A stretch of 46,424 bases of DNA. Origin: Bacteroidota bacterium. GTDB lineage: Bacteria > Bacteroidota > Ignavibacteria > UBA10030. The stretch covers positions 1-46,424 of the forward strand of contig JADGQA010000003.1 in NCBI GenBank assembly GCA_017882185.1. Direction: 5' to 3'. The translations under genes and the position numbers were made by a program. The notes below the pieces were generated by a model, which saw nothing but the letters and a program-made list of their open reading frames with translations, was not told the DNA's origin and searched no databases. This document shows, one piece after another, positions 1 through 46,424 of this stretch; position 1 is the first letter of the stretch; every line of letters begins with the position of its first letter.

Positions 1-980
1 GCCGTCGCCTGGTGCTGGATGAATTCAGGAACAATACGTTTCTCTGCGACGATATTGACGAGGCCGATATTCTTTACCCGGATCATTGCACGTCCGACGA
101 GATACGTGAGCCATGATGTCCGGTAAACGACGAACATCGGTGTCGCAAAGCAAGCAGTCTCAAGCGTTGCAGTTCCCGACGTCACAAACGCAAAATGCGC
201 GTTTTGCATGAGTTCGTATATCGAGCCTTTGATCAGATGAACGTCATCGACTTTGAAAAACGTCTTGAAATACTTCTCCTCAAGGGTTGGAGCGACTCCC
301 ACGGCGATTTCCATGTCCAACTCTGCGGCAATACCTTTCGCGGCCTGCAGCATCGAGGGAAAAATGTTTTCAATTTCCTGGAGTCTGCTTCCCGGGAACA
401 GTGCGATGATATCCTTCCCGCTATCAATTCCATATCGCTTGCAGAAACTCGATTTGTCCAATTGTGTTTCCAACACTTCCATCAACGGATGGCCAACAAA
501 CTCTGCATCAATTCCTTCGTTTCTGTAAAATTCCACTTCAAACGGAAAAATGACAAGCATTTTGTCCACCAGTCCTCGCATTTTTTTTACGCGTCCCTTA
601 TTCCATGCCCACACTTGCGGACTGATATAATAGACGATCTTGACACCGTATCGTTTCGCGATGGCCGCAAATCTAAGGTTGAAACCCGGATAATCAATGA
701 GAAGGAGCACGTCCGGTTTTTTGAATTTGACAATCTGCTCCAGCGTGCGTTCCATGGTTTTGACAAACGGGAGATGTTTGAGCACTTCAAAAAACCCCAT
801 AAAACCCAGTTCACGAATGTGGTAGACCAGACTCATCCCTTCCCTTTTCATCTTGTCACCACCTACCCCATAAATGTCAATGTTCGCATCAATCCGTTTG
901 AGCTCCCGCACAACCCCTGAGCCGTGCAAATCTCCCGATGCCTCTCCGGCGATGATCATTACGCGCTTTACCATAGTCAT
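1..980 (-). CDS. lpxB: Lipid-A-disaccharide synthase, C-terminus cut by window edge
   Basis: Reverse-strand reading MTMVKRVMIIAGEASGDLHGSGVVRELKR...IDYPGFNLRFA...YYISPQVWAW...ALFPGSRLQEI...TSGTATLETA is the LpxB signature. Open through base 1, hence absent from the ORF track. ATGA overlap with the upstream gene. Confidence 0.93.
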   Translation of the reverse strand, partial: MTMVKRVMIIAGEASGDLHGSGVVRELKRIDANIDIYGVGGDKMKREGMSLVYHIRELGFMGFFEVLKHLPFVKTMERTLEQIVKFKKPDVLLLIDYPGFNLRFAAIAKRYGVKIVYYISPQVWAWNKGRVKKMRGLVDKMLVIFPFEVEFYRNEGIDAEFVGHPLMEVLETQLDKSSFCKRYGIDSGKDIIALFPGSRLQEIENIFPSMLQAAKGIAAELDMEIAVGVAPTLEEKYFKTFFKVDDVHLIKGSIYELMQNAHFAFVTSGTATLETACFATPMFVVYRTSWLTYLVGRAMIRVKNIGLVNIVAEKRIVPEFIQHQAT

Positions 981-1588
981 CGCCTCAACCATAAAACCAG
1001 CAGGAGAACTAGAACCATGCTGAATGCCTGGAGCGTCCTCTTTTCAGATCGAAGTGCACCAACCCAATACGGTCGCTGGTGGGTCTGCGATTCGTGGTGA
1101 AAAGGTCTCATCCGTGGCAAGAACCTCGGAACGTTTTTGGCATACTCTTCATAGGCGACGCCAAACGATATCCGAAGAAATCCTTCTTCGAGAATCACGA
1201 TCTGATAGTACTGGAAGACAAAGTAAACCGCGGCAACAACGAGAAACCACGGATAGAGCGCATTGGACATTACCCCAATGCCGACGTACAGAAAGATGTT
1301 ACCCAGGTAGAGCGGATTTCGAACAAAGGCAAATGGTCCTGCCATGATGACCTCAGGAGCCCCCACACCGCCTGTAACGCGCGTCAGGCTTCCGGCATAT
1401 GCCACACCCCAATACCGGAGGAACTCGCCCGTGAATGCCAATGCGCCACCAATGATCATCGTGCTGGAAACCGGCTTCGCAAACACAACCATGATAATCA
1501 GAAATGGAATTGGCGTGTAGCTTCTGTATTGAAATAGGTTCTGGCGAAATGATTGCAGTGTCAATTGTTCTTTGCCCAGTTCTTTCAA
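977..1588 (-). CDS. Isoprenylcysteine carboxyl methyltransferase (ICMT/PEMT)-family membrane methyltransferase
   Basis: ORF 203 aa, multiple TM segments, C-terminal GPFAFVRNPLYLGN and E..Y..Y...VPRFLP typical of the ICMT family. Confidence 0.75.
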   Translation of the reverse strand: MKELGKEQLTLQSFRQNLFQYRSYTPIPFLIIMVVFAKPVSSTMIIGGALAFTGEFLRYWGVAYAGSLTRVTGGVGAPEVIMAGPFAFVRNPLYLGNIFLYVGIGVMSNALYPWFLVVAAVYFVFQYYQIVILEEGFLRISFGVAYEEYAKNVPRFLPRMRPFHHESQTHQRPYWVGALRSEKRTLQAFSMVLVLLLVLWLRR

Positions 1589-2307
1589 CCTTGCATAAAT
1601 ACGTCATGCCGGGCCATCTCCGCCTCTCGACGTTTTCTTAATCTTTTCTTGGTAAGCAGAATTTCCAGTCGTTGTTGAACGTCAAGAAACGTTGTGTACT
1701 CGAAATAGGATATATTCTCCTGCTGGCAATACTTAATCAGGTCCTTCTTTGCGAAGACAATGTCGGCATAGTGAATGGGACACCGGTCCGATATCCCATC
1801 ACCCACGTACACAATGATGTCGTCATCCCCGGAAAGCGTAAGCATATGATTTCGTTTACAGTTGCCACAAAAGAGGCATTCCGAATCCGTATAGGGGAAT
1901 GTAACCTCAAGCCCGGCCACGCCGCCGTTATTCACAAACTCCAGATGGTTGGCAAAGAAGGGACAATCCGCAAGGTGGTTGCGATTCAAAATTCTCTGAA
2001 CATAGAAATCCAATCCGTCACTCAGGATGACAAGTGGTATATCGCGCAGGAGGCAGAAATCTCTGAATTGAGAAAAATGCACATCGATGGTAAATTGATC
2101 GACAAATGCCCCGAGCTGAGCAGGCGAAACTCCGGAGACCAGTCTCGCTTCGGCAAGAAGACATTCACGCGCAGTGATTGTGTCATTGAGATACTGACGA
2201 GCTATCTCGTCCGCACCTGTGCCGGCAAATTCTGTGAATAATTCTCTTCCGATATCTTTCTGAGCGACCGTTCCATCAAAATCACAGAATACTCTCAGCA
2301 TGCTCAA
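1585..2307 (-). CDS. HAD-superfamily phosphatase, MtnX-like
   Basis: VFCDFDGTV motif I, VILSDG motif II, VYVGDGISDRCP motif IV. Confidence 0.8.
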   Translation of the reverse strand: MSMLRVFCDFDGTVAQKDIGRELFTEFAGTGADEIARQYLNDTITARECLLAEARLVSGVSPAQLGAFVDQFTIDVHFSQFRDFCLLRDIPLVILSDGLDFYVQRILNRNHLADCPFFANHLEFVNNGGVAGLEVTFPYTDSECLFCGNCKRNHMLTLSGDDDIIVYVGDGISDRCPIHYADIVFAKKDLIKYCQQENISYFEYTTFLDVQQRLEILLTKKRLRKRREAEMARHDVFMQG

Positions 2308-5300
2308 GACTTCTCCACCTTCTCTCCAAACCGGACTGAGACCAATTTGGAGACCCCCTCTTCTTCCATCGTAACACCATAGAGCGCGTTTGCAGCCTCC
2401 ATCGTTCTCTTGTTATGAGTGACCACGATGAACTGGGTATTATCGGAAAATGCAGCGAGGATTCTGGTGAAACGATCGATGTTGGTATCGTCGAGCGGCG
2501 CATCGACCTCGTCGAGAATGCAGAACGGACTCGGTTTCACGAGATAGATGGCGAACAGCAACGCGATCGCGGTGAGAGTCTTTTCGCCACCTGACAACAG
2601 ATCGATCGAGGTAGGCCTCTTCCCCCGGGGCTTGGCAACAATCTCGATCCGGGCTTCCAGAGGATCGACACCTTCTTCGAGGCGAAGATCGCACTCGTCC
2701 CCTTCATCGAAGAGACGTTTAAACGTAGTAATAAAGTTCTCCCGGATCAGCTCAAATGTCTCCGTGAATTTCCGTTGGGCCGTGGTGTTGATTTCTTCGA
2801 TTGTCTCAAGGATCGTGCGTTCCGACTCAACAAGATCATCCCGTTGGGCAATCACAAAATCAAGACGTTCCTTTTCGCTCTTGTATTCATCAAAGGCGGC
2901 AAAATTGACCGGACCCAGTCCCTTGATCTTCTCTTTCAGCGTTCGGACCGATTCCATCGCTGTGCCAAAATCAAACTGCTCATTGGGAACAATCGCATGA
3001 AATTTCAGTTCGAGATTGAATTCTTCCTGCGCACGAAGAATCAGATTCTCTGATTTCATCGTCAGTTCTTGTATCTTCATCTCGAGGTCGTACGTCGCCT
3101 GCAATGACCCTTCGTGCTTCGCCCGTTCCTGTTTCAACTTCGATTCGATGTCCTGAATCCTGTCACGCTTCGACGTGAATTCCAGATCGATGGCGTGTTT
3201 TCGATCCTTGAGACCTGCCAAATCTGTATGCGCTTCCTTGAGCTTCTGATCAGTTTCGCGAATTTCTGCAACGAGGGTCTCCATTTCTTCTTTGGAGGCC
3301 TGGATATCCCTTAACCGTTGGTCGATGGACCCTGTCATCGATTGGAGCGTCGAATCAGCGTGCTCGATTGACTGCTGCACGCTCCTTTCCTCAGATTTCA
3401 GAGAAAGCACTGCGACATTCGCTTCATTCGCCGCACGCGTAAATTCCGATGCGAGCGCATCCATCGTTTCAAGCTCGGAAGACATGGCGCCGATGGACCG
3501 CTCCGCTTCATTTTTTTCTCGTTCCTTGTTATCGATCGCTGGCAGCAGTTTATTCAGTTCGGTCCTCAACGAAGTGATCTCTCCACTCATTCTCTCCGAC
3601 TCGGCCCTGTTTCGCTCAATGGCGTCCTCTGCGGATTTCTTTTCGAATTCAAGCTGGGCGATACGCACTTCGACTGTCGTCATGTGCTGTTCGATCGAGC
3701 GTGCCTCCTCCGACAGTTCCTTGAGGTTCGTTTTCTCGATGGTCTTTCTCTTCTCGTCTACTTCGCTGGCAAGCGTTGCAGCCTGTTCGTGAAGTTTCGC
3801 AATCTCTTCCGTGAGCTCCTCCAGCTGTGACTTCTTTCCAATATGTCCCCCTTCATCCTGACGAAGGCTTCCACCGCGGACAACGCCTCTGCCCGTGATA
3901 ACTTCTCCCTCCAACGTTATGCAACGCAGACTCGGTTCCCGGCCAATGATCCTGTTCGCCGTCGGCACATCCTCCACGACCAATGTGCCGTCAAAGAGAA
4001 AATCGAATAGCGACCGGTGGTGCTCGCTGCATCGAATGATCGTGCCCGCCCAACCGTGCACACCAGACTCGTCAAATCCTCCCAATGGAATTGAAACAGA
4101 AGGGACTCTGTCGAGACAAATAAATGTTGCCTTTCCCTTCCTGTTCTTCTTCAGGAATTCCATTGCCGAGTAAGCCTGGCCAACGTTCGGGACGATGACG
4201 TACCCGACCGCCTCACCGAGTGCAGTCTCGACAGCCACGCGATATTTCGGGTCAGTGGTGACGGCATCACCGACCGTTGTCTGAATCCGTGTGTTCCATT
4301 CGTCGCTGGAAATGAGATACCGAGCTCCTTCTGAATAGCCATCGTATGTTTCGACCAATCCTTTGAGAAAATCGACGCGTGCCTGTTTTCGCTCGATTTC
4401 GCCACGAAGCGGCAGATCCTTGCCGCGCAACTGTTCGAGCTCGGATTGAAGTCGCACGATGTGCTCTTCCATCTGTTGCGTCCGCACTTCCGCCTGCGCA
4501 AACAATTTTCTCAGTTCCCGGTCTTCACCTGTTAGCGAGAGAATTTCACCCGACGTGCGATCGATTTGTCCCGTGTAGTTGTGACTTTCTTCTGCGATAT
4601 GCTCGATACGGCCGCGAATATTCTCGATTCGCGCTTTGGATTGGTTTTCACGATTGCGCAACTCAGAAACCTCGTGAAGGAATCCGATCATCCTGTCTTG
4701 AACCGCCTTGAGCTCTGTTTTCTTTGCGTTAAGTTGCACTTCAAATTTGTCGAGATCCGCTTTCTTTCGACGATAGATTCCTTCGGACTCGAGTATCTCG
4801 ATTTTGCTCGTCTCGAGAGATCCGAACAGCTCCAATTGTTTGTGTTTCAGTTCCTCGCGTTGCTTCTGCAGATCGATTTGCTCCTGCTCAAACCGTCGCA
4901 CATTGGAGTTGAGAGACTTTTGCCGCTCGTGAGCCGCGGCTTGCTTCTGTTCATGCTGATGGATCGCTTCCTGTTGTGCTGTGAGGTCCGATTGGGCGTT
5001 CGACAATTTTGCCTCAAGTTCCCGTGATTCCTGCCGCAAGACTTCGAGCAGCGTTTCTTCCTGTGCAAGCTCCAGGTCGATCTTGTCCTTTTCATCAACC
5101 GTCTTTGACAACTGATCTTTTAACGGAACGATTTTTTCGATAACGCTATGATACTCTCGCGCCAATAAATCGATTTCGAATTGCCTCAGTTGCTGGTTGA
5201 GCTCGTTATATCTTTGGGCTTTGTGGGCCTGGCGCTCGAGTGAATTGACCGCTTTCTGGACCGTGCTGACGCTGTCATTCAGGCGCGTAAGATCCATCCG

Positions 5301-5852
5301 CACACTTTCGAGTCGTCGAACAGCTTCTTTACGTCTATGCTTGTACTTTGTCACTCCTGCAGATTCTTCAAACAATCGGCGCCGCTCATCGGAATTGTCG
5401 CTCAAGATACTCTCCACCATTTTGAGCTCGATCACTGAATAGGCGTCGGAGCCCATCCCGGTGTCCATGAAGAGATCACGGATATCTTTGAGGCGGCAGA
5501 GAGCCCTATTGATGTAGTACTCGCTTTCACCGGACCGGTACACTCTCCGAGTCAACGTCACTTCAGTGTATTCGGAGGGAAGAATCCCTTTTGAATTCTC
5601 GATCGTCACAGACACTTCGGCGAGATTCAACGGCTTCCGCGATTTTGTACCGTTGAAGATTACGTCTTCCATCTTGTCGCTGCGAAGAGTCGTAGGCCGC
5701 TGCTCCCCCAGTACCCAGCGCAAGGCGTCGACGACATTCGTTTTGCCGCAGCCGTTTGGTCCAACGATCCCTGTGATACCCGAGTCGAAGGCCATGTTGA
5801 TCTTCTGCGCAAATGACTTGAAGCCAAATATTTCCAGCCTGGAAAGATACAT
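2304..5852 (-). CDS. smc: Chromosome segregation protein SMC
   Basis: N-terminal MYLSRLEIFGFKSFAQK, Walker A GPNGCGKTN, long coiled coils, hinge, C-terminal LLSGGEKTLTAIALLFAIYLVKPSPFCILDEVDAPLDD. Confidence 0.97.
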   Translation of the reverse strand: MYLSRLEIFGFKSFAQKINMAFDSGITGIVGPNGCGKTNVVDALRWVLGEQRPTTLRSDKMEDVIFNGTKSRKPLNLAEVSVTIENSKGILPSEYTEVTLTRRVYRSGESEYYINRALCRLKDIRDLFMDTGMGSDAYSVIELKMVESILSDNSDERRRLFEESAGVTKYKHRRKEAVRRLESVRMDLTRLNDSVSTVQKAVNSLERQAHKAQRYNELNQQLRQFEIDLLAREYHSVIEKIVPLKDQLSKTVDEKDKIDLELAQEETLLEVLRQESRELEAKLSNAQSDLTAQQEAIHQHEQKQAAAHERQKSLNSNVRRFEQEQIDLQKQREELKHKQLELFGSLETSKIEILESEGIYRRKKADLDKFEVQLNAKKTELKAVQDRMIGFLHEVSELRNRENQSKARIENIRGRIEHIAEESHNYTGQIDRTSGEILSLTGEDRELRKLFAQAEVRTQQMEEHIVRLQSELEQLRGKDLPLRGEIERKQARVDFLKGLVETYDGYSEGARYLISSDEWNTRIQTTVGDAVTTDPKYRVAVETALGEAVGYVIVPNVGQAYSAMEFLKKNRKGKATFICLDRVPSVSIPLGGFDESGVHGWAGTIIRCSEHHRSLFDFLFDGTLVVEDVPTANRIIGREPSLRCITLEGEVITGRGVVRGGSLRQDEGGHIGKKSQLEELTEEIAKLHEQAATLASEVDEKRKTIEKTNLKELSEEARSIEQHMTTVEVRIAQLEFEKKSAEDAIERNRAESERMSGEITSLRTELNKLLPAIDNKEREKNEAERSIGAMSSELETMDALASEFTRAANEANVAVLSLKSEERSVQQSIEHADSTLQSMTGSIDQRLRDIQASKEEMETLVAEIRETDQKLKEAHTDLAGLKDRKHAIDLEFTSKRDRIQDIESKLKQERAKHEGSLQATYDLEMKIQELTMKSENLILRAQEEFNLELKFHAIVPNEQFDFGTAMESVRTLKEKIKGLGPVNFAAFDEYKSEKERLDFVIAQRDDLVESERTILETIEEINTTAQRKFTETFELIRENFITTFKRLFDEGDECDLRLEEGVDPLEARIEIVAKPRGKRPTSIDLLSGGEKTLTAIALLFAIYLVKPSPFCILDEVDAPLDDTNIDRFTRILAAFSDNTQFIVVTHNKRTMEAANALYGVTMEEEGVSKLVSVRFGEKVEKS

Positions 5853-8503
5853 TACCCAAGGCTCCGAGAAATGTCGTATGCGTACTTCAGTGATGAGCTG
5901 ATCGCGTACACCGATTCATAATACAAGGAAATGCCGCCGACCAGTATCCCCAGCACGAAGATGCTGCCGATAAATGCATTTACGGGACGGATGTCGTATA
6001 CGATTGCAATTCCGCTGATCATTCTCGCAAGCGTCCACAGGAATACTACAAGGATGACGGCCATGGAGGGAATGATGTAAAGTGGGTTTTCCATGATCTT
6101 GAAGAGACTCATTGCAAGGGGACTGAGAAAAACGAGGGGCATTGCACTCCACACTGAGACGCCATATGCATGGTACCAACGCACCTTGGTGCGAACCACA
6201 AATGAACAGACTTTGATAATCAGCGAAACAACAAGGGATAGCAGAAAAAAACCGAAAGAAAAGAACAGGATCCCTTCCATGGGATTCCACGTTGCACGGA
6301 TGGCGATTTCTTTGAGCGAGTCGGAAACAACAAAGTAGGTTAGAAGAAAATCGAACAGCCTGTCCGTGCGATAATGATAGAGGATGCTGGAAAAAATGAC
6401 CGCTAGGGTCACAGAGACCAGGACAGAGAGCATTACGGTCTGCAGCAACGAGATCGCCCTGAAATCCCGCAAGTCAGAATAGAAATTGTATGAGCGCATG
6501 AGCGCCCGTTTGATTGCCTCCGCAAATCGACGATTGTAGGCGTATTCGTATCCCAGGACGAGAATCACGAATAGCCCCGAAACAACAGGGGCAACGGGGA
6601 ACGCTGTTTTTTGCGAACCGGGCGGAAGTGCGGCGGTTTTCTCATCCTCATATTGGGCCCTTACCATATCGAAGGCGAGACGTTTTTCTCTGCGTTCACT
6701 CACCAATCCAACCGGATAGAGGTACGGATCCTGCACGTTTACGGACAAAATCGGACGATCGCCTCTCCAATCTGCAAAGGATGAGATGAAGCTTCCTGCG
6801 ATCCCTACATCGCGAATCGCTGCATAGTATTGAAGGAAAAAACGGGCCTGTGCCTGCTGAGAAAGTGGATCATACCAACCTTGCATGTCATTGTGATCCA
6901 CCTCCTTGCTGTAACTCAACAGAAATATGGGTTGGTCGGTGTGTGTCATCTTCCAGGAAGTAAGATGACTCTTGAATGATTTCAGGTCCAGGGCAGTAAG
7001 GTCAAGCGCCGCAATATCGACGTGGCTCGCACACTTGTCATTCGCGAGCATTTGCGTCCCACAATACACTGGCCTGTCGTCCAACGATCGGAACTGCCGC
7101 GCGGCGCGATCAACAAAATGAACGGCATCATCGGTTGCTGAATCGAATTCACTTCCCAATCCCCACGCTAGGATGGAGGGGTTTGGTTGATCCCGCAGAA
7201 CCATTTCGCGAATCATCCCTTCGACAACGACCCGATACGAATCGGTACCCAGAATATCTCCCGGGACATTCCACACAGGAAGCTCCTCAAGACAGAATAG
7301 TCCATACCGGTTACAAAGGTTAATCATGTAAGGGTGCGGAGGATGGAACGCGAATCGAATGGCATTGACACCCAATGATTTCATCATCGCCACATCCCGC
7401 TCCATTTCTTCATAGGTGAGCGATGCGCCTTTCCCCGGATATTCCTCGTGCCAGGAAATCCCTTTCAAAGGGATGTTCACGCCATTGATCAGGATTGCAT
7501 TCCCAACGATCTGTTCTGAGCGGAATCCAAAATTCGTTCTGACCTCATCAACTACTTTGCTTTGTTTTCCTCCGGTTGCAATAATCGCACGGAGAATATA
7601 GAGCGCGGGGTTCTCCGGACTCCACAACTGCAAATGGTTCACGGCAAACGATGTAGCAATCTCCTGATCGTGATTGGCCTCGACAGAAATAGTTTGTGGT
7701 CCGGACTGCGCAATCACGGTGTTCAAAATCCGATCAACAACGTCCAAGGTAAGCGTGTATGTTGCTGGAAAAGCGTTCGCTTGTGTTGTATCGGGATGTC
7801 CAAGGGTGTTGATGTTGTTGCTGATCGTGGTCGCCGCGGTGATGTACCCGTGCTGGAGTGTGCTGTCAACACTTGTACGAAACTGCACGGAGGCTACCCT
7901 GAGCTGTGGTGTCGCAAGCAGATAAATGTCTCTGAGTATTCCGCCGTAGTTGCGCCATCCCCAGACTTGTTTCCTCAACGGCACGCTTGTCCGAGAATTG
8001 AGTCTATTGTTCACAACAACTCTGATGGTGTTTTCCGGACCGCGTTGGAGTGCGTTGTCAGGTATATCAAACGAGAAAGAACTGTAGCCTCCAACATGTC
8101 TTCCCACAAAGACATCATTGACAAATACTTCAGCTTCGTAGTTGATACCGAATGCGACAAACTTGAACGATGAATTGTTAACGAGATCTTCTCTGAGCGA
8201 GAACTTGCGCTGAAACACCATGGTACCGACGTAGTCGAATGAACTGGGGACTTTGACCTGACGCCAATTCTCATTGTCGGTGGAGTATTGCCAGGTGCCA
8301 GCCAAGTCGATCTTACTTCTTGTCGGGGTGTCAGGATCCAATCCTGCGTCTTGACCGAGAAGAGTCCTTTGACCGTTCTCAAAAATGCGTGGCTGAGCTT
8401 GGACCGGGAGAACCAAAACCAGACAAAAGAGACTGAAGATGAACGTGGGGGAAGGAGAGAGAAATGCTGGGATTCTGTTCAATTTTTTGACAGAAATATG
8501 CAA
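5852..8503 (-). CDS. GH2-like (beta-galactosidase/glucuronidase fold) protein with signal peptide and C-terminal multi-TM domain
   Basis: Signal peptide FSLFCLVLVLPVQA; sugar-binding domain WQYSTD..VPSSFDY; QVWGWRNYGGILRDIYL; TIM-barrel MKSLGVNAIRFAFHPPHPYMINLCNRYGLFCLEELPVW; NPSILAWGLGSEFD; then about 6-7 hydrophobic helices from about aa 630. Confidence 0.82.
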   Translation of the reverse strand: MHISVKKLNRIPAFLSPSPTFIFSLFCLVLVLPVQAQPRIFENGQRTLLGQDAGLDPDTPTRSKIDLAGTWQYSTDNENWRQVKVPSSFDYVGTMVFQRKFSLREDLVNNSSFKFVAFGINYEAEVFVNDVFVGRHVGGYSSFSFDIPDNALQRGPENTIRVVVNNRLNSRTSVPLRKQVWGWRNYGGILRDIYLLATPQLRVASVQFRTSVDSTLQHGYITAATTISNNINTLGHPDTTQANAFPATYTLTLDVVDRILNTVIAQSGPQTISVEANHDQEIATSFAVNHLQLWSPENPALYILRAIIATGGKQSKVVDEVRTNFGFRSEQIVGNAILINGVNIPLKGISWHEEYPGKGASLTYEEMERDVAMMKSLGVNAIRFAFHPPHPYMINLCNRYGLFCLEELPVWNVPGDILGTDSYRVVVEGMIREMVLRDQPNPSILAWGLGSEFDSATDDAVHFVDRAARQFRSLDDRPVYCGTQMLANDKCASHVDIAALDLTALDLKSFKSHLTSWKMTHTDQPIFLLSYSKEVDHNDMQGWYDPLSQQAQARFFLQYYAAIRDVGIAGSFISSFADWRGDRPILSVNVQDPYLYPVGLVSERREKRLAFDMVRAQYEDEKTAALPPGSQKTAFPVAPVVSGLFVILVLGYEYAYNRRFAEAIKRALMRSYNFYSDLRDFRAISLLQTVMLSVLVSVTLAVIFSSILYHYRTDRLFDFLLTYFVVSDSLKEIAIRATWNPMEGILFFSFGFFLLSLVVSLIIKVCSFVVRTKVRWYHAYGVSVWSAMPLVFLSPLAMSLFKIMENPLYIIPSMAVILVVFLWTLARMISGIAIVYDIRPVNAFIGSIFVLGILVGGISLYYESVYAISSSLKYAYDISRSLG

Positions 8504-8575
8504 GAAATGAAGATATTTTCCTTAAATATAATACAAAAGGGGGGGGAAAGCAATGAAGAACGTTAAATGAACTAC

Positions 8576-8593
8576 GATTTTCGCTTGAAAATC
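8576..8593 (-). terminator. Possible hairpin directly after the tpiA stop
   Basis: GATTTTC-gctt-GAAAATC perfect inverted repeat; no strong T-tract. Confidence 0.3.
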
Positions 8594-8595
8594 AG

Positions 8596-9369
8596 CTACT
8601 TCTTGCTTGTCAGGATTGCATTCTCAACAATGGTAACGAATGACTCTGCTTTCAAACATGCCCCCCCCACCAAGGCACCGTCAATGTCGGATTGGGTTAA
8701 AAGTTCTCGTGAGTTCTCGGGCTTTACGCTTCCACCGTATTGAATTACCACCTTTTCAGCCGTCGCCCACGAATACGTTTGTCCAATGATTTTACGGATG
8801 AGCAAATGAACCTCTTGTGCCTGCGCTGGCGTGGCAGTTTTCCCGGTTCCAATCGCCCAGATGGGTTCATACGCAATAATGAGGTTCTCAACTTCTGACG
8901 AGCTTATCTCCCTCAGCACTCCTTTGACCTGGGTCGTGACAATTTGGTCGGTGATGTTTTTTTCGCGTTGTTCCAACGTCTCACCGACGCATATTATCGG
9001 AGTCAAGCCCGAAGACAATGCCTTGCGGGCTTTCCTGTTGATGAACTCATTGGTCTCGTTGAAGTATTGCCTGCGCTCCGAGTGTCCAAGGATGACGTAC
9101 GTGCATCCAACCGATCGGAGCATTTTTGGGGAGATCTCGCCGGTGAACGCCCCCTCGTCTTCAAGATACATATTCTGAGCTCCCAGAGCGATGGAGCTTC
9201 CGGTCAGCAAAGCCTGTACGAGAGACAACGATGTGAAGGGAGGACATACAATGACTTTCGTGTTACCCAGAGGAACCGTAAGCTTGATTTTGATTCCATT
9301 GATCAGGTCTTTTGACTCCTCGGGAGTCTTGAACATTTTCCAGTTTCCGGCTATGATTTTCGGACGCAT
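8596..9369 (-). CDS. tpiA: Triosephosphate isomerase
   Basis: MRPKIIAGNWKMFK, ILGHSERR, IIAYEPIWAIGTGKTA, IQYGGSVKPEN, GALVGGACL. Confidence 0.97.
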   Translation of the reverse strand: MRPKIIAGNWKMFKTPEESKDLINGIKIKLTVPLGNTKVIVCPPFTSLSLVQALLTGSSIALGAQNMYLEDEGAFTGEISPKMLRSVGCTYVILGHSERRQYFNETNEFINRKARKALSSGLTPIICVGETLEQREKNITDQIVTTQVKGVLREISSSEVENLIIAYEPIWAIGTGKTATPAQAQEVHLLIRKIIGQTYSWATAEKVVIQYGGSVKPENSRELLTQSDIDGALVGGACLKAESFVTIVENAILTSKK

Positions 9370-9456
9370 AGGAGCACATCATCATTAAGAGTGAAATTAC
9401 GAATTGAGTCTGGACTATAGAAACTCACGTATTGCCAAACAAGGCCAGCGGTCCGC

Positions 9457-10623
9457 TCAGGCAGCGATGGCACTCGTTACTTTCTCCGCCGCCTCTTTGA
9501 GAGTCCCTGCGACAAGGAATTTCAATCCGGAATTATTCAGAATGTCGGCTGCCAGGTCGGCATTAGTGCCGGCGAGGCGAATGACGATCGGGATCTGAAC
9601 ATCCACATTCTTGGCGGCCTCGACGACCCCGGTGGCAACGCGATCACAACGGACGATGCCGCCAAAAATATTGATGAGCACCGCTTTGACACTTGGATCT
9701 TTGAGGATTATTCTGAATCCCGCTTCGACGGTGGTCGCATTTGCACCTCCTCCGACATCAAGGAAATTGGCCGGCATCCCACCCGCCAGCTTGATGATAT
9801 CCATGGTTGCCATGGCAAGCCCGGCACCGTTGACCATACAGCCTACGTTTCCGTCCAGCTTGATATAGTTCAAATTCGAGGCCGACGCCTCAACTTCGAG
9901 TGGATCTTCTTCCTCGAGATCCCGCATTTCTGCATAATCGGGATGGCGCTCCAAAGCATTGTCATCAAAGTTGATCTTCGCGTCGAGCGCCAGAACATGC
10001 CCTTCCTGGGTAATGACGAGAGGATTAATCTCTGCAAGCGATGCGTCAGTCGCCTCGTACGCCTTGTAGAGGGCAAGAAAGAATTTGACCGCGTTCTTGA
10101 ACGCGTCACCCGTCAATCCCAATCCAAAACAGAGTTTGCGAGCTTGAAATTGAGTGAGGCCGACAATCGGATCAACCGCCTCCTTGAGAATCTTTTCTGG
10201 AGTCTCTGCAGCCACTTTCTCGATTTCAACTCCGCCCTCTGTGGACGCCATCACCACATTCTGCGAATTCGTTCGATCAAGCGTAATGCCGACATACATT
10301 TCCCGTGCGATGTTCATTCCTTGTTCAATGAGCAGACGGCGGACGATGCGTCCCTCGGGACCGGTCTGATGCGTTATCAACCTCATGCCGAGGATTTCTG
10401 CCGCTCGTTCACGAACCTCTTCCAGGCTTTGCGCCAATTTCACACCGCCTCCTTTTCCTCGTCCACCAGCATGAATCTGGGCTTTGACCACCCAAACGCT
10501 GCCACCGATTTTCTCGGCCGCCTTCACCGCTTCGTCAACGGTAAACGCAACTTGACCTCTCGGAACAGGTACATTGTACTTTTTGAGGATTTCCTTACCC
10601 TGGTACTCGTGTATTTTCATCAC
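9457..10623 (-). CDS. sucC: Succinyl-CoA ligase (ADP-forming) beta subunit
   Basis: [69 protein letters not shown]. Confidence 0.96.
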
Positions 10624-10664
10624 TTACTCCGCAATTGTGTTGTTCCCCAAGAACCATCGTTTTC

Positions 10665-11171
10665 TCATTGCCCCTCGTTCGACGCTGATGACTGCCACTC
10701 TTCTACGGTTTTTGATGCTTCAAGGTATTCAGGGATCGGCACGAATACTTTTGCCGGTCTGCTAAGATTGCTCCGCGATTGAGAGGAATCTCCGCCTCCA
10801 TCCCACGCATATCCGATCGAACCAAAGTTTTGTACAAGCACGCGGTATTGTGCCTTCTCCAAGACTGATTTGATCAGTTCAGCATCATTGATCTCTGTCG
10901 ATTCAAATACTGTGGCCCAATCTTGCTGCACCTCCACGTCTTTGTGGTCAAGGCAGAACGTTCGTCCATGCACAATCTTGGAGCACTGCGGACACACCAG
11001 CTTCCTGCAGATAATACACACGCCGGTGGCGTTGATGGTTCGGTGGATTTCGCAAAGCTCGCGTTCTGCTGCTGCAAAAAGAACTCCGCAATGAGGACAG
11101 AAATCGCTGTCTTCGGTTACTTCTTCACTGCACTGTGAGCAGTTATCATACTGTGTCATTGTTCCATCCAC
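10665..11171 (-). CDS. Zinc-ribbon/B-box-like zinc-finger protein with a DUF2007-like C-terminus
   Basis: CSQCSEEV..FCPHCG, then CEIHRTINATGVCIICRKLVCPQCSK...CLDH, then VFESTEINDAELIKSVLEKAQYRVLVQN. Confidence 0.7.
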   Translation of the reverse strand: MDGTMTQYDNCSQCSEEVTEDSDFCPHCGVLFAAAERELCEIHRTINATGVCIICRKLVCPQCSKIVHGRTFCLDHKDVEVQQDWATVFESTEINDAELIKSVLEKAQYRVLVQNFGSIGYAWDGGGDSSQSRSNLSRPAKVFVPIPEYLEASKTVEEWQSSASNEGQ

Positions 11172-11302
11172 TCAGGCACTCAGAGGGATCGAGTGCACAT
11201 TCCGTTCGCAGCATCACACAGTCGAAATTAGGAATGATTTTTCAATAAAACAATTTGATTGCGCGGGCGTTCATGGGGCGCTGAGGTCGAAAGGCTCAGT
11301 AA

Positions 11303-11512
11303 TCATCCACCACTGATCAGATGGATTACCTCAACTTGATCACCCTCTCTGAAAGAAGCCGTCTCTCTTTTCTCCCTCTTGATCAAATCACCATTGATCT
11401 TGATAACGAGGCTCTTGAATGAATAGTTCTTGAGAACGAGCAATTCAGAAATCGTCAACGACTGCTTGGTCGTCTCCAGAAATTCTTCCCTATTGTTAAG
11501 AACAATCTTCAT
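11303..11512 (-). CDS. ThiS/MoaD-like sulfur-carrier protein (beta-grasp, C-terminal GG)
   Basis: MKIVLNNREEFLE...TISELLVLKNYSFKSLVIKINGDLI...REGDQVEVIHLISGG*. Start chosen at MKIVLNN, overlapping the ORF-track start. Confidence 0.8.
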   Translation of the reverse strand: MKIVLNNREEFLETTKQSLTISELLVLKNYSFKSLVIKINGDLIKREKRETASFREGDQVEVIHLISGG

Positions 11513-11516
11513 TGGT

Positions 11517-12182
11517 CTAGTCACTCCCAAGCATGAGTTCAAGAGCCAGGTTCGCCATCATGTTCGCGACAATCCCTACGCGCGGAGCAAGCGGTGGGTT
11601 ATCATCGCTGGCTTCCGACTGCTGATCTCCCACGATGTACAAATTACCAGATCGCATCGATCCGATAAGATCGTTTTTTCCCCAGCCTGCCATTCCCACG
11701 CCTGATATCAGCGGCATCGACGGAAATGCAGTCTGAACACATTCTATGAGCATTTCTTTCATTTCCGCCCGGTCAAATGCTTCCAGGACTATATCGCAAC
11801 CGGAAAAAAGATCAGCGATGAGCGATGGCGTCAACTCCGCGAGATGTGCAAGCACGGCGATTGATGGATTGACCCTTCTCACATTCTCTTTTAACGCAAT
11901 GGCTTTATAGGATCCCACCTGGTCAGAGAAGTAATACTGACGGTTGAGGTTGCCCTCTTCGACTTTGTCAAAATCAACAAGAACGAGCGATCCAAGACCA
12001 ACCCTCGCAAGCGATATTGCCGCGTTTGAACCTAGTCCGCCACAGCCTGCAATCCCAACTGTCTTTCTCTTCAAAATTCTTTTGATATCGTCAACACGCA
12101 TCGTCGCAGAACCGAGGTTAATTCTAGAAAGAATACCCCCGAAGGACGGATCAAGGAATGTAATCAAGAATAGCCGCGACAT
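11517..12182 (-). CDS. ThiF/MoeB/HesA-family E1-like adenylyltransferase
   Basis: VGIAGCGGLGSNAAISLARVGLGSLVLVDFDKVEEGNLNRQYYF. Confidence 0.88.
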   Translation of the reverse strand: MSRLFLITFLDPSFGGILSRINLGSATMRVDDIKRILKRKTVGIAGCGGLGSNAAISLARVGLGSLVLVDFDKVEEGNLNRQYYFSDQVGSYKAIALKENVRRVNPSIAVLAHLAELTPSLIADLFSGCDIVLEAFDRAEMKEMLIECVQTAFPSMPLISGVGMAGWGKNDLIGSMRSGNLYIVGDQQSEASDDNPPLAPRVGIVANMMANLALELMLGSD

Positions 12183-14369
12183 CTATCTGAGATTGAGCTC
12201 ACCTCGATCGTACTTCCCGTGCAGCTCAACGAGTTCAGGCAAATCCATTCCCAGCTTCTTCAGCCGTTCCATCGTCGGCACACCATTCGCATCCCAACCA
12301 CGGCGTATGTACACTGCATCGAGGAGCTGTTCATAACGTCCTTCACGATATTTCCTCGTAGCCATCATTTTCTCTTCAAGGGTTCTGTCTGCAGGATCGA
12401 ACCCCACCGTCTCTTTCAGCTGTTTGTCGTAACGATCCTGGCGTGATAGGTACTCCTCCTTTGTGACCGGGCCGGCAGCGCGATACGGTTGCGCATCCCA
12501 TTTTCTGGTCCCATATCCCATCCGTAGATTGAACATTCTCTGATACTGATAGACTCGTTCAGAGTCTTCGATCAATCGCTCTTTGTCAAATGGACGTCCT
12601 GTCACGGCTTTATATATCGTGATATAATTGTCGACGTGTTCAGGTACCTTGGCGGGTTCACTCGTTTCCGCATTATCTGACGGTTCCACATCATTCCAGG
12701 GCAGTTTGCAGAACCCGCACAATCCAAACCAGGTTCTGAACATCGGGAAATAATAGAGGGCTTCGGCTTTGTTCTCAAATGTCGGGATCTGGTTGTTCAC
12801 CATATCCATAAAGATGAGCCAGGCCTCATCGTGCTGCGGTCCCTTATTGGTCATTGCGTATCCACCCTGTTGCGCAAGAGATTCCTTGGACATGTATTGT
12901 GAGTACTCGAGGCCTTTGTTCTCCATCCCAATGTCCTGGAGGAACTGCGCGTCGCCCCATCCTTTTTCAACGAACAGTCGCTTCAGCTTGCGGACACCGA
13001 TTCCAGCCGTCTTCCCGAATCCTTCGCCGCGAGCGAGCTGATGCAATAACTCCATTGCCGAGTCCGCGTTACCGAAATTGAGCTTCAGTCCGCCTGTCCT
13101 GGCCTGATTGAGTATCCCTTTTTCGTAGCATTCCATCAGGAAGGCAATCGTCGTTCCCCACGTGATTGTGCAAATCCCGTACGTATCACAATAAAAATTC
13201 ACTTCGATGACGTAGTCCGGATTAAAAATACCTGCGTTGGAGGCAATACCTGCGGCCGTTTCATATTCAGGCCCATCGACGATGACACATTGGCCCTTGT
13301 ACGGTCCTGAGCGAAGAACGTAATTGTTGACCCCCTTGGCGCAGCTCATATGACAACCCAGCCAGCATCCGTCGAACGATCCTTGTTCGAACCGAGACTT
13401 CCACGTTTCCGAATCAATATACCCCATCACATTCTTATTGCTGCCAAATTGGAAGTTGTTGATCGGCAGTAAATCATAATCGTTCATGATTTCCACGAGG
13501 TGCGCCGTCCCTTTTGCCCTCATCTGGTTTTGCTGATCGTCGAGCTCCTTGATCTCCTTGTTAAACCGTTGACCCCGCTCAATGATTGACTTCAAATCGA
13601 CAACATTGTTCACGTCCGCATCAACTCTCGCCACGAGTGCGACAATAGCTTTGATTTTCTTGTCCCGGAACACCGTACCTATGCCACCCCGACCTGCCTG
13701 TTTTAGCCGCACGCGCTTCTTTTTCTTGTCGTAGAAGCTGAAATTCAACATGCCAATCAAGGAATGTTCCGCGGCAACGCCGGTGGACACAACCGCGATC
13801 TTCATTTTGTCCTGTTCGGTCTTGCTATACATCTCGGTCAAGGCTTCAGCAAGCTCATGGCTGTTCACGGGATCCGAAGGTGCTTCTTCAATCCTGATGT
13901 GTCCTCCCTTTCGAACGTCAAGAATAATGATGACATCACGATCCGCTTTCCCCTGAAGCTCAAGGGCGTCGAATCCGCAGATTTTCAGGAATGGCCCAAA
14001 CCATCCGCCAACGTTGCTATCCATGGCAGACTCGGTTTGCGGCGAAATCGTCACGACGAGAGATTTGCCGGTACCGGAGTATTGCGTAACACCGCACACT
14101 GGTCCACCCGAGATTACAATTTCATTCTCCGGGTCATTCCACTTCGTGGTCGGGGTCGTAGCGTCCCAAAGATACTTCAGACCATACCCTTTCCCGCCTA
14201 TGAATTTCTCCTTCATTGACAGAGGAACATCCTTGATTTTGATCGTACTGTCGGACAGATTGACGTACAGCGTCTTGTCCGAATAGCCTTTCTCCATCGG
14301 CGTAATTTCGTATCTCAGCTCTTGTACCAACTTTCGCGTTTCGACGTCATCCATAATTTCCACTCTCAC
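12183..14369 (-). CDS. aor: Aldehyde:ferredoxin oxidoreductase (tungsto/molybdopterin) family
   Basis: GGKGYGLKYLWD, SGGPVCGVTQYSGTGKS, SNVGGWFGPFLKICGFDALELQGKA, cluster ligands CWLGCHMSC and CGFC, AGRGGIGTVFRDKKIKAIVA. Confidence 0.93.
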   Translation of the reverse strand: MRVEIMDDVETRKLVQELRYEITPMEKGYSDKTLYVNLSDSTIKIKDVPLSMKEKFIGGKGYGLKYLWDATTPTTKWNDPENEIVISGGPVCGVTQYSGTGKSLVVTISPQTESAMDSNVGGWFGPFLKICGFDALELQGKADRDVIIILDVRKGGHIRIEEAPSDPVNSHELAEALTEMYSKTEQDKMKIAVVSTGVAAEHSLIGMLNFSFYDKKKKRVRLKQAGRGGIGTVFRDKKIKAIVALVARVDADVNNVVDLKSIIERGQRFNKEIKELDDQQNQMRAKGTAHLVEIMNDYDLLPINNFQFGSNKNVMGYIDSETWKSRFEQGSFDGCWLGCHMSCAKGVNNYVLRSGPYKGQCVIVDGPEYETAAGIASNAGIFNPDYVIEVNFYCDTYGICTITWGTTIAFLMECYEKGILNQARTGGLKLNFGNADSAMELLHQLARGEGFGKTAGIGVRKLKRLFVEKGWGDAQFLQDIGMENKGLEYSQYMSKESLAQQGGYAMTNKGPQHDEAWLIFMDMVNNQIPTFENKAEALYYFPMFRTWFGLCGFCKLPWNDVEPSDNAETSEPAKVPEHVDNYITIYKAVTGRPFDKERLIEDSERVYQYQRMFNLRMGYGTRKWDAQPYRAAGPVTKEEYLSRQDRYDKQLKETVGFDPADRTLEEKMMATRKYREGRYEQLLDAVYIRRGWDANGVPTMERLKKLGMDLPELVELHGKYDRGELNLR

Positions 14370-14566
14370 TCTCCTGATCCATAACCTATTGCGGCAAAAA
14401 ACTCCTCAAGACACTCTTTGAAATATAGCAAGGATTCGATCGAAACCCAATGTCACCATTCTCAACTTTGGGAAGCTTTTCGTCGATTTGCTGTAAAAGA
14501 AAATGATTCTTACACTGTGCGAGGATAGTTCTTCGATTGATTGCCCGATTATGGAGAAGGAGATCG

Positions 14567-15547
14567 ATGGGACGAATATGGATACCGGTTCTTGCGATTG
14601 CGGTGCTGATTGTCTTCAGCACTGCGGGATGTCAGAACAGTATGAGCGCAAATCAGCAACTCACGATCTTTCACGCCGGCAGCCTGACGGTTCCCTTTGA
14701 TCGAATCATTGATGGATTCAAAAAGGAACACCCGGGTGTAGAAGTGTTGAGAGAAATTGCAGGAAGCAGAGAATGCGCAAGAAAAATCTCCGAACTTCAT
14801 CAATCGTGCGATGTGTTTGCCTCGGCAGACTATGCTGTCATCGACAATCTTCTCATCCCCGATTACGCAGATTGGGATTTGAAATTCGCGACCAACGAAA
14901 TGAGCATCGTTTTCACCGACAAATCAAGACGCGCGGCCGACATCAATCCACAGAATTGGTTTGACATCCTCCAGGACAAGAATGTATCATTTGGGAGATC
15001 TGATCCCAACGCTGACCCTTGCGGTTACCGCACCATCATCACGATGAAACTTGCCGAACGATACTACGGCAAGAGCGGTTTGGCTGATCAGTTGTTGGCC
15101 AAGAACATTGAATACATCCGACCCAAGGAAGTTGATTTGCTCGCCTTGCTCGAGGTCGGAGAGCTCGACTATATTTTTATCTATCGTTCCGTTGCTGAAC
15201 AGCACGGCTTACGATACCTGAATCTGCCGGATGAGATCAATCTCAAAAGCCCGGAATTTGAGGATTATTACAAACAGGCATCGGTTGAGTTGGACGGCAA
15301 GAAACCGGACGAAAAAATCACTCAAGTTGGAGCTTCCATGGTCTACGGGGTGACAATTCCGAAAAATGCATCGAATCCTTCTCTGGCCAAAACATTTATC
15401 CACTACTTGATGGACAAGAATAAAGGGTTGAAGGTCCTGGCAGACCTGGGACAGCCGACGGTTGTTCCAACTTTCTGCTCAACGTACGACAAATTGCCGG
15501 ACGAGTTGAGACCGTATGCAAACAAACCGGAGCAACGAATCCCTTGA
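14567..15547 (+). CDS. wtpA: WtpA/ModA-like tungstate/molybdate ABC transporter substrate-binding lipoprotein
   Basis: Lipobox VFSTAGC; LTIFHAGSLTVPFDRIIDGFKKEHPGVEV; ASADYAVIDNLLIP; FGRSDPNADPCGYRT. Internal ATG with SD gagaaggag preferred over the 14537 start. Confidence 0.85.
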   Translation: MGRIWIPVLAIAVLIVFSTAGCQNSMSANQQLTIFHAGSLTVPFDRIIDGFKKEHPGVEVLREIAGSRECARKISELHQSCDVFASADYAVIDNLLIPDYADWDLKFATNEMSIVFTDKSRRAADINPQNWFDILQDKNVSFGRSDPNADPCGYRTIITMKLAERYYGKSGLADQLLAKNIEYIRPKEVDLLALLEVGELDYIFIYRSVAEQHGLRYLNLPDEINLKSPEFEDYYKQASVELDGKKPDEKITQVGASMVYGVTIPKNASNPSLAKTFIHYLMDKNKGLKVLADLGQPTVVPTFCSTYDKLPDELRPYANKPEQRIP

Positions 15548-16347
15548 ATACGCTCCTGAGGAATAGCCGCACGCTGCAGCTTGCCTTCACATTTCTCGGG
15601 GGCCTCCTGCTTCTGTTCATCGTTGCGCCAATTGCAGGAATGTACTTCGGAACATCCCTGCACGCGCTCACTGATTCGGCAAACAACAAAGAAGTGCAGG
15701 ACAGCATTTGGCTGAGTCTTTGGACCTCAATGGCCGGGACGGTGCTATTTTCCTTCCTTGCGATACCATTCGCATACGTGTTGGCAAGGAAGGATTTTCC
15801 CTTCAAGAACCTGGTTCATGCCATCATTGATATTCCAATCATCATCCCACACTCTGCAGCCGGTATCGCGGTGTTGGGGATCGTGAGCAGAGATAGTGTT
15901 CTCGGAAAAATGGCGGATACTTTTGGGCTGAGATTTGTTGGTCACCCGGCCGGAATCATTGTAGCAATGGCCTTCGTGAGTATACCATTCCTCGTCAACG
16001 CAGCGCGCGACGGTTTTTCGGCGGTCCCGGAAAGGCTTGAAAAGATTGCCCTGACCCTCGGCGCATCGCCTGTCAGGGTGTTTTTCACGGTTTCATTGCC
16101 GCTCGCTTGGCGTTCGATCCTCTCCGGTTTCATCCTGATGTGGGGCCGGGGCATGAGCGAATTTGGCGCCGTCATCATTGTCGCCTACAACCCGCAAACA
16201 GCACCGGTGATGATTTACGAACGATTTACATCGTACGGACTTCAGTATTCGCTTCCAGTCGCGGCCTTGTTTGTTACAGTCTGTCTTGCACTCTTCCTCA
16301 TTCTTCGCCTGATCAAGAAACAGGTTCGTCATGTTGAAGCTCGATAA
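15544..16347 (+). CDS. wtpB: WtpB/ModB-like ABC transporter permease
   Basis: ModB-type TM protein: IPFAYVLARKDFP...IDIPIIIPHSAAGIAVLGI...GASPVRVFFTVSLPLAWRSILSGFILMWGRGMSEFGA; ATGA-type overlap with wtpA. Confidence 0.88.
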   Translation: MNTLLRNSRTLQLAFTFLGGLLLLFIVAPIAGMYFGTSLHALTDSANNKEVQDSIWLSLWTSMAGTVLFSFLAIPFAYVLARKDFPFKNLVHAIIDIPIIIPHSAAGIAVLGIVSRDSVLGKMADTFGLRFVGHPAGIIVAMAFVSIPFLVNAARDGFSAVPERLEKIALTLGASPVRVFFTVSLPLAWRSILSGFILMWGRGMSEFGAVIIVAYNPQTAPVMIYERFTSYGLQYSLPVAALFVTVCLALFLILRLIKKQVRHVEAR

Positions 16348-17389
16348 CATTTCCGTCACCGCCGGAAGTTTTCAACTGAAGAATGTCAGCTTCAACGTTG
16401 AACGGGGAGACTATTTTGTCATTCTCGGTCCATCGGGAGCGGGCAAGAGTGTTCTGCTCGAAGCGATTGCCGGTCTGCGCAAACCTGATTCTGGCACTAT
16501 TCATCTTCGCGGTGTCGATATCACTGGAGAGAGAATTCAGAAGAGAAACATTAGCATCGTATATCAGGACGCTGATTTGTTTCCCCATCTCTCTGTCTAT
16601 GAGAACATCGCTTATCCTTTGAAAAGCAGAAAAGAAGAGGGCGTCAAGGATAAGGTATTGGTAGCCGCGGAGCTGGTTGGTATACAAGACAAGCTTCATC
16701 GGAAACCGGATACTCTTTCCGGTGGCGAATACCAGCGTGTCTCGCTGGCGCGGAGCATTGCAGCCGATTCCGACATCATCCTGCTTGATGAACCCCTCTC
16801 ATCGATTGATTCGAAGGCGCGCGGAGACTTGAGAGCTCTCTTGAGGAGAATCAACCGCAAGGGAATTACCGTGATCCACGTGACGCACGACTACGAAGAG
16901 GCTATTTCCGTGGCGAACAAAATCGCGATCATGGAGCACGGCGAAGTCGTGCACGTTGATTCGCCTGAGGAAATTTTTAAACATCCTAAATCAGAATTTG
17001 TTGCTCATTTTATCGGTGTCAAGAATTTTCTCGGGGGTTCGCTGCGGAGCATTTCCAAAAGTGATCTGAAGACATTCACGACCAAGGGGCTCTCGATTTT
17101 CTGTCTTACTGATGCACCGGATGGCGAGGCATTCCTGATGATCGGTCCGGATGAGATCAGCATCGCGAATTCTCGACAGGCGACAAGCAACCGGAATCAA
17201 TTCATTGGAACAATCAAGGACATTGCGCAAGCGCGACTTGGCTGTGAGGTGACCGTGGACATCGGGTGTGACCTAGTCGTTACCATTTCTTCCGAAGCAA
17301 GGAAATCATTGAACCTCGAAATAGGGGGAGAAACGTGGGTGAGCTTCAAAGCATCCTCGTGCAAAATCTATAGGTCGGGAGACCTGTGA
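16331..17389 (+). CDS. wtpC: WtpC/ModC-like ABC transporter ATP-binding protein
   Basis: GPSGAGKSVLLEAIAGL, LSGGEYQRVSLARSI, IILLDEPLSSID, C-terminal TOBE-like region. Confidence 0.88.
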   Translation: MLKLDNISVTAGSFQLKNVSFNVERGDYFVILGPSGAGKSVLLEAIAGLRKPDSGTIHLRGVDITGERIQKRNISIVYQDADLFPHLSVYENIAYPLKSRKEEGVKDKVLVAAELVGIQDKLHRKPDTLSGGEYQRVSLARSIAADSDIILLDEPLSSIDSKARGDLRALLRRINRKGITVIHVTHDYEEAISVANKIAIMEHGEVVHVDSPEEIFKHPKSEFVAHFIGVKNFLGGSLRSISKSDLKTFTTKGLSIFCLTDAPDGEAFLMIGPDEISIANSRQATSNRNQFIGTIKDIAQARLGCEVTVDIGCDLVVTISSEARKSLNLEIGGETWVSFKASSCKIYRSGDL

Positions 17390-18573
17390 TCATGACCTCA
17401 CTGGAATCTGCGTTCGACATCATTCGACACGACTGCGAGGTTCTCGACACCGAACGAATCGAATTGACAGAAAGTCTCAATCGAGTACTTCGGGAGGACG
17501 TCATTTCCGATATCGACATGCCTCCCTTCGACAAGTCTGCTGTGGATGGCTATGCTTGCAGGAAAGAGGATATCAGGAGTTTGCTTACCGTCGTCGAAAC
17601 GATCCCGGCCGGCGTTCAGCCACAACGGACAATCGGGAACAATCAGTGTTCAAAAATCATGACGGGAGCAGTCATGCCCGAGGGTGCTGATTGCGTGCTG
17701 CTGCGCGAAGAAGTTGAAGTTGAAGTAGATGGCCACGGGAAAATCCGATTTAAGCGTGAAACAACCGCGGTGAACATTTGCTTTAAGGGAGAAGATGTCG
17801 TTGTTGGACAGAAACTGCTCTCAACAGGCGCGAGAATCACTTCGAGCCAAGTCGCAGCAATGGCTCTTGCCGGATATGCGAGTCCTCTCGTGAGCCGAAA
17901 ACCCAATGTTGGCATCATCGCAACCGGCGATGAAATCGTTGAACCTTCCATTCGTCCCGGACAATCACAAATCCGCAACAGCAATTCGTATCAGCTGTTC
18001 GCACATTGCCAGCAGTTCGGCTGCAATCCGAAATACTATGGGATCGTCAAAGATGTCAACGAATCCATCGAGGCGATGATTCAGAAAGCAAGAGATGAGA
18101 ACGACGTGTTACTCCTGACGGGCGGCGTATCGGCCGGCGAACTCGACCTCGTTCCCGCCCTGCTGGGAAAAATTGGATTTCAGATTCTGTTCCAGGGGGT
18201 CGGAATTCAGCCCGGCAGGCCAGCGATTTTCGGTAGAGCCGGGCGCAAGTATGTCTTTGGGATCCCCGGCAGTCCGGTTGCGTCATTCATCGTCTTCGAA
18301 GTGCTCATCAAAGAATTGCTCGCCGCAATGATGGGATTGACAAGGTTTGTCAGCATTGCCCGGTGTGCGTTGGCCTGCGACGTGAAGAGACAGAAAACTA
18401 ATCGGATCGGATGGCGACCTGTTTCCATCACTCCTGACGGAAACGCGCATCCTGTCGAATATCACGGTACGGCACACATAAGCTCATACGCCCTTGCCGA
18501 TGGCGTAATCTCCATTCCTGTCGGCGTCACAGAAATGAAAGAGGGATCGATGGTAGATGTAAGACTCTTCTAA
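17386..18573 (+). CDS. moeA: Molybdopterin molybdenumtransferase
   Basis: MPPFDKSAVDGYA, IMTGAVMPEGADCVL, PNVGIIATGDEIVEP, IRNSNSYQL, LLTGGVSAGELD, GRPAIFGRAGRKYVFGIPGSPVASF. Confidence 0.95.
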   Translation: MIMTSLESAFDIIRHDCEVLDTERIELTESLNRVLREDVISDIDMPPFDKSAVDGYACRKEDIRSLLTVVETIPAGVQPQRTIGNNQCSKIMTGAVMPEGADCVLLREEVEVEVDGHGKIRFKRETTAVNICFKGEDVVVGQKLLSTGARITSSQVAAMALAGYASPLVSRKPNVGIIATGDEIVEPSIRPGQSQIRNSNSYQLFAHCQQFGCNPKYYGIVKDVNESIEAMIQKARDENDVLLLTGGVSAGELDLVPALLGKIGFQILFQGVGIQPGRPAIFGRAGRKYVFGIPGSPVASFIVFEVLIKELLAAMMGLTRFVSIARCALACDVKRQKTNRIGWRPVSITPDGNAHPVEYHGTAHISSYALADGVISIPVGVTEMKEGSMVDVRLF

Positions 18574-18607
18574 TTCTCTCAGAATCATTCCAACTCAAAG
18601 TCACCTC

Positions 18608-19621
18608 ATGAACCACACGTTACTAACCTGCATTTTACTCTTCACAATTTCGACTAAGGTCATCGCTCAATCGACGGACCAAGACAGCCTCTCCGCCGGA
18701 TCAGGGACCCTTGATTTCAAGATTACATCGATCCGGATTGATGGTGAAGTGGAAAATCCTGGCTTCGTGGACCTAAGCCAGCTGCCGCTGCGAACTGTTC
18801 GTATCAAGGAACTTGCCGTCGACGATACAGGACGGCAGCAGTTCAAAGGCGCTTTTCTTTACACAGGATATTCGCTCTTTGATGTCCTGAATACCATCAA
18901 AGTGAAGAAAGCGAATGAGAAAGAGTTTAGTCCTTCTACAGATCTTTACGTGATCATCGAGAACGAAAAGCGACAGAGAGCGGTCTTCAGTTGGGGAGAA
19001 ATCTTTTACGCAAGAAACGATTCCCGGATAATGCTTTCTAAGAGAGTCAAGGCGATCAATCCTTCGAAGCTAAAAGCGAAATGGCCTCTTCCGACGGGGC
19101 CGCGCCTCGTATGTGCAGACGATCTTAACAACGTTCGATCCGTCAACGATCCAAGTAAACTCATTGTGAAATCATTTGCTGGTTCATTCCCAGCAGAACA
19201 GCCTCAGGACATGTATTCAGCGGAGATCAAGATCGTGAATCGATCTCAAAGCTTCAGTGTCGGAAAAATTGGACCATCTGTCGAATTCCGAACATACGTC
19301 TCTGTCGGCTATGGACATGGCATGGGATACAAAGGCGTGCAAACGGTGGTTGGATATCTACTGAAAGATGTGTTGGACAGTGTAAAACTTGATCTGAATG
19401 ATTCCAGAGAGTCCATTGCTGTCGTGTCAGCAAAAGACGGCTATCGCGCGGTTTTTAGCATCAGCGAGATTTTCAATCGGGACGATAACCAGGACTTTCT
19501 CTTGGTGGACCAAAGAGAATCAAAAAAGGATGGGCGTTATTCCCTCTTCGCTTCACCAGACTTCTTTGTGGACAGAAATGTAAAAGCGATTGAGAAGATT
19601 GAGATTGTACGGATTGAATAG
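18608..19621 (+). CDS. Exported protein with two SUOX-like (oxidoreductase molybdopterin-binding) domain repeats
   Basis: Signal peptide; IRIDGEVENPGFVDLSQLP...FKGAFLYTGYSLFDVLNTIK...VFSWGEIF, repeated C-terminally as YKGVQTVVGYLLKDVLDSVK...VFSISEIF. Confidence 0.6.
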   Translation: MNHTLLTCILLFTISTKVIAQSTDQDSLSAGSGTLDFKITSIRIDGEVENPGFVDLSQLPLRTVRIKELAVDDTGRQQFKGAFLYTGYSLFDVLNTIKVKKANEKEFSPSTDLYVIIENEKRQRAVFSWGEIFYARNDSRIMLSKRVKAINPSKLKAKWPLPTGPRLVCADDLNNVRSVNDPSKLIVKSFAGSFPAEQPQDMYSAEIKIVNRSQSFSVGKIGPSVEFRTYVSVGYGHGMGYKGVQTVVGYLLKDVLDSVKLDLNDSRESIAVVSAKDGYRAVFSISEIFNRDDNQDFLLVDQRESKKDGRYSLFASPDFFVDRNVKAIEKIEIVRIE

Positions 19622-19684
19622 TCCTCTTTAACTCCGACTCACTTCCCGCAGGTAGACCTCATGCAAAGTGAGCCGGAAGTTTCT

Positions 19685-21322
19685 TCAATCCTCTTTCATG
19701 AATGGATAGCGGTAGTCTCTTCGTGGAATGAAGTTTTCTTTGATCGTCCTTGGCGATACCCAGCGTCCCAAGTTCAAATAACTTCCCGCCTTATCGTTCG
19801 TCCCACTTGCTCGAGCACCTCCAAACGGCTGCTGAGCAACCACTGCACCCGTAGGTTTGTCGTTGATGTAGAAGTTGCCCGCCGAGTTCACCAAAATTCT
19901 GCTGGCCAAAATGATGGCGCGCCTGTCTTGCGCAAAGATCGCTCCTGTCAGACCATATATCGACGTCTCATCGCACACGTGAAGCGTTTCCTCATACTTG
20001 TTGTCGTCATAAACATAGACGCTCAGCACTGGCCCGAATATTTCCTCCTCCATCGTCTTGAATTTCGGGTTTGTCGTCTCAATGATTGTCGGATTGATGA
20101 AGTATCCTTTTGAATCGTTCGAATCACCACCCGCAATGATCTTCGCCTCGTTCGACGCCTTCGCGTACTTGATATATCCTGTTATCGATTCGAACGCATT
20201 CTTATCGATGACGGCATTGTTGTAATTGCTGAAATCCGTTACGTCTCCCGTCTTGAGTGTTTTCAATTCTCCAACCAGGTATTCCTTGAGAGCGGGCCAG
20301 AGCGATTTGGGAATGTATGCGCGTGAAGCAGCCGAACACTTCTGTCCCTGATACTCGAACGCGCCCTGGATCAATGCGATGGCAAGCGCGTGCGCGTCAG
20401 CGCTCGGATGGGCGAAAACGAACCCCTTCCCGCCGGTCTCTCCCACGATCTTCGGATACGATTTGTACTTCGGAAGGTTTTCAGCAATTGTCCTCCAGAT
20501 CTGACGGAATACTGCCGTACTGCCGGTGAAATGAAGCCCGGCAAAGTGTGCAGAGTCGAGGACTGGGTTTCCAATCTTCGAACCTGATCCCGGAATGAAA
20601 TTGATGACGCCCGGAGGCATGCCCGCAGCCTCAAGGAGCTTCACAACATAGTACGCCGAATAGACCGCCGTCGATGCGGGTTTGAAGAGTGTCACATTCC
20701 CCATCATCGCAGGCGCACCGGGCAGATTCGCACTGAACGACGTAAAGTTGAATGGTGTCACCGCAAAGACGAATCCTTCCAGTGGACGGTACTCCATCGT
20801 GTTCCACATTCCCGCAGGTGAATGGAGCGGCTGCTCGTGATAAATCTTCGTCGCATAGTATGCATTGAAGCGGAGGAAATCCGCAGTCTCACACGCCGCA
20901 TCGATTTCAGCCTGATGCACATTTTTGCTCTGGCCCAGCATGGTAGCCGCATTAATAATATCCCGCCATTCGGTCAGAGTCATCATGTCGGCCGCTTTAA
21001 GAAAAATAGCAGCCCTCGACTCCCAATCCATTTGCGACCACATCCTATACGCTTCGAGCGCCGCAACGATCGCCATCCCGACTTCCTTTTGCGATGCCCT
21101 GTGAAATTTGCCGACAACGTGTTTGTGGTTGTGGGGCAGCACAATATTCTCAGTATCGCCGGTTCTGACTTCTTTTCCCCCAATGATCAAGGGAATATCA
21201 ACCTGTTGATTCTGCATTTCCTTGAGTTTTGTCTTGAGGGCTAACCTCTCCGGTGAACCAGGTGCGTAGGTTTTCACCGGTTCGTTCTGAGGGACGGGCA
21301 AATGGACAGCAGCATTAACCAT
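19685..21322 (-). CDS. pruA: L-glutamate gamma-semialdehyde (1-pyrroline-5-carboxylate) dehydrogenase
   Basis: 545 aa; FNFTSFSANLPGAPAMMGN, GETGGKGFVFAHPSADAHALAIALIQGAFEYQGQKCSAASRAYIP. Confidence 0.93.
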   Translation of the reverse strand: MVNAAVHLPVPQNEPVKTYAPGSPERLALKTKLKEMQNQQVDIPLIIGGKEVRTGDTENIVLPHNHKHVVGKFHRASQKEVGMAIVAALEAYRMWSQMDWESRAAIFLKAADMMTLTEWRDIINAATMLGQSKNVHQAEIDAACETADFLRFNAYYATKIYHEQPLHSPAGMWNTMEYRPLEGFVFAVTPFNFTSFSANLPGAPAMMGNVTLFKPASTAVYSAYYVVKLLEAAGMPPGVINFIPGSGSKIGNPVLDSAHFAGLHFTGSTAVFRQIWRTIAENLPKYKSYPKIVGETGGKGFVFAHPSADAHALAIALIQGAFEYQGQKCSAASRAYIPKSLWPALKEYLVGELKTLKTGDVTDFSNYNNAVIDKNAFESITGYIKYAKASNEAKIIAGGDSNDSKGYFINPTIIETTNPKFKTMEEEIFGPVLSVYVYDDNKYEETLHVCDETSIYGLTGAIFAQDRRAIILASRILVNSAGNFYINDKPTGAVVAQQPFGGARASGTNDKAGSYLNLGRWVSPRTIKENFIPRRDYRYPFMKED

Positions 21323-21529
21323 GATTTCCTTTCAATTCAATTTGGATCGATATGGATTGGAAAACAGCGGATCTACTCCTGCAAATCACGTTCAAGAACA
21401 AGATAAACCCGCCAAAAGTTCAAATTATTGATTCGATGTTTGAGTCCCTGAAATTACCTGTTCGAATTGCGCACGGAATGATTTCTCCACAAGAGCCTTC
21501 TTTCGTGTACGGAATCAGCCGGCTATCAT

Positions 21530-22201
21530 TCAGCGTTGCGATTTTTTGTAGTATGCACAGACAGGATTGACGAGACATTCATTGCATCGCGGATCTGTCG
21601 GTCGACAGATCTCCCGTCCAAGGAAAGAAAAACACATTCCCGCATCATTCCAATATCCTTGCGGAATAACTTTCATGAGTTTCTGTTCAATTTTTTCCGG
21701 CTTCACTTCGTTGGTGATGCCAAGGCGCGGCACCACACGCAACACATGAAGGTCGACAATGATGCCTTCCGCCTTGTCACCCGATTCCCGGATTATGACG
21801 TTGGCAGATTTTCGACCGATCCCCGGAAGGCTTGTCAGCCCTTCTATCGTTCTTGGAATTCGCTCGTCCTCGCCGACTTCCGAAGCGATATCGACGAGCC
21901 ATTTTGCCTTTTTCTTGCTGCTTCGTACGGATCTGATCGTCTCATACAAATCCTCCGGTTTCGCGGTCGCCAGTCGTTTCAATGTCGGATATTTCTTAAA
22001 GAACGCAGGGGCGAGGGCATTGATCCGATCGTCCGTCATCTGGGAAGACAGAATGACAAGCACGATGAGTTCATAACGGTTGTGATAGTCGAGAGGGTGT
22101 TTTTTCCCCCGGTATTTTTTGAAGAGTGGAAGCAGTGCGGAAATCCAATCGGTTTTTGTCCGCTGTTCTCTGCCGGCATTCGATCCATTCTTCCTTTTCA
22201 T
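21530..22201 (-). CDS. nth: Endonuclease III
   Basis: VILSSQMTDDRINALAPAFFKKYP, LTSLPGIGRKSANVI, 4Fe-4S loop C-x6-C-x2-C-x5-C (CRPTDPRCNECLVNPVC). Confidence 0.95.
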   Translation of the reverse strand: MKRKNGSNAGREQRTKTDWISALLPLFKKYRGKKHPLDYHNRYELIVLVILSSQMTDDRINALAPAFFKKYPTLKRLATAKPEDLYETIRSVRSSKKKAKWLVDIASEVGEDERIPRTIEGLTSLPGIGRKSANVIIRESGDKAEGIIVDLHVLRVVPRLGITNEVKPEKIEQKLMKVIPQGYWNDAGMCFSFLGREICRPTDPRCNECLVNPVCAYYKKSQR

Positions 22202-22237
22202 GGTTTCGGTCCAAATTGTGGGAGATGGAAGGAAAAT

Positions 22238-23164
22238 CTATGCGATGGTGTCGTTCTCAGTGATCGATAGGAAGTAGTCCTCCAGCGACCGACGGGGTAT
22301 GATCGCGTGGATTCTGACGCCACCGTTCACAAGTGCCTTCGTCAGGAGGGGAATCATTTCAAAATCCGTCGTCACCTCAAACGCACCACCTTTTTCCTTG
22401 AATTTTCCGACCAGTTGTTTCTGGCCCCGAAGAACAGCAGTCACTTTGGCTTTTGGTTCTGCTCTAAGAAGGACATACTTTTCGCCTTGATCCAAGAGTT
22501 GCTGGACGTTGCCCTGAACAACCATTTCACCTTTGTTGATAACGGCCATGCGCGTCGCCACCAGCTCGATTTCGTTCAGCAAATGGGACGACAGGAAAAT
22601 CGTTTTCTTCTGATCGCGCGCCAGGTGTAACACCAAATCGCGGACTTCCTTCATGCCTTGGGGATCAAGGCCATTCGTGGGTTCGTCAAGTATTACCAAC
22701 TCGGGATCCGATAGCAGCGATTGTGCGATTCCGAGCCGCTGCTTCATCCCGTGTGAGTACGTCTTCACTTTGTCGCGGGCTCGAGGGAGAAGTCCAACGA
22801 GATCCAGCACCTCTTCAATTCGTTTTCGAGAAACTCCATCATTGAGTGCTCCCACGATTTCAAGATTCTTGAATGCAGAGAGATAAAGGTAGAAATCTGC
22901 TTTTTCGACGATTCCGCCCACAGAGTTCAATGCGCGTTCACGTTCTCTCTTCAAAGACTTTCCGAAGATTACTACCTCCCCTTCCGTTGGAGTGATCAGT
23001 GAAAGCATCATGCGCATGGTCGTGCTCTTGCCCGCGCCATTGGGACCCAGGAACCCGAATACGTCGCCCCGGCGTACTTCGATATTGATGTCGCGGGCAG
23101 CCCATCGATTCTTGAAGCGTTTGCCGAGATTCTTTGTTTGAAGTATCGTTTCCAGATTCTGCAT
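22238..23164 (-). CDS. ABC transporter ATP-binding protein (ABC-2/drug-export type)
   Basis: GFLGPNGAGKSTTMRMML, YSHGMKQRLGIAQSLLSDPELVILDEPTNGLDP. Confidence 0.93.
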   Translation of the reverse strand: MQNLETILQTKNLGKRFKNRWAARDINIEVRRGDVFGFLGPNGAGKSTTMRMMLSLITPTEGEVVIFGKSLKRERERALNSVGGIVEKADFYLYLSAFKNLEIVGALNDGVSRKRIEEVLDLVGLLPRARDKVKTYSHGMKQRLGIAQSLLSDPELVILDEPTNGLDPQGMKEVRDLVLHLARDQKKTIFLSSHLLNEIELVATRMAVINKGEMVVQGNVQQLLDQGEKYVLLRAEPKAKVTAVLRGQKQLVGKFKEKGGAFEVTTDFEMIPLLTKALVNGGVRIHAIIPRRSLEDYFLSITENDTIA

Positions 23165-23185
23165 TGGATAGACAATTCGGAGGAA

Positions 23186-23274
23186 ATGACGCCAAGAAAG
23201 TAATGAATCGCGTCACTCAAGTCAAGCCAACAGAAGGCGGGAATGACCGGATGAGGAATTGACGAGAAGGCTTG
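23186..23274. repeat. Dispersed 89-bp repeat, copy 1
   Basis: ATGACGCCAAGAAAGTAATGAATCGCGTCACTCAAGTCAAGC...GGCTTG; aligns without gaps to 25733..25821 with about 13 mismatches counted by eye. Confidence 0.85.
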
Positions 23275-23365
23275 AAGCAGTCGAACGAACATGTCTCGAT
23301 GATAAATCTGAGTGGTCCTAGCCCCGGGTTTCCGATGCAGTTCGAAGAATAGAGTACCCGATTGA

Positions 23366-23403
23366 GTCATTGCGATCCCGACGAGGTCGGAAGAAGCAAT
23401 CTC
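23366..23403. repeat. Extragenic palindrome of the GTCATTGCGA...GAAGCAATCTC type
   Basis: gtcATTGCgatcCCGACgagGTCGGaagaaGCAATctc: nested inverted repeats. Confidence 0.65.
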
Positions 23404-23440
23404 ATTCGTACGTTCTGACGTAAATGGCAACTCACCAGAA

Positions 23441-23895
23441 GTGGAATTGAATCAGGAAGCAAGCCTGAAAATCCTCAAGTGTGTGTATCAAGGCCAGAAT
23501 AACTACGGAAAATTATTATTGTGTTCAGTGGCGGATCTTGATACCGATGAAACAAAAGTTTCTTTGCTCCCGACGAAATTCATTCGATTATCCAGGACCA
23601 GAAGCTCGGAGTCGGCAGTGGGTTCTTGCTGAAGCGTGTTCAGAATGGCAAGAAGGGCAACTCGAAGTTCAAATCGTCTATTCTGGAAAAAGCTGCGGAA
23701 CCTGTGCAGCCGAATGGAGACAATGACAAAGAGTTGCTTCTGTGTTGTGTTCGTGATGCCGCTGATATCGTGAAAGAGACACGTATTCAGTTTTCGAATG
23801 ATGAGCTGCAGAAACTGGCAACGACGCGGTTCATCCCTGGAACAACGCTAGTTGGTTCAAACCACGTCTATCCATCACTATCGGGGATAAAATAG
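23441..23895 (+). pseudogene. Apparently frameshifted hypothetical ORF
   Basis: Frame 2 reads GKLLLCSVADLDTDETKVSLLP; frame 1 continues DEIHSIIQDQKLGVGSGFLLKRVQNGKKGN...ELLLCCVRDAADIVKETRIQFSNDELQKLATTRF; a one-base change near 23570 would join them. Confidence 0.5.
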
Positions 23896-23910
23896 AAACA
23901 TCTTGAAGTG

Positions 23911-23938
23911 AGAGCGCGAAGTTTGCGCTCTTTTTTTA
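23911..23938 (+). terminator. Rho-independent terminator
   Basis: AGAGCGC-gaagttt-GCGCTCT followed by T-run. Confidence 0.85.
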
Positions 23939-23975
23939 GTTGTTCTCAAATATGGGAATGTTACTGGCAATCACA

Positions 23976-24004
23976 TTGACATTCATCGACTTTTTGTATT
24001 TTAT
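23976..24004 (+). promoter_or_regulatory. Sigma70-like promoter upstream of a short terminated transcript
   Basis: TTGACA-17 nt-TTTTAT. Confidence 0.4.
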
Positions 24005-24010
24005 TGTGTT

Positions 24011-24105
24011 TACGTAATCGGGTCCAGCGGGATTAGGACTATTGAACAAGGACATCAGGATGAAAGCCTCCTGAATCGCGAATGCGATGAAGGAGGCTTT
24101 TTTGT
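24011..24105 (+). ncRNA. Candidate small RNA, about 95 nt, promoter-to-terminator unit without a convincing ORF
   Basis: Follows the promoter-like sequence and ends in a terminator. Confidence 0.3.
24063..24104 (+). terminator. Rho-independent terminator
   Basis: AAAGCCTCCT-g-ATCGC-gaat-GCGAT-g-AGGAGGCTTT TTT: extended stem plus T-run. Confidence 0.8.
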
Positions 24106-24384
24106 TTCTCTCGGCGCCAGAGGCATACTTCCCACGACAGGTAGCCAATGCTTGAACGGGGGAAATCTAACTTCACATTGGCACCGCTACAGGGGGCTGG
24201 TCACAAATCCAAGGTAGCATAGAAACCTGTCGAACCGGACCCGAACGACACGATAGAGAATCACATTGTAGGTCTGGTTCATAGAAATTTTGACCAGCGT
24301 GAACACTCTTGTTGGCTCTATCCTAGAATTAGATGTCCGAAGCGTGAGTTGCACGATCGAGGAACACTTAAAAGAGGTATACTA

Positions 24385-25038
24385 GTGAGAAAAACCAGAA
24401 TACTCATCATTGAAGATAATCGCGTCTTGCTCGATGGTATCTCAGCAATGGTCAATGGACAAACGGATATGCATGTCGTGGCCACCATCGGAAGCGGCAA
24501 TAATATTCTGCTGAAAGCGAGCCAGAGAAAACCTGATGTGATTCTTATGGACGCTGGACTGAAGAATCTCAAAGAGTCGTCGGTTGTAGAATCGATAAAG
24601 AAACAAATGCCGGATGTGAAAGTGATAGGAATGGGATTTGTCCCGACACAACTGGACATCGTTGAGTTTGTAGAGGCCGGGGCATCGGGTTTTATTCTGA
24701 AAGATGCCACGGTAAAAGAATTTCTCGGTACTATTCGATCTGTGGCACACGGAGCAAAAATTCTTCCTCCTTCACTGGCCGGGTCGCTTTTTTCTTTTGT
24801 TGCCGAACTCGCTATCAAGGAGAGGAAGGGGAAAATAGCCGATGCCGTGCGAATGACAAAACGAGAGCGTGAAATTATCGTTCTGATAGCCGACGCTCTG
24901 AGCAACAAGGAAATTGCCGAACAACTCAATATCGCCACCCACACTGTGAAAAGTCATGTGCACAATATCATGGAAAAATTGGCATTACACAGCCGTCTTC
25001 AGATTGCACAGCACGCCAGCGACGAAAAGACATTCTAA
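24385..25038 (+). CDS. NarL/LuxR-family response regulator
   Basis: Receiver RILIIEDNRVLLDGI...VILMDAGL..GFILKDAT; HTH LTKREREIIVLIADALSNKEIAEQLNIATHTVKSHVHNIMEKL-type motif. GTG start chosen (ORF track starts at 24349). Confidence 0.88.
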   Translation: MRKTRILIIEDNRVLLDGISAMVNGQTDMHVVATIGSGNNILLKASQRKPDVILMDAGLKNLKESSVVESIKKQMPDVKVIGMGFVPTQLDIVEFVEAGASGFILKDATVKEFLGTIRSVAHGAKILPPSLAGSLFSFVAELAIKERKGKIADAVRMTKREREIIVLIADALSNKEIAEQLNIATHTVKSHVHNIMEKLALHSRLQIAQHASDEKTF

Positions 25039-25418
25039 CCCCATTCCGACCATCCCTCTCACGAGCAACACGGCCGATTCCTAAGCGAGAAATGCAGTCG
25101 AACAGTCTGAGCGCTCTTTGTGGTTATTGTGTTTGAGGCCAGGTTCCCAACCGAGCATCCAACATCACCTCTTACCGTCGCGGAACGATTCGCAAGCCCG
25201 CAGGACGACCTTCGGCAAATCTCAGCCAGTCTGGCACTCATCGCTACGAAGCGCACTTCATCATTGAAAATGGATTAGGTCCTTTTTCATCCGTTCGGCC
25301 TATTATTTGTCAATCCGGCATCGATATACTTGTTCACGTTGCGTTGGGGTTTTTCGTCCCTTCATCGACCGAAGGGAACCTTTACTTATGAACACTTGAA
25401 AGAAAAGAAGCTTGCACA

Positions 25419-25601
25419 ATGAACTGGGATTGAGTTGAAGGACAATGGAAGCAACGAAGAGGAAAAGCGATGTACCATTGGGGCAAAGTAATGAACGACG
25501 AGCTCGCCGCCATCTCAGGGAAGTTTGAGAAACTTGTTGGAAGGCTTCAAGAGAAATTCGGCATTGCTAAAGAAGAGGCCAGGGAACAGATTGAGGAATA
25601 A
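25419..25601 (+). pseudogene. CsbD-like stress protein gene with in-frame TGA at codon 5
   Basis: MNWD*VEGQWKQRRGKAMYHWGKVMNDELAAISGKFEKLVGRLQEKFGIAKEEAREQIEE*: matches the CsbD layout MNWDxIEGxWKQxKGxxxxxWGKLxxDDLxxIxGKxxxLVGxxQxxYGIxxEEAExQ. Confidence 0.75.
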
Positions 25602-25732
25602 AAAAAGAGCATCGAGAACCTAAAGAAGTCCAATGTCAACCTCGTGAGATTGCAGGAATCATTGAGCAAGAAAGAAAAGAAGTCGGACAGGAAACCGGCG
25701 AAATCAAAAACGAGTATGTCGAAGGTCCGGAT

Positions 25733-25821
25733 ATGACACCAAGAAAGCAATGAATCGCATCACCCAAGTCAAGCAAACAGAAGACGGGAATGGCCGCATG
25801 AAAAACTTACGAGAGGGCTTG
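25733..25821. repeat. Dispersed 89-bp repeat, copy 2
   Basis: See 23186..23274. Confidence 0.85.
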
Positions 25822-25838
25822 TTCTAACCGGAGAGGTA

Positions 25839-25890
25839 GTGACCTTGGCGTCCCGATGCAACTCGATACATTGGGAAACGCGCAACCTAT
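25839..25890 (-). pseudogene. tRNA-Arg 3'-end relic 1, interrupted by a degenerate palindrome
   Basis: GTGACCttGGCG-[TCCCGATGcaactcgataCATtGGGA]-AACGCGCAACCTA versus intact tRNA GTGACCCCGGCG-CGAATCG-AACGCGCAACCTA. Confidence 0.65.
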
Positions 25891-25969
25891 GGCATATCCC
25901 GCCCAAGAGCACCTGGATTCTGAAAACTTCAAAGTCGCTCGCACAAAACACTCGCGGGAAGTTTTCGAA

Positions 25970-26093
25970 GTGACCCCGGCGTCCCGATGCAACTCGACGC
26001 ATCGGGAAACGCGCAACCTACAGTTCCGTGACACCTTCGGTGTCACGAGAATCCTCGTCCCGACTTTCGTCGGGACGGGCCTTAGAAGGCTGT
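25970..26093 (-). pseudogene. tRNA-Arg 3'-half relic 2, interrupted by perfect palindromes
   Basis: GTGACCCCGGCG-[TCCCGATGCaactcgacGCATCGGGA]-AACGCGCAACCTACAG-[two hairpins]-CTTAGAAGGCTGT; colinear with the intact tRNA at 26102..26175. Confidence 0.75.
26027..26077. repeat. Pair of perfect hairpins inserted in the tRNA relic
   Basis: CGTGACACC-ttc-GGTGTCACG and CGTCCCGAC-tttc-GTCGGGACG. Confidence 0.85.
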
Positions 26094-26101
26094 CTGCACA
26101 G

Positions 26102-26175
26102 TGACCCCGGCGCGAATCGAACGCGCAACCTACAGCTTAGAAGGCTGTTGCTCTATCCAATTGAGCTACGGGGTC
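26102..26175 (-). tRNA. tRNA-Arg (anticodon UCU)
   Basis: GACCCCGTAGCTCAATTGGATAGAGCAACAGCCTTCTAAGCTGTAGGTTGCGCGTTCGAATCGCGCCGGGGTCA folds as a cloverleaf; anticodon loop CTTCTAA; CCA not encoded. Confidence 0.95.
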
Positions 26176-26296
26176 AAAGAAAATTGCGGATTTTCAATTG
26201 TCGATCTACGATTGCAGAACAGCTGTCACTCTTTCCATCGTGTACGTTGCCATTTTGGATATTCGTCGGGATACTCCCCAAAGGGGTCCTCCGGAC

Positions 26297-26337
26297 AAAA
26301 TCACAGCCACTCACAAGAATCGTTCGTGGGTGATTTT
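26297..26337 (-). terminator. Hairpin downstream of the pilin-like gene
   Basis: AAAATCAC...CCAC...GTGG-GTGATTTT inverted repeat. Confidence 0.4.
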
Positions 26338-26483
26338 GGTAAATATACGAAAGGAATGGTTCGGAGGCAAAGATGGAGCATTTCTTTGACGCAACTCCAG
26401 GAAAATTGCGTAAGATCTGTTGGCGGTTGTCGCGATAATCGAGGAAGAGATACAAGGATGACGACGGAGGTAACGATTGTCCC

Positions 26484-26870
26484 CTACTCGAAATCCCCTG
26501 TGAAAGTCCAGTTGGATGCCTTTCCATTCATATCGATATCGGCGACCATCGTGTCTGTGGAATCCAACGAGGAGACGCCGGTGACCTGCAGTGTTTGGGG
26601 ATTCAGGACAGATGCGGCGTATCGACCGTTCAGGTTCGAACGGTATCCTTTGGGGAGGGCGTATCCGTCAAATTTGTAGCCGCCTCCTCCTAATGCCGGA
26701 ATTCTTCTGTGGTATCGCACAGCATTGATGGCAATGTGATGGAGGTCGTCAATCATTGCTTTCTTGTTGGCGTCGATATCATCCGCCCGAAAGAATCCCG
26801 TCCCTGTGAGAATCGCAATACCGACGATGAGCACGCTAATTGCAATGATGAGCAGCTGGCTTTGTCCCAT
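26484..26870 (-). CDS. Pilin-like protein with short N-terminus (paralog of 33367..33753)
   Basis: MGQSQLLIIAISVLIVGIAILTGTGFF...NKKAMIDDLHHIAINAVRYHRRIPALGGGGY...GKASNWTFTGDFE. Confidence 0.65.
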   Translation of the reverse strand: MGQSQLLIIAISVLIVGIAILTGTGFFRADDIDANKKAMIDDLHHIAINAVRYHRRIPALGGGGYKFDGYALPKGYRSNLNGRYAASVLNPQTLQVTGVSSLDSTDTMVADIDMNGKASNWTFTGDFE

Positions 26871-27312
26871 ACCCGGATTCTATTGTTATTGACCCTGCGT
26901 GTCCGTACCTCTGCGGTATGATACCCTTCAATGTATATGCCACAGAACCATGTTTGATCACTGTCTGAAATCATGCGAGAACAGAGGCGCTCCCTTACTT
27001 CATCAGATGGTCGAATCCCATTTATACTTCAACGTGTGCATCAAATTACCTTATTACCTCTTCCGAGGACATTAGAATTTCTCACGCGTTTTTCAAAAAC
27101 CCGCACGGGTATGTAGGGTTCGAATCTTACGATGTCGTCGACAACGGACCATTGGATTGTCGCCTACGGGAGACAAGTTGTTAGTGCTGGGCGATTTGCG
27201 CCTTGGGTGATCCTTGCTTAGGATTACAAACGCGGCAGAAAGAATTAATGGAGGCGAAATACGAAATGCACGATCCTGGGGGAAGTTGATGCCTGTTCAA
27301 AGACTCTGTCGC

Positions 27313-27351
27313 GAAAAAGAAAACCCCCACCGACTGGCGTCGACGAGGGTT
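27313..27351 (-). terminator. Rho-independent terminator
   Basis: Minus strand AACCCTCGTCGAC-gcca-GTCGGTGGGGGTT TTCTTTTT: 13-bp stem including G-U pairs, then T-tract. Confidence 0.8.
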
Positions 27352-27392
27352 CTCCTCTAGAATATTTTGCTTAACCGACTATTCCGAGTTAA

Positions 27393-27803
27393 TCAACCCG
27401 GCCCAAAGAAAAACACGTCAATGATAACCGGGCTGGTCACATCCATGAGTGTCAGAGTATATGGTTCACTAGTAAATGTTTCGAAGTTGCCGTCGACAGT
27501 AAGCAAAAAAGAAACACCCACATTGGGTATAATAAGCCACGATGCACTTTCTCCGCTTGGAACGGAAGTTGGACCATCAACTGACCCAAGACTTGGGTCA
27601 TAATTAATCGTGATCGGTATGTCATTGGTCACGAGGACATCACCGTGCGCGAGATGCGCGGGGACTGCCTCAGGTGCCACGACGATAATATGTCCGTTGT
27701 GCACTAGTGCAACTTTGTCCTTCTTATCCCCCGCGTTCGAAGAAACATATCCGAAGATGCAAAGAACAAGAAGTAGAGAAAGCAACTTAATGAAGTGTTT
27801 CAT
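27393..27803 (-). CDS. Small secreted protein with an HNGHxIxVxxxAVxAHLAHGD motif
   Basis: MKHFIKLLSLLLVLCIFGYVSSNAG signal peptide; KVALVHNGHIIVVAPEAVPAHLAHGDVL. Start corrected from the ORF track. Confidence 0.65.
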   Translation of the reverse strand: MKHFIKLLSLLLVLCIFGYVSSNAGDKKDKVALVHNGHIIVVAPEAVPAHLAHGDVLVTNDIPITINYDPSLGSVDGPTSVPSGESASWLIIPNVGVSFLLTVDGNFETFTSEPYTLTLMDVTSPVIIDVFFFGPG

Positions 27804-27909
27804 CGAAGTACTCCTTCTGTTAATGAGGCATTCCTTCTCACTCCGGGTGCGATGAGAGGGGCTTGATATAAAGATACAAAGACACTCGAACAGGAGCAAG
27901 AGAATTTGA

Positions 27910-28081
27910 TTAGTAACCCACTAAGTTGAACGCCGGTCTTCGCATTGTCATTCGCCTTGCTGATGTACAATCTATCTTCCGCGGTGCTGCCCACATATGA
28001 CTCCACCCTCGTAAGCGACAATGTATAAAGGCCGAAAACGATAGAAATGACCCCGATCAGAATTACTTTTGAACTGCTCAT
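27910..28081 (-). pseudogene. Internally deleted paralog of 28283..28873
   Basis: MSSSKVILIGVISIVFGLYTLSLTRVESYVGSTAEDRLYISKANDNAKTGVQ joined out of frame to NLVGY*, matching the N- and C-termini of the intact neighbour. Confidence 0.7.
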
Positions 28082-28282
28082 CGAAGACCGCTCACGTTAT
28101 TCATCTCTTCAAAACAAATGAAATTCCCCTTGTAATGCAACCACACAAATGTGTAGGCGAACGATATACCCAGTACCAATTCAAAAAAGTAATATTGCAC
28201 TTTCCAAAAACGAATTAGCCGCAAACTTCGCTGATGGCAACGCCATGCCTTTGGCACAATGCATAGAGGGTCTAATGCTCAT

Positions 28283-28864
28283 TTAATAACCAATCAGGTT
28301 TGACTCGTATCCCTGCAAACTTTCAAGCTGCTTCTCAGCCGCGTAGTTGATCGTCGAGTACACGGAAGTGACTGTCAGACGATACCATGGGTAGCTGATG
28401 CCGCCATAAGGGGTGTTATAAAACAGTACGTTTGCAGTCATGATAACTTCGTGCCCTTGAAAGGCTGCAGGTTCACTTGGAGCTCTGTAATACCCGTGTG
28501 AAACTATCTTCAGAGTATAGGTCTTACCGTCCCAATACGTCCACGGTAGTATCGGGCTTAGAGGATAAGGCAATACGTACACTGTATCGATGAACATGTC
28601 TACTGCAGGTGCGGGATCAATAAGATTAAAGGTCCCTGTTTTTGGAAGATTAGTCACATTCGTGTAGGCGCCCAGGTCATTGCCGCGCGACCAAATATTC
28701 AAAATCCACTGAACGCCAGCTTTTGCATTATCGGATGCCCTGGTTATGTAAGACGCAACCTCGGCGGTATTTCCAACGTATCCGTTCACCCTATAGAGCG
28801 AAAGTGAGTACAGACCAAATACTACAGAAATGGCTCCGACAAGAATGACTTTAGAGCTACCCAT
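28283..28864 (-). CDS. Pilin-like/minor pseudopilin-like protein with N-terminal hydrophobic helix
   Basis: MGSSKVILVGAISVVFGLYSLSLYRVNGYVGNTAEVASYITRASDNAKAGVQ... Confidence 0.55.
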   Translation of the reverse strand: MGSSKVILVGAISVVFGLYSLSLYRVNGYVGNTAEVASYITRASDNAKAGVQWILNIWSRGNDLGAYTNVTNLPKTGTFNLIDPAPAVDMFIDTVYVLPYPLSPILPWTYWDGKTYTLKIVSHGYYRAPSEPAAFQGHEVIMTANVLFYNTPYGGISYPWYRLTVTSVYSTINYAAEKQLESLQGYESNLIGY

Positions 28865-28955
28865 CAAACACATCCCTTGGAAGATTTGTAAACAAAGAAA
28901 ACCAATTTCTCTTCATAATGCAACTGCACAAGTATGTCGTGATTGCTGGGCAGGA

Positions 28956-29525
28956 TCAATTGATGTTGGGCGGGAAAAATCGATATGTCCATTGCGCAGA
29001 GGGATACAGGCCGTTCACTTTGTCACCCGTTGCCATCACCAGGTAAACAGAGAATGACTTGATGTTGGCATTGATCAACGTCGAGGCGCCGGTCGAGTCG
29101 TAGTAGGTGAATTTCAGTGAATCAACACCATTTGCAAACGATTTGGGGGGCGCGAGTCCAGCACCAACTATTCCTGCTGCTCTATACAACTTTCGATCAC
29201 GAGGATTTGGCGTGGCGGAAAGATCGGAAGTGCTACCTGCGAAATACTTGACCCAGGTTTTACTCCCACTCGATGGATCCACATAGCTCACTTCAATTAT
29301 ATCCTGGGATGCAGACGTAAAGTAAGGCTTACTTGCCACCTGGTATCCGACCAAATTAAAGTCATTGCTGATGACCCGGGCAACTGTGGTGATCAAACTG
29401 AACATATTTGCCTGCGCTGTTTTCTCGCCGAGCTTGCCTTGAAGAGCGATGGTCATGTTAAGAATCGCTATGACGATTGCAGCGCGAAGCGTCAGAGATG
29501 CTACAATATCAATAATAGAACTCAC
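28956..29525 (-). CDS. Pilin-like/minor pseudopilin-like protein
   Basis: MSSIIDIVASLTLRAAIVIAILNMTIALQGKLGEKTAQANMFSLITTVARVISNDFNLVGYQV; N-terminal helix plus soluble domain. Confidence 0.5.
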   Translation of the reverse strand: MSSIIDIVASLTLRAAIVIAILNMTIALQGKLGEKTAQANMFSLITTVARVISNDFNLVGYQVASKPYFTSASQDIIEVSYVDPSSGSKTWVKYFAGSTSDLSATPNPRDRKLYRAAGIVGAGLAPPKSFANGVDSLKFTYYDSTGASTLINANIKSFSVYLVMATGDKVNGLYPSAQWTYRFFPPNIN

Positions 29526-29574
29526 AGGTTACACATGCTGATTCATGAATGCTGATTGCCAAAAACAACCTTGC

Positions 29575-30129
29575 TTACCTTGTCGAGCAACAAACAATTG
29601 AATAAAGTTTCAACCACTTGTTGGTTAGCCACTTGTCGTTCGTTACCCAGACCTCAATCCTTTTTGTCCACGACCTATCGGCGGTAATGGTAACGCTAAG
29701 AGGATTAGGAGGAATCGTCATCAGGACATAGTATACTACAACCGAGTCTCGAAATCGGCCAAGTCCATTCGTTGAATCAGTGAGCCGAGTGTAGTGATTG
29801 TAGTCATCAACATCATTGTATTTTAAAATCGAATTAAAAGGGGATTGGTCTGGTAAAGTAATCGTTTCTTCTGGTCCGAGTGATCCCGGAGCCGTAAACG
29901 AATTCACGAGGTTCTGGCTTGAACTTGACCAGGGGGGATTGTAGAGCTGATCGTATTTCTTCGTCACTATCTCAGCCATCAGCGACTGGCCAAGATCGTT
30001 GGCAGTCTTGTATGCCGTGGCTGTAAGCACTTGTTCGTCCGCATTGATCATGACACGATAGGCATTCATGAACATGACGACAAGCAACACGAAAAACGCC
30101 ATCGTCAGCATCGTTTGTCCGAGACCCAT
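29575..30129 (-). CDS. Pilin-like/minor pseudopilin-like protein
   Basis: MGLGQTMLTMAFFVLLVVMFMNAYRVMINADEQVLTATAYKTANDLGQSLMAEI; same layout and operon. Confidence 0.5.
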   Translation of the reverse strand: MGLGQTMLTMAFFVLLVVMFMNAYRVMINADEQVLTATAYKTANDLGQSLMAEIVTKKYDQLYNPPWSSSSQNLVNSFTAPGSLGPEETITLPDQSPFNSILKYNDVDDYNHYTRLTDSTNGLGRFRDSVVVYYVLMTIPPNPLSVTITADRSWTKRIEVWVTNDKWLTNKWLKLYSIVCCSTR

Positions 30130-30173
30130 CTCAATACTTATCTCTTGTGCAGAAATGTGACGCGCTCAATCGC

Positions 30174-31976
30174 TCAATCATCCTCGACCGTTGCGCTTGC
30201 CACTTCTTCAAGGCTGGTAATGCCCTTCATCATGAGCTCCAACGCCGTCTGACGGAGTGTCCTCATCCCGTGCTTCATCGCTGCTTCGCGGATTGCATCT
30301 TCGTCGATCGAAGTCTCGGACTCGAGAATAATCTTCCGAATGTCCTTGGTAAACGACAATGCTTCGTGTATCGCCGTTCGACCTTTGTAGCCTTTAATGC
30401 AGTTGGGACAACCGACCGCCCGGTAGATCTTCGTCGTTTCTATTTCAATCGGCGTCATCCCAAGGCGAGCGAGCGCCTCACGGTCAGGGTCGATGACCGG
30501 CGCTTTGCAGCGTGGGCAGAGTTTTCTCATGAGACGCTGGGCAATCACCACGTGAACGGTATACGCCAGGAGAAACGGCTCGACACCCATCTTGAATAGT
30601 CGCGATACAGCACTCGGCGCATCGTTCGTGTGGAGTGTGGACAGCGTCATATGGCCTGTATTTGCAAGCTTCACGGCAATATCGGCAGTGATCTTGTCGC
30701 GTATTTCTCCCACCATGATGATGTCGGGGTCGTGGCGCAGGATCGCCCTCAATGCCCCTTCAAAATCCAATTTCGGACTCAACTTTACCTGGCGCGCTCC
30801 TTCGATAAAATACTCAACGGGATCCTCCACCGTCAGCACGTTCAAGGCAGGATCCATGATCGTCTTCAGAGCCGCTACGAGCGTCGTACTTTTGCCGCTT
30901 CCTGTCGGCCCCGTAACAATGACGATGCCGTACGGTTTCTTGATCGCGCGCAGGAATGCCTTTTCTGCAAACGGTTCAAACCCCAGCTCGCTGAGTTGCA
31001 TCCCGACCGTCGTTTCCTTCAGGATTCGAATTACGATCGATTCGAATTTGCTTTTCATTTCCTTTCCGACAACCGGAATGACGGAAACTCTGAACCGAAC
31101 GGTCTTGCGGTCGATCAGAAGCTGCGCGTAGCCGTCCTGTGCTCGCGTTCGCTCAAATCGATCGACGCCCAGCGCACGATCCTTCACCACCGCCGCAACA
31201 GCTTCCGCTCGAACGTCGCTGTGGGTATACCAGAGCGTCAGCTTGCCGTCGATGCGGAAATGGAATTGCGTCACCCTTTCCGCAACAGGAATGACGTGTA
31301 TATCGCTTGCACCGATGCGGACGGCATCCGCAAGAATATTGTTCGCGAGCTCCACCAGCCCGCTCTTGTTGATTTCTTCTTCGATCGCCTGCTCGAAGAG
31401 CTCGTCGTCCTGTTGCTGTTGTTCCTCGACTCCTTCGGCATGCAGATGCTGTTCGTGGGATTTGTACGTCGACCGCGAAATGTTGACACGCTTCCAAAGC
31501 TCATCCCAGTCGGATAATGGAACATAATAAAGCTCGAACTTGGGGTACAGGAACCCCCTTGCAATATAGAAGACTTCGGGGTTGGTCGGATCGGGCGTTA
31601 CGACGAGCAAGCGATTGGGCTTTTCGGGATCGACAGAGTATGGCAGCACCTGATTTTCGATGGCCATTTCACGGATCGCCTCGGGAAGCGCAGCGAGCTC
31701 CTTGCGCATGAATGCAAGTTGTGTTTCCTCGATCTGCCCGGGGTTGACATCAAGCGTCTTGAAAGCATAGTAGTCCACCACTTCCTTGTAGACTCGATCC
31801 CGGTTGGCACGAAAATCATTGACAAGCACCTGGGCCAGCTTCCGGCGGTTCTTCCGGTCCTCTTTGCTCATCACATCGAGCGCTGAGAGAAGCGTCTCGG
31901 GCGAAACAATCCCCTTCTCGACAAGGATGTCGCCGAGTTCGCGTTTGGCGGGTCGTATTTGCTTGGCTTCTGGCAT
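30174..31976 (-). CDS. GspE/PilB-family secretion/pilus assembly ATPase
   Basis: Walker A GPTGSGKSTTL, HDPDIIMVGEIRD, GHMTLSTLHTNDAPSAVSRL, CPRCKAP...CPNC zinc motif, N-terminal LGDILVEKGIVSPETL domain. Confidence 0.95.
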   Translation of the reverse strand: MPEAKQIRPAKRELGDILVEKGIVSPETLLSALDVMSKEDRKNRRKLAQVLVNDFRANRDRVYKEVVDYYAFKTLDVNPGQIEETQLAFMRKELAALPEAIREMAIENQVLPYSVDPEKPNRLLVVTPDPTNPEVFYIARGFLYPKFELYYVPLSDWDELWKRVNISRSTYKSHEQHLHAEGVEEQQQQDDELFEQAIEEEINKSGLVELANNILADAVRIGASDIHVIPVAERVTQFHFRIDGKLTLWYTHSDVRAEAVAAVVKDRALGVDRFERTRAQDGYAQLLIDRKTVRFRVSVIPVVGKEMKSKFESIVIRILKETTVGMQLSELGFEPFAEKAFLRAIKKPYGIVIVTGPTGSGKSTTLVAALKTIMDPALNVLTVEDPVEYFIEGARQVKLSPKLDFEGALRAILRHDPDIIMVGEIRDKITADIAVKLANTGHMTLSTLHTNDAPSAVSRLFKMGVEPFLLAYTVHVVIAQRLMRKLCPRCKAPVIDPDREALARLGMTPIEIETTKIYRAVGCPNCIKGYKGRTAIHEALSFTKDIRKIILESETSIDEDAIREAAMKHGMRTLRQTALELMMKGITSLEEVASATVEDD

Positions 31977-32007
31977 TGTTAGTTCGTGGAATCCTACTGC
32001 TGACGCT

Positions 32008-33360
32008 TTACTGGCCCATGGTGTCCATACGTACCGAGGACATCTCCGTCGACAAGTAGGTGAGGAACACCATAGCGATCATGATAAGAATCGAAATACT
32101 GACCTCGATGACGCTCGTGAGGTTCTTCAATGCGTAGTGATTTTCCGTTTGATAGAATTCAGCGAGCTGATTTGCCGTCGCTTTGACGTCTCCTGTTTCG
32201 GCAGCCGTCCTAAACCGTGATACGATCATTTCCGGGAAGAAATCCGTCGCTTCCAGGGCGCGCGGAAGTTCTGTTCCGAATTTCAGCATCATCGGGATCG
32301 TCACCGTGCGTATCTGCCTCGCGAGATAAATGTTGCCGCTCGAGTCTCCGGCTATTTGAATCGCATCGATGTTCTCACCCGACGTCGTGTACATGATCCC
32401 AAGGACATTGCAGAATATCTCGATGCTGGTATTCCTCAAGATGTTCCCGACGTACGGGACTTTGATGAGGTAGCGATGAAGGTTGTACTTTCCTTCCGCG
32501 CTGAGAATATAAGCGTAGAACCCGCCCGTGAGTCCGGCAATTGTCAGGAGAAGAATGATATAATTGTCCTTAACAAACTGGCTCACTTCCATGGTCAATG
32601 CCGTGAGCGGCGGTATTTCCGTGAGAAGCGGACCCATAGTCTGAACCATCTTTGGCAGCAAGAACAGCGCATAAAAACCAATAGCCCCGATGAGCGTCAG
32701 CGACGTCACGGCAGGGAGCAGAAGTGAACTCGTCAGCCCTTTCTTGAATTCAGCCTGACGTTCGACGAGCGACGAGACACTCTTGAAAATTGAGACCATG
32801 TCTCCGCTCTTCGAAGCGATGCCGAGCATGAGAGCATTGTGTTCTCCAAAGACTCTCCCCTGCCGGATGAACGCCTCCCGAGAATCGACGCCATTTCTGA
32901 GGTCATTCAGAATGTCCTTGATCGCTCCCCGAAGATACCGATTCTTGACATTGGTCGACATGATCTGGAGCACTTCCGCGTAAGCAATTTTTTGCTCAAG
33001 GAGCCGGGCACTTGTTCCCACGAAGCTGACAATTTCATTGATGGGGGCGCGTCCCTTGAAGTCAAATACCCTCCGAACAGACTGCACATCGAACCGGAGG
33101 CTCTCCAGCGCCCTGACAACCTCATCGCGAGAATAGGCGTTTTGGAAGCCATCGACATATCTCGTCCCGCGCTTAACCCTGTACACGTAAGTCTTCTTCT
33201 TGTGCACGCCGAGAAGACTGCCCCCACGCGACTTCGTTTGTTGCTTTGCTCTTTTTCTCGCTTCCCCGCGCGTGGAAGCCATCAGAAAGTACTGGATCGC
33301 CTTTCCGGTTTTGTCACGCGCATCAATTCTAAATTCTGATTGCTTGGTTCCTGCGGCCAT
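32008..33360 (-). CDS. GspF/PilC-family inner membrane platform protein
   Basis: AEVLQIMSTNVKNRYLRGAIKDILNDLRNGVDSREAF...GIASKSGDM...SLVERQAEFKKGLTSSLLLPAVTSL; duplicated GspF layout. Confidence 0.92.
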   Translation of the reverse strand: MAAGTKQSEFRIDARDKTGKAIQYFLMASTRGEARKRAKQQTKSRGGSLLGVHKKKTYVYRVKRGTRYVDGFQNAYSRDEVVRALESLRFDVQSVRRVFDFKGRAPINEIVSFVGTSARLLEQKIAYAEVLQIMSTNVKNRYLRGAIKDILNDLRNGVDSREAFIRQGRVFGEHNALMLGIASKSGDMVSIFKSVSSLVERQAEFKKGLTSSLLLPAVTSLTLIGAIGFYALFLLPKMVQTMGPLLTEIPPLTALTMEVSQFVKDNYIILLLTIAGLTGGFYAYILSAEGKYNLHRYLIKVPYVGNILRNTSIEIFCNVLGIMYTTSGENIDAIQIAGDSSGNIYLARQIRTVTIPMMLKFGTELPRALEATDFFPEMIVSRFRTAAETGDVKATANQLAEFYQTENHYALKNLTSVIEVSISILIMIAMVFLTYLSTEMSSVRMDTMGQ

Positions 33361-33366
33361 AGGTTC

Positions 33367-33753
33367 CTACTTAAAATCTCCGGTAAAAGTCCAATTGGAT
33401 GCCTTTCCGTACGTGTCAATTTGTGCGACCACCGTGTTGTTCGTATCCCTTGCAGAGACTCCTGCAATTTGCAGCACGGCCTTGCTTACTGGATTGACAG
33501 AATATTTTCCGTTCAAATTCGACCGAAAGCCGCTCGGGAGCGCATATCCCAGGTAGCTGTATCCTCCTCCACCGAGCGCTCCGATTCTCCGATAGTATCG
33601 TGTCGCATTCATAGCAATATGATTGACGTCATTGATCATCGCCTTCTTGTTTGCCTCAATCTCGTCATCCGAGAAAAACCCCGTTCCCGCCAGGATCGAA
33701 ATGCCGATGATGAGGATACTGATTGCAATGATAAGAATCTGACTTTGTCCCAT
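33367..33753 (-). CDS. Pilin-like protein with short N-terminus (paralog of 26484..26870)
   Basis: MGQSQILIIAISILIIGISILAGTGFFSDDEIEANKKAMINDVNHIAMNATRYYRRIGALGGGGY...GKASNWTFTGDFK. Confidence 0.65.
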   Translation of the reverse strand: MGQSQILIIAISILIIGISILAGTGFFSDDEIEANKKAMINDVNHIAMNATRYYRRIGALGGGGYSYLGYALPSGFRSNLNGKYSVNPVSKAVLQIAGVSARDTNNTVVAQIDTYGKASNWTFTGDFK

Positions 33754-34158
33754 ACTTAGAGCCTCTCCTCAACGATCAGAAAAGAGCATAGACAGTTGCG
33801 CTTCCAGTATCCCCGGATTCGCGCAGCCACAGCAATGCACCATAATTCCCCAATTTGATCGTATAATAATCGAATCGAGTGTAAAATGCAAGGTAACCTC
33901 TGTTCTTTGAACTCTCGAAAAGAGCGCAGCCAAATGAACTACTTGAGCCTGCTGCAATCAATTCATCCTTCAACTCAGCCTCGGTAAGATAGGTTGAGAC
34001 AAGATACGAAGCTGGCCCCTGAGATCAGCTTTAAGGGGGCATGCTCAACATCATTAGAAATTGTAATCAATACAACTGCATAAGGATGTGCAAGCCTCAG
34101 TCGGCATGCGGGAAGAATGTGAGAGGGACAAGAGGCGTGGGTTGCCCGAACTGCGGTC

Positions 34159-34806
34159 TTAGATTTCTCCGCGGACGGACTTGCCAATTACTTCTGCCTT
34201 TGAGTTTACGTGGAGCTTTCTGTAGACATGCTTGATGTGGAATCGGACAGTGTCGATGGAAATGCCAAGCTTGCCGGCAATCATTTTATAGCTGAGACCC
34301 TCGACAAGACCGTCAACAACCTGGCGCTCTTTGATGGTAAGGGCCTGTCCGACCTTCGTTACCTTCTCCGAGCTGAAATACTTGATGACTTTCTTTGCAA
34401 TCTCGGGCGACATCGGGGCTCCACCGGAGTACAGCAACATGACGGCATCTTTGATCTCCGACAAATTGGAACCCTTGAGAAGATAGCCGGCAGCTCCGGC
34501 TCGCAAGGAATCAAACACCAATTCCCAGTCCGCATACGAGGTGAAGACGATGAATTCCATCGTCGGGAATTTTTCTTTAAGATAACTAATGCCGCTAATA
34601 CCGGAAAGGCCGGGAAGCTTTATGTCGACTATGACGACGTCGGGCGTTGCCTCATCCCTCAGTTGCTCAAGGAACGATTCCACGGAGTCCGCAACGATTC
34701 CGCATTCGAACTCTGGCTGCTTTTTCAGGAATGATTTGACGGATGATCGAACCGAATTTTCATCCTCGATAACTCCGATATTGATTTTTTTGCTGGAGGC
34801 CTTCAT
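34159..34806 (-). CDS. NarL/LuxR-family response regulator
   Basis: VIVDIKLPGLSGISGI, GYLLKGSNLSEI, LTIKERQVVDGLVEGLSYKMIAGKLGISIDTVRFHIKHVYRKL. Confidence 0.93.
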   Translation of the reverse strand: MKASSKKINIGVIEDENSVRSSVKSFLKKQPEFECGIVADSVESFLEQLRDEATPDVVIVDIKLPGLSGISGISYLKEKFPTMEFIVFTSYADWELVFDSLRAGAAGYLLKGSNLSEIKDAVMLLYSGGAPMSPEIAKKVIKYFSSEKVTKVGQALTIKERQVVDGLVEGLSYKMIAGKLGISIDTVRFHIKHVYRKLHVNSKAEVIGKSVRGEI

Positions 34807-35005
34807 CTCTGTAAGATTGCTCCGATCCGGGAGCGACTAGTATTCTTGGAACAGCGTGGTCGAAAAACTTGCCTGTTAATTTCGTAATTATTGGGAACAA
34901 ATGCCAATCAAGATTCATCAATCTTGCCGGAAAACAGGGAAAATATGCCAAAATGGGGATGCAAGGCGATGTAATTCAGTCTTGGGTCAAAAATCGAAGG
35001 GAAGC

Positions 35006-35986
35006 TCAATGTTTGAGGTATTTTGACGAGATTGTTTGCATTGCGCGCTGCGAAGCATTGAACGCCCAAATGATGGATCCTCCCTTCGGCCCGGCGCTGA
35101 GATCGCCAAGGAGGAACATACCGGGCACACTTGTTTCGACTGTGTTTTTCAGGACAGGTGCGTCACCGTCAAACCCGATACCAATCGTCTTCAGAAAGTT
35201 TGAGGGTGTTGTTCCACCCAATGCATACACGATGTAGTCAAATTCTCGTGTCCCCATTTTGGCCTGCCGATATGTCACTTTCGGTCTGCCGTCCGAGTCG
35301 ATTATACCCGCAATGTCGGACTCGAGCTGCAAATCCACTTGCTTCCGTTCCGCCAGTGCAAGAAGACTTTTTCGATTGATATCATTCATTCTCGAAAATT
35401 CTTTTTTCCGGTAACTGAGAACAACGTTATTGCCTTCCTGCACGAGATACTGACAGTACTCCGATGCCGAATCGCCCCCTCCCACCACAAGAACATTCGA
35501 ATTCGCTACCGGTATGGATGTGAGATCGAAAAGAATCCGGGATTTCAAGGAAGTAGGAAGTTTGTACTCGGGCTTGTTCGGCTTTCCCAGGATCCCGATC
35601 GCGACGGTAATGACTTTTGCTTTGAACATCCCTTTGTCTGTGTAGACATCGAAGCGTTGTTCGTCAGGATACTTGTGGATCTTATGGACCGTCTCACTGT
35701 AACGGACATCGATGTCGTACGTTTTTATGGCATCATCAATGTACGAGAGCATTCCTTGTTTCGACGAATCGGTGATGCACATGACGCCCGTGCATTCTGC
35801 GACGAACCCTTTGTAGTTCGCCGTCACGAGTTTGTTGTCGGGATAATACTTCTTAATTGAGAACGAATGCTCGTGGGCACGTTCAATGATGGTAATCTTG
35901 TCAGCAGGGATTCCGGCAACGCGCGCTTCCACCGCCATGCTGATGCCAGCCGGACCCGCCCCGATAACTAAGATATCGTAGCTCAT
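35006..35986 (-). CDS. FAD/NAD(P)-dependent oxidoreductase (YpdA/TrxB-like)
   Basis: ILVIGAGPAGISMAVEA, VAIGILGKPN, NVLVVGGGDSASEY, ALGGTTPSNFL, FLLGDLSAGPKGGSIIWAFNASQRA. Confidence 0.85.
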   Translation of the reverse strand: MSYDILVIGAGPAGISMAVEARVAGIPADKITIIERAHEHSFSIKKYYPDNKLVTANYKGFVAECTGVMCITDSSKQGMLSYIDDAIKTYDIDVRYSETVHKIHKYPDEQRFDVYTDKGMFKAKVITVAIGILGKPNKPEYKLPTSLKSRILFDLTSIPVANSNVLVVGGGDSASEYCQYLVQEGNNVVLSYRKKEFSRMNDINRKSLLALAERKQVDLQLESDIAGIIDSDGRPKVTYRQAKMGTREFDYIVYALGGTTPSNFLKTIGIGFDGDAPVLKNTVETSVPGMFLLGDLSAGPKGGSIIWAFNASQRAMQTISSKYLKH

Positions 35987-36076
35987 TTCATTCGATGAGT
36001 GATTTATGTAGCACGATCAGATTTCCGCAAAACGATTGTGCTTCGGACAAGATTGTTGGCGCAATAACATATTTCT

Positions 36077-37132
36077 TCAGGACTTGATATTCAACATGCG
36101 GTCTGTTTGCTCGAACACTTCGTCGACACTAATATCATTCATGCATCGGAAGTGCTTTTCAGGACAAGACGAACGACCAATATGGGAACAAGGTCTGCAG
36201 TAAAGTCCATCGCGTTCGATGACCACGCTATTTTTGTTCTGAGGAAAGAATCCAAACTGACGAACCGTCGACCCGAACACGGCCACGAGGTTCCGTTGCC
36301 GGGCCTCTGCAATGTGCATAAGTCCGGAATCATTCGTGACTACCACGTCGCAGAAGTCCATCGCAGCGGCGGTTTCGAGCAAGGATAATTGCCCGCAGAA
36401 ATTGCTCGTACGTCCATTGCCGGCGTTTCCATCGATGGCCATGGCTATGCTGTCGCAGTAGCCTGCGTCGGCGCTCCCTCCAAACAGCAGTACTTTTGCG
36501 TCCCGATCACGTGCGCATCGAATGCCCAGCTCAATGAATCGGTTTTTTGGCCAGCATTTTGTCGCGTGCCTGGCTGTCGGACAAAGTCCCACTACTTTCT
36601 CATAATGATTCAGCTTCAGACCCGCCATTCTGCCTGAAACGGCGAAAAGAACCTCGTCCGGAATGTGCAGTTCCAGACCTTTGCCGTCATCCTTGACGCC
36701 GAGAGGTTCGACAGCTTCGATGTATCGTTGCGAGACAGGTACATCGTTCTTGTACAAGTTATTCTTAGACTTCACCAAAGCGGCCCGTTCTTTTTCTCGC
36801 TTGTCCACCGTCACCACGCGGGCCGGCCCCAGAAAGGCACGCACATAGCGACTTCTAAGACTGCCATGAATATCGACCAGGAGATCGTATCCCTCAGCCT
36901 CTATCCTCTTCTTAAGTGCCCGCAGACCATTGAATCCATCCAAGGCGTCAAACTCGTATGTATAATTGATGTTCTGGTTCGAACGGACTAGCTCGGCGTA
37001 CTCCTTTCGTGTGACGTAGTCAATTTGGCTTTGGGGAAACTTTGCCCTCAGCGCTCGCAAGAGCGGAGAGGATAGGACAATATCTCCAATGGAGCTAAAA
37101 CGAAGAACTAAAATCTTCTGTGGTGTGTTCAT
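36077..37132 (-). CDS. Glycosyltransferase family 9 (ADP-heptose:LPS heptosyltransferase)
   Basis: MNTPQKILVLRFSSIGDIVLSSPLLRALRAKFPQSQIDYVTRKEYAEL...VVTNDSGLMHIAEA. Start at MNTPQK, not the 5'-extended ORF. Confidence 0.9.
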   Translation of the reverse strand: MNTPQKILVLRFSSIGDIVLSSPLLRALRAKFPQSQIDYVTRKEYAELVRSNQNINYTYEFDALDGFNGLRALKKRIEAEGYDLLVDIHGSLRSRYVRAFLGPARVVTVDKREKERAALVKSKNNLYKNDVPVSQRYIEAVEPLGVKDDGKGLELHIPDEVLFAVSGRMAGLKLNHYEKVVGLCPTARHATKCWPKNRFIELGIRCARDRDAKVLLFGGSADAGYCDSIAMAIDGNAGNGRTSNFCGQLSLLETAAAMDFCDVVVTNDSGLMHIAEARQRNLVAVFGSTVRQFGFFPQNKNSVVIERDGLYCRPCSHIGRSSCPEKHFRCMNDISVDEVFEQTDRMLNIKS

Positions 37133-37246
37133 AACTATTGTAAGATATGGGGAATTTTCAGGAGGCGCAATTTCTCGTTGCCGAGAACGACGGGAATTGC
37201 GGGAAAACGAACCCTTCATTTTCTTAATAGGAGGATAAATCCAACG

Positions 37247-38755
37247 ATGAATCGACCGAAAACAATCGCTGAGCTCAGACAGAGCGGATACAAGGTACTT
37301 ACCGTCAAGGATGAAATAAGGAAGAACCTTGTCGAGAAGCTCCGGAGAAAGGACCATCTCTTTCCCGGTATCATTGGGTATGACAAGACTGTAATCCCGG
37401 CAATTGTGAATTCGCTCCTCGCGAAACACGATATTCTCCTCCTCGGACTCAGGGGTCAGGCAAAATCCCGCCTGGTCAGAATGCTTCCTTCCCTTCTGGA
37501 CGAATACGTGCCAATCATTAAAGGAAGCGAGCTGAATGAAAATCCATTCAAACCGGTCACCAAGCGCAGTATCGAAGTGATTCAGGAACACGGAGACGCC
37601 GTTGAAATTGAATGGCTACACCGCGACCAACGCTTTTCAGAGAAACTGGCAACTCCTGACGTCACCATCGCGGACCTGATTGGCGACATCGACCCGATCA
37701 AGGCGGCAACGCAGAGACTCCATTACGCACACGAAGGTGCCATTCATTTCGGAATCATTCCACGGACCAATCGCGGCATTTTCGCCATTAACGAATTGCC
37801 CGATCTTCAGCCACGCATCCAGGTGGGGTTGTTCAATATCATGGAAGAGAAAGACATCCAGATTCGTGGATTCAACATTCGCATTCCACTTGACCTCCTC
37901 ATCGTGTTCACAGCGAATCCCGAGGACTACACGAACCGCGGCAATCTCATCACGCCGTTGAAGGATCGAATTGACTCTCAGATCCACACGCACTACCCGA
38001 GAACGCTCGAGGAAGCGGTGTCGATCACGGAACAAGAAGCGTGGATCAATCGTGAGGAACGCAAGGTTGTCATTCCACAATATTTCAAGGAAATAGTCGA
38101 ACAGATTGCGTTCGAAGCGAGAAAAAGCGAGTACGTAGATCAGAAATCCGGCGTAAGCGCACGGTTGACGATTTCCGCCATGGAGAATCTTGTCAGCAAT
38201 GCTGAACGCCGGGCAATCATGCTGAACGATCCGTGCGTGGTTCCCCGAATCTGCGACCTTCAGTACACGCTTCCCTCCATGACCGGTAAAGTGGAACTTG
38301 TCTTCGAAGGCGAACAGGAAGGGGCACTCAAAGTCGGAAAGGCTCTTCTGGGAAAGGCTGTGCGGTCAGTGTTCCAGCATTACTTCCCCGATCCTCTGCA
38401 GCGCCGGCCTAAGCATCAGGGAGAGGGGAAACAGAAGGACGACTCGGAGTATGGGAAGATCGTGAACTGGTTTGAAGCCGGAAACAAAGTGGAAATTTCA
38501 GACGATGTGCCCTTCGAAGCCTACCGCCGGGAACTGGAACGTGTGCCAAGCCTCATGGAGATCACCAAGAAACATCTGAAGATTGCTACGGACAACGTGC
38601 GCGAGCTTGCATCAGCAATGGAGTTCGTGCTCGATGCGCTCCACCAGTGCTCGAAGATCGCAAAGGACGAGGTCGATCACATCACCGCTTATAAAGACAT
38701 GGTGGGAAGTATTTTCACAGGCAAAGGTATCAATATCGAGGAAGAGGAAATCTGA
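37247..38755 (+). CDS. Magnesium-chelatase/MoxR-like AAA+ ATPase
   Basis: MNRPKTIAELRQSGY; LLGLRGQAKSRLVRML; ATPDVTIADLIGDIDPIKAA; FAINELPDLQPRIQVGLFNIMEEKDIQIRGF; FTANPEDYTNRG. Upstream SD aggagg. Confidence 0.88.
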   Translation: MNRPKTIAELRQSGYKVLTVKDEIRKNLVEKLRRKDHLFPGIIGYDKTVIPAIVNSLLAKHDILLLGLRGQAKSRLVRMLPSLLDEYVPIIKGSELNENPFKPVTKRSIEVIQEHGDAVEIEWLHRDQRFSEKLATPDVTIADLIGDIDPIKAATQRLHYAHEGAIHFGIIPRTNRGIFAINELPDLQPRIQVGLFNIMEEKDIQIRGFNIRIPLDLLIVFTANPEDYTNRGNLITPLKDRIDSQIHTHYPRTLEEAVSITEQEAWINREERKVVIPQYFKEIVEQIAFEARKSEYVDQKSGVSARLTISAMENLVSNAERRAIMLNDPCVVPRICDLQYTLPSMTGKVELVFEGEQEGALKVGKALLGKAVRSVFQHYFPDPLQRRPKHQGEGKQKDDSEYGKIVNWFEAGNKVEISDDVPFEAYRRELERVPSLMEITKKHLKIATDNVRELASAMEFVLDALHQCSKIAKDEVDHITAYKDMVGSIFTGKGINIEEEEI

Positions 38756-39858
38756 TGCGCGTTCGATATACCAAATGGACACCCGAGTCGCAGACGGACG
38801 AGCAACGAATGCAATCGTTGATGTCCCTGTTCAGCTACCTCATGGTAAAGACAAGCGGGGATGTCGAAGAAGCACTGGAGTGGCTCAGACAACTCGCCCA
38901 ACAGCACGGCATTTTCGATGAAGATCTCACCATGGAAGAATTGATCGGGAAACTGAAAGAGATGGGCATCATCGAAGAAGTGGAAGGTGTCAATACCCTG
39001 ACGACGAGAGGTGTTCAGAAAATCAGGCAGGATGCCCTGAGACACGTTTTTTCATCGCTGAAGAAGGCTCCGGGGGGAAGTCACGAAATACCGGACAGCG
39101 GAACGGGAGTCGACAGATTGAGCGAGACCAAGAAATTTTCTTTTGGCGATATGCCCACCAATATCGACCTCACGGCGACGCTGACTAACGCATTCATCCG
39201 TGATGGTCTCGACAATTTTACGCTGAAGGAAGAAGATCTCGAAGTCTATGAGACCGAGCACCTGACGAGCTGTGCAACAGTTCTCTTGCTCGATATCAGC
39301 CACAGCATGATTCTGTATGGTGAAGATCGGATCACACCCGCAAAACAAGTCGCACTTGCTCTCGCGGAGATGATTCGAATCAAATTCCCTAAAGACTATA
39401 TGGCTCTTGTGGTGTTTGGGGATGAGGCCAAGATCCTCAGCATCAACGAGATTCCTTTCCTCCAGGTCGGACCCTTTCATACCAACACGAGAGCGGGACT
39501 TCAGCTCGGGAGAAGTTTGCTGCGAAGGTGCGGCAATGTCAACAAGCAGATTTTCATGGTGACGGACGGGAAACCTTCTGCAATTTTCGACGATGCCGGG
39601 CGCTTGTACAAGAATTCCTTTGGCCTCGATCCCCGTATCGTGAACAAGACGCTCGATGAAGCTGTACAGTGCAGACGCGAGAAGATAACGGTTTCAACAT
39701 TCATGGTCGCGCAAGACCCCTACCTTGTGAATTTTGTGGAGGAGTTCACAAAGGCAAATCAAGGACGGGCATATTTTTCCGATCTCAACAATTTGGGGGA
39801 ATACATTTTCGTGGACTACCTTCGGAATCGTCGAAAAAGGATTAACGCGGGACGATAG
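38755..39858 (+). CDS. VWA-domain protein, partner of the AAA+ ATPase
   Basis: [18 protein letters not shown] (MIDAS), [16 protein letters not shown] coupling to the upstream gene. Confidence 0.85.
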
Positions 39859-39977
39859 TGGATCCGGACCTCATACCAAGTACAAGCCTCCACCGGAATT
39901 CTCATTTGATTCAATAAGTACCTACTTCCTCTACAAGAAACCGTTGCCCCCTCTTGCCTTGCCTACTCCGCTCTCCG

Positions 39978-40069
39978 GTGCCAGCCAACTGAGTTTCCCA
40001 CGGATAGGAAACTCGAATGGAACTATGTAGAATTTGCGAACCACAACAGCGCGTTGGCTGATTTAGCAC
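39978..40069 (+). other. Nested inverted-repeat element (candidate structured RNA)
   Basis: GTGC-CAGCCAAC-t-GAGTTTCC-cacggata-GGAAACTC-...-GTTGGCTG-attta-GCAC. Confidence 0.4.
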
Positions 40070-40078
40070 TCTAAGTGA

Positions 40079-40495
40079 TTGCAGAATAACCAAAACCCGT
40101 ACACTGGCTTGGTTTTGAATGGTATGAAATGTGATGGGCTGAAAGTCGGGGCAATCACAATAGATGGTGAAACAACGGAGCACGCCAAGTCGGAGGCAGT
40201 TCCTATTGAATCATCAATTCCAGAACCGGGGGTAGAAGAGGAGGCTTATATGATTTGGGTAGTAGGAATCCTTGGGTATGTGGTCGCAGTCGTTTCGATT
40301 GTGCGGTTCTTTCAATTCGTTACGGATACAGATCGTTCAATCATGAAATTCACGGTTGCCGTGGATGGGATGAGCGAATTGCGAGCCGGAGTTCGGGAAA
40401 TTGTGTCTTCTTCAACGAAAGTGGCAAAACGACAAGGAACATTGAAGACGAAAAAGCCCACAAAGGATTTCTCGAGGCGAGTGTTGCGTGCGTGA
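40079..40495 (+). CDS. Hypothetical single-TM protein (start uncertain)
   Basis: TM segment MIWVVGILGYVVAVVSIVRFFQF; TTG start in the ORF track, internal ATGs possible. Confidence 0.35.
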   Translation: MQNNQNPYTGLVLNGMKCDGLKVGAITIDGETTEHAKSEAVPIESSIPEPGVEEEAYMIWVVGILGYVVAVVSIVRFFQFVTDTDRSIMKFTVAVDGMSELRAGVREIVSSSTKVAKRQGTLKTKKPTKDFSRRVLRA

Positions 40496-40550
40496 AGAAT
40501 TACTGATCTGCCGTGATGAGGGAACGATGTTGGGATTGGCCTGAGTTGCC

Positions 40551-40590
40551 GAGAGCTGTCGGGAAGTCTGGGCAGCTCTCTTAATTTCTG
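40551..40590 (+). terminator. Terminator-like hairpin
   Basis: GAGAGCTG-14 nt-CAGCTCTC followed by TTAATTTC. Confidence 0.45.
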
Positions 40591-40792
40591 GCGCCTATTG
40601 CCGAACGACCAACTGAAAAGATACTATTCTCTTCACCCCTGCTACGTCCGGTCAGTCTTCAGATTTCACCTTCTTTGTATAAGCTCGACCCAATTCAGTT
40701 ATCCTGATATCATACCGGCCACTCGATTTGAGCGCTTCCTTCTACCGCTTATTCTGACACGATAACAGCGATCAATGGAACTGCTCGTCAAT

Positions 40793-41047
40793 TCACAAGG
40801 GAATGTCCGTCCGCTTCGTGTTGCACGAATAGCAGAAGAACGCCATCTCCTGATTCATAGCACCACAAATTGGACATCGCCACGTGAGATCCGGTCGACT
40901 GCGAACAAGAATCACAGCAACGAGTGCGAAGATTCCAAAGAAGAGTCCCAAGAAGAACCATGTCTCGACTCTGCGCTTTTTTCGGTAGGCAATGAACGCC
41001 GACAACACAGCGCAGACCAACCAGAAGATGATTACAAAAGTTTCCAT
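40793..41047 (-). CDS. Small membrane protein with C-terminal zinc ribbon
   Basis: METFVIIFWLVCAVLSAFIAYRKKRRVETWFFLGLFFGIFALVAVIL...WRCPICGAMNQEMAFFCYSCNTKR. Confidence 0.65.
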   Translation of the reverse strand: METFVIIFWLVCAVLSAFIAYRKKRRVETWFFLGLFFGIFALVAVILVRSRPDLTWRCPICGAMNQEMAFFCYSCNTKRTDIPL

Positions 41048-41553
41048 TATGGTTTTATTGGCTATCGGACGAGGTTCAGTTCAAAATACACTATACCTGA
41101 CTGGAATGCGACTCTGCAATACAATCAAGGCTTGCACACTTCGTTTTGAATGAACTGTTCACTGCAATGTGACTTCTGGATCTGCGTCAGTGGAAGCTCG
41201 ATGATCCTGCAAGTGGGGAACCATACCTTAGATCATAAAACATTTCCTGGATTCTTACCAGGCGCGGTCACAAAGATCCAGAAAAGTACACACTCAAAAT
41301 AACAAACAAAGCTCCAAGAATCCACCTTCGACGACTACCGATGCATCACAACCGACGATCTGTGCTCGTCTCCAATCTGCTGGATTTCAATACGTATCAC
41401 CCATCTTACCAGACCATTCATTGCGTACAACCGCAATCAGATTGAATTGCTGAACACTGAGACTTTGATAGCGATCGCTCCGGATTCACGAAAGGAGTTC
41501 TCTTCAACTCATTCCCCATCAATTTGAATTTCTCCGCAAAAATGCTCATTTTG

Positions 41554-41580
41554 TTGACAGAATTGGGCTGCGAATACAAT
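41554..41580 (+). promoter_or_regulatory. Possible promoter of the hisA-like/pfkB/lysC/dapB/dapA operon
   Basis: TTGACA-15 nt-TACAAT, just upstream of the first gene; spacing is suboptimal. Confidence 0.3.
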
Positions 41581-41603
41581 ATTTTTCCTAATTGTGGCAT
41601 TTT

Positions 41604-42368
41604 GTGTTACTGATCTTCCCATCCATAGAAATTAGTCACGAGTGCTGCGTCCAGGTGGTTCATGGACCCAAGGGAAGCGAGCAATCCTATTCCATCGATC
41701 CTGTTCAGATGGCAATTCTCTGGCGAGGCGAAAATGCGAAGACGCTCCATATTGTCGACTTGGATGGAGTCGCAGAAGGCAAGGTCAAGCACAAGGATCT
41801 GATTCGCCGAATGGTGCAGGCTGTGGATATTCCTATTCAAGTCGGAGGTGGATTGCGGTCCTATGAAGAAGTCGAACAGATCTTTGAGCTGGGGGTTTAT
41901 CGAGTCATCATTGGAACAGCATCCGTTGAACAACCTGAGCTGGTCGAACGGCTTGTCAAACAGTTTGGTTCTCGCAAGATTGCGATCGGCATCGATTGTC
42001 GCAATGACAAATTGCTTATTTCGGACCACAAGACAGTAGCTCCGATTACGCCACTGCAGCACGCGCTCCAAATGCAGAAACTCGGCGTAAGCAGGATTCT
42101 TCTTTCCGTGCGCGAAGAGGATAGCAACGAGCACAAGCTGGCATTTGATAGCTTGAAGGAGCTGGCCCAAAAAACGGACATCAGGATCACAGCGTGGGGA
42201 GGCGTCAAAGACTATCAAGATCTTATTAAACTTCAGGAACTCGAAAAATACGGCGTCGATTCCGTCATCATTGCCAAGCCACTCTATCAAAACACGTTCC
42301 CCTGCCAGGGGCTCTGGCGAATCAATGAACAACAGTTGGTGGATCTTGGACCCACGCGAAGAGCATAA
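41604..42368 (+). CDS. HisA/HisF-family TIM-barrel protein (HisA-like)
   Basis: LLIFPSIEISHECCVQVVHG...LHIVDLDGVAEG...IPIQVGGGLRSYEEVE...RVIIGTASVEQPELV...IGIDCRND...AWGGVKDYQDL. GTG start preferred. Confidence 0.8.
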   Translation: MLLIFPSIEISHECCVQVVHGPKGSEQSYSIDPVQMAILWRGENAKTLHIVDLDGVAEGKVKHKDLIRRMVQAVDIPIQVGGGLRSYEEVEQIFELGVYRVIIGTASVEQPELVERLVKQFGSRKIAIGIDCRNDKLLISDHKTVAPITPLQHALQMQKLGVSRILLSVREEDSNEHKLAFDSLKELAQKTDIRITAWGGVKDYQDLIKLQELEKYGVDSVIIAKPLYQNTFPCQGLWRINEQQLVDLGPTRRA

Positions 42369-42371
42369 GTC

Positions 42372-43316
42372 ATGACCATTACTGTCATAGGACATCTTTG
42401 CGTGGACGAAATCCATTTCCCCCCGAATGCGGGACACGAACATGCCGTGCAGGAGGGGTTTGGCGGTATCTTGTTCTCCGTTGCGACCCTTGCCAGCCTC
42501 GCGGGACCGAACGATGTCATTCATCCTGTTTTTGGCGTGGGAGAAAAGGAATATGATGGCTTCAAGAAGATGCTTGAAGCGTTCCCCAATATCGATACTA
42601 CAGGAATTTTTAGGTCCAAGGGGAAGACCAATCGCGTGCTCTTTTTCTACGGAGAGGAAAAAGGCATACGAACAGAATGCACAAACCATATCTCAGAGCC
42701 TATCCCATTTGGCAAAATCAAACCATATCTCGATGCAGATGGAATCCTCATCAACATGATTTCCGGTTTTGATATCACGCTCGAGACCTTGGATGCAATT
42801 CGGATGGCCATTCGGGATGCGCGAACACCAATCCATTTCGATTTCCATTCTCTGACGCTCGGCATCGATCAGGATTCCAAGCGATTCCGACGCCCGCTGA
42901 CAGAATGGAGACGATGGTGTTTTATGCTGAATTCCATCCAGATGAGTCAGGAAGAGTCGTTAGGACTTACTGCGGAACACTATGATGAGCCAACCCTTGT
43001 CAATCAATTGATGCCGCTCATGGTCAATGCCCTTGTAATCACGAGGGGCGAAAAGGGAACGACGGCGATTCTGCAGGAGAACAAGAAACTCACCCGCTAC
43101 GACATAGCCGGGACCTCATTCGGCCCCACCATTGACACGATCGGTTGTGGCGATGTCTTCGGGGCTGCGTTTCTTTATCACTCGCTCATCAACAAAGGCT
43201 ACGTTGGGGCCGGCGAATTCGCAAACCAAGCGGCTGGAATAAAGTCCACGTTCACCGGCACAGACGGCTTACGCGGACTTGCAGAGAAACTGAAATCGGT
43301 TTCGGTCACAGGTTAA
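42372..43316 (+). CDS. PfkB-family carbohydrate/nucleoside kinase
   Basis: TVIGHLCVDEIHFP...NALVITRGEKGTTAI...PTIDTIGCGDVFGAAFLY. Confidence 0.88.
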   Translation: MTITVIGHLCVDEIHFPPNAGHEHAVQEGFGGILFSVATLASLAGPNDVIHPVFGVGEKEYDGFKKMLEAFPNIDTTGIFRSKGKTNRVLFFYGEEKGIRTECTNHISEPIPFGKIKPYLDADGILINMISGFDITLETLDAIRMAIRDARTPIHFDFHSLTLGIDQDSKRFRRPLTEWRRWCFMLNSIQMSQEESLGLTAEHYDEPTLVNQLMPLMVNALVITRGEKGTTAILQENKKLTRYDIAGTSFGPTIDTIGCGDVFGAAFLYHSLINKGYVGAGEFANQAAGIKSTFTGTDGLRGLAEKLKSVSVTG

Positions 43317-43347
43317 TCCTCCACACAGTTGAATCGAACTAAAAGAT

Positions 43348-44742
43348 ATGATTATCATGAAATTCGGCGGGACTTCGGTCGAAAATGCCCGCTCCATGGA
43401 AAGCGTCATCCAAATTGTTGCCCGTGAGCGGGAGCGCCAGCCTCTCGTGGTCCTCTCCGCAATCGCCGGGGCCACGAACGATCTGCTCACATGCGCGCAG
43501 AACGCGTTGGAGGGAAAGTTGGACGACTCGGTTTCCGTTCTCAACAACCTCCTCGAGCGGCACGTAACAATTGCCGAGAACATCATCGACAACAGGCCAT
43601 CGTATCAACAAGTGATCCAGTTCTGCCGGCGCCGCATCGAAGAGCTGAGAAACCTCTGCCAGGGCATTGCGATTCTTGGCGAGCTCACGAACCGGTCCCT
43701 GGACGCAATTTCCTCCGTTGGAGAGCGAATGTCATCCATGATCCTTTGCGAAGGGATGAAACAACGGGGATTCTCCGTCGAGCTCGTCGACGCGCGCACA
43801 TTCATGTTCACGGACGAACATTATGCATCCGCCGTCCCGCTCTTCGACCGAATTGACTCGAAGGCAAGAGAAGTGTTTTCCCCTTTGCTTAAATCCGGCA
43901 AGATTCCGATTACTCAAGGTTTCATCGGCTGTACAATCAAGGGAATCACGACGACGCTCGGCCGGGGGGGGGCAGACTATTCGGCCGCCATTCTTGGTGC
44001 TGCACTCGACGCCGAAGAGATCCAAATCTGGACCGATGTTGACGGTGTTCTGACCGCTGATCCCCGGATCGCACCAAAGGCCCAAAAGCTAAAAATCATT
44101 TCGTTCCGTGAAGCTTCCGAGCTTGCGTATTTTGGAGCGAAGGTGCTGCACCCGAGCACGATTCTGCCGGCAATCAAAAAGAACATCCCGGTCGTCGTCC
44201 TGAATTCAAAGAGACCGGAATCCACCGGGACGAGGATTGTCGCAAATCCGCCGAAAACAAATGTTCCCGTGAAATCAATCGCATCAAAAAAGGGAATTAC
44301 GGTCATCAATATCCAATCGACGCGGATGTTGATGGCGCACGGTTTTCTCGAATCAATTTTTGCCGTGTTTAACCGTCATAAAACGTCGGTCGACCTTGTA
44401 AGCACCTCCGAAGTAGCCGTCTCCCTCACGATTGACAATTCCGAGCAGCTCGAGAATATCGTTACGGAGCTAAAGAATTTTTCCGATGTGGCCATCTACG
44501 ATCAGAAGGCGATCGTTTGTATTGTCGGAGACCAGATGAATTCCACGGCAGGAATTGCAGACAAAATTTTCAGCGCACTTGGTGATATCAATGTGATGAT
44601 GATCTCGATGGGTGCATCGGAAATCAATATGAGCCTCGTGATCGAAGAGAACAGAGTGGACGACGCCGTCCGGCAATTGCACAAAGAGTTCTTCGAACCG
44701 GTCCCGGAAGTTGAATTGTTCGACGCCGTAGGAGTGAATTGA
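43348..44742 (+). CDS. lysC: Aspartate kinase (monofunctional)
   Basis: MKFGGTSVENARSM, GFIGCTIKGITTTLGRGGADYSAAILGAAL, QIWTDVDGVLTADPR, tandem ACT domains. Confidence 0.96.
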   Translation: MIIMKFGGTSVENARSMESVIQIVARERERQPLVVLSAIAGATNDLLTCAQNALEGKLDDSVSVLNNLLERHVTIAENIIDNRPSYQQVIQFCRRRIEELRNLCQGIAILGELTNRSLDAISSVGERMSSMILCEGMKQRGFSVELVDARTFMFTDEHYASAVPLFDRIDSKAREVFSPLLKSGKIPITQGFIGCTIKGITTTLGRGGADYSAAILGAALDAEEIQIWTDVDGVLTADPRIAPKAQKLKIISFREASELAYFGAKVLHPSTILPAIKKNIPVVVLNSKRPESTGTRIVANPPKTNVPVKSIASKKGITVINIQSTRMLMAHGFLESIFAVFNRHKTSVDLVSTSEVAVSLTIDNSEQLENIVTELKNFSDVAIYDQKAIVCIVGDQMNSTAGIADKIFSALGDINVMMISMGASEINMSLVIEENRVDDAVRQLHKEFFEPVPEVELFDAVGVN

Positions 44743-44746
44743 ACCC

Positions 44747-45475
44747 ATGAATATCACGCTGATCGGTTACGGGAAAATGGGAAAGGAAATCGACCGACTC
44801 GCATCGGAGCGGGGTATTACCATTATTGAACGATTGGATCTCGGCTCGCCGATCAAGGACAGCGAGATTCAACGCACGGATGTCGCGATTCAATTTGCGA
44901 GTCCCGAATCCGTGTTGCCACACGTCCAGCGTTGGGCGGCCGCCGGAAAAAATATCGTTGTGGGAACGACCGGCTGGCAGAACGACCTCGACAAAGTAAA
45001 AGCAATTGTCGCCGAAACGAAGATCGGGCTCGTATACGCATCGAATTTTTCCATTGGCGTTCACATTTTCTTTCGTCTCATCAAGGAAGCGGCAACGTTG
45101 ATCAACAAGTTTGCCGAATATGATGTGTCCATTCACGAGGCGCATCACAAGGACAAGCTTGACAGTCCAAGCGGGACAGCACTGACGGCGGCAAAGATAC
45201 TGCTCGGACATATTGAGAGAAAAAAGACTGTCCTGTCTGGTCCCCCACAGGGCAAAATCAAACTGGATCAACTCCAGATCACATCGACCAGGGCCGGCGC
45301 GATCGTCGGTACGCACACCATAACCTTCGACTCTTTGGCAGATAGCATCGAGCTCAAGCACTCTGCAAAAAATAGGGCAGGGTTTGCCCTCGGGGCCCTT
45401 CTTGCCGCGGAGTGGGTTAAAAACAAACACGGATTGTTTACATTCGAAGACGTTTTGGCTGATACTATTCAATGA
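44747..45475 (+). CDS. dapB: 4-hydroxy-tetrahydrodipicolinate reductase
   Basis: ITLIGYGKMGKEI, VVGTTGWQ, ASNFSIGVHIFF, EAHHKDKLDSPSGTAL. Confidence 0.94.
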   Translation: MNITLIGYGKMGKEIDRLASERGITIIERLDLGSPIKDSEIQRTDVAIQFASPESVLPHVQRWAAAGKNIVVGTTGWQNDLDKVKAIVAETKIGLVYASNFSIGVHIFFRLIKEAATLINKFAEYDVSIHEAHHKDKLDSPSGTALTAAKILLGHIERKKTVLSGPPQGKIKLDQLQITSTRAGAIVGTHTITFDSLADSIELKHSAKNRAGFALGALLAAEWVKNKHGLFTFEDVLADTIQ

Positions 45476-45490
45476 AAGGAATCTAATCGT

Positions 45491-46387
45491 ATGGCAGGTC
45501 GAACAAAATTCCAAGGTACGGGAACTGCTCTTGTAACTCCCTTCAAAAAGGATGGCTCACTTGACGAGGCTGCTCTCCGCCGACTGGTGGACTATGAAGT
45601 AAAAGGTGGTGTTGAGGCTCTCATCCCACTTGGTACGACCGGTGAGAGTCCTTCATTGACCCACGCGGAATTCGGGCGTGTGTTCGAAATTGTGAGGGAC
45701 CAAGCCAAGGGGAAAGTGAAAATATTCGGAGGTGCGGGCAGCAATAATACTCAAACCGCGATCGAACACACAACGTTGGTAAAGAAGATGGGTCTGGATG
45801 CGGCACTCATTGTTGGTCCTTACTACAACAAGCCGACTCAGGAAGGCTACTTCCAGCACTACCGCGCGATTGCCGACGCAGTCGACATACCAATCATCGT
45901 TTACAATGTCCCGGGAAGAACCGGCGGCAACATTGAAGCAGCGACCACCCTCAGGATGGCGGAAGAAATTCCAAACATCATGGCGGTGAAAGAAGCATCG
46001 GGAAATTTTGCACAAATCATGGAAATTGCACGAAACAAACCAAAGAATTTTTCACTCCTTTCGGGTGACGATGCTGTTACGCTCCCGGTTATGTCTGTCG
46101 GAGGCGACGGCTGCATATCTGTCGTCGCGAATGAAACGCCGCGCGAATTCTCGGACATGGTCCGGGCTTGCTTAAAAGGCAATTGGAAGAAGGCACTCGA
46201 GCTGCACAATAAGTTGCTTCCGCTGATGAATGTAAACTTCATTGAATCAAATCCGATCCCGGTCAAAGCTGCACTCGCAATGATGGGAATGATCGAAGAA
46301 GTATATCGACTTCCACTTGTCCACATTGGCGAGAAGAATCGCGAAAAGTTGAGGGCTGTTCTTGCCGGACTCAAATTGGTGAAATGA
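45491..46387 (+). CDS. dapA: 4-hydroxy-tetrahydrodipicolinate synthase
   Basis: GTGTALVTPFKKDGSLD, PLGTTGESPSLTHAE, YYNKPTQEGYFQHY, YNVPGRTGGNI, AVKEASGN. Confidence 0.97.
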   Translation: MAGRTKFQGTGTALVTPFKKDGSLDEAALRRLVDYEVKGGVEALIPLGTTGESPSLTHAEFGRVFEIVRDQAKGKVKIFGGAGSNNTQTAIEHTTLVKKMGLDAALIVGPYYNKPTQEGYFQHYRAIADAVDIPIIVYNVPGRTGGNIEAATTLRMAEEIPNIMAVKEASGNFAQIMEIARNKPKNFSLLSGDDAVTLPVMSVGGDGCISVVANETPREFSDMVRACLKGNWKKALELHNKLLPLMNVNFIESNPIPVKAALAMMGMIEEVYRLPLVHIGEKNREKLRAVLAGLKLVK

Positions 46388-46424
46388 CGCTTCGAGAACA
46401 AATAGAACACTGGTTTTCGCAACC
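46384..46424 (+). CDS. Start of next CDS, truncated by window edge; probably a further lysine-pathway gene
   Basis: ATGA overlap with the dapA stop; MTLREQIEHWFSQ... Confidence 0.45.
   Translation, partial: MTLREQIEHWFSQ

What the first reader, a model, noticed from the sequence alone, without database searches (positions are those of the whole stretch)
26484..33753. Non-canonical GspE/GspF cassette with leaderless pilin-like proteins
A colinear minus-strand cassette carries one GspE/PilB ATPase, one GspF/PilC platform protein and at least five small proteins that each start almost directly with a hydrophobic helix (MGQSQILIIAIS, MGLGQTMLTMAFF, MSSIIDIVASLTL, MGSSKVILVGAIS). None shows the classical type IV prepilin leader G|FxxxE, and no prepilin peptidase, secretin or GspG-like gene lies in the window. 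The MGQSQ start loosely recalls archaeal class III pilin signals. This may be a minimal filament or secretion machine with a distinct subunit family. ATPase/platform identity is established knowledge; the pilin role of the small proteins is inference.
Basis: partly seen in the sequence, partly recalled or inferred. Interest (0 to 1): 0.72.

Follow-up and report, generated by a model that had tools for sequence, protein, structure and literature searches.

The report
Type IV pilins made without leaders
A large branch of Bacteroidota bacteria appears to build type IV pili from subunits encoded directly in nearly their finished form, without the cut-off leader peptide and without the cutting enzyme (prepilin peptidase) thought to be universal for these machines; the window holds one such gene cassette.

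Summary
The cassette is real and far from isolated. GspF/PilC and GspE/PilB plus five intact small proteins and one truncated copy lie at 26484-33753. Relatives of the platform protein occur in 38 of 41 related genomes, in two paralogous sets: set A, a full pilus operon, and set B, the window type. The small proteins form pilin-like families. The commonest (MGQQQLLLIILGVIIVG...) is in 161 of 293 genomes of the class, nearly all 90% complete or better; 147 of these have no prepilin peptidase (Peptidase_A24). Thirteen single-contig genomes also have the pilin and no peptidase. A leader cannot be encoded: 96 of 99 distinct members have no start codon upstream in frame. AlphaFold gives the type IV pilin fold (helix 3-55 plus four strands); the best PDB match is the minor pilin PilV. 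The minor pilin p189 carries an invariant Asp that aligns with the Glu5 position. Elsewhere the genome has PilT, a PilM-PilN-like fusion, a PilO-like protein and one secretin. Best reading: a T4aP-like machine with leaderless pilins needing no prepilin peptidase; the window is a second extension module sharing one envelope complex. The Melioribacter paper's 'pilA and pilD not found' fits this. No wet evidence exists.

The parts
33367..33753 (-). q128a, major-pilin-like protein, MGQSQILIIAISILIIG..., family c3
   Evidence: A member of the c3 family (99 distinct members); AF2 pilin fold with pLDDT 88; in-frame stop 5 codons upstream
32008..33360 (-). PilC/GspF platform protein, paralogue set B
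   Evidence: PF00482 twice, E 4e-24; 54-62% identity to set B and 37-41% to set A in relatives
30174..31976 (-). PilB/GspE extension ATPase, set B, with Walker A (356) and CxxC...CxxC (487, 523)
   Evidence: PF00437 E 1e-105; best NCBIfam match type_IV_pilB, E 4e-132, below its cut-off
29575..30129 (-). p184, minor-pilin-like, MGLGQTMLTMAFF..., family c4 (PilI/GspI-like by place; inference)
   Evidence: Conserved in 71 loci; 55 of 57 distinct members have no upstream start
28956..29525 (-). p189, minor-pilin-like, (V/M)SSIIDIVASL..., family c5 (PilJ/PilW-like); Asp6 aligns with pilin Glu5
   Evidence: Profile match to Thermus pilin TTHA1219, E 0.002-0.006; Asp at position 5, 6 or 8 in 56 of 56
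28283..28864 (-). p196, minor-pilin-like, MGSSKVILVGAIS..., family c13 (PilK-like place, no acidic residue at position 5; inference)
   Evidence: Family in 40 loci; 31 of 32 distinct members have no upstream start, p196 itself being the exception
27800..28081 (-). truncated tandem copy of p196 (93 codons)
   Evidence: Nucleotide alignment of its 5' part and upstream DNA with p196
26484..26870 (-). q128b, second c3 pilin, 66% identical to q128a
   Evidence: in-frame stop 3 codons upstream
34159..34806 (-). response regulator (receiver + HTH by sequence) just upstream; possible regulator of the cassette (inference)
   Evidence: ORF; set B cassettes in relatives also lie next to histidine kinases and response regulators

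Best explanation
The cassette is the second, paralogous extension module of a T4aP-like filament machine whose pilins carry no leader peptide. Ribosomes make the subunits as MG(Q)QQ-hydrophobic helix proteins. The initiator Met is probably removed by methionine aminopeptidase where residue 2 allows it, leaving a pilin at or within about three residues of its mature N-terminus, so no prepilin peptidase is needed. The membrane-inserted subunits are added to the filament base by PilB (30174-31976) on PilC (32008-33360). p184, p189 and p196 form the priming tip complex, and q128a/q128b are the shaft subunits. The filament leaves through the PilM-N/PilO-like/secretin complex encoded once in the genome and shared with the set A motor and PilT. 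Shown by sequence: gene content, absence of any possible leader, absence of Peptidase_A24, conservation, one envelope set per genome. Predicted: pilin fold. Inferred: Met removal, division of labour, shared secretin, retraction, surface pili.
For: No leader: 96 of 99 distinct c3, 55 of 57 c4, 50 of 56 c5 and 31 of 32 c13 proteins have no ATG/GTG/TTG upstream in frame, and 74 of 99 c3 have a stop less than 6 codons upstream; the same start is seen in distant Bacteroidota. No peptidase: PF01478 in 14 of 293 class genomes, c3 in 161, both in 14; phylum sample c3 102, A24 40, both 11 of 297; a PilD protein query finds none in the own genome. Positive control: the A24 genomes inspected have a separate canonical system, and one has A24_N, N_methyl pseudopilins and its own secretin. 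Pilin nature: AF2 helix 3-55 plus 4 strands, pLDDT 88; top PDB match PilV, prob 0.97; ComP_DUS in 22 of 72 members, best E 9e-5; geopilin E 0.014; c5 Asp on Glu5 of TTHA1219. The helix is far more conserved than the head (84% v 49%). Machine in own genome: PilB, PilT just over its NCBIfam cut-off, PilM-N-like, PilO-like, PilQ-like secretin. Seven relatives with two PilC sets have one secretin, and one PilM-N-like gene (split over two contigs in G007).
Against: No experiment shows a filament. Profile comparison of c3 and c4 with three or four canonical pseudopilins found nothing. Foldseek of the c5 model found no pilin. c3 has no Glu5 equivalent. With no basic leader, the N-in topology that pilins need is unexplained by the positive-inside rule. 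c4 often has Asn at residue 2, from which Met is not normally removed.
Confidence: 0.75

Rival explanations
1. The pilins have a vestigial two- to four-residue leader (MG|QQQ, MNLG|QT) that an unknown, non-A24 peptidase removes after Gly, so maturation is still needed.
For: Gly2 is invariant in the c3 alignments and c4 has a conserved Gly before Gln.
Against: c5 has no Gly at a matching place and its Asp already sits at position 5 after Met removal in 41 of 56. No recurrent peptidase-like gene is seen next to the pilins in the gene maps.
Confidence: 0.13
2. The small proteins are not pilins but membrane-anchored accessory proteins of a secretion machine, and the true pilins lie elsewhere.
For: No curated pilin model is met above cut-off; hhalign with canonical pseudopilins is negative for c3 and c4.
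Against: Predicted pilin fold and PilV as best match; 1-4 tandem copies directly before PilC; conserved N-terminal helix with divergent head.
Confidence: 0.07
3. Ordinary type IV pili: the peptidase gene is missed because genomes are incomplete, and start codons are mis-assigned.
For: The window's genome is a 352-contig assembly, 96.5% complete.
Against: 13 single-contig genomes with c3 have no A24; the tool finds A24 in 12 of 14 controls; no upstream start exists in 96 of 99 frames.
Confidence: 0.02
4. Leaderless pilins as in the best explanation, but set B is an independent machine with its own export route, or a periplasmic pseudopilus, rather than a module that shares the set A envelope complex.
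For: Set B has its own PilB, PilC and pilins, and no PilT or secretin nearby.
Against: One secretin and one PilM-N-like gene in seven relatives that have both sets.
Confidence: 0.3

Closest known systems
Type IVa pilus (T4aP)
   Same: PilB-like ATPase, PilC, PilT family ATPase just over its NCBIfam cut-off, PilM-N-like and PilO-like proteins, PilQ-like secretin, major pilin plus minor pilins
   Different: No class III leader, no prepilin peptidase, no Glu5 in the major pilin; pilins not recognised by pilin models; PilM-PilN apparently fused
Type II secretion system
   Same: GspE, GspF, a GspL-like fusion, GspM-like protein (XpsM E 0.003), secretin
   Different: PilT present; best secretin match PilQ; no GspG/GspC family match; canonical T2SS of the same phylum is a separate gene set
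MSHA pili
   Same: Loci without a prepilin peptidase gene are known (PMC6668835)
   Different: MSH genomes systematically carry another system that encodes a peptidase (PMC6668835), and their pilins have leaders (own knowledge); here 147 of 161 genomes with the pilin have no peptidase at all
Melioribacter roseus pil genes (PMC3534657)
   Same: Ignavibacteria; pilT, pilQ, pilB and pilC reported
   Different: The authors reported pilA and pilD not found and doubted that pili are made; leaderless pilins were not recognised. M. roseus itself was not searched here

Membership tests
Type IV filament superfamily / T4aP | Extension ATPase (PilB/GspE) | tested here: met
   PF00437 E 1e-105, Walker A and tetracysteine motif; below the PilB equivalog cut-off
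Type IV filament superfamily / T4aP | Platform protein (PilC/GspF) | tested here: met
   PF00482, two domains
Type IV filament superfamily / T4aP | Pilin fold: long N-terminal helix and beta head | tested here: met
   By prediction only: AF2 model, PilV best PDB match
Type IV filament superfamily / T4aP | Class III signal peptide (leader ending in Gly/Ala) | tested here: not met
   96 of 99 c3 frames have no upstream start
Type IV filament superfamily / T4aP | Prepilin peptidase in the genome | tested here: not met
   No A24 in own genome; absent in 147 of 161 class genomes with c3
Type IV filament superfamily / T4aP | Retraction ATPase PilT | tested here: met
   TIGR01420 319.3 bits, cut-off 319.1, in the own genome
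Type IV filament superfamily / T4aP | Secretin and PilMNO complex | tested here: met
   Secretin E 6e-22; profile match to PilN E 0.003; PilM and PilO by position and weak matches only
Type IV filament superfamily / T4aP | Filaments seen on cells | not testable with these tools
   needs microscopy
Type II secretion system | GspG, GspC and curated GspE/GspF/GspD above cut-off | tested here: not met
   No curated T2SS cut-off reached by the proteins tested
Archaeal class III pilins | Leader cleaved by PibD/EppA-type A24 peptidase | tested here: not met
   No leader, no A24

The most novel reading that the evidence does not exclude
A whole branch of type IV filaments has dispensed with prepilin maturation: all pilins are translated at or near their mature N-terminus. 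The step held to be universal (leader cleavage by an A24 peptidase) and the major-pilin Glu5 contact are therefore not essential to filament assembly, and a polar Gln cap (GQQQ) takes over their roles.
Probability: 0.6. Interest if true: 0.88.

Novelty: new variant of a known kind. Interest (0 to 1): 0.8.

Why it matters
Reviews treat the leader peptide and its peptidase as defining and required for type IV filaments (PMC4471445, PMC10191384). A lineage that works without them would separate which parts of maturation are needed for membrane topology, for toxicity control and for assembly. [quoted passage not shown]

Tried and rejected
Start mis-assignment was tested and rejected. Missing data as the cause of the absent peptidase was rejected by 13 single-contig genomes. 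Profile comparison of c3 and c4 with canonical pseudopilins gave nothing; c5 gave a weak match (probability 17%, P 0.0014) that again put its Asp on the Glu. The c4 profile against PDB gave nothing relevant. Foldseek of the c5 model gave no pilin. Nine literature searches in open-access text found no description of leaderless pilins or of this system; the Ignavibacterium album paper is not held, and subscription papers and preprints were not searched.

Full report
Observation. The window is contig C302 of a 3.64 Mb, 352-contig genome, 96.5% complete. On the minus strand, in order, lie q128a, GspF, GspE, p184, p189, p196, a truncated copy of p196, an unrelated exported-looking ORF, and q128b. 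T2SSF and T2SSE are unambiguous. The small proteins match no pilin family above cut-off. The coordinates and start sequences in the finding are correct.

Spread. The window's PilC has relatives in 38 of 41 related genomes, nearly all in two sets: set B (54-62% identity, the window type) and set A (37-41%). Named records come from Ignavibacteria, Ignavibacteriales, Kryptonia and Calditrichota genomes, including Candidatus Kryptonium thompsonii and Candidatus Chrysopegis kryptomonas. A PilC tree separates both sets from the canonical GspF of the same phylum by very long branches (rooted at the midpoint for drawing only, long branches noted).

Gene order. Set A loci read: one to four c3 genes, PilC, PilB, c4, c5, a 340-410 aa c14/c21 protein, a second ATPase, a ~520 aa protein (c6), a ~296 aa protein (c7) and a secretin; some lack the c4, c5 and c14/c21 genes or hold them elsewhere. 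In the window's own genome the run PilB, second ATPase, c6, c7, secretin lies on contig C289, and a set A PilC is cut by the edge of C182. The second ATPase reaches the PilT family cut-off (319.3 v 319.1 bits), and the secretin's best family is PilQ, well below its cut-off. The c6 profile matches Myxococcus PilN in its second half, E 0.003; PilM for its first half is inference. c7 has only weak GspM matches.

No leader. In each family the frame was read back to the previous stop, independent of the chosen start. 96 of 99 distinct c3 frames contain no ATG, GTG or TTG upstream of the conserved Met, and 74 have a stop fewer than six codons upstream; for c4, c5 and c13 the counts without an upstream start are 55 of 57, 50 of 56 and 31 of 32. 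Distant Bacteroidota show the same MGQQQ start, mostly in the same operon. The window's genes behave likewise, with stops 1-16 codons upstream and alternative starts only for p196, 1 and 3 codons upstream.

No peptidase. Peptidase_A24 occurs in 3 of 41 relatives. All three carry an additional, canonical T2SSF gene; in G004 and G031 the peptidase lies in the same gene set, and G004 has A24_N, N_methyl pseudopilins with leaders and its own secretin. In the class sample (293 genomes), c3 is in 161, A24 in 14, both in 14, so 147 have the pilin without the peptidase. In the phylum sample (297), c3 102, A24 40, both 11. Single-contig genomes with c3 and without A24 number 13 in these lists. Searching with a whole PilD protein finds nothing in the window's genome.

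Are they pilins? AlphaFold gives q128a one helix (3-55) and a four-stranded head, pLDDT 88; the best PDB match is Neisseria PilV, probability 0.97, E 0.09. 22 of 72 family members match the pilin model ComP_DUS, best E 9e-5, all below Pfam's cut-off as far as seen; q128a itself does not match it. The c3 profile meets Geobacter PilA-N at E 0.014-0.04, in a register that would leave about three extra residues before mature position 1. The c5 profile meets Thermus pilin TTHA1219 at E 0.002-0.006, with Asp6 on the Glu of the LLE motif. That Asp is at position 6 in 41, 8 in 14 and 5 in 1 of 56 proteins, so after Met removal most c5 proteins begin at mature position 1. The c3 helix is more conserved than the head (84% v 49%) and nearly free of charge. 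Negative results.

Two motors, one gate. G005, G007, G008, G012, G014, G028 and G033 have both PilC sets but one secretin each, and one PilM-N-like gene, split over two contigs in G007; the window's genome has one of each too. This suggests that set B feeds different pilins into the same envelope complex. Set B neighbours in relatives are histidine kinases and response regulators, and a response regulator lies just upstream in the window, so set B may be a regulated alternative filament. This step is inference.

Mechanism. Known: prepilin leaders keep the N-terminus inside by the positive-inside rule and are then cut; Glu5 pairs with the neighbour's N-terminal amine; the tip subunit lacks Glu5 (PMC10191384). 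Proposed here: subunits are made already at or near the mature end; c5 keeps an acid at position 5, the K-like c13/c14 lacks it and carries Lys/Arg near the start, and the shaft subunit c3 replaces the pair with a polar GQQQ cap. How N-in topology is ensured without a basic leader is open.

Known or new. The M. roseus genome paper (PMC3534657) found pilT, pilQ, pilB and pilC but neither pilA nor pilD. MSH loci lack a peptidase but may borrow one (PMC6668835). No paper found describes leaderless pilins. It works like a T4aP; by the strict definition (class III signal peptide and prepilin peptidase) it fails membership, hence 'new variant of a known kind'.

Noticed in passing
window 27800-28081: Truncated tandem duplicate of the p196 gene, with similarity reaching into its upstream DNA; the reading continues into unrelated sequence, so it is probably decaying.
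   Followed up: partly
window 27393-27899: Small exported-looking ORF (MKHFIKLLSLLLVLC...) between the p196 copy and q128b, matching no family; possibly a lipoprotein.
   Followed up: no
window 25838-26020: 52-nt direct repeat, 90% identical, spacing 131, in a gene-poor stretch beside q128b.
   Followed up: no
L048:11120-12715: HerA/DUF87-type ATPase gene next to PilC in a set B cassette of one relative.
   Followed up: no
L041:3621-4379 and relatives: DUF6901 protein (E 4e-87) recurrently just upstream of set B PilC, a possible functional link for a family of unknown function.
   Followed up: no
L178:9943-11006: PilC of a single-contig genome (G171) is broken into several frames while its c3, PilT, c6, c7 and secretin look intact; pseudogene or sequencing error.
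   Followed up: no
L059:14150-15334: The large K-like minor pilin candidate shows sub-threshold similarity to DUF4900, E 8e-5.
   Followed up: no
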